From contig CAMRBN010000001.1 of NCBI GenBank assembly GCA_947040455.1, positions 1-64,000 on the forward strand: a DNA stretch of 64,000 nucleotides, written 5' to 3'. The notes under the pieces are model-generated. The model saw only the letters and a program-made list of their open reading frames with translations, searched no databases and had not been told where the DNA came from. Positions 1-64,000 of the stretch are shown here, one piece after another. Within the stretch, counting starts at the first letter, position 1. Each line of letters begins with the position of its first letter. The position numbers were made by a program, and so were the translations under genes. This stretch comes from an uncultured Mycoplasma sp. (GTDB lineage Bacteria > Bacillota_I > Bacilli_A > Mycoplasmatales > Metamycoplasmataceae).

Positions 1-1
1 T

Positions 2-574
2 TTTGCAAGTGGTGGTAAGTGAGCAGGAAAAACATCTTTAGTTGCTAAAGATTTTGAAGGGTTTACTTCTATTGGCCAATTTGCATTTGAAAATAAAATT
101 TTAAATAAGGTAATTATTCCTGATTGAATAATAGAGGTCGGATTTAGTGCTTTTTTCTATAGTGAATTACAGGAATTAACATTATCTAAAAACCTTACAA
201 GAATTGAGTCATTTGCATTTGTAGGAAATAAATTAAAAACCTTGGAAATAGGGCCAAAGGTAACTTTTATTGGAGAACACTCTTTTGAAAACGGTGAACT
301 AACATCACTTACATTACCTAATGGATTGATAGAAATTGCACAAAATGCATTTGGAACCAATAAATTGACATCCATAATAATTCCTAATACTGTAACTAAA
401 ATTTGAACAGGAACATTCTATAATAATAATTTTAGAAGTTATAGAGATATAACAATTTCTCCTGAATTAGCAAGTATTATTGGTTCGGATTTTGAAGCAA
501 CATTTGGTGTTCCACCTGGACCTATGGTTGTGTTATTTCAAAATAAATATTTTAAGTTTAAAGAAAATAAATAG
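2..574 (+). CDS. BspA-like leucine-rich-repeat (LRR_5) surface protein, 5' truncated by window edge
   Basis: Open frame from base 2 with TGA=W; repeated 'FTSIGQFAFENKILNKVIIPDWIIEVGFSAF...LTLPNGLIEIAQNAFGTNKLTSIIIPNTV' LRR_5 units; stop TAG 572-574. Confidence 0.85.
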
Positions 575-715
575 ATTTTCTTTTTTTGCAATATACCCTC
601 TTTATTGTGAATAAAACAAAAGAATCTCAAGAATCTTTAACAAGGTAATTATTATGATTTTTGGATAATTTAAACAAAAGAAGGAATTAATATGTAATTC
701 TTCAAAAGATAGTAA

Positions 716-2395
716 TTAGGCTGCGATTGTTAAAAGAGAGTTGTCTAATTGATGAGCTATTTGGTTTCTATACGGTTTATCCACATGTAGTGGTTTGATT
801 TCTTTTCTACCATATCAAAAATCATCATAAAAAATATTTGATTTAATACCTTCTTTACTACCACCGTGTTCTTTAACATAATCAAGGTATCTTTTTTCTT
901 CATTTAAGCATTTAATCAATTCCTGAATATAGGCTAGGATTTTGGCAAAAGATATCCCATATCTTTTAACTCGAGTTTCACTTGCAATTCTTTGACTTAA
1001 AAGTTCTAATAATTGTATCGAATCAATATTGCTTTCAATATCAATCAAGAATTTTTCCTTGATTTTTTCAAAAGGAATATCATCACTATAATGGAGGATT
1101 TCATTTGCTGAAAGCTCTCATGATTGACTATTTTTATTTGTCCTAAAAAACATTAAATTATCGCCAGTTAACGAACCTGCTTTGGCAATATATCTCCCAA
1201 ATATTTTGACAAAAATATTTAGTGAATTATCAGCCTCATCTGTTGATTCTCATATTTGACTACATAAACTTTGAAATGTTAAAATTAAGGGTGTTTCTTT
1301 AATTTCCGGCTTATTTGTTGTTTGATTCATTAGAACTTTGTTTTCACTAATAGGAAATCTTGCATGTTGAGCAGTGCTTTGAATAATTTCCACAGTTTTA
1401 ATGTCATGAGTTAAGATTTCAAATTCTTTTGGCGAATTCATAATAGAAATGATTGCCTTTTCTTGATTAATGACATCAAGCTTTTCAAAAAAATCATCCA
1501 AGATAATTTTTTTATCAGTACTTTCTAATGATTTAACAAGAATCTCTAATACTTTGGCTGTTTTTTGACCTTCTGAATAATTTGCCTTCCAAAGATCTAT
1601 TTCAATCGCATAATTATCGTCTAATAGTTTGTATTCTTTATTAGGTACAAATTTAATCGCATTAGTTTTTAAATCTTCAATTTGTTGTTCTAATTTTTGA
1701 ATTTGAACATATTCTTCTGATCTAATCATCTTGCTTTTAATTTCATCAATTAAATTAAGTGCTAAAGCAGGAATTTCTTCAATGTTAGCAAATAATCTTT
1801 TTAAATCTTTGATTTCAATATTAGCAAAATGTTTTTCATCAATTCCTTTTGTTTGTAATTTTTTCTGAATAGCATTTAATATCAAAACTATTTGGCTATT
1901 AAAATTTTGAGCAATTTGACTGTCATATTGATTGTTAATTTCATATTTTCATAAGGAAGATAAAATCATAATTAATTCAGTATCTTCTTGAGCTAGTTCG
2001 ATCAACATATCTTGATGTTGAGTAACAAAGTTTTGCAAATCAATTAATTCTGGAATCGATAAATCATCATCATAATCTTTACCTTCCATCAAAACATATT
2101 GATCTCATTCTTCTTTTTTAGCAAAATTAATGCTTTTTAAAAAGGCATTAAAGTTATTTGCTTTAAATCCTTTGATTGTTGATAGTGATGTTTTGGCACT
2201 TGTTAGTTTTTTTACTAAAGCATCAATTTCTTTTTTTGGTTCTTGACTTATATAATCAAGTTCAGAAATTTTATGTGTTTGGTCGTTGTATCAATTTGAG
2301 ATATAAGAATTCAAAACTATTGAATCAACATCTTGATCTTCAGAATATAAAGATTTTCCGCCTCCGTTGTTACCGTATATTAATTTTATAGACAT
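716..2395 (-). CDS. ABC-type ATPase with C-terminal HEPN-like motif (PrrC/RloC-like anticodon nuclease candidate)
   Basis: Two track ORFs in one frame joined through TGA=W; N-term MSIKLIYGNNGGGKS (Walker A), NYSEGQ (signature), KKIILDDFFEKLD (Walker B), EILTHD (H-loop), C-term PYRNQIAHQ (Rx4H). Confidence 0.75.
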
Positions 2396-2786
2396 AATTG
2401 TCATCTCCTTCTTTTTTATTTAGTAAATTATCATCTTGAAGATTAAGTAAAAACTTACATTAATAAAAGATTAATAATTTAAATTTGTTGTGTATATTTA
2501 GTTTATATTTCGTGTTTTTGCATCAAACTTTCCTGAAAATATCAGTGAAAATTAGACTATATATATTGTACTATAAAAAAATGAGGTAAAAGTTAATATC
2601 AAATAATAATGATTTTATTGTTAAAAAATATATTGTTAAAAAAATATGGTTTGCTTGAAGTGTTATATAATTTTATTATTACTTTAAAAGAACAATGATG
2701 TTGTAATTACTTAAGTCTTGGTAAATATTACAATAAGAAATATTTCTATATTGTAAATAAAAAATGAAATATGAAAGAAATGAAAT

Positions 2787-4211
2787 ATGAATGAAATTAA
2801 ATGCCCAAATTGCCAACAAGTAATTACTGTTAACGAAACTTTTTACTCATCAATACTTGAACAAGTGCGTAGCCATGAATTTGAAAAAGATGTTGAAAAT
2901 CATACAAAATTAATTGAAAAAGAAAAAATAAAAGAATTAGAATTATCAAAAGCTAATGCAGAAACAAAATTACAACAATCACTTTCAGAATCCAAACAAG
3001 AAATTGAAAAATTGAAATCGCAAGTTAATGAAGCTGAAAACTTAAAATTAATCGCTATTAAAAATAAGGAATCAGAGAGTAATGAATTAATTGCAAAACT
3101 ACAAGAACAACTTAAAAATAATGAAAAAAATCAACAATTAGATAAAGATGCTGCGTTGAATCTTGCTAAAGCTAATGCAGAAACAAAATTACAACAATCA
3201 CTTTCAGAATCAAAACAAGAAATTGAAAAATTGAAATCCAAAGTTAATGAATCTGAAAATTTAACATTAATTGCTATTAAAAATACAGAATCTGAAAATA
3301 AGGATATTATTTATCAAAAAGAAGCTGAAATTAATAATTTAAAAGCAGAAATTGAGAGCTCAATTACTAATAAAAAATTAGAAATTAACTTAATAGAAGA
3401 TGGTCATAAAAATGAACTTAAAATGAAAGAGCAACAAATTGATTTTTATAAAGACCACAAAGCAAAACTATCTACCAAAATGATGGGAGAAACATTAGAA
3501 TTGCATTGTGAATATGAATTTAATCGCTTAAGACCAACTGGATTTCAAAGCGCAAAATTCTTTAAAGATAATGATTCAACAAATGGTAGTAAGGGTGACT
3601 ATATTTTCAAAGATTATAGTGATAACGGAACAGAATTCATTTCAATTATGTTTGAAATGAAAAATGAAGCAGATACTACTGCTACCAAAAAGAAAAATGA
3701 AGATTTTCTAAAAGAATTAGATAAAGATCGAAACGAAAAAAATTGTGAATATGCTATTTTAGTTTCTTTATTAGAAAGCGACAACGAATTATATAACACA
3801 GGAATAGTAGATGTTTCTCATATCTATAAAAAAATGTATGTAATTAGACCACAATTCTTCATCCCAATAATAACTTTGCTTAGAAATGGTGCTTTGAATT
3901 CAATTAAATTCAAAGAAGAATTAGCGTTGATTAAAGAACAAAATATTGATATCACTAATTTCGAAGATGAAATCAAGGATTTTCAAGGTAATTTTAGTCG
4001 TAATTATGATCGAGCAAGTAGAAAATTTGGTGTTGCAATCAAAGAAATAGACAAAACAATTGATAGCCTTAACAAAACAAAAGAAGCTTTAATGTCATCC
4101 GAGAATAATCTTAGATTAGCAAATAATAAAGCTCAAGATTTAAGTATTAAAAAATTAACAAAAAATAATGATACTATGTCTCAAAAATTCAAAGAATTAG
4201 AGAGTAAATAA
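2787..4211 (+). CDS. DUF2130 domain-containing coiled-coil protein
   Basis: N-term MNEIKCPNCQQVI zinc-ribbon-like start, long coiled coil, KMMGETLELHCEYEFNRLRP...KGDYIF...FEMKNEADTT core typical of DUF2130. Confidence 0.85.
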   Translation: MNEIKCPNCQQVITVNETFYSSILEQVRSHEFEKDVENHTKLIEKEKIKELELSKANAETKLQQSLSESKQEIEKLKSQVNEAENLKLIAIKNKESESNELIAKLQEQLKNNEKNQQLDKDAALNLAKANAETKLQQSLSESKQEIEKLKSKVNESENLTLIAIKNTESENKDIIYQKEAEINNLKAEIESSITNKKLEINLIEDGHKNELKMKEQQIDFYKDHKAKLSTKMMGETLELHCEYEFNRLRPTGFQSAKFFKDNDSTNGSKGDYIFKDYSDNGTEFISIMFEMKNEADTTATKKKNEDFLKELDKDRNEKNCEYAILVSLLESDNELYNTGIVDVSHIYKKMYVIRPQFFIPIITLLRNGALNSIKFKEELALIKEQNIDITNFEDEIKDFQGNFSRNYDRASRKFGVAIKEIDKTIDSLNKTKEALMSSENNLRLANNKAQDLSIKKLTKNNDTMSQKFKELESK

Positions 4212-4382
4212 ATTTAACATAGGATTGTTATATTCATTATATAACACATAAAAAAACTCAATATAAAACTTTAAATATTTCAATGTTGCTGTTTTAAATA
4301 GTTGTATAATTAATAATCGAAGCTCTATCCAAAGATACATGAAGTTATCATGATGTGGATAGCAACAAGGAGAATTTAAATT

Positions 4383-4928
4383 ATGAAAAAATTATTATTA
4401 GGATTAGGAATAATACCTTTATTAATATTGCCAGTAGTAATAACGACTAGTTGTGCACAAGAAGAGAAAATCCCGCCAGTTGTAAGTCCAGAGTTACCCC
4501 CAACTCCAGAATTACCCCCAACTCCAGAGTTACCCCAAATTGAATTAGCAACTAAATTAGTGAGAGAGCACATTGGTAGAGAATTTTCAATAAAATTTGA
4601 TGAAGCATACAAATTGGTTAAAAACCGATTCGAAAATGAATATAATTTACCTGGAGTTTTAACATATCAAGTGGATGAAATACTTGGCCTAGGTATGCTT
4701 AAGAAAAACATTAACGAATTAAATAGTGTAGTACTGAATGCAAAAGGCAATTATGAAATAAAGTATGAAGATACAACCTTCAATTATGAGATTTATACAT
4801 TAGAAGTAGAAGTACATCAAGATTTAGGTGACGGCAATGGTCCTCGATGAATTGGCGGTGAACATGCAATAATGGAAAAGGAACCATTTGAGTTTAGGAT
4901 TATCAATGGAGAATTTGTCCTTGTGTAA
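4383..4928 (+). CDS. Putative lipoprotein with Pro-rich tandem repeat
   Basis: MKKLLLGLGIIPLLILPVVITTSCAQ lipobox; PELPPTPELPPTPELP repeats; frame continues through one TGA=W to TAA 4926-4928. Confidence 0.8.
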
Positions 4929-5343
4929 TTAAAAGGAGAAATTAAATTATGAAATTTATTATTAGCATTTCAATTCAAGGAGTATAATTGAAGCATATAA
5001 TAAAATATTTCCCTTGATACAACACTTATCAAGTAATAGTTATCACCAAACAAATAAGCGTTGACAAAACATAACAACATTTATTTAAATGCATTAAATC
5101 TTTTTTATTGTATAATTTTCTTGCAAGAAAGTTTAGTTACAGAATTAAAACTGCTGAATTGAAACATGGATTTGTTTTGAAAGAAGAATTGCCAAAAATA
5201 ATTAGATGAATAAATATTGATTTATATTTATCTGAAAACATAAATATTTTGAATAAGGATTATTTAAAATAAAATCAATATTTTCCTCTATGGAAGTTTT
5301 ATCATCCTAGTTATTTTTCAAAATATATAAAATAAGGAGAAAC

Positions 5344-5592
5344 ATGACATTTGTCAACAAACAAGTCGAAAAGGACTTTAAAAAAATTGATTGATCAATG
5401 AGAGAAGTGATTGAAACAAAATTAGAAGGGGATCAAAGACTTTTAACATTACCGAGCCAAAAACTAAGAGGTGGTAATCTAGGATACAGGGTCAAGCACC
5501 ATAAATATAGAATTTTTTACACCTTAGATGAAAATAGTATTCTAATTTATAAAATAGGTGAAAAAGATAAAAATGCATATGGAGGAATATAA
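5344..5592 (+). CDS. Type II toxin-antitoxin RelE/ParE family toxin
   Basis: MTFVNKQVEKDFKKIDWSMREVIETKLEGDQRLLTLPSQKLRGGNLGYRVKHHKYRIFYTLDENSILIYKIGEKDKNAY; conserved L.G...YR.R...YRI.Y pattern. Confidence 0.8.
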
Positions 5593-5594
5593 GA

Positions 5595-7850
5595 ATGAAT
5601 AAAAACAAAATAATAGTAAATAACTTTATAAATGTTATTAAAACAATAGAAATGAGGAATAATCATTCATCAACAAAAAAGTTTGATGATGAATTTTTAA
5701 AAATGCTGATTGATGAAGTTAATATATTAAACATTGATGAAATGATTAGTGATTATAAATTTAGTGATAGTCCAGCAAGAGAAAATGGTTATTTTGATGA
5801 TTTTTTTGCAAAATTTTATTCATTTGAAAAAAATGAAGAACATATTTTATTTCAACAACATAATATGTATTATGAAATAAAAATATTTCATGAAAATCAA
5901 ATTAGAAAATATTTTAATGATGAATATGGGTTATATGAGTTAAATTTAACAAATTGTTCATTTATGAGTATTTTCTTAACTTTATTAAAGGAAATAAAAT
6001 TCAAAAATGAAGGAAATAAATTTAATGATTGCTTTGAAAAAATGAACCAAAAATGATGAGTATATTATACCCAAGAAACTGGTGAGTACAATAAGTTAAG
6101 AAAAATTATTATTCAAAGAATTATTAAAAATTATATTATTTCCGAGAATGGCCTAAGAGGACAAACTAATGATTACAAATTATTTTTAAAATATTTGAAC
6201 AAATATTCAATTGAAGATAGTAAAATATCAAAACTACTGTTTTTAGCTTTAAATGATGATAAGAATTGTCTTCATTGATTCAATTTATTTGCGAATTTAG
6301 ATATCAAAGATTTCAAAAAAAATAATATAATCTTTTCTTTTGTTCAAGAAACTGCATTAGAAAGAATTGACAAACTACTGAATCTAAATTCCTCAATCAA
6401 ACTGTTATCACATGAAGTTTACTCTATTTTATCTAATCCAAAAATTAATTATTTATTTTTTAAAAATAGAATAATAAATAAAAATATTCAAAATGATTTA
6501 CAAGAATATTCAAACACAAATTTTTTTATTTATGTCTTTTATTTATTGAAATATAATAATCAAGAAAAAAACATTTTAAAATTTGTGAAAGATTTTTTTG
6601 ATGAACTTACTAGAAAAATAGATTTGGAAAAATTTACTAAAGTTGACGAAATAGAGTTGAAAATAATTGAAGATTTGATTGAACCAATTGATGAAAATAA
6701 ACCAACAATATTTAGTGCTTGAAAGATTTTTAAAGATTTATTTTCTTCTCTAAAAATAAGTGAGTCTGCTTATGAAGAGATAATTAAATGCAAGACCACA
6801 AAAGAAAATGCCATTAATTATATTAACAATCATTTTGACAATGATGTCAATGATTTTTGTAAAAGAAATTCCAACATCAAATGTACTACATCAAATTTAA
6901 AAGATTTTTTTATAGAAAATCAAGATGAAAAAGAAAATAAAAATGGTTATATTTTAGAATTTATTAATATATTTTTAATTCTTAAAGATAAAAAAGAAAT
7001 ATCAATCAAAGAAATTGATGGTTTGTTATCTTATTTTATAGCTCGCTTTGAATATATATATGCTGAAAAATATCAAATAATATTCACAAATTATTCAGCA
7101 TTGAATAAAAAAGAAATACTTGCTAATATCAACATGTTTCTTGATAAAAAACATCAATTAAATGATGTTAATAAAGTTAGTGATGATGTTTGAAGAACAT
7201 TTATTGAATATGATTTATTATCATTAAAAGATATTAATAATTGATCAAAATATGAGCAAAAGGGCGATAAGCTTTATGCAATAATTATTAACAAATTAAT
7301 CATCAAAGGTAATTTGAGAGAATCAAGAGATAAATCAATTTATGAATCAGCTATATTCCAAGATAAAATATTTAAAAAAATAAACCTTACAAAGTATTTG
7401 ATTAAAAGTGAATTATTATGAAAAAAGAACTTCAAAAGTGCTGATTACTTAGAATACTTGTTATTTGCATTGTTCAAAAACTACGGTTATGAAACTGCAG
7501 AATTATTTTTAATCAATCTTTTAAAAGTCGCAGGTGAATTTAGAGACGTTGCAAAGAGAGATCTTGTATCTATAGTTAGGGTTCCGCGTATTTGTGTTGA
7601 ATCCTCAAAAGAAGATTATTATACTCGTCCTTATTATGTAGCATATGATTTTCACTTGAGATTAATTGAATCTATTAAGGATTTTTATTGTGTTGATTAT
7701 TTTGAAAGCATGAACTATGATTTTCCTAATTGACATCAAATAAAAGAAGAAAATGAACAAGAAATATTTGCATTTTTAACTGAATTTTTAACTAAAGACT
7801 TCAAATCATTTGATTTATATCTTCAAAATAAATTTAGGAAGGATAAATAA
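5595..7850 (+). CDS. Large protein (~751 aa) with C-terminal RNase III-like catalytic domain
   Basis: Continuous with TGA=W; C-term KYEQKGDKLYAIIINKLI (E-x3-D) and, 59 residues after that D, KSADYLEYLLFALFKNYGYETAELFL (D-x2-E), matching RNase III signature LEFLGDAVL...ADxFEALIGALYLDxG. Confidence 0.6.
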
Positions 7851-7856
7851 CTACAT

Positions 7857-9668
7857 ATGTTTAAACAAAATATAAAAAGTTTTGATTGAAAAAAATTCAT
7901 AACATTAATTTTTATATCTCTGATACCAACTATTTATACAACTATTAGGATTTATTTTCTCGGAGAATTTGACGATCCGTATACTTATAGTATTGCTGCT
8001 CAAATATCTTGATTAAATGTTTTTTTCGAAATTGTTAGTGAAGCAATTATAATTCCCTTATTTTTTCTAATATCAAAAAGAAAAAATAATGAATTAATGC
8101 TTTTTAATAGAATAAAAACCGGATTTTTTCTCAATTTATTTATTTATTTTATCGTGACTATTGCTTTAATATCTGCTCTTCAACCAATTTTAAATTATCT
8201 TATTCAAGATGAAGTACTGAGGGATAAAAGTAGAGATTATATCTTTTTAGAATTAATTGCCTCATTCTTTTCTTCAATCTTTAAATATGTTTTGGTAATT
8301 TGAATAGTTCTTAATAAAAACACCAAAATAATTTTCAGCTTCCTAGTTCAAATGATTTTCATAATTTTATTTGATACATTCTTTATTAGTAAATTAAATA
8401 TCTCTTTGAACTTATCAATTATCGGGATTGCTCTTAGTAATATTTTAACAAATATTATTCTAGTAGGACTAAGTGTGTTTTTCCTTTATCAAATGAAGGT
8501 TAAGATTTGAATCATTAAAGATTTAAATTTCAAATGAATGATTCAATATTGAAAAATTGGGATTGGTTCAGGTTTGGAATCACTTATCAGAAACTTGTTT
8601 TTTACCTTTATGGTCCTAAAAATTCTCAATGATGTTAATGGTTCAGGAGACTATTGAGTTGCTAATGGATTTATCTGATCTTGATTGCTTCTTCCTGTAA
8701 TCGCGTTAGGAACTACAATCAAAGCTGAAGGTGATGCTAATAAGGAAGTTTTCAAAAGTAAGATGTGAGTTTATTTGTTGATAGTGACAGGGATAATTGT
8801 GATTTGACTTGTTACAATACCTTCTTATAGTTTATTTATACGCGATGTCCTAAATGTAACTAATTATCAATATATCTTTAAAATAGTAATGATTTTATTT
8901 CCCTTTTATATTTTGTTTGCCATTAATAGTGTTTTTGACGGAGTGCTAATTGGCTGAGGTAGAACTGATTTATTACTTTATCAATCTATATTTGCCAATG
9001 TTTCAATCTATCTTCCTTACTTTATCGCTCTAAAAACTGGAGCTTGAATACCAAGCGTTGAAGGAGTTGCAATCATGTTTGGCATAGGAATGACGGTTGA
9101 TTCCATATTAACAATAATAATGTTTGTCGTTCTTGTAAAATTTGATAAAAAACTGATTTTAACCTTTGAAAAAAAGAATATAAAGAGAAAAACATTTGTT
9201 TTTGGAATGCCTACCGTTGGAAAAACAACATTTGTCCAAAATAATCCAAATACCACATGAGATTCTGATAACTTATATCACTATGTATCTTCTGTCAACC
9301 AAGATTCCTATAATGCTTTTGATATTGATCATAATTTTAGTAAAAAATTATTAGCAACCACTAATAAAAAATTATTAAAATCCAATTTTGACATCATTTT
9401 TTATTCCGTCTTACCTATTGAACTTTATGAAGAAATAGATTGACTAATATATAAGAATGTCAATATCGTCTTTATCAATAGAACTGGAGAAGATTATCAA
9501 TATGAATGATGTAAGAGGAAAGAGAAAGTTAATAATGATGTTTGTGACTTAAATATTGAAAATGCTTTATTAACATCCAAATTCATTAATGAACAAGCAG
9601 AATTTTTTAAAGTCAAGTTAGTAAACTTAGAAAAAGAAAAATATATTAGTGAAGAAACATTAATTTAA
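7857..9668 (+). CDS. MATE-like membrane transporter fused to C-terminal P-loop kinase-like domain
   Basis: Single 604-codon frame with TGA=W; ~12 hydrophobic helices then RKTFVFGMPTVGKTTF Walker A. Confidence 0.7.
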
Positions 9669-9837
9669 TTAATGTGTCCAATATTAAATATTCAATAATG
9701 TGAATTTTAATATTTATATTTTATTCTCCAATAAAGAATAAAATATTTCCAAAATAATAAAAATTGAGACTAATTTAATAACAAGTTATCATGTTGTCTC
9801 CAATATATATTATTGAATAAATGAAAAGAGGTTTTAA

Positions 9838-10533
9838 ATGAAAATAAATAAGAAGGAAAAAGAATCACTGATTAATGATATGTATGCAAAATTATCTGAA
9901 AATGAAGTAGAAAGGGGATTCCCTGTTTTAGCTGCTACAATAGATAAAAACACCAACACAAATATTGTTATAAAAAATAAAAGATCCTGTAACGGAACAA
10001 ATACTGACATTAATAATCATGCCGAAATAATTTTATTAAAAGAGATTGAAGCAAAAAAATTAAATATTGAATTTATATTAATTAGCCTGCCGCCTTGTTT
10101 TAATTGTTTTGAAAAAATGAAAGAATATGTGAAAAAAAATAAAATCAAAATATTTTTTTTAGTTGATGTTAGAAACAAAAAAAATGAAAGGAAATATGTA
10201 AGAGAAAATGATGATATTAGTTTTTTTAAATGAAAGGAATTAGAAAAAAATATAGAATTTACTTTAAAAATAAATTTTATAATTATGAATTGTATTTTTG
10301 GGTTTTTCAACCATAAAAAACCAGCAAAAAATATCAAGAAAATACTAAAATTTACAAAAGAAGAATTTAAAAAATTTAAAAAAGTAATTGATAAATTAAA
10401 AATTAAAAAGAATAATATAAATGATAAACAGCTAAGTAATATGGTGGAAAAAACTAGAAAAATAAAAATAAAGAATATGACCATTAAAAACATTAAAAAA
10501 GATGATGAGTTTTATTGAATTATTAAAAAATAA
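9838..10533 (+). CDS. Cytidine/deoxycytidylate deaminase-fold protein with Lys-rich C-terminal tail
   Basis: NNHAEIILL and LPPCFNCFEKM (HAE...PCxxC zinc motif); continues through TGA=W into a basic tail, stop TAA 10531-10533. Confidence 0.75.
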
Positions 10534-10546
10534 TTGATAATTAATA

Positions 10547-10822
10547 TTAATTTTTTATTCTATTACAAATAATATGAAAAACTTGTAAGTTATTAATATC
10601 ATTTGATCCGCCAGTTGATTTTGGAATTATGTGATCAATATTTCAAGCATATTTACTGTTTCTTTGAGAATTAATGCTTTCATGTGATCCATACATTATT
10701 TTTTTATCACAAATATTGCACAATCTATGATTATTCTCTGTGCAATCATCATAATTACAATTACAGGTTCTTGCTAGTTCTCATATTTCTTCTATTTTAT
10801 TTGAATATTTGTACTTAGCCAT
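10547..10822 (-). CDS. HNH endonuclease (small)
   Basis: Reverse frame MAKYKYSNKIEEIWELARTCNCNYDDCTENNHRLCNICDKK...WNIDHIIPKSTGGSNDINNLQVFHIICNRIKN. Confidence 0.8.
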
Positions 10823-11063
10823 TATTTCAACCTTACTAAATTTATTTATGTTTTTAATATTTTAACTTATAAAAATTATAACAATATTCAAGTTATTAAT
10901 CACTTATAAAAACTTTATCTCAAATTAACCAATCATTAATAAGATATTTTATATAGTATAATTTTATTATCTACACACTAATTTAAAGATAAGGAAAGGA
11001 ACTAGTTAATTTAATAGTTTTTGTATCTTTTTAAAGCATTTAATTTAACTAAAATAATAAGTT

Positions 11064-12662
11064 TTGAACAAAAAAAATAATAATTATATAATTGAGTTAA
11101 ATGGTGAACCGGACAACTTACAACAACAGTGTCGACTTTTTATCCAAAGACTTTCAGAAAGTTACAATAAATTTCAAAAAGACTTGAAGGATAATGAAGA
11201 AAAATGAAAACCCTACTTAAACAAAGAATTAATTGTTTTTACTCCACAAGAAATTGCCACTAAATCACCATTAACCATCATTGATGCTCCTTGAGGAAAT
11301 GGTAAAACTTATTTCATCGAAGAAGTTGGTAAATACTTTTTTGATCATCAATATGAAATCAAAAAGAAACAAAATATTCCTTTTGAAAAAATAATAATTA
11401 TAGATACTTGAAAGTATTCAAGTTCGGGTAATGTTGTTGAACAAGTCATGATAGAATTATTTTCAGTTTTATCATCTAAATCCGATAAAAATAAAGAAAA
11501 TTGAAAAAAAGTAGGAAAATTTTTTTGAAACAAAATTGTTATACCTATAGCAAATGACAAAATAGGTACTGATTTTGATAAATTTGATGAACAAAAGAAT
11601 TTTGATAAATTAATAAATGAAATAGAAAAAAACAAGCCTAAAAAAACAATAATCTTTTTTGATAATATTGAAAGACTAGGATCAAGTGCTTTAGATGTTT
11701 TAAAGGCTATTCAAAAATTATCTTCTTTTAATTTTTTTTGCTTCATATTCCCGCTTTATTATAAGAAATTACATGATATTAGCGAGGGAATAAACGGAGA
11801 GTTCCCAATTGATAAGTTTATAAATTTATCACACTTTAAACTTGAAAATGATTATACAAACTTATTGAAAAAAGAGGGTTTTGATAATGAGTTTAGCAAA
11901 GTAATTAATTCTTGTTTAAAAAATGATGAAAGCAACGATAATTTGACTATTAGAGAAGTTAAGAAAATTTTTGAACATAATAAATTAAATATTTTATATC
12001 AAGAAAAAGGAACTTTTGATTTTATTAGTAAATTTTGTAAAATTATAAATATATACAATAAAATTAAAGTGAAAGAATATTTATCAGGATTTTTAAATGT
12101 TTTTTTAACTAGTTTGGAAGAACAAAAAAATATATTCAATAATGAAATCCAGAAATTGGATGATAAGGAAATCTTCAAAATAATTCCCGAAAATATTAAA
12201 AATGAATTAATAGGTTATCTTTGATATGAAAAAAATATTAAGGGAATTGAAATTGAAAAAATTGAAAATTTTTTTAATGAAGAAATTAAAAAATATAATA
12301 ATAGTATAGCAAATAAAGAAATATTATTTAATAATGCAATGCAAATGCAATACCCATTAGCAAAAAAATGGAATGAGGAAATAAATGAAGAAACAACTTT
12401 AAAAAGTAAGTATATAGAATTGTTAAACAAAAATACTAATGATCAAACAAACTTGTACATTTATCTAATTGATATTCTCCAAAAAATATTTGACATTTTT
12501 CCGAAAACATTAGATATCATTAATAATCCTTTAAAAGAAAAAGAGAATAAATTGTTTTTAGAGTTAATTAAAAAATGAGATGACCAAGAATTAAAGATTT
12601 TTTCATTGAAAAATGATGCTGAAAAAAATGAATTTCTTGATTTTATTTTAGAAATAAATTAA
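11064..12662 (+). CDS. KAP-family P-loop NTPase
   Basis: TTG start; LTIIDAPWGNGKTYFIEEV Walker A, KIIIIDTWKY, KKTIIFFDNIERL Walker B; frame joined through TGA=W. Confidence 0.75.
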
Positions 12663-12864
12663 TAATTTACATTCTATAAATTATTATTTCTTTTTTAACT
12701 CTAGAAAGAGCAACAAATATTATTTTTTACTTAATTCTAAATTTACCTAATAAATAACAAATATTCAACTATAATTTATATTAAACATATATATTGGATA
12801 TATTTCTGATTTATTAATTTATGTTTGTGAAAATGATTTTTTAACTATAAGAAAGTTGGTAATA

Positions 12865-13722
12865 ATGGGATTTTTTAATCGCCTTTTTAATAAAGATAAC
12901 TCTAAAAATGATTTGAATATTAAAAGTGAAAAACATACCAAAAAAGGAGATATGTCCACAAATACAACAAACAACAATATAACTAACAATAACACAACTA
13001 ATAATTATCACTTTTTAGAATCAACAAATTTTTCTGATGAATTAAACAATGATATAAAAGAAAAAAATACTAGAAAAACTGAAATTGAAAACTTATCTTT
13101 TGATAATGAAGATGAGAAAATAAAAAACATTAAATCAATAGAACATATGCAAGATATTTGAGAGTTAGAACAATTTAGTTTAATGAGTAGCAAAGATATT
13201 TATCAAACAATAAAAAATAATAATTTAATTGAAAAGATAATAGATGTCCAAGATGCAAGAGAAAGAAAAAAAATAAAGGATAATCTAAAATTTTTGGAAG
13301 AATCAAATCAAGAAGAAAAAACAGCCATTGTTTGAATGTTTATATGTAGTGTGATGCTCAATGAACAAAATTATAAAATATTTCAAATATATGCTAATAA
13401 CATTAGAACAAAATATAATTTAGAAAAAAATTATCTTGAAATTGATTCATTAGCTCTTTTTAATAAATTTGGTATTTTTGAGCAAAGCACATTAAAAAAT
13501 ATTGTATTTTCAAATCAAAGTAAACATAATTTTGAAGACCTTTTTAAAACTTCTCTAGAAAATATATATAATATTTTTCCAGAAATAAAATTGATATATT
13601 CAAAAACAGAAAGAAATATTAATTCCAATACTTCACTTGTTTCTTTAATTCCGTGAATAAGCCTTTTAAGTTATTCATGCAAATGATTGATAATGGATTT
13701 AGGAATGAAATTTGAAGATTAA
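12865..13722 (+). CDS. Hypothetical protein with Asn/Thr-rich linker
   Basis: MGFFNRLFNKDNS...STNTTNNNITNNNTTNNYHF; frame continuous with TGA=W to TAA 13720-13722. Confidence 0.6.
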
Positions 13723-13816
13723 ATAAAAAATTTGTTAATTAATAAATAATTAAAACTATATACATGCCACTACAAAAATTCAAATAAAATTTATACATAC
13801 ATTTAAAAGAGAAATT

Positions 13817-16246
13817 ATGAACAAAAAAGAAGAATACATCCTTAATTATTTTAAAGAATTAGCTGCTTTTGAAGACCAAGAATCACACAAAGCATCTTTA
13901 CTAAACGAACAAAAGTCTAAATCATGAATCAATGTTTATGACAAAGTTAAAATCAAACCACATTCTGTTCTTAAAAAATATTTAAATCCAAACATCACTC
14001 TTGGATCACATAACAATAATAGTAGCAAGATATTTCCCTTTGGTGCCAACACTTCTCAAATAAGCGCTGTCACTAATGCCCTAGACAACCAAATAAGTAT
14101 TATAGAAGGTCTTCCAGGAACCGGAAAGACACAAACCATATTGAATATCATTGCTAACTTATTAATCAGGAATAAGAGCGTGCTTATTATTTCCAACAAT
14201 AATAAAGCGATTGAAAACATCAAAGATAAAATGGAAGAATATGGTTTGGATTTTTTAATCGCCTTTTTAGGAAATAAGGAAAATAAAGAAAAATTTTTAG
14301 CAACACAAATTACAGAATATCCTCAAGATATTTTAAATTGAAATTTTAGAATGAAAAAACGCAACTATTTAAACGAAACTTTGGAAGAGCTAAAAGAAAT
14401 TTTTATCAAGAAAGAAATAATTGCTAAAACAACTCATGAATTGAATGAATTAAAATTAGAGTTTTCATATTTTAAAGATATTTACCATGATACAACAACT
14501 TTTACTGATCAATTTAGCAAATTATCTTCGAAAAAATTAATGTCTTTGATTAATATTTATGACGATATACTTAGAAAAAATAAGGGCAAAAGAATATCGT
14601 TATTAACCAAGATAAAAATTTACTGAAAATATCGATTAAAAATTTATCAATTTGAAGATTCTAATGCCTTAAAGTTTCTCTTTTATCAAAATAAAATCAA
14701 AGAATTAACAGAAATCATTACAACTAATGAAAAATGATTATTACTTCATGATGAAAAAAGAATCTCAAATCAATTTTATGATGACTCTTTAAAGGTTTTA
14801 AAAAAGAATCTTTTCTTAAAATACAATACAAATGAACCAAGAAAGCAATTTGAAGCAGAAGATTTGTGACAAGATGGTAAGTCAGAAGCTTTTGTCAAGG
14901 AATATCCCATAGTTCTTAGCACTACTCATTCAGCATTTGATACATTAAATAGTAAGTTTGACTTTGATTATGTCATTATGGATGAAGCTTCACAAGTTAG
15001 ATCATTTAATACCTTACCGATTCTTTCAAGAGCTAAAAACTTAGTAGTTGTTGGTGATACCAAACAACTACAAGATATTAATGAACACAAAGAAGAAGGA
15101 AATAAAATATTTCAAAAACATCGATCAACTGTTGATGATTTTTATAATGATTCTGCTAACAACTTCCTTGCTTCAATTGCCAAAAGTAATCCCAAAATTA
15201 AAAGGGTTATCCTAAAAGAACATTATCGTTGTCATCCCCAGATAATTAATTTTTGTAATAAAAAATTCTATAATAATGAACTCATAATTATGACCAAAGA
15301 TTATGGAGAAAAAAATGTTCTTGAACTGCAAGAAACCACTAAGGGAAATCATGCTGATTGATCCAAAGTCTTAGGAACCTTTAATCCTCGAGAAATCGAG
15401 ACAATAAAATTAATTTTAAAAGATGGTTACTTTGCTAATTTAGCAAAAGATAAAATCGGTATCATTTCTCCTTATAGAAGACAATGTAATGAAATCACCA
15501 AAGAATTAAATGGAGAAATTAAAGCTATCTCTACTGTTCATAAAATGCAAGGAAATGAAAAGGATGCCATTATATTTTCCACTGCAGCAAACTATATTAA
15601 TAACTTTGTGAACAACCCTGAATTAATCAATGTCGCTATTTCGCGAGCTAAGGAAAAATTTATTTTAGTGACTAATGGTAATAAGCAACAATCCAAAACA
15701 AAAAAAACTAATAATATTGAAGATCTTATTGAATATATTAAATATATCAATAAGGATCATATGAACAAAGAAATCAGGGTTGAATCAATATTTGACTTAT
15801 TATATTCTCAATATAAAGAAGAGCGTAAGAAGTTCCTGAAAAACACTAATAAAATTTCCAAATATGATTCCGAAAATATCTTTAATGTGCTTCTTAGTGA
15901 AGTGATCAAAGATTATCAATTCTTAGATATTGCTTTTCAATACCCTTTAAGATTATTAATTAAAAATAAAGATCTCTTAAAAGCATTTCCTGACCTTATG
16001 AAATTTGCTGCTAATAATTGGACTCATCTTGATTTTATTGTTTATAACAAGATAACAAAGAGACCAATTTTAGCGATTGAAGTTGATGGATACTCAACTC
16101 ATGGCAAAGATTCAAAACAAATAGTTAGAGATACTAAAAAGGACAAGATATTAGACTTATATGATTTTCCTTTATTAAGATTAAGTACTAAGGGATCTCA
16201 AGAGAATATTAGGATAAGAGAAATGCTTGATAAAATTTTGTTTTAG
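13817..16246 (+). CDS. SF1 (UPF1/DNA2-like) helicase with C-terminal DUF2726-like nuclease fold
   Basis: IIEGLPGTGKTQTILNII, VIMDEASQVRS, KEHYRCHPQIINF, STVHKMQGNEKDAIIFS, NVAISRAKEKFILV; C-term LDFIVYNKITKRPILAIEVDGYSTH. Confidence 0.88.
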
Positions 16247-16256
16247 CGAATACACA

Positions 16257-17209
16257 CTATATAAGAGACTTTACTATTTCAAATAATTCATTTTTATTAA
16301 GAGAATTGTATGAATCATAATATTGAGAAATAAGTAATTTTGATATATCTGAGTTTTTAAATATATTATCAAGTTCTTTATAACATTTATCATGATAAAT
16401 TTGTTTTTTAAAAAGACTTAATTCTGTTGATATTTTTTCAAAATTAAAATATTTATCAAAAGTTAAAACAAAAGTTTCAAAATAAATATCTTGAATACTT
16501 GGGATATTATCCAGCTTCATATTTAATAATAATTTTATGTTTGAAATAGAAACACTTTGTACTGCGTCGAATCTAATTTCATAATTATTATTTTTATAAA
16601 TTATTTCATTTATAAACCTAACTCCAATTGGTCGGTCTTTTGCTAAAGCGCACAATGCATTCTTTTTGTCTAATAATTTTTTAATTAAATTATTAAATTT
16701 ATCTATTGTCTCTTGTTCCAGATATTCTTCTTCATAAATAAAATTTATAGGAAATTTAAAATCAAAGTTTTCTTTCAATATTTTTTCAATGTGATTTTTA
16801 TTATAAGACCTATTTTTAATATATTCTTCTAGTTCTTTTCCTAATATCTTTTTTAATGTTGCTTGTTTTCTAACATATACTTTTCCATCATTTTCATATA
16901 AAATATTATTACTAGGAAGTACATTTATTAAAAAATAAGAAAAGGAATCTTTTTTTCTAAAGTTAATTTTATTAAATTAGAATAGCTTTCAAATATATGA
17001 CTTATTCATTGAGAAACTTTATCAAATTTATTAGAATCAACTCCAGTTAATTCTCCACTGTCACTAATTCCAATAAATAATTTTCCACCTTTACTATTCA
17101 GAAATGCTTTTATTGTATTCTTAATAGGTTCTTTGGTTAGATTATTAAAATCTTCTTTGAATTCATTTTGTTCATCTTCATTTTTTGGTATTTCATTTAT
17201 TTTTATCAT
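16257..17209 (-). pseudogene. AlbA_2/Schlafen-like ATP-binding protein, frameshifted
   Basis: N-part MIKINEIPKNEDEQNEFKEDFNNLTKEPIKNTIKAFLNSKGGKLFIGISDSGELTGVD; frame breaks at T7 tract 16950-16956 and continues in another frame (KDSFSYFLINVLPSNNILYENDGKVYVRKQA...). Confidence 0.7.
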
Positions 17210-17389
17210 ATTATAAATAATACTTTATTGACTTATAATTTTTATATATTATTGTTAAAAGAAGTGGTTTTAATATGAAAATTAAAAGCAAAATATGATT
17301 GATTGAATTTTTCAGTGAAAAAAGACTTTTTTTAATATAATTTTATATGCGGAAGAATTATAATAATTCTGAAGTAAAATGGAGGCACT

Positions 17390-17509
17390 ATGGCTAAAGT
17401 ATATAAATTTAAATGTAAAAATTGTAATCATGAATATCTTATTAATGATCAACATATTGCAAATTGCACTCAATGCGGAACAGAAAATCAAACCATTGGA
17501 TTAATTTAA
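17390..17509 (+). CDS. Small zinc-ribbon protein (39 aa)
   Basis: MAKVYKFKCKNCNHEYLINDQHIANCTQCGTENQTIGLI; two CxxC; good RBS (ggaggc). Confidence 0.65.
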   Translation: MAKVYKFKCKNCNHEYLINDQHIANCTQCGTENQTIGLI

Positions 17510-17540
17510 TTATTATTAAAATATATATAAATAAATATTA

Positions 17541-17568
17541 AAAAGAACTTTCATTAGTTCTTTTTTTA
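17541..17568 (+). terminator. Rho-independent terminator
   Basis: AAAAGAACT-ttcatt-AGTTCTTTTTTT stem plus T-tract, just after small zinc-ribbon gene. Confidence 0.75.
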
Positions 17569-17905
17569 TTAAATAATAAGCACTTTTATATTTAATACAT
17601 GTAAAGTGGGGTTTCTTCAATTAAATTCATAAACATTGTATTTGAATTTGGTATTTTTATATTTACTTTGCACTTGTAAACTTTCCGACAAAATACTAGC
17701 AGTTGTTTTAATAAATTTGTCCAATTTTTAAATTTATAATTGATAGTTCTGCTTCAAGAAAAGGAATATCTAGATATACATCTAGTAATACTGGGCATTT
17801 TACTACGTCTTATCAACTTTATTCACAAAATAGTATTACTAAATTGTTAAAAGTTCACAAAATAGTAATATAATTAAACATAAATAATTTATAAAGGAGT
17901 TAAAT

Positions 17906-19271
17906 ATGAAAAGATTAGTTGATCAAAAACTTGAATCTTGATTAAATAACCCTGATAAATTACCCTTATTTGTCTTGGGCGCAAGACAAATAGGAAAAAC
18001 TTATTCAATTAAAGAATTCGGCAAAAAAAAATTTTAAAAATAAAACAATATATGTCAATTTCTTAGATCAAGATGATTATTACAAACATTTGAATAACAT
18101 GAGCAATCCAGAAGAAATAATAAATACAATTAAAATTATTTCCAAAAAACCAATTGATACTTCTTGATTAATTATTTTTGATGAAATACAAGAAGTAAAT
18201 GAACTTAAAACTTCTTTGAAAAATTTTGTAGATCAAGAATTAAAATACAATATTATTTGTTTAGGAAGCTATTTAGGAAATATGTTAAATGATAAGTCAT
18301 CATTTCCTGTTGGAAAAATAGAAAGAATAGAAATGTTCCCACTTAATTTTGAAGAATTTTTAATTGCTTCTCAATATGAAGATTTAATAATTGATATTAA
18401 GCAAATGATTAGCAAAAGAATTGCTATGTCGCAAATTAAACATTCACTTTTAGTTGATTTATTGCATAAATTTATGATTATTGGCGGAATGCCTAGAGTG
18501 ATTGATACTTTCCTAAAAACAAACGATGAATTAAAACAAAGCAAAATAAAAGAAGATTTAATCATTGATTATCAACAAGATATTATCAAATATATCTCTA
18601 ATAAACCAGATAAGTTAAAGTGTCAAACTTTATACAAAAGTATTCCAACTTTTTTAGCCAAACAAAATAAAAAAATTGTTCTTTCACAAATAGATAAAAA
18701 TGCAAGATATTTGAATTATTCTAATGCCATTGAAAGTTTATTAGCAACAAAAATAGTTTATAAAATTAATAATATCAACACCTTTAGCACTCCTTTAACA
18801 ATTCATAAAAATGAATCAGAATTTAAAATATATTATAATGATTGCGGTTTTTTATCTGCTAATTTAAATCAAACTTTGAATACCTTAGAAAATAAAGATA
18901 ATGGATATATAAGAGGATCAATTGCTGAAAACTTTGCTTTATCAGAACTAGCTAAAAAAATTAACATTAATAATATCTATTACTATTCTTATCAAGATGA
19001 CAATAACAATAGATATGAAGTAGATTTTGTTATTGAAGATATTGATGGAAAAATAATTCCAATAGAAATAAAGTATGGCACTAATTTTTCTACTAAAAGC
19101 TTAAATAATTTACAATCCCATTACCCTAAAATTAATGCAATTATTTTTTCATCAAAAAATTTTAGTGATAATAAATTAACAAAAACATTTTGTATTCCCT
19201 TATATGCAATCGGTTTTATGAAATATCATTTGAATAGAATTGAAATAGATACCAAAACTAAAACAAAGTAA
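17906..19271 (+). pseudogene. AAA_14/DUF4143-type ATPase, frameshifted at A9 tract
   Basis: MKRLVDQKLESWLNNPDKLPLFVLGARQIGKTYSIKEFGKK; A9 tract 18023-18031 shifts frame; remainder NFKNKTIYVNFLDQDDYYKHL...WLIIFDEIQE...GSYLGNML...YEVDFVIED to TAA 19271. Confidence 0.8.
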
Positions 19272-19388
19272 AATTACTTGTTTTTGTTAGATTAGTTTTT
19301 GATTAACATTGCTAAAATTCAAGAAGCATATTTAATTGATGCTTTCATTAAAAAATTAAGGTAAAATTAAAGATACATCGGGGTTTTA

Positions 19389-20228
19389 ATGAATAACAAA
19401 AATGAACATGATTACATTACCAAGCCATTTGTCAAATGGGCTGGTGGGAAAAGACAAATAATCAATAAAATAGTGCCTTTATTACCAGAAAGTTATAATA
19501 CTTATATTGAACCATTTGTCGGTGGCGGAGCTTTGTTATTTAACTTAAAACCTAATAGCGCAATTATTAATGATATTAATAAAGAGTTAATTACTTCCTT
19601 TGAAGTAATTAAAGATAATTATCTTGCGCTACTCAAAGTTTTAAACACTTACCAGAAAAAACATTCAGAAGATTTTTATTATCAAAAAAGAAAATATAAA
19701 CCAAGAATTAGTTTGAATATTGCTGCAAGGTTTATGTACCTTAATAAGTCTTGCTTTAATGGTTTATACCGTGTTAATTCAAGAGGTGGATTCAATGTTC
19801 CATTTAATAAATCAAAAACAGTTAATATTTATGAATTAGCAAATATTAAAAATATCAATAAATATTTAAATAATCATGATGTCAAAATATTTAATCAAGA
19901 TTTTGCATCAATTCTTGATAAATCTCAGGAAAATGATTTTATTTTTTGTGATCCTCCTTATGATACCGATACCAACCAATTTACTTCTTATAGTGCAAAA
20001 TCATTTGGTAAACCAGAACAATTGCTTTTGGCCAATAAACTAAAAGAATTAGATGCTCGTAATGTTAAGTGAATGCTAACGAATCATGATACTGATTACA
20101 TCAAAGAACTTTATGGTCAATTTGAGATCAATATAATCTCAGTTAATAGGAGCATTAATCCCAATGGTGCTAAGCGAAAAAATGGTTCCAATGAAGTCAT
20201 CATCACCAATTATCGAAAAGTGCTTTAA
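19389..20228 (+). CDS. DNA adenine methylase, D12 class (Dam family)
   Basis: KPFVKWAGGKRQII, YIEPFVGGGALLFNL, DFIFCDPPYD. Confidence 0.92.
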
Positions 20229-20750
20229 ATGAAGCGAAATAGCACAGGACAAGGTCATCTCACTAATAAAAACGGTAAGCCCTTTGAAAAAATAGTCTTA
20301 CAAGATATTATTGAGAAATTAAACTTATATGAATCTAAAGTTTTAAATGTTAATTGTTACAAAAACCAAGATAATAGTTTTGTTGTTTTTGAACAACGCA
20401 ATTTTTACAAATATGCCAAAGAAAAACATAATCTTGATTATAAAGATAAAGCAAGTAAAGTTTATGTTGCCGATCTATGAGTAATGAAAGATGAAAAAGA
20501 TTTGTTTTTAATAGAGATTAAATCACAAACTTCTTCTGGCTCTACAGAAGAAAAAATATATGGTGGCTTAATGCTCAACTTAATCTATAAAGAAATCTTT
20601 AACAAAGACCAATTTAATTATCAAAAAATGTGTTATGTGACAAATGATTACTTTGAACAAAAAAGATTTGATACTCCAAAGGAAATACTTAAAAAACATG
20701 GGATTGATTTTTATATAAATAATCTTGATCTTGATTGAATAAACAAATAG
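20229..20750 (+). CDS. Putative type II restriction endonuclease, PD-(D/E)xK-like
   Basis: Starts immediately after Dam stop; VYVADLWVMKDEKDLFLIEIKSQTSSGSTEEKIYGG (D...ExK); TGA=W. Confidence 0.65.
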
Positions 20751-20785
20751 ATATTAAGTTTATTTTTTTTAAATTAAAGTTACAA

Positions 20786-22075
20786 CTATTCAGTATTTAT
20801 TTTTGATTTTAGTTTTTTAATCTCTTCATCTTTTTCATTCATTTGCTTTTTATTTTTATATGACTTAACTTTAGAATAAATAGAGTCCCACGAAGAATTT
20901 GTTTTAGCAAAAACAACTGGGTTTTTTGATATTTTTTCAAGTTGATCTATAACTGAAATAACTAAATTGGAACCAATTTCTTTTCAAACAGTGATAGGAT
21001 CATAATCTCAAGTTAATCCATCATCAGAAACCAGAGCTCTAAAACCGGAAATAACAGGATAAATTAAACCTCCTGGAATTTTGAATGTTCCTTTTTTGCC
21101 ATTTACAGTAGCTATAATATCCATTTGATTTCAAGTAGTTGTATTAATTTTATTCTCTTTTGAAATTCCGTTTTTTTCTATTTCACTTCACTTCAAAAAA
21201 GTGTATTTAGTTGCAAATTGTTTCTTCGTCACTTTTGCAAATTCATGAAAATCTTTTTCTATTTCATCTCATAAATCAAAAATTTTGTCCCAAATTTCTT
21301 TCTTGTCCTCAATATCTTTATTCCTTAAGTTTGTATCATTATATTTTAATATAAATTTTTTTAAACTCACAGATTTTCCAGAGTATGACTGAATTGGGTG
21401 ATCCGCTTCATGGTTAGGGTCATAAATTTTATCATTAAAAACATTCATAAGAGCTATTAAATCTCTAACATCAATGTATTTTGTATTAGAATCTTCTCCT
21501 TTTTCAAACATTTTTCAACTGATTCTATCTTTAAAATTTTTATCTTTAATAATGTGTTTTAATTCATCAAATGAACCTTTTAAATTCTCTATAGATTTCA
21601 TATCAACTGCAGCAGAAGTATTTCTTGCCTCGGCTATTTCTATCGCGAAATCTTTAGAATTAATTCCTGTAATTATTTCAAAATATACATATTTATTTAA
21701 AGATTTTTTAATTTCAATATCACTAAGTTCAAAAATCACTTTCAATGTATGACCACCATCAACATTCCCGTGAATTTCATCATTATCAAACGTAATTGTA
21801 AAGTGATTATCATCAAATTCTGCATCTTGTGCAGAAAACAAAATACCTCTATTAAGTAAATGAAATTCATCATTATCATTAAACGATTTTTTAATGGCTT
21901 TCGAAACATCTGTAGCTAAATTTTGCAATCTAGGATTTAAATTAAATCATCTCTCTAAAATTTCTTGATTTTTTCTTAGTTCTGAAACAAGAAAATAACC
22001 TACAATTTTATGATATTTACCATTAGGATCTTTTATTTTTGTTGTTTTTGTATTATAAAATTTTATTTTTTGCAT
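20786..22075 (-). CDS. AIPR (abortive infection phage resistance) family-like protein
   Basis: Reverse frame 430 codons with TGA=W; FHLLNRGILFSAQDAEF...IHGNVDGGHTLKVIFEL...RNTSAAVDMKSIENLKGSFDELK. Confidence 0.7.
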
Positions 22076-22315
22076 ATTTTCTTCCTACAAAAGAAACACA
22101 ACTTAAAACTTATATGTATTTAATTTTTACTTTTAAATAGTATAAAATTAAAGAAACTTTTGTAATTTAAATATTACCAAAAAATAGGATTTTTTAAAAT
22201 TTTATTAATTTTTAATAAAACATTACTCGAACCCTTTTAACTTATTCATAATATAATATGTTTTAAAGATAAAATACAATTATAGATTGAATAAATAATT
22301 GCATTTGGAGGCATC

Positions 22316-23626
22316 GTGGAATACACAACACTTGATCAAATAATTACAAAATGTGCAGAAATTAAGAACAAGAAAGTTAAAGATATTTTAACAACGCAAA
22401 ATGTCTTGGAATCTCATGATCAAACACAATTAGAAAACTTAATTAAAAAAGAAGTTTTCAACATTAAGTTACAGAAAAACAATCCTAATAATTTTGAAAA
22501 ATTAGGGATTAAATCAAAAGTAACTGGATTAATAAAATATAAAAAACCTGATAATGAAGGCAGAAAATATAAAGCGAAAGAAATTATTTCATTAGGAACA
22601 ATTAGTGATCAAGTTATTCTTGATGAACCTAATTTTGAAAAATCAACTTTATATAAGCAAATGCAAAAGACTTTATATGTTTTTTATGAATATAGATATG
22701 ACAAACCAATGTCTGAATGAAAGATTATTGATTTTAAATATGTTGAACTAGATGCATCAACCAATATTAAAACATTAGCAAATGATTACGAACTGATCTT
22801 TGCAAAAATTAAAAAAGGTAAGAGTGAAGACTTAACTCATTCTTCGACAGAGGAATTAAGCATTACTATCCCTAAAACAATACAACCAAACTTAGAAAGT
22901 TCTGCTCAATCCCGAGTTTTTTTATTAAAACCTAATTATGTTAATAAGATATTTTATAGCGAAGGTATCAAAGTTAATGATGCTGACGTCATGTTTTTAA
23001 TCGTTAATAAGATCCAACCTTTTCATGGATTAACCATTGGAGAAATATATAAGGAAATGAACTTACCTATTTCAGAAGCTAAAAATCAAAAAGATGCCAT
23101 CATTAATAAATTATTAAATACTAAGAGTTATGATGAAATCCCTAACATTAAACCAAGTGTTTTTAAAATTAGAAATATTGAATTAAAAAATAATGGCAAA
23201 CTCAAAGATGAGATTGCGTTAATGAATGTTAATGATAATGAATTTTTGAATGATGTTCCCTTTAATGAAAGTGAACTATATACCTTTTTAATTTCTTATA
23301 AGTTTCTTTTCATTGTGTGACAAAAAAGAGGAGAAGAATCTGTTTTCAAAGATGTGATGCTTTTTCAATTTGATAACAAACTAATTGCAAAAGCTGAATT
23401 TGTTTATAACGATACCAAAGAGAAGTTTTTAACAGGAATGGAATTAGAACGAGTTGGAGACAGAACAATGTCTAATTTGATACATAAATCAAGTAATATG
23501 GGGATTTTACTAAGACCTCATGGACAAAATAGCAAAGATACTATGACAACTCCCTTTGGACAAGTAATTACCAAACAACAATATTGACTTAATAGCAATG
23601 AAGTTGAACGTGTTATTACAAATTAA
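22316..23626 (+). CDS. Sau3AI/MutH-like restriction endonuclease
   Basis: GTG start after GGAGGC; two MutH-like halves: FEKLGIKSKVTGLIKY...KAKEIISLG and KNQKDAIINKLL...VFKIRNIELKNNGKLKDEIALM. Confidence 0.7.
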
Positions 23627-23654
23627 ATAACACAATAAAATAGAGGGATAACAT

Positions 23655-23891
23655 ATGACACAAAAAGAATTACAAGAGTGATTTGAAGAATTAGAAACAC
23701 TAATTGAAAAACACCCAAGACAGTGAGACACATTTAAACGCACTTCAAGACATTTAGAAAATGTTTCTTGCATCTCTTGTATTTATGGATCACCATCCAA
23801 AGAGCAATTAAATGAAAACCATCGATTTTCAATAGCAATGAATCCCAGAAGATGTGCTGTTTGTTTTATTAAAACTGAAGCTTTGCTTTAA
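23655..23891 (+). CDS. Small hypothetical protein with CxxC pairs
   Basis: MTQKELQEWFEELETLIEKHPRQWDTFKRTSRHLENVSCISCIYGSPS...PRRCAVCFIKTEALL; 28 nt after Sau3AI-like gene. Confidence 0.6.
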
Positions 23892-24039
23892 ATATATAAT
23901 TAAAAACTAAAAAATGAAGTTTAATTTTAATAATTATATTTATAACTTTTTAACAAATATATTTATGCTAATCAATGATTTTTTCAGAATAACAAAATCT
24001 GTAATTTAAAATAGAAAAGAAAATTATTTGAAGTTAGAT

Positions 24040-24792
24040 TTATTTTTCTTTTTGTTCCTTAACTGCTTTTTTTATTTCTCTTCCATATGCTCATAAATAA
24101 ATATCTATTTGTCTATTGGTTAATATTTGTAATTCATCTTGTGATTGTAAACCAAAAAGAGTAATAAATTGATTAATTGCAATATAAAAGTTTTCATAAT
24201 TTTTACTTAAATTATATTTTTTAAAATCTATAAAGTCGTTTCCGAATTTCGCTTGATATTTACCTTTGAATTTCTCTTTCAATTCAAATAATGATTCAAT
24301 TACATAAGAATCCAATATAAAGAAAAAACCATTATTTTGAAAGAAACAAAATTTAGATGCGAAAGAAATATAACGTGGTTCTTTTTTAATAATTTTTTCG
24401 CCTTTTTTCTCTTCAACTAAAAGTTTTGCAATTTTTTCAACGAATTTTATACAATGATCATCAGATTCAAGAGGATTGTTTATCAAGCAAGGATTATCCA
24501 TGTATTTCTTTTCACCATAAATAGATACTATATGCTCCGCCATATTATTTATATGTATATTTTTAACTCCAGAAGAATAAAGAGTATTTAATGCAGCAAC
24601 TTTTAAAAGTACCTTTTCAAAATCATCATTTTTATTATGTTTTTAAAATAATTTGTTTAATATATCATTATTAATTTTAAAAAATTTTTCTTCTTCAAGA
24701 ACTTTATCAACAACATCTATTACATTTTTTTGTTTGGTTCTTTTAATCTTATATCATATTTCATAATTGTCATTATAAGTGATAAAAATCAA
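24040..24792 (-). pseudogene. Hypothetical protein with in-frame TAA (nonsense) near 24643-24645
   Basis: Reverse frame ITYNDNYEIWYKIKRTKQKNVIDVVDKVLEEEKFFKINNDILNKLF*KHNKNDDFEKVLLKVAALNTLYSSGVKNIHINNMAEHIVSIYG...KAVKEQKEK in one frame on both sides of TAA. Confidence 0.5.
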
Positions 24793-25008
24793 TAAATTAT
24801 AAAAATTAATAGTAAAAAATATTAATTGATTAACTAAGAAATTGTACAAAATCACATGGATGTGATAACAAAACACTGTGAAAAATCCATTGTGATAAGT
24901 AATTAGCAATAATGATTAAATGGCAATAAAGTTGAAGGATAATTTTAACTAAGAAAAATTTAAATTGAATATTAGGAAAGATTATTTAAATTGTTATATG
25001 ATTTTAAA

Positions 25009-26253
25009 ATGAAATTATCAGAATTATTATCTCTTAGAGAATTGGCATATGAATATCTTTTAGGAGCTCTTTATTCTTTCAAGTATAAGGTAGGCGATGA
25101 TTATTTAATCATTTTTGCTTCCAAGATACAACAAAAAACAAATCATATTCCTAATATAGATGACTTTTCAGATCAACTTAAAAGAGCTTCTGATTTTTAT
25201 AAATTTGATTTTCTATCTATTCTAAAACCATTAAATGAAATTGAACAATTAGAAAATTCAAAATTTGAAACTTGAATTGGATATGGTTTAATTGTTAAAA
25301 ATGATATACCCAAGCATAATTTAAATATAGAAATATTAAAAAAAATGAATGTGGGTAAAAATAAGGAACATTTCCTGCGCGGTCTTTTTGATTCAAGATC
25401 AAGTATAGACACTACCGCCTGATACTTATCTATGGATATGAGAAAAGATGATTCAAAATGATTTGCAGGAAACATTTACAAAATGTTAATAACCACTTTC
25501 CCACACTTTAGAATAAATATAAATCCAAGATTTTTACAACCAGGTGTAGAATCTAGAGCAAAAAATCCACAATTGAGAATTGTTATTTTTGACTACTTTG
25601 GATTATTAGGCACTTTTAGAATAAATTATTTTGAAAAAGCAAAAATAGCAAAATGATGAAAAAAATTAAATAACGGTTCTATTATTCCTTCATCATTTGA
25701 TAATTTGATTAAATGAGATACTTCTCAACTTCAAAATTTAATAGATGTTAAGAAAAAACCTAAAATTGATGAATTAGAAAATGATGAAGAATATTCTAGC
25801 TCAGAACTTTCCAAAGATGATAAATTGAGTTTGTATGAATATTACCTTTATCAACATGAACGAAATCAAAGACAAATTCCTTTGAATAAAAATGAAATAA
25901 AAAGAAGAGCAAAATTATCAAATGAGACAGTCATGAATGTTTTGGAGAAATCTAATAGAAATGATTTTTTTGCACCCACAATAGAAACTTCTAAAAATAA
26001 AAGGGGCGAGCCTTTGTTAGATATACACCACATTATTCCCCATAGATATAGTTATATTTTTGATGAAAAACATGTTATTGATCAAACAGAAAATCTTATA
26101 GCAATTACTCAAAATAACCATTATTTACTCCATCGTGGAGAATTTTCTGAAATTAAAATCAATATGCTGCAACAAATGTTTGAACATGTTGAAGTTTATT
26201 TAAAAACAAACAATATCAATATTTCATTTGAAGAATTCAAAAGTTTGTATTAA
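25009..26253 (+). CDS. Endonuclease with LAGLIDADG-like segment and C-terminal HNH domain
   Basis: FLRGLFDSRSSIDTTAWYLSMD (LAGLIDADG-like); LLDIHHIIPHRYSY...NLIAITQNNHYLLHRG (HNH); TGA=W. Confidence 0.65.
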
Positions 26254-26316
26254 CCAATATATATTTGTTATAATTGAGGAATAAAAATTATACCCTCAAA
26301 TATAGTTAGGAGAAAT

Positions 26317-28095
26317 ATGTTTAAAATACTAGATTTATTTTCCGGGGCTGGTGGATTCTCTGTAGGACTTGAAAAAAATAAAAAATTTAGCACTGTAGTT
26401 GCTGTTGACTTTAATGAACAAGCATTAAACACAATTAAACATAATAATCCAAAAATAAAAACCATACTAGGGGATATAACTGATTCTTCTGTTAAAAATA
26501 ATATTATTGAAATTTCAAAAAAATTTGGAGTTAATTTTATCATAGGTGGTCCGCCATGTCAAGGATTTAGTATGAAGGGTAAAAAACAAGGACTCAAAGA
26601 TCCTAGAAATTTTTTATTTATTGAATATTTCAACATGGTTAAGGCGATAACGCCTGAAATTTTTATTATTGAAAATGTTCCGGCCATTATAAATTCATCA
26701 AATGGCTACTTCATGAATGAAATAAAAGATAAATTTAAAGAATTGGGTTATATTTTGAATTATGATATTTTGAATGCATCTCACTTCGGTGTTCCTCAAA
26801 ATAGAAAAAGAGCATTCATAATAGGTTCTAAAACACTAAAATTTGATTTGCCTTTAGGTGATAAATTGAGTCTAGTTACAGTTCAAGATGCAATTTCAGA
26901 TCTTGCATATTTAGAATCAGGAGATATTAGTCATAAGCGTCCATATACAACTAATGCTGAATCTAATTATCAAAAACAATTAAGAAGTGAGTCACACACT
27001 CTATTTAATCACTCATCAACAAATCATTCAAAGGAAACTCTTTATAAGTTATCTTTAATACCAGAAAAAGGAACTAAATTAAATCTTCCCGAAAACTTAA
27101 GAACTAATCAAAAATTTAAAACAACATGGTCAAGATTACATTGAGACCAATTATCTCCAACAATAGACACCAGATTTGACACTCCATCTAATGGGAAAAA
27201 TACTCACCCCACTTTAAATAGAGCAATAACACCCAGAGAAGCTGCAAGAATACAATCATTCCCTGATTCATATGAATTTATCGGCGGGAAGTCAGAAATA
27301 TGCAAGCAAATAGGTAATGCAGTTCCTCCTTTGTTAGCTAGCGCTGTTGGAGAATCTATATTAAAACAAATAAAATCAATATCTCAATCTTCTAATAATA
27401 ATTATGAACTATATAATGGTGATACATATAAAATGTCAGGAAAAATAAAAGACAATTCTATTGATGCCATAATTACAGACCCGCCATATAACATATCTAA
27501 AAAAAATAACTTTTCAACTTTGAGCGGTAAAAGAAAGGGTATTGACTTTGGAGAGTGGGATAAGGAATTTGATTTATATTCTTGAATAAGTGAATATTAC
27601 AACAAATTAAAAGATGGTGGTACTTTTATTATTTTTGGTTCTCACTTATTTGTTTCACACATTTCAGATGAACTAACCAAGTGCGGAGCGGATGTTAAGG
27701 ATTTGTTGAAATGAATAAAATCTAATCCAATGCCTCGAAATGTTGAAAGAAGATATGTTTTAGATACAGAATATGCTGTTTGAGCTGTAAAACCAAAGGG
27801 AAAATGAGTTTTTAATAAACCTAACGGAATTCCATATGTAAGAGCTGAATTTAAAACAGGAGTTGTTTCAGGGAAAGAAAAACTAAATCACCCCACTCAA
27901 AAATCATTAAAATTAATGCAAGAAATAATCTCAATACATACAAATAAAAATGATTTAATACTCGATCCTTTTATGGGCTCTGGAACAACAGGAGCTGCTG
28001 CATTATTGTTAGGACGTAAGTTTATAGGTATAGAAAGAGAATCAAAGTATTTCAACATATCTCGCGAAAGAATTGAGAATATAATTAATAAATAA
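26317..28095 (+). CDS. Bifunctional DNA methyltransferase: N-terminal m5C MTase fused to C-terminal beta-class amino (N4-C/N6-A) MTase
   Basis: One 593-codon frame with TGA=W: LDLFSGAGGFSVGL, GGPPCQGFS, ENVPAI, QIGNAVPP (m5C motifs I, IV, VI, X) followed by ELYNGDTYKMSGKIKDNSIDAIITDPPYNI ... NHPTQKSLKLM ... LDPFMGSGTTGAAALLLGRKFIGIE. Confidence 0.9.
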
Positions 28096-28130
28096 GTATA
28101 TAAATTTAAGTAGTATAAAGGAGGTTTTGC

Positions 28131-29126
28131 ATGATTCAATTAGACAAAGATACTTATGAATCAATTTATAAAATATTAATTGATACAGACAAAATGTCAA
28201 ATAAACTATATAAAGATAATCCTCGTATAAATGCTAAATTTTTTGTTGATGCAATATTTCAAGATTATTTTATTGGAAAAACTGTAAATAGTATTGATTT
28301 GAAATATACTCAAAAGTCAACCACTAAAATTGTTATTGAAACTAAAGGTCAAAATATGACTTGAATCAAATATAGATTTAAATTAATTAAATCAAGCAAA
28401 GAATTAACAAAAACTATTTCTTCAAGGTTTTCAGAACAAGATTTTAAAAACTTTTTAATTATATATATGACAAAAACAATTAATAAAAATGAATTATTTC
28501 ACAATTCCAAAATTTTGAGCGAAAAAGTCTTAAATGATTGAAAAGAATATTTAAAAATATTGAAGATTGATAAATCAATTATCGATGAGGATAACTGGTG
28601 AAAAATATCGAAAGATAAGGGTAATTTAGTTTTGATAAATCATTACGGAAACATAAGTATTAAAGAACAAAAAGAATTATTAAATATTAAAAACGACCAA
28701 AATATAGATAATCAAACTAAAAAATGCTTATATAAAGCAAGAATTGGACAAGGTAAGTATAGAGAAGACTTATTGACACTACACAATAACACATGTATGA
28801 TTTCCGGCATTAAAGCTCCCGAACTTTTGATAGCAAGTCATATTATTCCTTGAGTAGAATCAAATCATATTGAAAAGCTGGATAAAAATAATGGATTATT
28901 ATTATCTGCAAGCATTGATAAGCTATTTGACCAATACTATATTTCATTTGATGATAATGGTTTCATGATTATTTCTGAGAAGTTTAAACAAACACATACA
29001 AATTACAAAGACATTATGTCTACCATCGGAATTTATAAATCATTTATTGAGCAAAGAAAATCTTTATCACTATCCAAAGAAACTAAAGAATATATGAAAA
29101 GTCATTTTAGGGAATTAAAGAAATAA
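28131..29126 (+). CDS. HNH endonuclease (probable restriction enzyme partner)
   Basis: ARIGQGKYREDLLTLHNNTCMISGIKAPELLIASHIIPWVES...NGLLLSASIDKLFD; TGA=W. Confidence 0.8.
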
Positions 29127-29130
29127 TATT

Positions 29131-30144
29131 TTATCAATTAGCAACAAATTTATAAGGTGTAATAAGAATTTTATTATTTTCAAAATCATATCCCGTTTTA
29201 TCAAAACTGATTTCTATTTTAGGAGCATTAATAATTATTAGATTTGGAGTGTATAAATTACCTTCATCATATCTTTTTATATTTGAAACAAAGTATAGAT
29301 AATAATTTTCGGATTGCTCTTGATAAAAAGCATATTTTGATCTAGAAATAAAGAATTTACTCAAACTACTTTCAGTTGTTGATTTAACTTCTATATATTT
29401 TACTTGATTATTTATCTTCACTTCAAAGTCATAATTAGAGTATTTATTCTTACTTGAAACTCAATTAACATTTACCTCACCATATTGTTTGATAAGATGC
29501 TTGTAAACTAATTGTTCTCCGCATTCTTGAGTTAACATAAAGTAATCATGATCAGATGATGATGTTTTTGGGATTATTGGTATGTATTCAACAGTGCCTT
29601 TTTTAAGGTCAGTAATATCTAAAACTTCCAACTCTTTTTCTTGAGATATTTTTTTAAATTGTTCTCTATAATTTTGACTGCTACCCGCATCTGTAAACAA
29701 AGATAAATAATAACTATCTCACTCTTTAAGAATATTTTGATGCGCTTCTTTGTTTATGTTTTTCAAGATTACATTAATGTAATCTCTGACTGCTATTTGT
29801 ACTTTGGGAATTCCAAATTTTTCCAAACCTTCTTTTAAAGAATTTCCAAAGCTCCCGAATTTTAGCAATTGTTTTAATGAATTAATGTCCATTCCATGAG
29901 AATTAGAATAAACATCTTTGACTGTTAAATTTCTTTTTCTATTAATTATTCTTGTTTCATTTAAGTAATATTCATTAATATTATTTGCTGTATCTTTTTT
30001 GAAATAATAATCAATCATAATAGAAACATAAAAAGATGCATCTATTCTACACCTACCCTTGCGTCAAACATCATTTTTAAAATATGATTCACTTTTTTCA
30101 TATGTTGATGTAAGCAAATTAATTATTAATTCATTTTCATTCAT
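29131..30144 (-). CDS. DUF3883 domain-containing protein
   Basis: Reverse frame 338 codons with TGA=W; C-term YDFEVKINNQVKYIEVKSTTESSLSKFFISRSKYAFYQEQSENYYLYFVSNI. Confidence 0.75.
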
Positions 30145-30147
30145 AAC

Positions 30148-30214
30148 AACAGTATACAGGAAAATATAGTGGTTAAAATGATATTAAAATTTAATTTTTT
30201 TCCTGTATACTGTT
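30148..30214. promoter_or_regulatory. Perfect 17-bp inverted repeat in divergent intergenic region (candidate operator)
   Basis: AACAGTATACAGGAAAA (30148-30164) and TTTTCCTGTATACTGTT (30198-30214), 33-nt spacer, between gene starts at 30144(-) and 30291(+). Confidence 0.7.
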
Positions 30215-30290
30215 TTTTACTAATAAGTAATAAATGAAATGAATTTTAAAAACTTTTTCAATATATTTCAATCAAATAAAGGAATAAATT

Positions 30291-32012
30291 ATGGACATAT
30301 CAAAAAGATCAATTAACGATATATTAAGAACTTCAAATAATTTAATAATTCCTTTTTACCAAAGAGAATATACATGAAACCAAGAAGAGATAAAGAGATT
30401 ATTAGAAGATATTGTGTCTTGTGAAACAAATAATTATTATTTAGGATCATTAGTTTTAAAAAATCATAAAACTTCCAGAGTGATAATTGATGGTCAACAA
30501 AGAATCTCAACTATTTGGTTAATCCTAAAAGCAATATATGATAAAAATGATCAATTGGATAAAGATTATTCAAATGAAATTAAAAGAGATTTAGAAGGTT
30601 TTGAATTCAAAACAATGAATTTAAAAGATGCAGGTATATTGAAAAACATAATAACAGATAATACTTCTTCTTTTTCTGAAAAAGAAGAACAATCTAATTA
30701 TTTTTTAAATTATCAACAAATCAAATCTCATTTGAATACATATAATGTAGATTTAAATCTTTTTTACATTAACTTAAGAAAGATTGTGTTCGCTTTAGTC
30801 ATAGCGGAAGAAAAAATTGATGAACATATTCTGTTTTCACAAATAAATTCAACAGGAAAAAAATTAACTGCTTTCGACTTGGTAAAAAACTATTTATTTT
30901 CTAAAATAAATGAAAGATATCTTAATGAAGAAAATCTTGATAAAAAACTTGAAGAAAAAACAAATTTATTGACACTATCAACAGATTGCTTAAAAAATGA
31001 TAAAGATAAAAATAGTTTTATAAGGCACTTTATATCTTATAAAACTAATGAACTAGTTAATAACGACTCCTTAATTCTTTATGCATCTTTTGTAGATTTA
31101 TTTGATAAAAAAATTTATAGTGATATATTGACTGCTTTTGATGATTTATATCTCTTTGCAACTATTTATAAATATATATTAAATAAAGAATGATTGGGTG
31201 AAAAATATGAAAAATCTATGAACATATTATATCCTTCATCAAATACATATATGGCTTTGTTTATTGATATATTTCATAGAAATTCAAACTTGATTGATAA
31301 GAAAATAATTATAAATGAACTACAAAAATCAAATATTAATAAATCATTAATGGTTTTAGAGTATTATAAAGTTACCAGAGAGTTCTATGGCTCAACAGAA
31401 AAAACTATAACAAGATTTATACCCAAGTTAGTAAATGAAATTAACAAACTAGAACTAAATATTTCATATGAAGCTAAATTGTTCTATAAATTATATACAG
31501 AACCAAACAGAGATATAAAGCGTAATAATGATTTCAAATATAGAATGCCTAGAAATGTTGAATTTAAATCGTCTTTTTATTCATTTAATTTATATAAAAA
31601 ACAAAGTTTTTGCAAAATTCTTTTAATTAGATTATCCAGTTTTCAAGAAAAAATGAAGATCGATTTCAAAACATTTACAATAGAACATATCTTGCCGCAA
31701 ACACTAACTGATTGAAGAGCTGCAGGATATAAAGAAGGAGAAATGGATATTGTTGCTAAAGAAGGAACAATTGGAAACTTGACTTTAACAAATTATAATG
31801 GTGAATCATCCAACAAAGTTTTCAGCCATAAACAAAAAATAATGGAAAAAGAAGGTTGAAAGTTTAATGATTATTTTTTAAATTTGCAAAAATGAGATTT
31901 ATATGAAATTCAAAAAAGATCTGAATACTTGTTTGATAAAATAAATGAAATTTGAAATTTTTCCGAAATTGAAAAGGAGATTCAATTATCTCTTAAAGAA
32001 TTTAATAATTAA
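30291..32012 (+). CDS. GmrSD-like DUF262/DUF1524 (HNH) protein, type IV restriction candidate
   Basis: LIIPFYQREYTWNQEEIKRLLEDI, YYLGSLVL, VIIDGQQRISTIWLIL (DUF262); FTIEHILPQTLTDW...GTIGNLTLTNYNGESSNKVFSHK (DUF1524). Confidence 0.88.
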
Positions 32013-32023
32013 ACAAGTAGCAC

Positions 32024-32200
32024 ATGAAGAAAATAGATATATTAATTGCCAAGAATTTATACATCTTACCTAATTTTAACAATCACTACAGACAAACCAA
32101 ACGCAAAACAAGGAAAACAAATGTTATTGTGTCAGATATTAGCTTGACGTCTAAAGACATAATAGCACAAATATTTCCTGATCAAAATCCTATTTATTAA
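32024..32200 (+). CDS. Short hypothetical ORF
   Basis: 58 aa MKKIDILIAKNLYILPNFNNHYRQTKRKTRKTNVIVSDISLTSKDIIAQIFPDQNPIY; no recognisable family. Confidence 0.3.
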   Translation: MKKIDILIAKNLYILPNFNNHYRQTKRKTRKTNVIVSDISLTSKDIIAQIFPDQNPIY

Positions 32201-32283
32201 ATATTCAAGCATACATCAAAATATAAGTTTTTCGAATATGATGGTTTTAAATAAAACAAAAAAAATTCTGGTAAAGTATTAAT

Positions 32284-33357
32284 ATGACCAAAGAACAAGA
32301 AGAAAAGATAATTTTTGAAATAATTAGTGAAAAATCCCCTTTGTCAAAAAAATATTTCAATCTTATAAATACAAAAGACATTACAAAAAGTTATAAATGA
32401 CATTCAGAAAAACCAAGTCGTCAAACTTATTCTCCATACATATGAATTGATTTTTTTGATATTTTATTAAATCAAAATAAATCAGCTAAACCTGTTGAAA
32501 AGTTATTAAATGAAAAAGATAATTTATTTAACTTTATTTCTAGTGGAAATAAAACTCGAGATAAGGGTTGATATGGTAGTACTCTAGCAAGACTTTTCTA
32601 CATTCCTGACATGAAATTTAGACAAATTGATTCATTAATTTCTAGACAAGACATCAATGATCACATAAATATAGTTTGTAATGAATGAAAAAAATCAATG
32701 TATATAAACAAGAATTTGCTAACTCTAATAAATGATTGATTTGAAAACTATCAAATAACAACAAATCAAAGAATTCAAACATGAGAGGAAATATCTGATT
32801 ATGAAGTTTTTGTCAAAAATATAATTAATACCGATAAGTTAAAAGAAATATTTTCTTTAAAAAATACAGAAATCAGAGATACTATTTCCAACCAAGGTTA
32901 TAAAGGTCCTACATCTATAAATACAGGGATTAATGAAACTTATTTTGAAACAAACAAACAAATTTCTGATATTGCTAAAAATATAGTGGAAAATGTATTG
33001 GGTAAAAAATATGGGGTAAATTTTGTCACCAAAATTAATAAATTTGATCTTTGTGACTTTATAGTTAAAAATAATGATAAAAAAATATATGTCGAAGTAA
33101 AATCATCAACCAATAATAAACATTTTTTTATTTCAAGAAGCGAGTTAGAATTCAAAAGAGATAAGAATTCAGAATATCACATTTATTTTGTATACAACAT
33201 AAATGTTCAAAAAAATAGTTTTGGAGAGTTTTTAATTCCTGATATAAAGCCTATACTTAATTTTAATTATAATTTTGAACTAAATAACAAACCTTACAAT
33301 AAAGATTCTTTGTTTCATTTAATGCCAGTAAAATTCAAAGGAAAAATACCTTCTTAA
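32284..33357 (+). CDS. DUF3883 domain-containing protein
   Basis: 358-codon frame with TGA=W; CDFIVKNNDKKIYVEVKSSTNNKHFFISRSELEFKRDKNSEYHIYFVYNI, same C-terminal pattern as 29131-30144. Confidence 0.75.
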
Positions 33358-33456
33358 ATATTTGAAGATAGAATGGAGTAAATTTATAATTACATTTGAA
33401 AATTTAAGTGCAATTATATGGATAAAATTTGTTAAAAAATCAACATAATTAATCAA

Positions 33457-33697
33457 AATTTTCTCTTATTTTTAATCAATGCATTAACATAATAAACTAA
33501 CAAATATAATTCTTAGATATTTAGTTTTCATAATATTTATCATATAATTAAGTGTATATCAAAAAAGAAAATACAAAAATTTTTAAAACTCTAGAAGAAG
33601 TTCAAGATTGAGCGTTTAAAATGATGAAAAAAAAGGAATATTACATCTATAGAGGGCAAGGTGATAGTTCATGGTCATTGAATTCTATTTTACAAAA
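33457..33697 (+). pseudogene. Decayed copy of promoter and 5' end of FRG-domain gene (paralog of 41455-41690)
   Basis: Nearly colinear with 41455-41690, including KKENTKIFKTLEEVQDWAFKMMKKKEYYIYRGQGDSSWSLNS, then sequence diverges abruptly. Confidence 0.8.
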
Positions 33698-33703
33698 ATG
33701 CAA

Positions 33704-34189
33704 AATGTTATCCTAACCAAGAAAAGAAATTATCTTTAAAAGATGATGCAAAATTTCAGATGTTAATTAATGAAGAACCTATTGAAAATATTCCTCACAA
33801 AACACTTACATCTTCTAGAGAAGCCTATACTAGATCTTCTAAAAATTTCTAAGGAAGGGATTGTTGCAGCTAATTATTTATGCGAATATAACGAAAATCA
33901 TATAACATTTATAAGTAAGACATCTGAAAAACCATTTGTCGAAGCTCATCATTTAATACCAATGGCTAAGCAAGAAATTATTTTAAATAAAGATATGCAG
34001 AATAACGGTAATATTGATATTGTTGAAAATATTGTTTCTTTATGTCATAATTGTCATAAAAATATCCATTTTGGAACTGATAATACTAAACTGATAGAAA
34101 AACTATATGAAAAGAAAATTCATAAACTAAGGAGTAAGGGTTTTGACTTAACTCTTATAGAACTTAATTCTTTTTATAATATTAAATAA
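33704..34189 (+). pseudogene. HNH endonuclease remnant, frameshifted
   Basis: NEEPIENIPHKTLTSSREAYTRSSK then +1 A in A5 tract near 33840, resumes KISKEGIVAANYLCEYNENHITFISKTSEKPFVEAHHLIPM...IVENIVSLCHNCHKNIHFG. Confidence 0.75.
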
Positions 34190-34708
34190 TTTAACTTGAA
34201 TGTTCTTTACATAAAAAATCATTTAAATTTATATGACTTTTCTTCAATTTTATTTTGTTCATTTTTTAGGATATTTTTAAATTTTATAAAGTCCTTTATA
34301 AGTTTGCTGTATTTTCTGAATTTGGTGGTCACTTAATGTATGAAAAACTTTTTGACAGATTTGATATATTTTCCGAAAACAAATCAGAAAAAATTGATAA
34401 AACTTATCAAGAAATAGCAAATCTATGAAAAACCACAATCAAAATACCAGAAGAAAGAAATAGATTGCCGATTATTCTTTAGCATTAAAATAACAATAAC
34501 CCAATCACCAAGAGCGCACATATTACCTATTTTTAACTATAAATATTAAATACTTGGGAGTTTATTAAATATATTTGTATTTTATATCTTAGAAACTACT
34601 TATAATAAAACAATATTGGTTCACATGATTATTTTTTTGATTTAATATTTTATAAGCAATTTTAGAATATAATTTTTATCATACAATTAAATTTAAAAGG
34701 AATTATGA

Positions 34709-35062
34709 ATGGAAAAAGACAAACAAACTATAAAAGAAATATTTGAATTATTAAAAGATTCAAATATAGGAGAACCATTTATTTATAATCTATCAAAAGA
34801 GGAAATTACAAAATATTTAATTTTTAATTCCGAAAAAGAAAAATCAATAAACCACATTTGAAATAAATGACTTAACATTATGCAACTAGCTAAAATAATA
34901 TCTAAAAACTATAATAACGGAAATGAGTTTTTTATCTCACATAAAATAAATACCATCATTGAGTTTTTGTATAGAGAAAATTATTTAATTTTACTAAACG
35001 AAGGTTTTAAAGAGAACGAAAATCAAGCAACATATATTTTAAGTCCTAAAATATTCATATAA
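34709..35062 (+). CDS. Hypothetical protein
   Basis: 118-codon frame MEKDKQTIKEIFELLKDSNIGEPFIYNLSKEEITKYLIFNSEKEKSINHIWNKW...; TGA=W. Confidence 0.5.
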
Positions 35063-35094
35063 ATTAAATAATATTCCTATAAGATAAACTGAAG

Positions 35095-35240
35095 AAATCG
35101 ATAATGCCTTCTTTAAAGGCATTAAAGTTAAAAGACAAATATTTCAATACTTGTCTTTTATTGAAAATAAGTTATGTACAGAAATAGTTTATTTCATTTT
35201 ATTGGGAAAGAGATTGCATTTCAAATTTTTTTAATCAATA
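35095..35240 (+). pseudogene. Remnant of HEPN (Abi-like) gene paralogous to 40735-40885
   Basis: GTTAAAAGACAAATATTTCAATACTTGTCTTTTATTGAAAATAAGTTATGTACAGAAATAGTTTATTTCATTTTATTGGGAAAGAGATTGC vs intact copy at about 40770-40860. Confidence 0.75.
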
Positions 35241-35300
35241 AATAATGTCTAAAAAATAAAAATTAACTTTGTTTAGCGCGATGTTTTTCGAAAACACTTA
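35241..35300 (+). repeat. Dispersed intergenic repeat, copy A
   Basis: AATAATGTCTAAAAAATAAAAATTAACTTTGTTTAGCGCGATGTTTTTCGAAAACACTTA; cognate copies at 41297 and 44588. Confidence 0.75.
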
Positions 35301-35507
35301 ATATTACTATTTTAAGCCATTGCAGGCAAACTTAACAGAAAGATAAGCAATAGATAAAAAAACTCTTATGAAAGAACAAACATCTTTCAACCTAAATAAC
35401 AAAATAAATGAATACTCTGAATGAAAAGAATTTTAATCGAGAGATCATGGAGACAAACTAACAAACCTTATTGTTGGTTTGTTAGGAATTTAATTTCCAC
35501 AAAATAT

Positions 35508-35744
35508 TTAAAAAGATTTTTTAATTGATAAAGCAATCGCTTTTGCCATTAAAGGTGGAACCGCATTTCCAATTTGAACCATTTGTTGAGATTTTGACCC
35601 TTCAAAAAAGTAATCATTAGGAAATGATTGTAACATAGCCATTTCACGAGGGGTGATAACTCTATTTTCATATGGATGAATATGAGTTCCTCCGTGATTC
35701 TCTTTAATTGTAGGAGACGGCTTACTTGGATCTAGTTTTTTCAA
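35508..35744 (-). pseudogene. C-terminal fragment of m5C DNA methyltransferase
   Basis: PSPTIKENHGGTHIHPYENRVITPREMAMLQSFPNDYFFEGSKSQQMVQIGNAVPPLMAKAIALSIKKSF; no N-terminal catalytic motifs upstream. Confidence 0.85.
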
Positions 35745-36077
35745 GCATCACTATAATTTTACAGTCATAGATAATGAATCAACTAGAGAAATGTTTGAAA
35801 ATGAAGATGATTTAAGAAATATAACTATACAATATTCTTTTGCAAATAATCAAAGGTTTAAAGTTTTTTTGAAATATTTTTAAAAACATTAATAAAATTT
35901 TAATATTATCATTAGTTTTCTATAATTTACAAATTCTAGAAACATTACCTAATTTAACAATCATTAAAAACAAAATAAAAGAAAAAAATCTTCATTAAGT
36001 AAAATAAAAATACTCTATTTGTACAAAAATTGAAAGTAATATTTATTTCAACAATAATGTTTGCTAAGATATAATTA

Positions 36078-37112
36078 TTAAGAATTTTTGATAAAATTTG
36101 CAATTGATTCAGCTAATTTTACAGGAACTGCATTTCCAATCATTTTATATATGTTTGTTTTAGTTCCTATGAATTCATAAGAATCACTAAATGTTTGGAG
36201 TCTGGCACCTTCTCTTGGAGTTATTGTTCTATTTTGAGTTGGATGAATATATCTTCCAGCTGATGGGGTGTCAAACCTTGTTGTAATCGTCATTGATTTT
36301 TCACTTTTCATCATTCTTGCATAAGCTCCACTATGAACAGATTTTATTTTAGTGTCTATTAATTTTTCACCTTCTTTTATCTGCAAAATCCTGTTCATAA
36401 CTATTTGACTATGCTTTGTTGGAATGTGATTGAAAATTTTTTTAGAATCAGAAAGAACAACAGCCAAATCTTTTTTAGCTTTATATTCTTTCTTGATGTT
36501 GTGTCCAAATTTTTGATTTTCTAAATCAGAAATAGCATCTCAAACAAAATATTCCTTTTCAGAAATTCTCATATTTTTGATATCTATATTTTTTAATGAT
36601 CCCAAAATTATTAATCTTTTCCTATTTTGTGGAACTCCATAATCTCCTGCATTTAAAATCTTATAGGAAATAAAATATTTGTTATTATTAACTTTTAATT
36701 TAGAAAGTTCATGCATGATTTCCTTAAATATATTTCCAGAATCTAATGTAATCATTCCAGAAACATTTTCCATAACGAAGAAGTTTGGCTCAACTTCTTT
36801 TAAAATTCTTAAATACTCTTTAAAAAGAAAATTTCTAGAGTCACTTAAAAAGTTGCTATTTTTCCTATTTCTATTCCCAGACATAGAAAAACCTTGACAT
36901 GGAGGCCCTCCGATAATCCCTTCTATTTTTCCTTTATATTTTTCCAAATGAAAATCTTTTATGTCGCCAATAAAAACATTCGCTTTATGATTATATTCGA
37001 ATGTTTTAGCAATATCTTCATTTATTTCGCATGCTTCAACAGTTGTATAACCTGCATTTTTGAATCCTTGAGAAAATCCTCCACAACCTGCAAATAAATC
37101 AATTATATTCAT
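36078..37112 (-). CDS. DNA (cytosine-5-)-methyltransferase
   Basis: MNIIDLFAGCGGFSQGFKNAG, GGPPCQGFSMSGNRN, MENVSGMI, GVPQNRKRLII, MIGNAVPVKLAESIA; TGA=W. Confidence 0.93.
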
Positions 37113-38620
37113 TATCTTATTTCCTTTAAATAATTTTGTATATAATTGATTTCTTTGTTAGAAAAATCATAGTGTTTTTGTAGTAGTGAGTCTATTTTCC
37201 TGATTTCTTGAATAGAATTTCTATGTTTGTATGCAAACTTTGTTTGTTTTGTATTAATTTCAATTTTACCTTTTTCTAGTGACGTAAATAACTTATTAGC
37301 TTCATTCAATAAAACAACATCACTAAAAACAGTTTTTGGAATTTTAAATTTTTTAATCATTCCCTTTGTATTATGTCAGCCATCAGATATTAAAGACCAA
37401 TAAAGAAAATAAACATTAGAAGAATAAATAGCTGATAATATTATGGATTGCTCTCTTGTTTCACAACTATATTCTTGATATTCTTTACTTTCTTGCTGAT
37501 AAGGAAATGATTTTGCTCAATGAGTAATTCTTTGAGATACATAAAATTTTTTTTCACCATAAAAAACTTCATCTTGTTTAGTTAAAACTTTCTTCAGTAT
37601 CATTTCTTCCAACTTGGAACCAATCATATGCTCAATATTATCATTGCTAAAATATTTTATATTGTCAAACATAAGTTTTCTATCATTTGAACGTCATTGA
37701 TTGTAGCTCGTCGTTTCTCTCTTTTTATTTTTAGAATTGAAAATTGTAAAAATAGAAATTTTTTGATGGACACCCACAAAGATACAAGACGGTCTATCTG
37801 CAAAACTAGCAAATTTATAAGAATTAAAATTTTCAAGCATTAACTCCCTCAAAGGTTTCATTCTGTTTGTTGTTTGAATTGATATCGGAACCACAAATGA
37901 AATTATAGAATTAGAATTCTTTTTAATGCTTATGCAATGTTTTATAATATTCGCATAAATATTTCCAAACATGTTTTTTTGAGTTTTTGGTGTTTCAAAA
38001 TATGGAGGATTACCTATTATTATATCAAATGATTTATTTATTTCAAACACACTTAAATTACTTGTATTTTTTTCGATTATTTTTTTCACCTTTGAAGATT
38101 CAAGCCCTTTATCAATTGCTCACATTCAGGCTTTTTGTTTTCAGACCTCTAAGGCAAAATCATTCAAATCATTTGCAAATATACTATTTAAAACTTCCTC
38201 TTTAGAAGCAAAGAAAAAATTTCAGTTTCTTAAAACACCTTCCAAGAAAGCTCCAGAACCACTTGTAGGATCTATTATTGTGGGATTTTTTATTCGCGAT
38301 TCTTTCTTAGTTTCCAAAATTAAGAAATCAACAACATCAATCGGAGTATAATATGAACCCGTATTTTTTTGATTTATTGTTTTTTCAACATAATAAGTAG
38401 AAATTATTTTTAAATTTTCACAACTTAATTTATTGAAAAAAGTTTCAATTAAATTATTACAACTATCCATTCAACTAGAATTAAATAAATAATTATAGTC
38501 ACTCACCATAATATTCCTTTTAGATAAATTTATAAAGAGGTTTTTGATCATGGTAACACTATCAAAATGATTTTTATTTGCTCACGATTCAATATTGGTT
38601 ATTGTTCTCCTAATATTCAT
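37112..38620 (-). CDS. N6-adenine DNA methyltransferase (NPPY class)
   Basis: 503-codon reverse frame with TGA=W; NTGSYYTPIDVVDFLI, IIDPTSGSGAFLEGVL, FDIIIGNPPYFE; stop TAA overlaps start ATG of the m5C MTase. Confidence 0.88.
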
Positions 38621-38689
38621 AAAATAAATTATAGTATATTAAACATAAAATATCTTAATATTTAAATTAAAATGATATTATGTTTTTCT

Positions 38690-39871
38690 ATGAACAATAA
38701 ACTAATAGATAGAATAAATAAGTTAAATCAATATGAAAGTTGACATTTTGTTAAACAAAATTATAACTTTGAGGTTGTAAAATATATGATTCAAAAGATT
38801 TCATTATGACAAAAGAATGCAAATAAAGAAAGTTTTGAAAAATTTATAAAAAAAGAATATATCAACTCTTCAGATAAAGCATTTTCAAATTTCAGAAATG
38901 CCAGAACCTTAGTAGGATTAAATCTCATTCTAAACCCCTCTCATAGCATTGATTACAAAGATTATAAAATTTGCAAACAAATAGAAAATGCCGCCTTAAA
39001 CAACAAAGATCAAGAACTTAAGAAATTAATGACTGAAAGAATGTTTAAAAAGGATAAAATTTTTAAATCCAAATCTAACAAGGCTAGTAGTGTATCTATT
39101 TCAAATGAAGTTTTAAATATTAAACCATTTGAAATAACAATAAATGTAATGATTGAACTTTTCAACAAAACTAAAAATAATTTTCTTGAAAATGAAGAAA
39201 TTTCTAATTTTATATCTACAGCAACAGAAGATGTTACAGTTGATGAAATAGTTTCTGTTATTTTAGATTATAGACAAGATTCTACAATATTGAAAAATAA
39301 AATTAAGGAAAATAGATTTCATTTAACACTCCCTTTGTTTGAAGGAATAGAAAAACAAGGTAGAAACATTATTTTTAATATCGATGCATTGAAAAAAAAC
39401 TTTAATTTATATAATTTTGAGAACAATCAAATAAACATTAAAAATAATGTTGATAAAGATAATATTGCAAAATATATTGTAAACTCAAGTGAAACGACTA
39501 CAAGAAACCCTGAATTGCAAAAACTATTTAGAAATGAATTAAAAATTGAATTTATTGAAACTTGCGCATTTTGTTTATTAAAAGGAGATAAGATAGTTGT
39601 TGCCTCTCACATTAAAAGTGTAAAAGAATCGTTTGAAGATGGTTTATATGATGAATTTCCGAATTCAAAAAACGGTTTATTACTTTGTTATAATCATGAT
39701 GCTTTATTTGATAATCATATTATTTCAATTGATGAATATGGAGTCTTAATTGGAAATACCCACGATATGTTAACGCATGCAAGTGTTTTTGATTTCAAAT
39801 GATTCAAAAATAAAGAAAGAAAGAAATTTTTAAAAATACATCACCAACATTATTTAAATAAATTAATTTAA
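38690..39871 (+). CDS. HNH endonuclease, probable restriction enzyme
   Basis: ETCAFCLLKGDKIVVASHIKSVKES...NGLLLCYNHDALFDNHIISID; divergent from the N6 MTase. Confidence 0.78.
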
Positions 39872-40027
39872 ATAAATATTTTATCTTAATAGAATATCAT
39901 AATAAATTTTTTTCTGAAGTTTCTTTATTAATTACTTATACAAAAATATAACATTGATTTATTGTTTTATTGTATTTATAAAATATATTAATAATTGTTA
40001 GTTAAAATTTGTCATTTGTAGATTAAA

Positions 40028-40060
40028 ATAGGTCTTTCATAAAGACCTATCATTTTTTTT
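40028..40060 (+). terminator. Rho-independent terminator
   Basis: ATAGGTCTTT-CAT-AAAGACCTATC followed by T8. Confidence 0.75.
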
Positions 40061-40199
40061 ACTTAAATAAAAATAATCAGAACTAAGAGGCGCCGAGATA
40101 AATTAACTAAATCAGGAATCATTTAAATTAATTCTTAATCACTCTTCTGATCAAAGATAATAACAAACCCTCAAACATAATAATGTATAATTATTTAAT

Positions 40200-40610
40200 A
40201 TGCAAAAAATTTCTCCGCAAAATAAAACAAATTTAAAACAAAGAGTTTTAACATTGATGAACGGTTTGAAAGAAAGAGTTGATTTTTCTTTTAATTTTGA
40301 ATACACAGGTTCTATAAAAAACCCTGGAGAAATGAAAATAAACTCAGATGGTTTTTATGACATTGATATCGATATAAAAACTTCAACAAATATGAGTGCA
40401 CAAGATACTTATTCTAAAATTAAAACAGCTATTAATAACTATAGTTTAAGATATCATGAATCAACTAAATCTAAAACTAATGCGGTTATTTGTATAATTG
40501 TTGATGAACCTGGACATAAATATAAAATTGATATTGCTATTTTTAATTTGAATGGTGGAAAGAGTCAAAAAATGCAAAAATCTGGTCAATCATATGTTTG
40601 ATCACAATAA
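40200..40610 (+). CDS. Nucleotidyltransferase-fold protein (MNT/CD-NTase-like)
   Basis: FEYTGSIKNPGEMKINSDGFYDIDIDIKTS ... HKYKIDIAIFN: GS...DxD ...third D; stop TAA after TGA=W. Confidence 0.6.
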
Positions 40611-41283
40611 GAAGATATTGATTGGTGATATTGATTGTACTAATTTTCAAGAAAACTTTAAAATAAGAAGTTTAACAAGATATAGAAAATTATGAGATGC
40701 AGCTAAGAAAATTGGATATAAATTTGATAATTTTGAAGAAATGGAGAGCGTCTTCAAAGAAGATATTAGAGTTAAAAGACAAGTATTAAAATATTTGTTT
40801 TTTATTGAAAATAAGTTAGGTGCAGAAATAGTTTACTTTATTTTATTGGAAAAAGATTATATCTCAAAATTTTTAGAAAAAAATAACAAGGAAATATTAT
40901 TTATTCAAATTAATGAAAAAAATCCTAACAGTAATATTAATGAAATTAATAAATCTTTAAATGGAGCAAGAACGAATGATGATATTAATTTATTAACTGA
41001 TGAGTTAACTTTTTTAAAAAAAATTAATTTTGCAAAGGTCTTAGAATATTATTCAAAGCATAGTTCTAATAAAAAATCCTTTGACTTGTCATTTGAAATA
41101 AAAGATTTAAGAAAATTCAATACTCTCAGGAATAAAATAGTGCATCATGATTTCATTTTGTTAGATAAAGAAAGTTTGATGATTACATTAAATTTATTAA
41201 AGAAATATATTTCACCAGAATATAAGAAAAAATATAATTCTTTCATAAAAGAAACTGAATATTTTTTCAATAGTATATTCTAA
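40594..41283 (+). CDS. HEPN/Abi-like protein
   Basis: Overlaps NTase 3' end by 17 nt; RKFNTLRNKIVHHDFILLDKESL contains Rx4H HEPN motif; TGA=W. Confidence 0.65.
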
Positions 41284-41296
41284 AATATAATATAAT

Positions 41297-41371
41297 AATA
41301 ATGTCTAAAAAATACAAGTTGACTTGTTAGCGCGATGTTTTTTGAAAACACTTATATAAAGTGTTTTTTTT
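41297..41371 (+). repeat. Dispersed intergenic repeat, copy B, ending in terminator-like hairpin
   Basis: AATAATGTCTAAAAAATACAAGTTGACTTGTTAGCGCGATGTTTTTTGAAAACACTTATATAAAGTGTTTTTTTTG. Confidence 0.75.
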
Positions 41372-41554
41372 GTCTAAATTACAAACTTACATAATATTTT
41401 AAATTAAAATACTCTTTATCCAAGAAAAGCACTCATATTTTTCCTGATTTTATTAAATTTTCTCTTATTTTTAATCAATACATTAACACAATAAACTCAC
41501 AAATATAATTTTCAGATATTTGGTTTTCATAATATTTATCATATAATTAAATGT

Positions 41555-42973
41555 ATGTCAAAAAAAGAAAATGCAAAAATTTTTAAAACACTAGAAGAAG
41601 TTCAAGATTGAGCATTTAAAATGATGAAAAAAAAGGAATATTACATCTATAGAGGGCAGGGTGATAGTTCATGATCATTAAATTCTGGGCATTCACGAAT
41701 ACTAAATACTAAAATGGAATATAAAGATGAAGTTGAGAAATTTGAATTTATTAAAAGAACATTTATACAAAAAATTGAATTTCTTAAGAAACAAATAGAT
41801 AACTTGAAAGATTTAGCACTATTAGGAGAAATGCAACATCATGGTCAAGTAACCCCTTTGATAGATTTTACTGAAGATATCTTGGTTGCTTTATGATTTG
41901 CAGCTTCACACATTGATGAAATTGAAAAAACATTTGAAGATAAAAAAAGTTTTCGAATTTATTACCTAAAAAAAGAAGAGGGAAGCCACCAAAATGAACT
42001 TAATATTGAAAAAATTAAAATAAATGAAATTCAAACTTTTAAATTTAATACTGGTCAACAAATTGGAAGATCTATTAGTCAAAAGTCTATTTTTATTTTT
42101 GATAGTATAAACCTAGATACAAAAGTTGAATATATTGATGTAAAGAATGACTTTGTTTTAAAATTAGATATTATTTCTTGATTAAAAAAATTAGGAATTG
42201 ATTCTATGTCCATATATCCTGACATAGAGGGAGTTTTCAAAAGTTTTGATTTTGTAGGTCCTGATCAACTTTTAAAAAATGGATTTAAATTACTGGAATC
42301 AAACAGATTTGATGAAGCTATTTTGAAATTTAAAGAAGTAATAAAGATTGATGCAAATAATGCTAACTCTTATTTATATTGAGGATTTGCTTTGAATAAA
42401 TTAGGAAGAGATGAAGAGGCGATTGAGAAATTTAAAGAAGTGATAAAAATTGATCTAAATTTTGCTGATGCTTATTATAATTGAGGAGTTGTTTTGGGTG
42501 AGTTAGGGAAATTTGAAGAGGCGATTGAAAAATATCAAAAAGTAATAAAAATTGATCCAAATGATGTTAGCGCTTATAATAATTGAGGATTTTCTTTGGT
42601 CAAATTAGGGAAAGATGAAGAGGGGATTGAGAAATTTAAAGAAGTGATAAAAATTGATCCAAGTAATGCTAGTGCTTACGTTAATTGAGGGGTTGCTTTG
42701 GGTGAGTTAGGGAAAGATGAAGAGGCGATTGAGAAATTTAAAGAAGTGATAAAAATTGATCCAAGTAATGCTAGTGCTTACGTTAATTGAGGGGTTGCTT
42801 TGGGTGAGTTAGGGAAATTTGAAGAGGCGATTGAGAAATATCAAGAAGTAATAAAAATTGATAAAAATAATACTGATGCTTATTCAAATTGAGGAGTTGC
42901 TTTGAACAAACTAGGAAGAAAAGAAGAAGCAGAAGAAAAATTTGAAATAGCAAAAAAATTATCTAACAAATAA
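41555..42973 (+). CDS. FRG-domain protein with C-terminal TPR array
   Basis: YYIYRGQGDSSWSLNS FRG start, GEMQHHGQVTPLIDFTEDILVALWFA; then 34-aa TPRs 'AYVNWGVALGELGKDEEAIEKFKEVIKIDPSNAS'; many TGA=W. Confidence 0.88.
42325..42960 (+). repeat. 102-bp tandem repeats encoding TPRs
   Basis: About six 102-nt units; two central units (about 42650-42850) identical over ~100 nt. Confidence 0.8.
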
Positions 42974-43076
42974 CCTTTAAATTTGTTAAAAAAATGAAAC
43001 TATGTTTAATAAAAAATATTTAAAACTAATTAGGTATAATTTATTTTACAATTACTTAATACTAAAAGGAGTAAAT

Positions 43077-43322
43077 ATGTTTTATAATCCTAAAGTTCGC
43101 AACACAAGAACAGATAATTCTCAAATAGTTACTAAATCAAGATCATCAATGATTAATAATGAATCAAGAGAAAAAGTGAATCAATTATCAAATTCTGTAT
43201 TTTCAAGAATTTTCGCTGTGTTAGAAAATTATCTTGAAATTAAAGATTCTAAATCATTTCAAAAATTAATGAGTTTAATTAAAATACCTGCTTGCTTCCA
43301 CTTAACAAAAAGAGGATGTTAA
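43077..43322 (+). pseudogene. LemA-like truncated fragment
   Basis: ESREKVNQLSNSVFSRIFAVLENYLEIKDSKSFQKLM matches QSRDQVEKKTDSALSRLIAVSENYPDIKASESFQKLM of LemA at 58213-58845; TM helix and C-term missing. Confidence 0.75.
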
Positions 43323-43364
43323 TTTATCTTTTTAATTTAATTAAAAAGAGGATCTGGAAAACTT

Positions 43365-44543
43365 ATGAAAAAATATGTTAAAAATTTAGAAATTAAAAAT
43401 GGTAAAAAAGTTAAACGAGAGATTTTAAATTGAAAATACAGCGTTATTAAAGGTATTGATCTTGAAAAAAGCAAAAAGTTAATAAACATAATTAAAATCT
43501 TGAATTATCTTGAACCAATACTTGCTTTTATAAGTACTGTATTATTTATATACCCTTCGATGCTTATATATTCAGAAGCTGAAATAATTTTAGATTCAAC
43601 AGCATATTTTTGATATAACTTTTGTTGAAAAACAGGGGTATTTTTGACAGTTTCTTTTTTTGTAATAATAGCTATCAATATTTCTGTAACGAAGAAATAC
43701 AAAAATGAAAGAGCTCTTGATAAATTAATTAAAAATGTTAGAGAAAGCGAAGTTCTTAACCCTTGTTTAAATTGATTACCAAAAATTATTGAAGAAATCA
43801 AATTGGAAGAAAGGTCAGTAAATTATAGTAAAATGGCACTATATGAAAAATATAAATTTTATTTAAAGGAAGGAAATGAAACAACTTTCAAAAAAGAATA
43901 CGAAGTTGCTCAAGGAACTATTTTTAATAACCCATTTGAACTTTCTGTTGGTGTTTTAAATGATAAACCAGTCGAGTATGTAGCATCAATTATTGACCAA
44001 CCAACAAATGATATAGAATTGAATACTATTGAAAAAACAGAATATGCAGCATCAACCAAAGATGCTAAAATCCATACTAATTACTTGCCTTTATTGAGAG
44101 TAAAAACAAATTTATTTAAGGGCGAGATTATTAATATAACTAATGCAAAAAATACAAATAACTTTAAGATAGAAGATATTCAATTAGAAAATGATGAATT
44201 TAATAAAAAATTTAGTATTCAAAGCACTAGTGAAGCAAGTGCAAGAATGATCCTAACTCCTCTGGCACAACAAAGATTAATTGAATTAAATAATAAGATG
44301 TATTTTAACTTAATTATTGCTGATGGTTATATTGATATTTTGTTTTTATCTAAAACAGTTCAAAAGAAACATCATTCTAGCGGATCGTTCATGGATAATT
44401 TAGAAATTCAAAAAGTAGAAATGGGAATTAAACTTTTTGATTACATTGATAAAAAAATTTGACATGATATGATGACTTTTGTTAGTGCTTTAAATATTAT
44501 TTTTTCAATTTCCATTATTCAATTTGAAGAAGTGATAAACTAA
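43365..44543 (+). CDS. DUF3137-type membrane protein
   Basis: 393-codon frame with TGA=W; two TM segments then VNYSKMALYEKYKFYLKEGNETTFKKEYEVAQGTIFN...; LemA-type neighbour. Confidence 0.65.
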
Positions 44544-44587
44544 ACTTTATCAAAAAGATACAAGAAAATAAATATTTTTTTAACAAT

Positions 44588-44662
44588 AAATATGTCTCAA
44601 AAATACAAGTAAATTTATTAAAGTAATGTTTTTTGAAAACACTTAAATTGATTGTTTTTTTT
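44588..44662 (+). repeat. Dispersed intergenic repeat, copy C
   Basis: AAATATGTCTCAAAAATACAAGTAAATTTATTAAAGTAATGTTTTTTGAAAACACTTAAATTGATTGTTTTTTTTG. Confidence 0.7.
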
Positions 44663-44741
44663 GTTTTTTTACAATTTAAAGCATCATTTATATAACTTAT
44701 TATTAGAATTATAAATATCGATTGATTAAAATGGAGGTTAA

Positions 44742-45572
44742 ATGAATAGAGAAAATATTACAACCCTACTTTATTTAGATGGTTTAAAAGGTATTAGAAT
44801 TCATAAAATGGGTAATGAAAATTTAAGATGTATAGAGCTAAATAGAAATAATTTAAAAGATTTGAAAATCCTGGAAAAAGGGAAAAATAATTCCGGTATT
44901 TATTTTTTATTAAATCAAGAACATAATCAAATATATATTGGTCAAGCAATAGATATACAAAACAGGTTAAAATCTCACTTAAACGATGAAGAAAAATCTT
45001 TTACTAAGGTTTACTTTTTTATTATGGATAATAATGATTTTTCAAAAACATTTATTGATTATTTGGAGTGACATTATATTAATAGAGTTATTAATCAATC
45101 TTTCTATACATTTATTAATAAAGATATGAGAAAGAAAGAACCTATAATAAGTGAATTTGATAAACCGATAGTTGAAAAAATAATTCAAGGAATAAATGTC
45201 TTTTTATTATTCTGTAATATAGATCTAAATATTTTAGAACAAAAACAAGAAGAAGAAATATTTTTCTTTAAAGAGGGTGAATTAATTTATTCAGCAGGTA
45301 TATTCATTTTATTGAAAAATTCAAAAATAAAACGTCCTGCATATCAAAACACAAAATCTGACGAATCAAGAATTGATATATGATTTGAAGAAAACGCAGA
45401 ACATTTACAAAAAATAGATGATAAAAATTGAATTTTAACAAGAGATATTTCAATTAATTCACCATCTTTTGCAGGTAGACCATGCTCCGGTAATAGTGCG
45501 CAAAATGGATGAACAGCTTGAAATAATAAAAATCAAGAGTCATTAGATTTTATTTATAGAAAAACTGATTAA
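44742..45572 (+). CDS. GIY-YIG nuclease with C-terminal DUF4357-like domain
   Basis: NSGIYFLLNQEHNQIYIGQAIDIQNRLKSHL; C-term SPSFAGRPCSGNSAQNGWTAWNNKNQ. Confidence 0.85.
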
Positions 45573-45627
45573 ATTATAAACCAATCTTTTCCCAACAAAT
45601 CAAACACAACATAAAATACTTTGTACA

Positions 45628-46296
45628 TTAATCGCTTTGGATTAAAGTTTGATCTTGTTCAATTAATTCACGATTATTATCTGAAATATCTTTATACATA
45701 GTAATAGCTAAAAACATTCCAACTCCAGGAACTGTAAAGTGTAATGATATAAAGATGTAAGTTTTAAATTTATTTTGGAAAAATCATGTATTCTTACTTA
45801 AATTTGCTTCTTTGTCAAAATGTGGAGTTAAAAATATTTTAAACATTATTATTCTATTGATAATTGTTAAAACTATGAAGGGAATCATTGTTACAAAACC
45901 CAAAATCAAAACAATTACTGGAGAAGATGATAGATATTCTCAAATTGTTTCATATTCTTGCTTAGTGGTAATCGACATTATAAAATAAGTCATTACCAGA
46001 GCATAAAAAAGAACTTGAATAAGACTGGTTACAAAAGATAAGGACAAATATTTATCTTTTAACTTATTTCAAACTGGTAAATGACCATTTAGAACAAATC
46101 CTTTTTCTTTGTACTTTCAATTTAAATTACTTAATATTCAAAACAATCCTAAAAGGATAATTAATGTTATTGCATAGGAGCAAATGATTTGAATATTCAT
46201 TTGAATATTGGGAATAACTCAAATGGCTATCATAGCTCCAATATATAAAACAAATGCCGCAATTAATGAGATGATGCGCTTTTTCATTAATGTCAT
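45628..46296 (-). CDS. Integral membrane protein, unknown function
   Basis: Reverse 223-codon frame with TGA=W; four to five hydrophobic helices; RBS GGAGGA. Confidence 0.7.
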
Positions 46297-46381
46297 TAGA
46301 TTCCTCCATTTATATTAAACAAATTATAATTATACCTATATCTATTAGATATATGAATATTTGGTGTTAAAATTATATTAC

Positions 46382-47308
46382 ATGTATAGCGAAAATAAAA
46401 AAGCAAAAGCAACAATATATTTACAAGAAGTTTTTAAAAATGAAGAATATTTAAATGCATTGAAGCAAAATAAATTGTTACTGGAAAATGATTATTTAAA
46501 ATATGAAGATCTTAAAAATTGGAATGCATCTAAGTCTTCTTTAAATTTTTTGAATAAAGCAGATATTTTAAACAATTACAACCAAAAGGATGTGATGTTT
46601 TTTTTAAGACATATTGGAATTATAATTAGACGTAAAAATTATGATATAAATAATTGAAATACTGAATATAGTTTTTTTAAAGAAAAATTTTTAAAAGAAT
46701 TAAAGATACAAGCAAATAAGCATCAAAAACAACTTGATATTGAAAGGAATGAGTTTAATAAACAATTAGAATCACAAAAAATGAGCGATATTGGAAGTGG
46801 CATCTTTTCTCCTCAATCAGCTGAAGGAAGAAGTCTTTTTCACAGCCTTCAAGGTCCTGATTATTCTGAAAAATTCTTAAAAATAAATAATGAATTAAAT
46901 TATGTATTAAAACAAGGAGTTTCTTTTATATATTTAAAATTAGAGGAAATTTGCTTTATCGCTTATTCTTTAACAAACACAAGAGGCGAAAAAGAAAGAT
47001 TATATTTAAAGCAAAAATTTGATTCTTTTAAAAAAATAAAGGAATTCAAAGAGAACATAACCGAAAAAGATGACTCCATTGTAGATAAAATACTAAAATT
47101 TGCAAATCATTATAAGCATCAAACAGAAATAGGAACTTTAGATCAAAAAAGTATAGATGAGTTTTTTTCTTTGTTAGACTATTTATTTAATTTGTTGTCT
47201 GGATTATTTGCTGAATTAACATCTTTTTATAAAAGAGCAATTGATATTTATGAAGAGTATGATGATTGTACAAACCCACTGGGATTAACTGGTTTTGAAA
47301 TGGATTAA
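46382..47308 (+). CDS. Hypothetical protein
   Basis: Single frame through TGA=W; MYSENKKAKATIYLQEVFKNEEYLNALKQ...GLTGFEMD; no recognised family. Confidence 0.6.
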
Positions 47309-47470
47309 GTTGATTTTGTGGCAATTTTCTATTAAAAAAATATCCTAATTTTGACCTAAATAATTATAACTAGGAATGGTAGATTATAAACTGAGCAACA
47401 ATAGTTGATTTATTGGATATTTAGCAAATTAATTTTCATATAAATACATAATTCATATATTATTTTTTAT

Positions 47471-48274
47471 ATGAAAAAAATAATGTTTATTGGTAATGGA
47501 TTTGATATTCTTCACGGAATAAATATTACATTCCATCATTTTGTTAACTCTAAAACTTTCCAAGATGGTATTAATAGTTATAAAAAATATTTTATTGATG
47601 ATGAGTATACAAAATTTTCAAAAGAAACAGAATTATGAAGTAGATTTGAAGATTATTGCAAGTATATTGTTGAAAATAAAAATATTCAAGGTTTTTCTTT
47701 TATAAAAAAAATATGCTTACTGTTTCAAAAATGATTTGAAATTCAAGATCTTAAGAAAGTTATAATAAACAAAGAACTTAAAAAATTTATAAAATTAAAC
47801 AAAATAGAAATAATTGTTTCTTTCAATTATACAAATACAACAAATATTTATGGATTTGATAATTTTTATTTTGAACCTAATTCTGCTCGTAATGATTATG
47901 CCAATATAAATTCTTGAAAAGATAAAACCGTTATGTTGCATGCTTACAAATCAAAAGAAATACAAATGGTTCTAGGTCATGATAAAAATAAGTTAATAAA
48001 TAAAAATAAAATTACTAAAAATTGAGGAATCGATAGAAAGTTTGACCCCAAAAAACAAGTATTGCAAACTATTTTAAAATCAAATGAAATTTCTGAAATA
48101 ATATTTTTGGGTTTTTCATTTGGTGATTCTGATGAAGAGATAGTTAATTTTGCAAAAAAAATTATCAACAAACAAAGAGTAGTAACTATTTTTTATCACA
48201 ATAAAATTAATCAATCAATTAGAAAACACTTTAAAGAGATTGAATTCTGCAAAATAAAAAAAACTATTTTTTAG
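47471..48274 (+). CDS. AbiH-like abortive infection protein
   Basis: MKKIMFIGNGFDILHGINITFHHF ... IIVSFNYTNTTNIYG ... IIFLGFSFGDSDEEIV. Confidence 0.85.
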
Positions 48275-48791
48275 GTTTTTGATTATTTCAAGTATCTGCT
48301 CCAATTTCCAATGTTGTTTTTGGATCGATATTTCAGATATTACTTAAATCTTCTAATAATATTTCTAGATTCTTTTTACTTGGATAATCTAAATATTTTA
48401 TATGATCATCATTTCCTATTAATTGCAAACAAACTTCTTTAATATAAGAATAAATCATTCCATATATTTTTAAATAATTTTTAGATTCAATGTTTGAAGA
48501 TGGCTTATTATATTTTTTTATTATTAATAATTTATCAACATCAACAATTATTAATTTTGAAATATGATATTCAATAGTCTTTTTGAAACTTAGAAATCAT
48601 GAATTAAAATAAAGTTCTTCCGACCAAGCACTTACACATCATATTTGTTTAGATAGAGTTTCGCTTTGATCACTTTTTTTTATAAGATGCTTTTCATAAC
48701 AATATTTCGCTATTTCTGACAAATCAATAACTAAAATATTCTTATTATAATCTTTATATAACTTAGCATATATTTTGTTCTCTGACTCCAT
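48264..48791 (-). CDS. Hypothetical protein, convergent overlap with AbiH-like gene
   Basis: 176-codon reverse frame with TGA=W; MESENKIYAKLYKDYNKNILVIDLSEIAKYCYEKHLIKKSDQ... Confidence 0.6.
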
Positions 48792-48857
48792 CAATAACTT
48801 TCCTAAAATTCAATATCAAATGAATTATAACATCACACAAATTTAATAAATGTATAT

Positions 48858-50864
48858 TTATATTTTTTCTATTATATTTTGAAAATCTTTATACTCATCT
48901 TCATCATAATCTTTTATACAATGTTTTGAACATTTTTTAAAAGATTTTTCTTCACAATTTATATTTTCCTTTTTGTTACAATGTTTTGAACATTTTCCAC
49001 AATTTTGCATATAATCTTTAATTAATTTTATAACTCTTTTGAATTTTTCTTCTATTTCAATTAATTTTAAATCGCTATTAAATATTGTTTGATGTTGGTA
49101 ATTATTATTTATTAAAAAATATCATAAATTATAATTTGAATAATATTCCACTATAGATTTCTTTATTTTTTCAACTTCTATATTATTATTTAATAAACTA
49201 GGTTCTTTTATTAAATCATCTATATTTTCGTTAAAAAAATAATTGAATTTATAAAAAGAAATAAAGGAATCTATGAATGGTTTAACAACACACTCTTCTT
49301 CGAGTGTTTTCAATGATTTTATAATTTTATTATCAAAAAGTCATGTATTTTTAAAATATTCTTCATCAGATAAAAAAGAATTTTTAATATCTTTAATGTT
49401 ACTATTTTTTTTATACCTTTCCTCAAAATAAATAATTTTTTCAACCCCAACATTAAATAAGGACTTTAAGCATTCATCACATGAATATAAATTAGAATAA
49501 ACAATTGTGTTTTTGTGTATTTTAGCATTATTTTTAATAATTGATAAAATTGCATTGGTTTCTGCATGAACCATATATTCCTCTTTTTTTCCCTTATCAT
49601 GAAAATGACTTAATGTATTTGGGAATCCATTGTATCCAGTGGAATATAAAATATATTGCTTGAATTCCCCAAATATAATCTCCTTTACAAAAGAACATCC
49701 AACTTTAGATGAACCATCAAAACTTCTAAAACTAACAATGTAACTAATTGCCATAAATATTGTATTTACTCAAGTTTCAGAATTTATTGAATCTTTACAA
49801 TTTTTAACCTTATATTGAACTTCAGCAATAAAATTCGTGAATGTTAGTAGTTCCTGTCTTTGTATCTCATCATTTTTATAGTAATAACCAAAATCAATAA
49901 TTGATTTTAAAAAGTTATTTTTATTAGTGTTATTATTAATTAACATTTTTTTATATTTTATGCCCGATTCAAGCAACATCCCTATTACCTCTTTTGAGTT
50001 ATCATCATATGAAAAATCCTCATCCTTTGACTTTGTTTCACCTGAAACATCTCCTTTATTCAATGTTGTTTCACTATAATCAATTTCCAAGTAAATTATT
50101 TCATTGATTTCGGCTTGAATAGCAAAATATACATCCTTTGGAGTTAGCAGTGATGTGGTATAAATTGTAGCCCCTTTCGTACTAGCTTGAACATTCGCAG
50201 AATTATTAATAGCATTAACAACAGAGTTTATAATTGTGTATTTTTTTTCATAAGTTGTATTTTCTCCGCATTTTTTAGTTTTTAAATTGATAAGTTCTGT
50301 TAAATTTGAATTAATCGGAAGTGCGGTGTCATACCCACTTGATATTATTCTTTTATTCAAAACAATAATTGATGCATGCTTAGATAGTAAATCAACAACA
50401 TGCAAAAGAGCTTCTATCAATGGATTATCATCCTGAATTTCTAACTTGTTATAAAAATATTTATCCTCTTTAATAACCCTTCATACAAAAAGTTCTCTCA
50501 TTGTATCAACAGATCAATTCCTCTTTCAATTTCAAGATCTTGGCTCTCAAACTTTTGATTTTTCAGCTAACTTCTTCTCTTTTGATTTTTCAATTATAAA
50601 AAGAGTTTTATTAAATTCAATAAAATTTATTATTTTCTCTATTTTTGGCGATAATTTGTTATCACCAAACTCTTTTTGATCTTTAATATTTTCTTGTTTA
50701 TCTTTTTCAATTTTTATTTTTAATAAAATTTCATTAAAAATTTCTTCTATTTCTTTTCCTGAAGGTTGATTAATATATGTTAAAAATTTTAACATATATG
50801 TAATGGACATAAAATAATTATCTAAATTATCTAATCCATCTGAATTCTTTTTTTCTTTATTCAT
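48858..50864 (-). CDS. Tandem deaminase-fold protein: degenerate N-terminal + active-type C-terminal dCMP/cytidine deaminase domain
   Basis: Track ORFs 50547-50912, 49770-50420, 49341-49754, 49122-49313 are all in one frame, split by TGA=W. Domain 1: ASIIVLNKRIISSGYDTALP...STKGATIYTTSLLTPKDVYFAIQAEINEIIYLE (no HAE/PCxxC). Domain 2: YNGFPN...MVHAETNAILSII...VYSNLYSCDECLKSLFNVGVEKIIYFE. Confidence 0.8.
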
Positions 50865-51219
50865 AAAATATCCTTTAATTTTAATAACTTTTTTTAATAT
50901 ATGTGGTGTCAAAAAAACTTTTCTTCAAAGTCTTTCTCTGAAAATTTTAAAATTAAATAAAAGCATAGATATATTTTAAAAATAACACATAAACCAAAAC
51001 AATGATATTTAATCAATATTTTAATTAATAACATTTTACATTAAATTTATTCATTTAAAAAAATATTTAAATGTGTTAACTAATGATTTATACACTCCTT
51101 AGTAAAATACATCGCTTCAAACAAGTATTTTATTTAAATACGAAAAAATATAACCTACAAATGTTTAAAAAACTTAATCTTGAAAAGTTGTTAAGAGTAT
51201 GAATCACAGTATGAAAATA

Positions 51220-51357
51220 CATAATTAATATATTATTTTTAATATTAAAAAAGTAATATTTATTGGTAACAAATTCAATATTATTCATGGAATAAATATT
51301 ACATTTCATGATTTTGTTAACTATAAAACTATTAAAAATGGAATCAAACATAATATC
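51220..51357 (+). pseudogene. Decayed 5' copy of AbiH-like gene
   Basis: AAAAAAGTAATATTTATTGGTAACAAATTCAATATTATTCATGGAATAAATATTACATTTCATGATTTTGTTAACTATAAAAC vs 47473-47555. Confidence 0.8.
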
Positions 51358-51585
51358 AAGGATCTACATTGCTTAAGAAAGGTAAGTTATATGCAGCTAT
51401 TGAGAAATGTAAAAAAAATTGAAGATTGAACTAAATAATTTAATGTCCCAAAAATTGAAGTCAACATTATTTAAAAGAAAAGCAATAGTAGTTGATATGA
51501 TTAATTCTATATATATTCATCCTATTTATCCACAATATCTCAACATTACTAAAACATACTATAATTAAGCATTTGATTAATGAAT

Positions 51586-52515
51586 CTAAAAATTATTTAA
51601 TAAAATATTCATTTTTTCTCCAAGAGTTTTATAAAACAAAATTAATTTTTTTATGTCAATCTTTTCATAACATTCTTTTTTGAGGATTAATGCTAAAATT
51701 TCTGTATTATTATTGTTAAAAAAATCGGTTTGAAAGACATTTATTTTGTTCAAGGGAGTATTGAAATTATTTTCCTCATACATAGAAATTGTTTTAAAAT
51801 GTTTGTTTATAATTAGTAAGCTATCATTGTCTTGACATATCAACTCTTTATCAAAAATCATAAAAACATCATATACATGTCTAAACAAACGATTGATATC
51901 ATAATTTTCTATGATCTGTGATTCATCATTGATTACATTAACTTTAGTGATGAATTTTTTATGGAATACCAATAGTTTTTCTGCAACAATAAAATTGATA
52001 TCAACAACAGGAATATACGAACTAGGAGATTCTGTTTTTCTAGAATGTTTTTCTATTATGTTAAAAATTGGTTTTTTATTAATGTGTGTTTTTTCTAATG
52101 GTGTTTTCATAGCTTTGACATCTAGAATAAATTCAATATCTTTATATTGAAATTTACAATTGATAAATGATCTTTTCTCTAACCAAAACTTATCTCTTTT
52201 CATAATAACAATTAATTTTTTTTCTTCCATTTCATCAATTAACAAAGATATTTCTTGAATGATTTTTTTTCCTTGATCCAAACTCAAACCAAATATAGTT
52301 ATATCAATATCTTCAGAAAGTCTGTTTGTGGTTGTATAGCATTTAGACAAGGACGTTCCTCCACACAAAAAATAATTATCTTGTCAAGATTTATTATCAA
52401 AAATATTAACAATATATTCCATAATTTCAGAAAGATAAATATCTTTATATATAAGTTCTACGCTTAAAGAAGGAAATTTTAAAAGTAAATTAGATATTGC
52501 ATTTTTATTATGCAT
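51586..52515 (-). CDS. AbiEii/AbiGii-type nucleotidyltransferase toxin
   Basis: NYFLCGGTSLSKCYTTTNRLSEDIDITIFG; frame extends upstream through TGA=W to ATG 52515, overlapping the AbiEi-like gene. Confidence 0.87.
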
Positions 52516-53239
52516 TTAATTGCATTTCTTTATTCAATTTTTTCACAAAATCTGAAACACTTACAAAATTAAAGTCCTTTTTATTTTTCTTGCTATATTT
52601 TAATAAATTTTCGAATACTACATTTTTTTGTTCTTGAAGATTATTTAAATATGTTTTCAAAAAAGCATAAGAATTTTTAATGTATTCTTTTTTACTACTT
52701 TTTTTAATATTATAAAATTTAGCCAGTGAATAAAGGTCAACAAAATCATTTTCTTGATGCGGAATTTTGATTTTTTTATATTGGCGAAATTTCTTAAAGA
52801 AAATTTCCTTTTCTTCTAAAGTCAATGCTTCATTAATCAAGTACTCAGGCACAAAAATGTTTGTGGGCAAAATCACCGCTTCGGTATTAAGTAATTTATT
52901 TTCTGTAATAATATCTTTAATCAATAAATGCGAAAGTTCTTGCTCCAAGCTAATTTTAAAATCAATTATTTTATAAGAAAATGAATATAACCCTTTTTGT
53001 ATTCGTAATAATTCATGATTTAACACAAGTTTGGATAAAGCATTGTTTAAATGTTGATTAAAATATTTATCAGTTGTTATTTCTAATGATATCTTTTTAT
53101 CGTTAACACTCAATGCTTCAAAAAGATTTAAAACATTTTCTTTATTAAAGGGAAGATCATGAAAAATCTTTTTATGAGAAATGATTATGTCATAAACTAA
53201 TTGTTCTTTTTGTTTGTAAACTTCTATATTTGTAGACAT
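52508..53239 (-). CDS. AbiEi-type antitoxin
   Basis: Position directly upstream and overlapping AbiEii; HLNNALSKLVLNHELLRIQKGLYSFSYK wHTH-like N-term. Confidence 0.75.
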   Translation of the reverse strand: MSTNIEVYKQKEQLVYDIIISHKKIFHDLPFNKENVLNLFEALSVNDKKISLEITTDKYFNQHLNNALSKLVLNHELLRIQKGLYSFSYKIIDFKISLEQELSHLLIKDIITENKLLNTEAVILPTNIFVPEYLINEALTLEEKEIFFKKFRQYKKIKIPHQENDFVDLYSLAKFYNIKKSSKKEYIKNSYAFLKTYLNNLQEQKNVVFENLLKYSKKNKKDFNFVSVSDFVKKLNKEMQLNA

Positions 53240-53298
53240 TATTCCTCTTGTTGTATTTATTTATAAAAATAATTATATCATTTTCTTTAAAAATGTGG

Positions 53299-53339
53299 TA
53301 TATTAATATTGATAATAAATTATTATCAATATTAATATA
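53299..53339. promoter_or_regulatory. 41-bp palindrome upstream of AbiE-like operon (candidate operator)
   Basis: TATATTAATATTGATAATA-aat-TATTATCAATATTAATATA: perfect 19-bp arms, 60 nt upstream of start 53239. Confidence 0.75.
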
Positions 53340-53597
53340 TGCTCTAAAAAATATTAAGTTTGATAAAATTACTGTTATTATGTGTCATTTATTTTTAAAA
53401 ATAGTGTGAATTAATAATAAAGTTTTTAATTAAAAAAATGAAAACTAACTAACCAAACTTATTTAAAATTTATTATGATACATATTTTATTTACATTAGA
53501 TATGAATAAAATACTTTGAATTGAGTATTTCAAAGATTTAAATATAAAATAAAATGATAAATAATATCATTCTTAATATTATAATAAAGAGATAATT

Positions 53598-54158
53598 ATG
53601 AATGAAAAAGAATATAGAAAAATAGTAGATAATCCAAAAGTTTTTATATTATTACTTTTATTTTTTCTAGACAAAAATAAAATAGAAGGAATAACGAAAT
53701 TGCAAAAAATTTATTTTATTTTTTTAAAAGAATTCAGAAAAAAATCAGAAATAATTCAAGAAGAAAAATTTTATTCATATAATTTTGGACCTTATTCAAA
53801 AGAACTCCAAATAGCTTTAACTACTTTAATAGAATTTGGAAAAATAAACAAGAAAATGAAGAAAGAAAATGAAGAAAGAAAAAGTGATCATAAATTTATT
53901 GATCCAGATTTAATAGGACCATTTATAAAAGATGATTTTTATATAGATGAAAAGCAAAAGATAGACATTAAAAATATGATCTCAAATATAGAAAGTAAAT
54001 ATTCATTTTTCAAGCAAGATAAAGAAAATATGAAAATTTTTTTTAATGATTGAAACAAAAAAAAATTGGCGGAAATATTGAAATATGTATATACTAATTA
54101 TGAAGATTTTACAGGAAAATCTATTATAAAAGATGATGTGATGAAATATGAAAAATAA
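53598..54158 (+). CDS. Panacea/SocA-like (DUF4065-type) protein, tentative
   Basis: VFILLLLFFLDKNKIEGITKLQKIYFIFLKEF...EKFYSYNFGPYSKELQIALTTLIEFGKI; TGA=W. Confidence 0.5.
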
Positions 54159-54618
54159 AATTACTGAAATTCAACTTGTTAAAAAATTTACCAAAAATAT
54201 GAAAAAGAAAAATATTATTCATATTTTTAAAAGTGAAATAAAAATACTGCCCAATATAATAGATTATTCATATTTAGATATAAATGACAAAAACCTTATA
54301 GGAGTAGAATTTAAATTATATAATTGAAAAAAAGCAATAGAACAAGCTTTCTTAATAAATGATTACTTTAATCTTACATATATTTGTATTTTGAAACCAG
54401 CAAAAAATTCTACAATGATAAAAATTTTAGAAATGGCTATATTCAGAAATATAGGCATAATTACTTTTGACTTAAATAAAAATGAATTTATATTTGAAAC
54501 AATTCCTAAAAAAAATAATAGAATTATAAATATTAACGTTTCTAAAAATAGAACTTTACATCAAAAATTATATTATAGATATAATAGAGAAATGGAATTA
54601 GTTAAAAATGAAAGATAA
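54148..54618 (+). CDS. Putative PD-(D/E)xK nuclease-like protein
   Basis: IDYSYLDINDKNLIGVEFKLYNWKKAIEQAFLINDYFNLTYI (D...ExK then Q/A helix); overlaps both neighbours by 11 nt. Confidence 0.5.
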
Positions 54619-55960
54619 TTTTAAAAAAAACTTATTTTTAAAATTCGGATCTAACAAAGATTTAAAAATTTTATCAAACATATTAAGTAATTACTCTTTA
54701 TTTTTTAATGCAAAATCAATTAAAAATAAAGCCAAAACTTTGTCTTCATTTGCCAAACATGATTTTGTAGTTGATGTTAACTTGTATGAATTTCTTGGTT
54801 CAGAAAGTTATTTGGAAGATATAAGTAAAAGTAGCAAAGAAATTGTCAAAGAAATAATTAATTACGATATCTCAAAATCATTCTTAGAGAAATTAACATA
54901 TTTATTAAACAATTGTGAAGAAATATTCAACTCTGCCAAAAATTACCAAGAAAAAGCTATGATTTTAAATAAGGATGATGCTGATATTAATGAACTAATA
55001 GGTATGCCATCAAAATTTTTTCCTAAAAAAATAATAATCCCTTATTTCTATATTGCCAAAACTAAAAATAGTGTTTTTTTGGAAAACTTAGAACAAATAA
55101 TACAATTAAATATTTCCATGATTGACGAATCTTTAAAATGAAAAAATGATGATTTTATAGCTATAATTTGCCTAAACAAAAATATTATTAAAGATGCCGA
55201 AATGACAAAAAAAATTATTGATGCATATAGTAAATACAATAGTATTCAATTTATTTTTTGAATAGATAATTTTTCATTTAAAGATGATGATGCACAATTA
55301 TTTCTTTCTAATTTTTTAGATATAATTAATGGTGTTGGTAATAAAAACATATTAATGCACGGAGATTATTGTATGTCTCTTTTGAACAATAAAATGATTT
55401 CTTCCAACATAAGTAATGTAATAACTAATTTAGGATATGGAGAAAAAAGGCCTGTTTTTGGAAAGGGCAGAACTCCTGAACCTTATTTTTACTTACCCAC
55501 CTCGCATTCAAGAGTTAAATATGGACAATTAAGAAAGATATATCAAATTTATGATGTTTTGAATCCTTCGCAAGAAAAAATTATTATTAGCAAGTATAAG
55601 AAAAGTATATGTTCCTGCTTGCATTGTGAGAAAATGATTCCTAAAATAAACGAAATAAATATAAATGAATTCATTACATTAATGACTACAACAAAAAATG
55701 AAAGAAATCCAAAATCTAATGAAAGATATGAATTTTTTTCAAAATTAATTAATCTTCATTACATCAATACAAAGCAAAAGGAATTTGAAGATATTAGTCA
55801 ATTTGATAAAAATGATTATATTTCTAACTTAGAAAAATATTTAAAAGCCATAAGGCTTGAAAATTATATTTCAGATGAAATGATTAATAATGAAAACCAA
55901 CCATTAGAATATAAGAAAATAAACGGTTTTACTGAAATGATTAAGGAATTATTAAATTAA
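54608..55960 (+). CDS. Hypothetical protein with CxCxxC motif, possible TIM-barrel/transglycosylase-like fold
   Basis: 450-aa frame with TGA=W; ILMHGDYCMSLLNNKM...GRTPEPYFYLPTSHSRVKYGQL...SICSCLHCEK...KLINLHYINTKQKEF. Confidence 0.55.
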
Positions 55961-55963
55961 ATA

Positions 55964-57142
55964 ATGAGAAAAAATATTTTTTTATTAGGAGCTGGTTTTT
56001 CAAAAATGGCCTTTGACAAACCTTTGCAAGAAAGTTTGATTAACGACACCTTAACTACTTTCTTGTATTGATTAAACAATATTAGCGAAGAAAATATCAA
56101 AAAAATATTTTTAGGAATTCCTTTCGTCTTTTTTATGACAAAATATTGAAAATTAAATGATGAAGAAGAAGAATTTTTTGATTTTTATGAAGAATTAAAA
56201 TTATCAATTGAAGAAGAAATTGATTCTACAAATATTTCTGTTGAAACAAAAAAAAATATTAAAATAAATGATTATTTTAATTTAATGGATAATTATACCG
56301 AAGATTGTATTGATAAAATAAATTATGACGTTGATCATTACAAAGATATATTGATTGAAAAAATAGATAAAATAATTAAAATGAATAACAACATCGAAGT
56401 AATTAGTACAAAGATAATGATGGATAAAAGTAAAGATAATGATAATTTTTTTACAAAAAATTTAAATATAATAACAGAAAAATCTTTTATTTTTTTAATA
56501 AAAGAATTATTTAAAAGTAAAGATAACATAATTAACAAGAAATCAAAGATAAAATTGATGAATAACCTTAAAGATAACATAATTATTGATTTTAATTGAG
56601 ATGCTTCTCTTTTGGAATTAATTAAGAAGGAATTACCGAATGATTTAATTGTTATTAATGAAAAAACAATGATAAATAATATATTTCAAAATTTAAATAA
56701 TTCAACAAAAAGTAATGATGGACAAAAAACAATAATTATAAATCCACATCAAACAATATATGAAAATCCAATTTTGCCATCTTATAATAAAAATTATTTT
56801 AATTTTACGGATTTATTTATAGATAAAATTTTGAGAGAAATTAAAGAAAATTTCCAAATTAAAAATATTTATTTTATTGGTTATAATTTTAATGACTCTG
56901 ACTCATTTATAATGCATAGAATTTTCGATAACATGAATGGAGAAAAATTTTTCTTTTTTACATATATTAAAAAAGAACTAGAAGAAAAATCAATAAAAAT
57001 GAAATGCAAAGAAGTAACATGCAAAAATATTAAGAAATACTTCAATGCAAAAGAAGGTACAAATAACAAATATAATATAATTCATTTTGATGGAAAAATG
57101 GAAAGTTTTTTAAAAAAATTAATACAAATTGATGAAATATAA
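55964..57142 (+). CDS. SIR2-like domain protein
   Basis: MRKNIFLLGAGFSKMAFDKPLQESL; NIIIDFNWDASLLELI; IKNIYFIGYNFNDSDSFIMHRIF; TGA=W. Confidence 0.65.
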
Positions 57143-58044
57143 TAAATATCAAAAACTAATAATTGAGAATATCTAAAAATAACTTTCCAAATTAAATATT
57201 TAACAATAATTATGTTAACTATAAAAATTTAATTAGACATATAAATAACAAAATTACTTTAAGATTCACTCAATGAACTACAAAATATTATTTTCAAAAA
57301 AAAGAGTAGTTTAAGTATTCAATGTTATATTTTTATTTAAATGAATTAACAATATCAACAGATGAAAATATTAAATTAAATACTGTATTTAATTTTACTG
57401 AAGAATAACTTTATCAAATAAAATTAATTAAAACATCTTTACTAGATAATCTTAAGTCAATTGATATGTCTGAATTAAAAATATTTATCAATTTTTTATT
57501 ATATTCTAACAAATTTTCCAAATCATAGTTAAAGATAATGATTTACAAGAAATATTTATTTTAAAAGAAAAAACAAAATATCACTGATTTGAAAGTATCT
57601 AATCCTATCGCTATTAAAATTATCAAAAGACATATTTTAATAATTAACCCTTAGTATTTATTGACATTATTTCAAAGAACAGAAATCTCTATTTAAGCAT
57701 TAGTGCAGCAAACAATGATTGCATTATATTTTATTTAAATAAATACTAATCAAACACATAAAGTGTAATAGATAAAGAAATTGATGAAACTTAAGGTCAA
57801 ATAAAATTGCTAATTCTATGAATAAAGTGAAAATATTTGCCATCAACAAAACCGAAAAATTGAAAGTCTTATTTTTAATTTTAGAAAAAAATATCAAAAT
57901 CAAGATTTCAAAAAAGTTTTTGTCAAATTTTAAATAGATATGGTTACTAGCATTATTCATTTTGTAGTTGATTTTTTTCCAGCCTTAAGAATAATTTAAA
58001 ACATTCCTTAATGGGGCAAAATGAGTACACATATAGTTCTACAA

Positions 58045-58077
58045 AACAATCATTTTATAATTTCTAAAATGATTGTT
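58045..58077. repeat. Perfect 13-bp stem-loop
   Basis: AACAATCATTTTA - 7 nt - TAAAATGATTGTT; no clear T-tract. Confidence 0.6.
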
Positions 58078-58212
58078 GCTCCTGTTAAATAATCACAACA
58101 AACTATTATATTAAAATTTGTAATTATCATAAATATCAAAAATTTCTGAATTTGTAATATAATTTTATAGAATAATATTATTTGAATATAATTTTTTAAC
58201 AAGGCGGTCAAA

Positions 58213-58845
58213 ATGATTTATGATGAAGAAATAAAAGAAAATGAAAAAGGACATAGTCCAAGAGTAAGTAATCAAACCATTAATGCGACTAAAAATAATA
58301 CTTGATTGATTGTTTTGCTTTCCATCATAACTCTAGGTCTGTTTGGAATATATTTCATTGTTGCTAAAAATGAACTTAACACACAACAAATTAAAGTTAA
58401 TGAATGTGCTTCAAGTATTGATGTGCAACTAACCAAAAGAAGAGATACATTAATCAAATTACTTGACTCAACAAAAGCTATGTGTAATTATGAAACTTCA
58501 TTACTAAAAGATATTACTAAATTAAGATCTTGAAAAATAGATGAACAAAGTAGAGATCAAGTTGAGAAAAAAACAGATTCAGCACTTTCTCGTTTGATTG
58601 CTGTTTCAGAAAACTACCCTGATATCAAAGCTTCAGAATCATTTCAAAAGTTAATGAATGTTGCTGACTATTCAGAAAGAGAAATCGCTGCTGCTCGAAG
58701 AACTTATAACAGCGCTGTTGCAAGATTTAATAGTAGTTTAGTTTCTTGACCATCAAGTTATATTGCTGCTAAAAATAATATGCACACTATTAAAATGTTC
58801 GAAGCTTCAAAAGAACAAAAAGAAGATGTTAATTTAGCTTTTTAA
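58213..58845 (+). CDS. lemA: LemA family protein
   Basis: TM helix, NECASSIDVQLTKRRDTLIKLLDS...YSEREIAAARRTYNSAVARFNSSLVSWPSSYIA. Confidence 0.92.
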
Positions 58846-59177
58846 TATGGACACCATTAAAAGTTTGGATAAGTGTTTTATTCAAACTTGAATCCTCTTT
58901 TTATGTATGAAACTTTAATTAATTAACAATACCTTTAAAATTTTTGCCAAAATAGATAATTAATTATGTCAATGTTTCCATATCTATTTTTCAATTTGAA
59001 GAAACTGAAAAAATTAGCATTTAAATATAAATGAGATGAGATGATAATTGATAGATAATTAATTTTAAAAAGTAAAATATTATGTGATTTTGATATAATT
59101 ATTTTGTTAAAGAAATCAAAACACAATTAAAAGATCAATGATCTTCTAATTGAAACACAAGAAAAGGAAACATCAAA

Positions 59178-59441
59178 ATGACATCATTTACAGCTAAAAT
59201 TATAGATCCAGTAGGTCTACATGCAAGACCTGCTTCGATAACAGTAACGGTTGCATCTAAATTTACATCAGATATTAAAATACATGCAAATGGAAAATCA
59301 GGGAACTTAAAATCAATTATGAATATTATGGCTCTTGGTGTTAAAGGCGGAGAAGAAATTACTATCGAAGCTACCGGAACAGATGAAGCAGAAGCAATTC
59401 AAACAATTCAAGAAGAAATGAAAAAAAATAACCTAATCTAA
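59178..59441 (+). CDS. ptsH: Phosphocarrier protein HPr
   Basis: DPVGLHARPAS active-site His; KSGNLKSIMNIMALGVKGGEEI. Confidence 0.97.
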   Translation: MTSFTAKIIDPVGLHARPASITVTVASKFTSDIKIHANGKSGNLKSIMNIMALGVKGGEEITIEATGTDEAEAIQTIQEEMKKNNLI

Positions 59442-59456
59442 AAGGTTATTTTTTTT
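59421..59456 (+). terminator. Rho-independent terminator overlapping ptsH stop
   Basis: AAAAAATAACCT-aatctaa-AGGTTATTTTTTTT. Confidence 0.8.
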
Positions 59457-59517
59457 AATCGTAATCATTTAATAAACAACTATATTCATTAATAAATATT
59501 TAAATTTGAAGAAAGTG

Positions 59518-61155
59518 TTATTTTTTTAACTTTTTAACTGCATAGGCAAAAACACCTAAAGGCGGCACTAAGGAAGCTAACAATATAGAACCCATAATAA
59601 TCCCTTTGTTTGAAGAATTACTAAATATTTTTGAATCATTAATTCAATTGATTTTTAGATATTGAGCTTCAGTGAACCCATAAACTTCATAATCTGATGT
59701 TTTGTGTTTCAAATGCATAGAAATATCGTTCAACAAAAGTGTTGACTCAAAAGAGTTATATTCCACAACCTCAACAGACAAAGGAACTTCAATCTTTTTT
59801 ATTTGAGTTCCATTAAAAACTCCGGTGGAAATAGTGTGTAATTTAGAATCTTGAGTAAAATATATAGATTTTAAAGTTGAAGATTCAAATAAACCATTAT
59901 CCAACATTTTTACACCCTCAGGAATAGAAATAGATTTAATAAATTTATTATTCTTTCAAATTTCTGGACCAATAGCTTCTACATTGGGCGCTTGTTCTCA
60001 ATCATCTAAAGTAATCGTTTCTTTACTAGTTCAACCAAGTTGATCAGCAATATCCTTAGTTAGGACAGTAGCACCTGTTTTCGAGTAAACTCATTTTATT
60101 GCATCTCATTGGGTTTGTGTCAAACCAAAATATGAAGTTGAAGTTGAAAATTTAATATTAAAATTAATATCTTCTAAAAAAGTTGTTCCACTAAATGCAA
60201 GATTACCAATTTTTTGAATACTATTTGGCAATTCAATAGAAGTTAAAATTGTATTGTCCTTAAATACATCAACAGATAATTCAACAACTTTAGGAGCATA
60301 TAGTCTTCAATCCTCTAAAGTTATTACTGTTTTTTTATCTCAACCCAAACTTTTCATTATTGATTTTGTCAAGATGGTTGCATGTGTTGCGGATTCATAT
60401 ATTCAATTTATTGAATCTCATTGGACTTGTGTAAAACCCAAATATTCCATACCCAAATCTTTAAAACGAATAGGCATAGAAATATCAGAAAGTTTTGTAG
60501 TATTTTTAAACGCAAGCTCACCTATATGTGTAGTAGATTCAGGAATTTGTATAGACTCTAAAGTATCGCAACCTCAAAATGAATCATATCCAATTGAATG
60601 CAATAAAGATCCGGATTCAAAAGATAAGTGTGTAATAGCACTATTTGAAAATGAAAATTTACCTAGGGTTTTAACTGATTTGGGAACAACTATTGGATCC
60701 ATACCTGTATTAACACCAATTCCATCTAATGAAAACTCTTCAAGAGCACTCAATGAAGATTCTGGTTCAAAAGTTATTGACTTTAAAGAAAAAGTACCGC
60801 CAAAAGAGTTTGACCCAATAACTTCTATATTTTTTGGTATTTCAATAGTTAAAAGATTCCCGAAACCTCAAAATGAGCCTGCTAATTTCGTTATATGAGG
60901 AGCTTGTAATTCTCAATCATGCAAGGTTATTGATGTTTTTTGGTTTCAACCCAAATTTTTAGCAATTTCATTGGTTAAGATTGTTGATTTAGTTAGATTT
61001 ATATTGTTGGTTGTAACTTCTTTATTAATTTCATCCGTCGATATTTTTGTTTCATTTTTGTTATTTATTGAGACAACAATCAAAGTGGAAGATCCGATTA
61101 ATCCTAATATTCCAAAGCCTGCAAAATATTGAAATATTTTTTTATTCATAAACAT
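59518..61155 (-). CDS. BspA-like LRR_5 surface protein with N- and C-terminal TM helices
   Basis: 546-codon reverse frame with TGA=W; LTIEIPKNIEVIGSNSFGGTFSLKSITFE...; C-term TM IIMGSILLASLVPPLGVFAYAVKKLKK. Confidence 0.88.
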
Positions 61156-63460
61156 TTCTCTTAATTGCTCTTGCGGAAAAAATCAAAATAATTCCTTGAA
61201 TTGCCACAAGGGCAAATAATGATGACGCTACAATAATAAATTTGGTGCTTGGTTTTTCATAAATTCAATTAATGTTATTTCATTGTTCATTAGATAAACC
61301 AAAAAAGTCAAGAGAGTTTTCAAACTTTGAAGATATTTGAATATTGTTGAAAAGAGTATTTCTAAAAGCGTTTTTATCTATAAAAATAACACTATAAGGT
61401 ATTATTATTGATTTCAACGATGTTCCAAAAAAGACATCTTCTTCAATAACTTTTAATTTAGAATTATCTTCAAAATTTATTTCTTCCAAAGATTTGGTAT
61501 TTTTAAAAGAATTAAAGCCAAAATTTAAAACATAATTTGGTATTTCGATAGATATTAAATTTTTGTTATTTTCAAAAGCACCACTAATAGTTTCAATATT
61601 TGGAGCCATAGTTCTTCAATCATCTAGAAGTATATTGGCTTTATTTTCTCAGCCTAATTTGATCACTAATTCTTTTGTCAAAACTTTTTCTTGAGTTGGC
61701 GATAAAACTCATTTTACTTTATTTCATTGAGTTTGCGTAAAACCAAAATCAGTTAATATCTCTTTAAAATGAGATGGCAGTGAAATGTTGGTTAATTGAG
61801 ATGTCTCAATAAAAGTATTGAAGCCAATTTTTTTCACATTATTAGGAATAATTATTTTTTTAATATTTGTGTTGGAAAATGCTAATTCTTGTATTTCAAC
61901 AACATTATCAGGGATAATTATTTCTTGCAATGCTGTATTGAGAAACAAAGAATGTTCGATAATTTTTAGTGAACTAGGAAGTGTCAAGGAAGTTAGTAGT
62001 AAATTTTCAGCAAAAGCACTACCACATATAACAGAAACTGTTGGAGGTATAATCATAGAAGATATTGCGATTTTTCTAAATGCATCAAAACCAATAGAAT
62101 TTAGTTTAGAATTCATTTCAAAAATTACTTTATTTAAATTTATTGTTGCGTAAAAACTGCTATCACCAATGGTTTCTATTTCGTTAGGTATTTCAATTGA
62201 AGTCAAAATTTCGTGATTTAAAAACGCTCCTGAAATCGTCGTCACATTCGGAGCCATAGTTCTTCAATCTGCCAAAGTTATTATTTCTTTTTGGTCTCAA
62301 CCAATGCTTATAGTAGCCGCTTTATCTAAATCTGTTCCATAAAATGGTACATGAGTTCATTGAATTAAATCTCATTGGGTTTGTGTAAAACCATAACTAG
62401 GAGTTGATGTTTTGAATTTAATGTTCATTGAAATATCCTTCAAAATTGGCGTAGAAGCAAAAACTCCAGTTCCCAACATTTCAACAGAATCAGGGATAAC
62501 AATTTTTCTAATTCTAGAATTTCCATCAAATGCTTCATTTTGAATATTTTTTACATCATGAGGAATTATTATTTCTGAGACAGCTGTAAACATCAAAACT
62601 CTAGCAGAAATTACTTTTAATTTCGGAGGAAAACTAAATGAAATTAAACTTGGGATATAACTAAATGCCCCTTCATCTATAGAAGTAATAGAATCAGGTA
62701 AATCTATAGTGGTTAATTCTGTGCTATGAAATGCCTTTGCTCCTATTGTTTTCAACACAGAGCCTTCTTCAAAAATAACATGCCTTAAAAATAAAGCCTT
62801 GTCAAAAGTATCTTTATTTATTGCTTGAATTTTTTTAGGTATTTGAATTGTTTTAAGTATTTTATTTGCTTGAAATGCTCCGGAAATTATTGTAACATTT
62901 GGAGCCATAGTTCTTCAATCATCAAAAGTTATTGTTGTTCTTTTGTCTCAACCAATGCTTATAGCAGCCGCTTTATCTAAATCAGTTCCTGAAAAAGGTG
63001 TATACATTCATTCAATTGCATCTCATTGAATTTGTGTTAATCCATATCTATGTGCTGTTCCTGATGTTTTTAATGAAAAATTCATTTTAATACTTGTTAA
63101 ATTGGGATTGTTAGAAAACGCATCTGATGCAACGGTTGTAATGTTAGATGGAATTTCAATATTTTTTAGAAATTGCATTGAAGAAAAAACACCTGATTCT
63201 ATGGAAGTGACATTTGGTGCGTTTTTATGTCAAGCATCAAATCCTATAGTTTCTTGAGTATTTCAATTTAATTCATTTAAAATTGATGGTGTTAAAACTG
63301 TTTCAGTGGTTGTTTTAGAAACCATATAATTGTTTTTGGTAATTGAATTATCAACATTAATTTTAGTTTTTTTATGGTCATTTAATACACTTGGAATTAG
63401 TGAAACAAATGATGTTGATATAATAAAAATAGTAGGAATGAAAAATTTTTTTATTTGCAA
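61142..63460 (-). CDS. BspA-like LRR_5 surface protein (larger paralog)
   Basis: 773-codon reverse frame with TGA=W; repeated MAPNVTTISGAFLNHEILTSIEIPNEIETIG units; C-term TM FIIVASSLFALVAIQGIILIFSARAIKRNVYE. Confidence 0.88.
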
Positions 63461-63637
63461 AATGCACCTCTTTTTAATTGTTAGATTTATTAAAATAAGC
63501 TAAATAATGTTTAAATTTTACCATAAACTAAAAAATAATGGTAAAAAATTAAGGTTATAATTTATTTTGATATTATAAAATAAATCAAAATAATCATGAT
63601 AATTTTTAAATTTCAACATCATTAAAATTAATTATTT

Positions 63638-64000
63638 TTAGTCGCTTCCTTTAATTCCTCTAGCAGCAAAAATCAAAACAATGCCTTGAATTACCATAAG
63701 AGAAAATAATGATGAAGTTAAAATAATGAAATTTACATTTAATTCTGAAGAAATTAAATTAATGTTATTTCATTGTTCATCAGATAAACCAAAATTTGTT
63801 GATTCCTCTTTAAAATGAAATGGTAATGTAATGTCAATTAATTGAGTTGTCTCAATAAAAGTATTGAATCCAATTTTTTCCACATTATTAGAAATAATAA
63901 TTTTTTTAATATTTGTGTTTCCAAATGATAATTCTTTTATTTCAACAATATTATCAGGAATAACTACTTCTTTTAATCCCGTCTTAAAAAACAAAGAATC
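63638..64000 (-). CDS. BspA-like LRR_5 surface protein, 5' part beyond window
   Basis: KEVVIPDNIVEIKELSFGNTNIKKIIISNNVEKIGFNTF...DEQWNNINLISSELNVNFIILTSSLFSLMVIQGIVLIFAARGIKGSD. Confidence 0.87.

What the first reader, a model, noticed from the sequence alone, without database searches (positions are those of the whole stretch)
5595..7850. Cryptic RNase III-like catalytic domain at the end of a ~750-aa protein
KYEQKGDKLYAIIINKLI and KSADYLEYLLFALFKNYGYETAELFL reproduce all four RNase III acidic catalytic positions with right spacing (E-x3-D; 59 residues; D-x2-E). The large N-terminal part is unrecognised and there is no obvious dsRNA-binding domain. The gene follows a RelE/ParE toxin by 2 nt.
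Basis: partly seen in the sequence, partly recalled or inferred. Interest (0 to 1): 0.75.

Follow-up and report, generated by a model that had tools for sequence, protein, structure and literature searches.

The report
Possible RNase III end on orphan protein
A 751-residue mycoplasma-type protein with no detectable relatives, lying in a patch of defence genes that varies between related strains, ends in a stretch that carries the four metal-binding acids of the double-stranded-RNA cutter RNase III; the resemblance is probably real but too weak to prove without a structure or an enzyme test.

Summary
Window 5595-7850 is one 751-aa frame under genetic code 4 (8 TGA=Trp), starting 2 nt after a ParE/RelE-type toxin gene. 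Its C-terminus carries E554-x3-D558, 59 residues, then D617-x2-E620, with no dsRNA-binding domain. The RNase III reading is plausible but not proven. Pfam's Ribonuclease_3 is the best of 24,736 families for residues 542-657, at only 13.8 bits against a cut-off of 27. Profiles of RNase III-like proteins, built without this protein, align it in the right register, the best above 5000 shuffles and 748 decoy frames. But 2 of 10 leave-one-out profiles, and one from five Bacilli proteins alone, do not. AlphaFold without homologues failed (pLDDT 35), so the proposed structural test stays open. The protein is an orphan: no relative in 334 genomes of its order, ~400 each of its class and phylum, phages or plasmids. 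It lies in a strain-variable gap between two conserved genes, in a window full of restriction and defence genes. The genus carries short RNase III-like proteins, three beside restriction or defence genes; a Bacilli genome carries a defence-candidate FRG protein ending in such a domain. Best reading: a defence-type protein with a C-terminal, highly diverged RNase III domain.

The parts
5344..5592 (+). ParE/RelE-family toxin-like gene (82 aa, code 4), ends 2 nt before the main gene
   Evidence: Pfam ParE_toxin 7.8e-08; PHROG RelE-like toxin 2e-07; no recognisable antitoxin gene upstream; absent from the other 59 genomes searched
5595..7850 (+). orphan 751-aa protein (code 4), predicted mostly helical at low confidence
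   Evidence: no homologue; the weak hits that were read lie in unrelated genes
5595..7094 (+). N-terminal ~500 residues, unrecognised
   Evidence: no Pfam/NCBIfam/PADLOC match above cut-off; MG284/MPN403 resemblance near residues 93-177 tested with NF045770 and not supported
7143..7565 (+). putative RNase III-like domain, residues ~517-657
   Evidence: Pfam Ribonuclease_3 best family at 13.8 bits for residues 542-657; 16.0 bits to a profile of 10 diverged RNase III-like proteins over residues 517-630
7254..7268 (+). E554-x3-D558 (first metal-ligand pair)
   Evidence: aligned to the Rnc E/D by hmmsearch
7443..7454 (+). D617-x2-E620 (second metal-ligand pair)
   Evidence: aligned to the Rnc D/E by hmmsearch
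2787..4211 (+). DUF2130 gene, conserved left border of the variable gap
   Evidence: Pfam DUF2130 1.5e-82; ~92% DNA identity in sister genome G003 up to window 4443
13817..16246 (+). SF1 helicase with DUF2726, conserved right border of the variable gap
   Evidence: 95% identical in G003, where the intervening genes are different

Best explanation
The gene encodes a horizontally acquired or very fast-evolving defence-type protein. A ~500-residue helical N-terminal part, presumably sensing or recruiting, carries a highly diverged RNase III catalytic domain at its C-terminus, with the metal-binding quartet E554/D558/D617/E620 and no dsRNA-binding domain. By analogy with RNase III it would dimerise through this domain and cut double-stranded or structured RNA with Mg2+, the N-terminal part replacing the dsRBD for substrate choice and for control. 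The ParE-type toxin gene 2 nt upstream is probably co-transcribed. Shown: the frame, the motif, the lack of a recognisable dsRBD, the strain-variable defence neighbourhood. Inferred: the RNase III fold, the cleavage activity, the role in defence, the coupling to the toxin.
For: Of 24,736 Pfam families, Ribonuclease_3 scores best for residues 542-657 (13.8 bits, E 0.11). Profiles built without this protein align it in register: 12.9 bits with 66 mollicute Rncs plus 5 short paralogues, best of 748 decoys and 3000 shuffles; 16.0 bits with 10 diverged RNase III-like proteins over residues 517-630, best shuffle 11.3 of 5000; above all 1000 shuffles in 8 of 10 leave-one-out profiles, and localised to windows containing residues ~525-655. 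hhalign ranks it first for both mixed profiles (P 3.5e-4 and 5.7e-4). In plain phmmer against 2182 frames, the next five hits after one chance protein are all frames that hold Rncs. Helix order in both low-confidence models fits. Context: variable gap between conserved genes in a window with AIPR, MutH-type, GmrSD, HNH, DUF4143 and methylase genes. Precedents: dsRBD-less RNase III-like proteins beside GmrSD, an OLD/AriA-like ATPase or restriction genes in the genus, and an FRG/PDC-S15 defence candidate with a C-terminal RNase III domain in a Bacilli genome.
Against: The Pfam score is half the cut-off, and other, surely spurious families score lower E-values elsewhere in the same protein (EF-hand_like 0.0065). 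Rnc-only profiles are beaten by one or two shuffles. Profiles without rn33 or without b182, or from the Bacilli proteins alone, lose the signal. True members left out score 24-112 bits against 5-20 here. E38 and E65 equivalents are missing. AlphaFold pLDDT was 35-37 and Foldseek found nothing. No homologue exists to show that the acids are conserved.
Confidence: 0.5

Rival explanations
1. Chance resemblance: an orphan all-helical protein of another kind, rich in K/N/I/E/D, that happens to carry two acidic pairs at the right distance.
For: The bare motif occurs in 7 of 53 window frames. Pfam match far below cut-off. Some profiles do not rank it above shuffles. No usable structure model.
Against: Several methods agree on the same register, with all four acids and helix order in place.
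Confidence: 0.33
2. RNase III fold without catalysis: the domain is a pseudo-enzyme used for dimerisation or RNA binding.
For: Most other diverged RNase III-like proteins found here have lost part of the quartet (E to A; D to S, A or T): L034, L083, L120, L121, L184, L185, L186. E38 and E65 equivalents are also missing in this protein.
Against: This protein keeps all four metal ligands, which would be unusual for a dead domain.
Confidence: 0.11
3. The protein is the partner that neutralises or regulates the ParE-type toxin, and the C-terminal resemblance to RNase III is irrelevant to its role.
For: The toxin gene is 2 nt upstream and no antitoxin gene is recognisable upstream of it.
Against: Known ParE antitoxins are small (general knowledge); a 751-aa partner would be exceptional. 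No DNA-binding domain was found in it.
Confidence: 0.06

Closest known systems
Bacterial RNase III, class 1 (Rnc; PF00636)
   Same: Register and spacing of the E41/D45/D114/E117-type quartet; helix order after the first motif
   Different: No dsRBD, ~500 extra N-terminal residues, E38 and E65 equivalents missing, 13.8 bits to PF00636 against a cut-off of 27
Mini-III RNase (MrnC)
   Same: RNase III-type domain without a dsRBD
   Different: Mini-III has no additional domains (PMC4357697); here the domain sits at the end of a 751-aa protein in a variable defence region
FRG / PDC-S15 defence candidate with C-terminal RNase III domain (L183:5809-7251, 480 aa)
   Same: Larger protein with a dsRBD-less RNase III-like domain at its C-terminus
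   Different: Its N-terminus is a recognisable FRG domain and its first acid is Ala (ELATMGD); similarity to this protein outside the domain was not tested
Short dsRBD-less RNase III-like proteins of the same genus (L033, L034, L083, L120, L121)
   Same: Same genus, three of them beside restriction or defence genes; adding them to the profiles raises the match of this protein
   Different: 134-172 aa single-domain proteins; only the L033 one keeps the full quartet; a profile of these five alone does not rank this protein above shuffles

Membership tests
RNase III superfamily (RIIID) | Metal-binding quartet E-x3-D ... D-x2-E at RNase III spacing | tested here: met
   E554, D558, D617, E620; 59 residues between the Asp residues
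RNase III superfamily (RIIID) | Further conserved acids E38, E65, E100 (E. coli numbering; PMC8708148) | tested here: not met
   S551 and K571 stand at the E38 and E65 positions; E606 may stand for E100 (sequence, read)
RNase III superfamily (RIIID) | Sequence match above the curated Pfam threshold (PF00636, 27 bits) | tested here: not met
   13.8 bits, E 0.11, although the best of all Pfam families for that segment
RNase III superfamily (RIIID) | Profile similarity beyond composition-matched controls | tested here: inconclusive
   Above all shuffles with the SR, RSB and SB profiles and in 8 of 10 leave-one-out profiles; not with Rnc-only, Bacilli-only or five-paralogue profiles
RNase III superfamily (RIIID) | Seven-helix RNase III fold with clustered acids | tested here: inconclusive
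   AlphaFold pLDDT 35-37, Foldseek no match; only the helix order fits
RNase III superfamily (RIIID) | Homodimeric, Mg2+-dependent cleavage of dsRNA | not testable with these tools
   needs biochemistry
Class 1 RNase III (Rnc) | C-terminal dsRNA-binding domain | tested here: not met
   no dsRBD family in residues 481-751 or elsewhere
Mini-III | Catalytic domain only, no additional domains | tested here: not met
   751 aa
Type II toxin-antitoxin module (ParDE/RelBE) | Toxin of the ParE/RelE family | tested here: met
   Pfam ParE_toxin 7.8e-08
Type II toxin-antitoxin module (ParDE/RelBE) | Adjacent small antitoxin gene | tested here: not met
   no recognisable antitoxin frame upstream; downstream neighbour is the 751-aa protein
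Known anti-phage systems (PADLOC) | Match to any of 5027 defence models | tested here: not met
   no match for the 751-aa protein

The most novel reading that the evidence does not exclude
A new kind of defence effector: a large helical sensor that ends in an active RNase III domain without a dsRBD, works with a ParE-type toxin, and is one of several independent adoptions of diverged RNase III domains by bacterial defence loci (short RNase III-like proteins in this genus, FRG-RNase III fusions in other Bacilli).
Probability: 0.17. Interest if true: 0.75.

Novelty: new variant of a known kind. Interest (0 to 1): 0.42.

Why it matters
RNase III domains are known in bacteria mainly as housekeeping enzymes (Rnc, Mini-III). 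My literature searches in the held library found no report of RNase III domains as dedicated defence effectors, although that library is incomplete. If this domain is real and active, together with the FRG-RNase III fusion and the short RNase III-like proteins beside defence genes seen here, it would point to dsRNA cleavage as a defence output in bacteria and offer a small, testable set of proteins.

Tried and rejected
Homologue searches of the whole protein or its parts: 60 relatives, 397 class, 334 order and 396 phylum genomes, GTDB contig scans, phages, plasmids, PDB: nothing real. Weak hits lay in an MTAN-like gene (identified by eye) and in a short MG284/MPN403-family gene; the latter lead was tested with NF045770 and dropped. 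AlphaFold on the whole protein and on residues 510-665: unusable; Foldseek: nothing. Viral-contig scans gave no answer, so viral relatives are untested there. Long mycoplasma frames containing Rnc were considered as possible precedents; the one read (L043) is an ordinary Rnc with a low-complexity N-terminal extension. No repeat or terminator clearly marks an insertion border. Literature: no paper with both 'FRG domain' and 'RNase III', none with 'RNase III domain' and 'anti-phage defense'.

Full report
WHAT IS THERE. The window belongs to a mollicute-type genome that reads TGA as tryptophan. Under code 4 positions 5595-7850 are a single 751-residue frame, preceded at a distance of 2 nt by an 82-residue ParE/RelE-type toxin gene (Pfam ParE_toxin 7.8e-08) and followed 6 nt later by a MATE-type transporter gene. 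The distance between the two aspartates, 59, compares with 61 in a dsRBD-less RNase III paralogue of the same genome and 67 in its housekeeping Rnc, counted from the sequences. The bare motif is cheap in proteins of this composition (7 of 53 window frames); the stricter form with Gly before the first Asp is found in one of 53, and this protein has it.

IS IT AN RNASE III DOMAIN? The whole protein hits no Pfam, NCBIfam or PADLOC family above cut-off. For residues 542-657 the best of 24,736 Pfam families is Ribonuclease_3, at 13.8 bits and E 0.11, half the curated cut-off. I then made my own profiles. With 44 mollicute Rncs the C-terminus gives 11.1 bits for its best stretch, above 2000 shuffles on that measure but behind two of them by whole-sequence score. 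With 66 Rnc domains plus five short RNase III-like proteins of the genus it gives 12.9 bits, above 3000 shuffles and 748 decoy frames, and all four acids fall on the catalytic columns. With ten diverged RNase III-like proteins and no Rnc, it gives 16.0 bits over residues 517-630, next best shuffle 11.3 of 5000. hhalign ranks it first among shuffles and window proteins for the two mixed profiles (P 3.5e-4 and 5.7e-4, probability 37% and 30%), but second, behind a shuffle, for Rnc alone. In a plain phmmer run against 2182 frames the next five hits after one chance protein were all frames that hold Rncs, although Rncs were over-represented in that set.

LIMITS OF THAT EVIDENCE. Rnc-only profiles are beaten by one or two shuffles, and a profile of the five short paralogues alone does not rank it above shuffles. 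In leave-one-out tests of the ten-protein profile it tops 1000 shuffles in 8 of 10, fails in two, and is invisible to a profile made from the five Bacilli proteins alone; true members left out score 24-112 bits. Other, surely spurious Pfam families reach lower E-values elsewhere in the protein. AlphaFold without homologues gave pLDDT 37 (whole) and 35 (residues 510-665), and Foldseek found nothing. The helix order of both poor models fits RNase III (helices at about 557-570, 582-595, 598-609, 616-630 and from 632 on), which is consistent but not independent proof. I therefore put the chance that the fold is RNase III-like at roughly 0.6, and do not file the protein as a member.

NEIGHBOURHOOD. 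In the closest sister genome (G003) the genes on both sides, DUF2130 at 2787-4211 and an SF1 helicase at 13817-16246, are 92-95% identical, but what lies between them is different: there a TIR-like gene, a KAP-type ATPase, an HNH-type gene and others; here the lipoprotein, toxin, 751-aa protein, transporter, deaminase-like, HNH and KAP-type genes (the lipoprotein, TIR and KAP assignments, and the G003 HNH, are my reading of the sequences). A stretch like the deaminase/HNH part recurs elsewhere in G003, beyond the helicase. The rest of the window holds AIPR, MutH-type, DUF4143, GmrSD, HNH_2, NOV_C and several DNA methylase genes. This is what a defence hotspot looks like. The protein itself has no relative in its genus, order, class sample, phylum sample, phages or plasmids, so it was acquired from an unsampled source or evolves very fast.

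RELATED FINDING. The same genus carries a set of short, dsRBD-less RNase III-like proteins. L033:5489-6007 (172 aa, full quartet, Pfam 1.8e-08) lies near an OLD/AriA-like ATPase and a GmrSD gene; L034:5470-5955 lies near what look like type III restriction genes; L083:5673-6128 lies beside a GmrSD gene; L120:5333-5737 follows what looks like era; L121:5166-5636 lies near an ATPase-like gene. In other Bacilli genomes a 480-aa protein joins an FRG domain, matching PADLOC's candidate PDC-S15, to a C-terminal RNase III domain, and four further proteins carry such domains; one lies beside a NERD gene, one beside a DUF4011/helicase gene. Most have Ala for the first Glu and Ser, Ala or Thr for the second Asp, while keeping the other two acids. 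The 751-aa protein keeps all four.

HOW IT WOULD WORK. If the domain is real, two copies would form the RNase III catalytic valley and cut double-stranded or folded RNA, with the helical N-terminal part in place of the dsRBD for recognition and control. Defence against phages is inferred from the neighbourhood only. A coupling to the toxin is inferred from the 2-nt spacing only.

VERDICT. Observation confirmed. Interpretation plausible, partly supported, not proven. If right, it is a new variant of a known kind: an RNase III domain in a new architecture and setting.

Noticed in passing
L183:5809-7251 (-), locus from a Bacilli genome (G100): 480-aa protein joining an FRG domain (PADLOC candidate PDC-S15, 1.2e-56) to a C-terminal RNase III-like domain without dsRBD; the first catalytic Glu is Ala.
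   Followed up: partly
L182:767-1924 (-), L184:4660-5133 (-), L185:4755-5177 (+), L186:4743-5249 (+): Further dsRBD-less RNase III-like proteins (140-385 aa) of Bacilli with the pattern A-x3-[DE] ... T-x2-[EF] instead of E-x3-D ... D-x2-E, some next to NERD or DUF4011/helicase genes; possibly a distinct, partly degenerate RNase III subfamily.
   Followed up: partly
L033:5489-6007 (-), same genome as the window (G000 contig 3): 172-aa RNase III without dsRBD and with all four catalytic acids, near an OLD/AriA-like ATPase gene and a GmrSD gene.
   Followed up: partly
L120:5333-5737 (+), G000 contig 1 beyond the window: 134-aa degenerate RNase III-like protein (A-x3-D, T-x2-E) directly downstream of what looks like the era GTPase gene.
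   Followed up: no
window 18090-32012: Dense run of restriction/defence genes: DUF4143 ATPase, D12 methylase, AIPR, MutH-type nuclease, fused C5 and N6/N4 methylase, HNH_2, NOV_C, GmrSD.
   Followed up: partly
window 9838-10533 (+): 231-aa protein with an AID/APOBEC-like deaminase match (SNAD4 3.7e-06) in the variable gap, beside an HNH gene on the other strand.
   Followed up: no
window 7857-9668 (+): MATE transporter (NCBIfam 7.1e-128 over residues 9-419) with ~180 extra C-terminal residues containing a P-loop-like GMPTVGKTT; starts 6 nt after the 751-aa gene.
   Followed up: no

Follow-up and report, generated by a model that had tools for sequence, protein, structure and literature searches.

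A tandem deaminase of one dead and one live domain in a Mycoplasma defence island

A single gene in a defence island of an uncultured Mycoplasma encodes a protein of 668 amino acids in which a catalytically dead deaminase domain is followed by a live zinc deaminase of the dCMP deaminase (DCTD) family. An earlier sequence-only reading had proposed this dead-then-live tandem, and the proposal is upheld here: the N-terminal half does have a deaminase fold, and TGA is not a stop in this gene. The layout resembles that of the human (d)CTP deaminase CDADC1, and the genomic setting points to immunity. With somewhat more confidence than doubt, we regard the protein as an accessory anti-phage deaminase, probably gained by horizontal transfer and acting on dCTP and/or dCMP, in which the dead domain would serve as the structural or gating half. 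The window, that is, the whole stretch of DNA analysed, comprises the first 64 kb of contig 1 (CAMRBN010000001.1) of a 0.82 Mb genome that is 99% complete and of the table-4 type.

One reading frame and two deaminase domains

Read on the minus strand from 50864 to 48858, the gene is a single frame with eight TGA codons, no TGG codon and neither TAA nor TAG before the stop; under the standard code the same frame breaks into fragments. The single frame with UGA as Trp had been recognized at these coordinates before, but its strand is corrected here to minus, as the plus-strand reading of 48858-50864 contains many stops and was rejected together with the other frames. TGA codon 365 aligns with a Trp that is invariant in dCMP deaminases, and the frame is therefore no artefact of the choice of code. 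An AAAGGA-type ribosome site lies immediately 5' of the ATG at 50864, and a second in-frame ATG further upstream, at 50966, is the less likely start. The features of the protein and its surroundings are collected in Table 1.

Table 1 Coordinates of the deaminase gene, its parts and its surroundings in the window.
Feature	Position	Strand	Remarks
Tandem pseudo/active deaminase gene	48858..50864	-	668 aa, TGA=Trp
N-terminal helical region (residues 1-147)	50424..50864	-	No family match
Pseudo-deaminase domain (residues ~148-310)	49935..50423	-	Full deaminase topology; zinc and catalytic residues all lost
Helical linker between the deaminase domains (residues ~311-361)	49782..49934	-	Low to middling pLDDT
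Active-type dCMP-deaminase-like domain (residues ~362-567)	49164..49781	-	Pfam, alignment, model, structure matches
HAE motif (H433, E435; residues 433-435)	49560..49568	-	Alignment
SCDEC zinc motif (C462, C465; residues 461-465)	49470..49484	-	Alignment
Cys-rich tail (C622-x2-C-x3-C ... C649)	48918..49001	-	Two identical 18-nt KCSKHC copies
Downstream same-strand ORF	48264..48791	-	175 aa; 66 bp behind the deaminase gene, own ribosome site
Defence island	20786-53239		Roughly 30 kb; most recognizable genes are defence genes

The C-terminal domain is a zinc deaminase of the DCTD family with HAE and CxxC intact, in line with the earlier claim that the second domain keeps HAE and the Cys pair SCDEC. 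It matches Pfam PF00383 (E 3.5e-12) and human dCMP deaminase (1.2e-8, phmmer), and shares 28-38% identity with dCMP deaminases of Mollicutes. All positions that are invariant across 11 dCMP deaminases are kept, including H433, E435, C462, C465 and GYN, and the G(Y/W)N(A/G) allosteric motif of these enzymes is present as GYNG at residues 410-413. The AlphaFold2 model of the domain is confident, with the core in blocks of 82-96 pLDDT, and superimposes on the PBCV-1 dCMP/dCTP deaminase (Z 17.7, rmsd 2.0, 135 residues) and on S. mutans dCMP deaminase (2hvw; Z 17.4). In both sequence and structure the top matches are dCMP/dCTP deaminases, and base and mixed deaminases rank lower. Fold, HxE, CxxC and GYNG are thus common to this domain, to the DCTD/ComEB enzymes (PDB 2w4l, 2hvw, 1vq2) and to the PBCV-1 enzyme (7fh4), whereas a Ser replaces the Pro ahead of the first zinc Cys (SCxxC for PCxxC), the stretch from GYNGxP to HAE lacks its PW loop, and strands 4 and 5 are set apart by a long helical insertion before the last strand. 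The hairpin in front of GYNG is also longer than usual. At the PCxxC site, LMTC is likewise found among Mollicute relatives. The whole protein departs further from these enzymes, which are single-domain proteins of about 140-190 aa; members of the DCTD family are of ~20 kDa and form hexamers, a description that a 668-aa chain with two deaminase folds does not fit.

The N-terminal domain has a true dCMP-deaminase-like fold and is catalytically dead, as the sequence-only reading had surmised from the retained fold pattern and the missing HAE and PCxxC. Searched alone, the N-terminal half matches dCMP deaminases (E 1.5e-5 and 2.4e-6), and a dCMP deaminase profile built from other genomes only scores it at 32 bits, the best of 2000 shuffles reaching 13.4. 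In the alignment all four catalytic or zinc residues are replaced (H by N, E by V, one Cys by Pro and the other by Val) and the RSKDPxTxVG loop is absent, so that the domain is incapable of the usual zinc binding or catalysis. AlphaFold2 modelling of the full-length protein, which the earlier reading had suggested as a check, places the core helices and strands of this half in deaminase order with a mean pLDDT of about 77-94, from an alignment that had virtually no rows across the domain. A model of the domain alone retrieved T4 dCMP deaminase (Foldseek E 5e-9), followed by the human, PBCV-1 and S. mutans enzymes, in a test that is partly circular, as dCMP deaminases were among its aligned sequences. 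Profile, AlphaFold2 and Foldseek agree, and the domain comes from the same family as the DCTD enzymes. Its similarity to ordinary dCMP deaminases (Z up to 16.5) exceeds that to its own C-terminal neighbour (Z 1.7), and there is consequently no sign of a recent copying of the live domain; a recent internal duplication was considered and is unsupported.

No Walker A motif was matched anywhere in the protein. Both KCSKHC motifs described earlier in the tail are present and exact, each encoded by the same 18 nt, AAATGTTCAAAACATTGT, in two copies 60 bp apart (48918-48995, minus strand). A degenerate KCSKHC pattern matches once more, at contig position 64515.

Comparison with CDADC1, APOBEC3 and AvcD/DCD

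When the full model was compared with solved structures by Foldseek, ranks 1-3 were human CDADC1, with 417-433 columns spanning both domains. VIA-align pairs residues 154-567 of the model with residues 43-471 of CDADC1 (Z 14.4, 222 residues, rmsd 11.3). Domain-domain placement in the model is unreliable (pTM 0.41; rmsd 11-18 over both domains), and the rmsd of 11.3 means that the placement either differs from that in CDADC1 or is not captured by the model. In CDADC1 the dead domain fills the place of a partner subunit in trimers and dimers of trimers, and the linker has about 126 residues and five helices, compared with about 50 residues here. CDADC1 is reported as vertebrate-specific and its biological role is described as unknown. 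To the common layout the Mycoplasma protein adds a helical region at the N terminus and a tail rich in Cys. CDADC1 deaminates (d)CTP and combines a dead N-terminal with a live C-terminal domain (PMC12088426), both DCTD-like and in a single chain as in the Mycoplasma protein (PDB 9hfq-9hft; PMC12088426, PMC12184417). Its dead domain retains the H and PCxxC, with HAG for HAE, and binds zinc (PMC12088426), whereas every zinc ligand is lost here. Given the CDADC1-like layout, yet neither a zinc-binding dead domain nor the long linker, the protein is an analogue or distant counterpart of CDADC1, full-length homology being unproven.

The sequence-only reading had likened the layout to two-domain APOBECs. 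Two-domain APOBEC3 enzymes do have the dead/live tandem layout in common with this protein, but both Mycoplasma domains are nearer to dCMP deaminases, and CDADC1 is the better architectural comparison. Among the structure and sequence matches listed, dCMP deaminases come first and no APOBEC appears, which leaves room for a distant tie.

AvcD/DCD, the other comparison made earlier with the remark that these proteins carry other domains, also places a zinc deaminase on the C-terminal side and occurs among defence genes (NF041025; PADLOC dCTPase). The N-terminal part of AvcD/DCD is a P-loop NTPase, and a dead deaminase stands in its place here. Family membership is rejected: the protein scores 36.3 bits against the NF041025 cut-off of 400, its alignment to that model covers the HAE-CxxC stretch only, it has no Walker A motif, and its N-terminal fold is a different one. 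No AvcD over the NF041025 cut-off was present in 148 sampled genomes of the order. AvcD depletes the dC pool upon infection, as shown experimentally, and is held in check by a co-encoded RNA antitoxin that is lost once the phage halts transcription (PMC10511110). The depletion effect (PMC10511110) is likely to be common to AvcD/DCD and the Mycoplasma protein; AvcD/DCD is a functional analogue at most. According to one account, the anti-phage zinc deaminases described to date are fused to other activities and are no CDADC1 homologues (PMC12184417).

Genomic setting and relatives

The island that holds the gene includes restriction-modification genes and encodes AIPR, several cytosine (5mC) and adenine (N6) methylases, HNH nucleases, two NOV_C proteins, GmrSD, a SMODS-like fragment, FRG-TPR, GIY-YIG/DUF4357, AbiH and AbiE (AbiEii), and the deaminase gene is flanked by the AbiH and AbiE genes. 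At 75 kb the same contig carries genes reading as ybeY, cdd and era, which places the island on the chromosome. The window also encodes a 592-aa protein in which a C5-cytosine methylase is joined to an N6/N4 DNA methylase domain (26317-28095, plus strand), an FRG domain joined to a long TPR array that matches the PADLOC candidate family PDC-S15 (41555-42973, plus strand), and, at 40200-41283 on the plus strand, a 136-aa ORF with a weak SMODS/oligonucleotide-cyclase match that overlaps the 261-aa ORF behind it in a different frame, the two perhaps being a split or frameshifted cyclase. Two large adjacent BspA-type leucine-rich-repeat proteins are encoded beside an HPr gene (59518-63460, minus strand).

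The 175-aa ORF downstream of the deaminase gene is a possible operon partner; for its product, searches returned no known family, no relatives and no relative of solved structure. The roughly 720 bp upstream of the deaminase gene have no long ORF. Neither sizeable tandem repeats nor a match to an RNA family turned up in this stretch, and it folds marginally better than its shuffles (z -1.5), which leaves an AvcI-like RNA at this place unsupported.

No match to ThyA or ThyX was found in the 99% complete genome, and a deaminase making dUMP or dUTP is thus without an evident biosynthetic use. Elsewhere in the genome PF00383 matches in two places: Cdd, and a further deaminase encoded at 9838-10533 (plus strand). 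The latter has 231 aa with HAE and PPCxxC (PF00383 25 bits), a long basic C-terminal part and no NCBIfam match, and may be a divergent TadA or some other deaminase.

Searches of 298 genomes of the order, of 392 of the phylum and of the phage and plasmid collections, as well as pattern scans, returned no full-length relative; the scans with the whole protein against genome and viral contigs gave zero relatives. In phages and plasmids, tblastn matched the C-domain stretch alone, and none of 80 viral relatives had the two profile matches of a tandem deaminase. The N domain as query returned only single-deaminase proteins, from Woesearchaeota and one from Armatimonadetes, several of them carrying a part that resembles a P-loop kinase ahead of the deaminase. 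Neither the gene nor any dCMP deaminase was matched in 11 congeners. With no full-length relative, recurrent linkage to defence genes cannot be shown, and the island ties this single gene to defence through guilt by association.

A proposed role and its alternatives

The island context and the missing thymidylate synthase match suggest a defence role; the substrate, assembly, trigger and effect on phages given below are inferences. On sequence, dCMP, dCTP, another nucleotide and nucleic acid are all candidate substrates, among which the sequence cannot choose. Most likely, the C domain would turn dCTP and/or dCMP into a deoxyuridine nucleotide during infection; the dC pool would be drained, dUTP possibly raised, and phage DNA synthesis would fail. 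By analogy with CDADC1 the dead domain may stand in for a partner subunit and either fix or gate the assembly; a trigger would most plausibly be sensed, or a partner bound, by the N-terminal helices and the Cys-rich tail.

Other explanations account for part of these observations. The protein could be a deaminase of the toxin-antitoxin or abortive-infection type, neutralized by the downstream 175-aa protein or by an upstream RNA and halting its own cell through depletion. The same-strand ORF at a distance of 66 bp with its own ribosome site, the roughly 720 bp upstream that lack a long ORF and the control of AvcD by a co-encoded RNA (PMC10511110) would fit such an arrangement; the unremarkable upstream stretch (no sizeable repeats, no RNA family, z -1.5) and the match of the downstream protein to no known family speak against it, and we consider it unlikely. 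Rather less credit goes to a dCMP/dCTP deaminase of metabolism or salvage that is in the island by chance and whose N domain is a regulatory remnant. Housekeeping dCMP deaminases are indeed the nearest relatives in sequence and the GYNG allosteric motif is retained, but dUMP would have no evident biosynthetic use where neither ThyA nor ThyX is matched, 0 of 11 congeners match, and both the length (668 aa against about 160) and the defence-island setting are out of keeping with such a function.

An APOBEC-like deaminase of nucleic acids, which would hold its substrate by the dead domain and the Cys-rich tail and edit DNA or RNA of the phage with the live domain, would draw on the pseudo/active layout, on the CxxC/CxxxC spacing in the tail and on an additional Pfam match to MafB19-like deaminases (31 bits). 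Zinc binding by the tail is only putative, however, and with dCMP/dCTP deaminases ahead of base and mixed deaminases in both sequence and structure we hold this reading to be quite improbable.

The favoured role, an accessory deaminase of dCTP and/or dCMP, can be taken a step further. The protein might represent a new type of anti-phage effector, a prokaryotic CDADC1-like protein whose dead domain, devoid of zinc ligands, would act as a regulator and free the live dCTP deaminase once infection is sensed by the 175-aa partner or by the protein's own N-terminal helices or Cys-rich tail; we offer this as a tentative idea that is doubtful at present. The protein suggests nucleotide depletion in Mollicutes, with AvcD over the cut-off in 0 of 148 sampled genomes of the order. 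The dead-plus-live layout, otherwise described for CDADC1, occurs here in a bacterium and inside a defence island, and two points can now be tested: the recurrence of pseudo-deaminase domains as regulators in immunity by nucleotide depletion, and a possible antiviral logic behind the CDADC1 layout. If the idea of a CDADC1-like effector is true, CDADC1 would gain an architectural counterpart in bacterial immunity, and the antiviral idea for CDADC1 would be supported.
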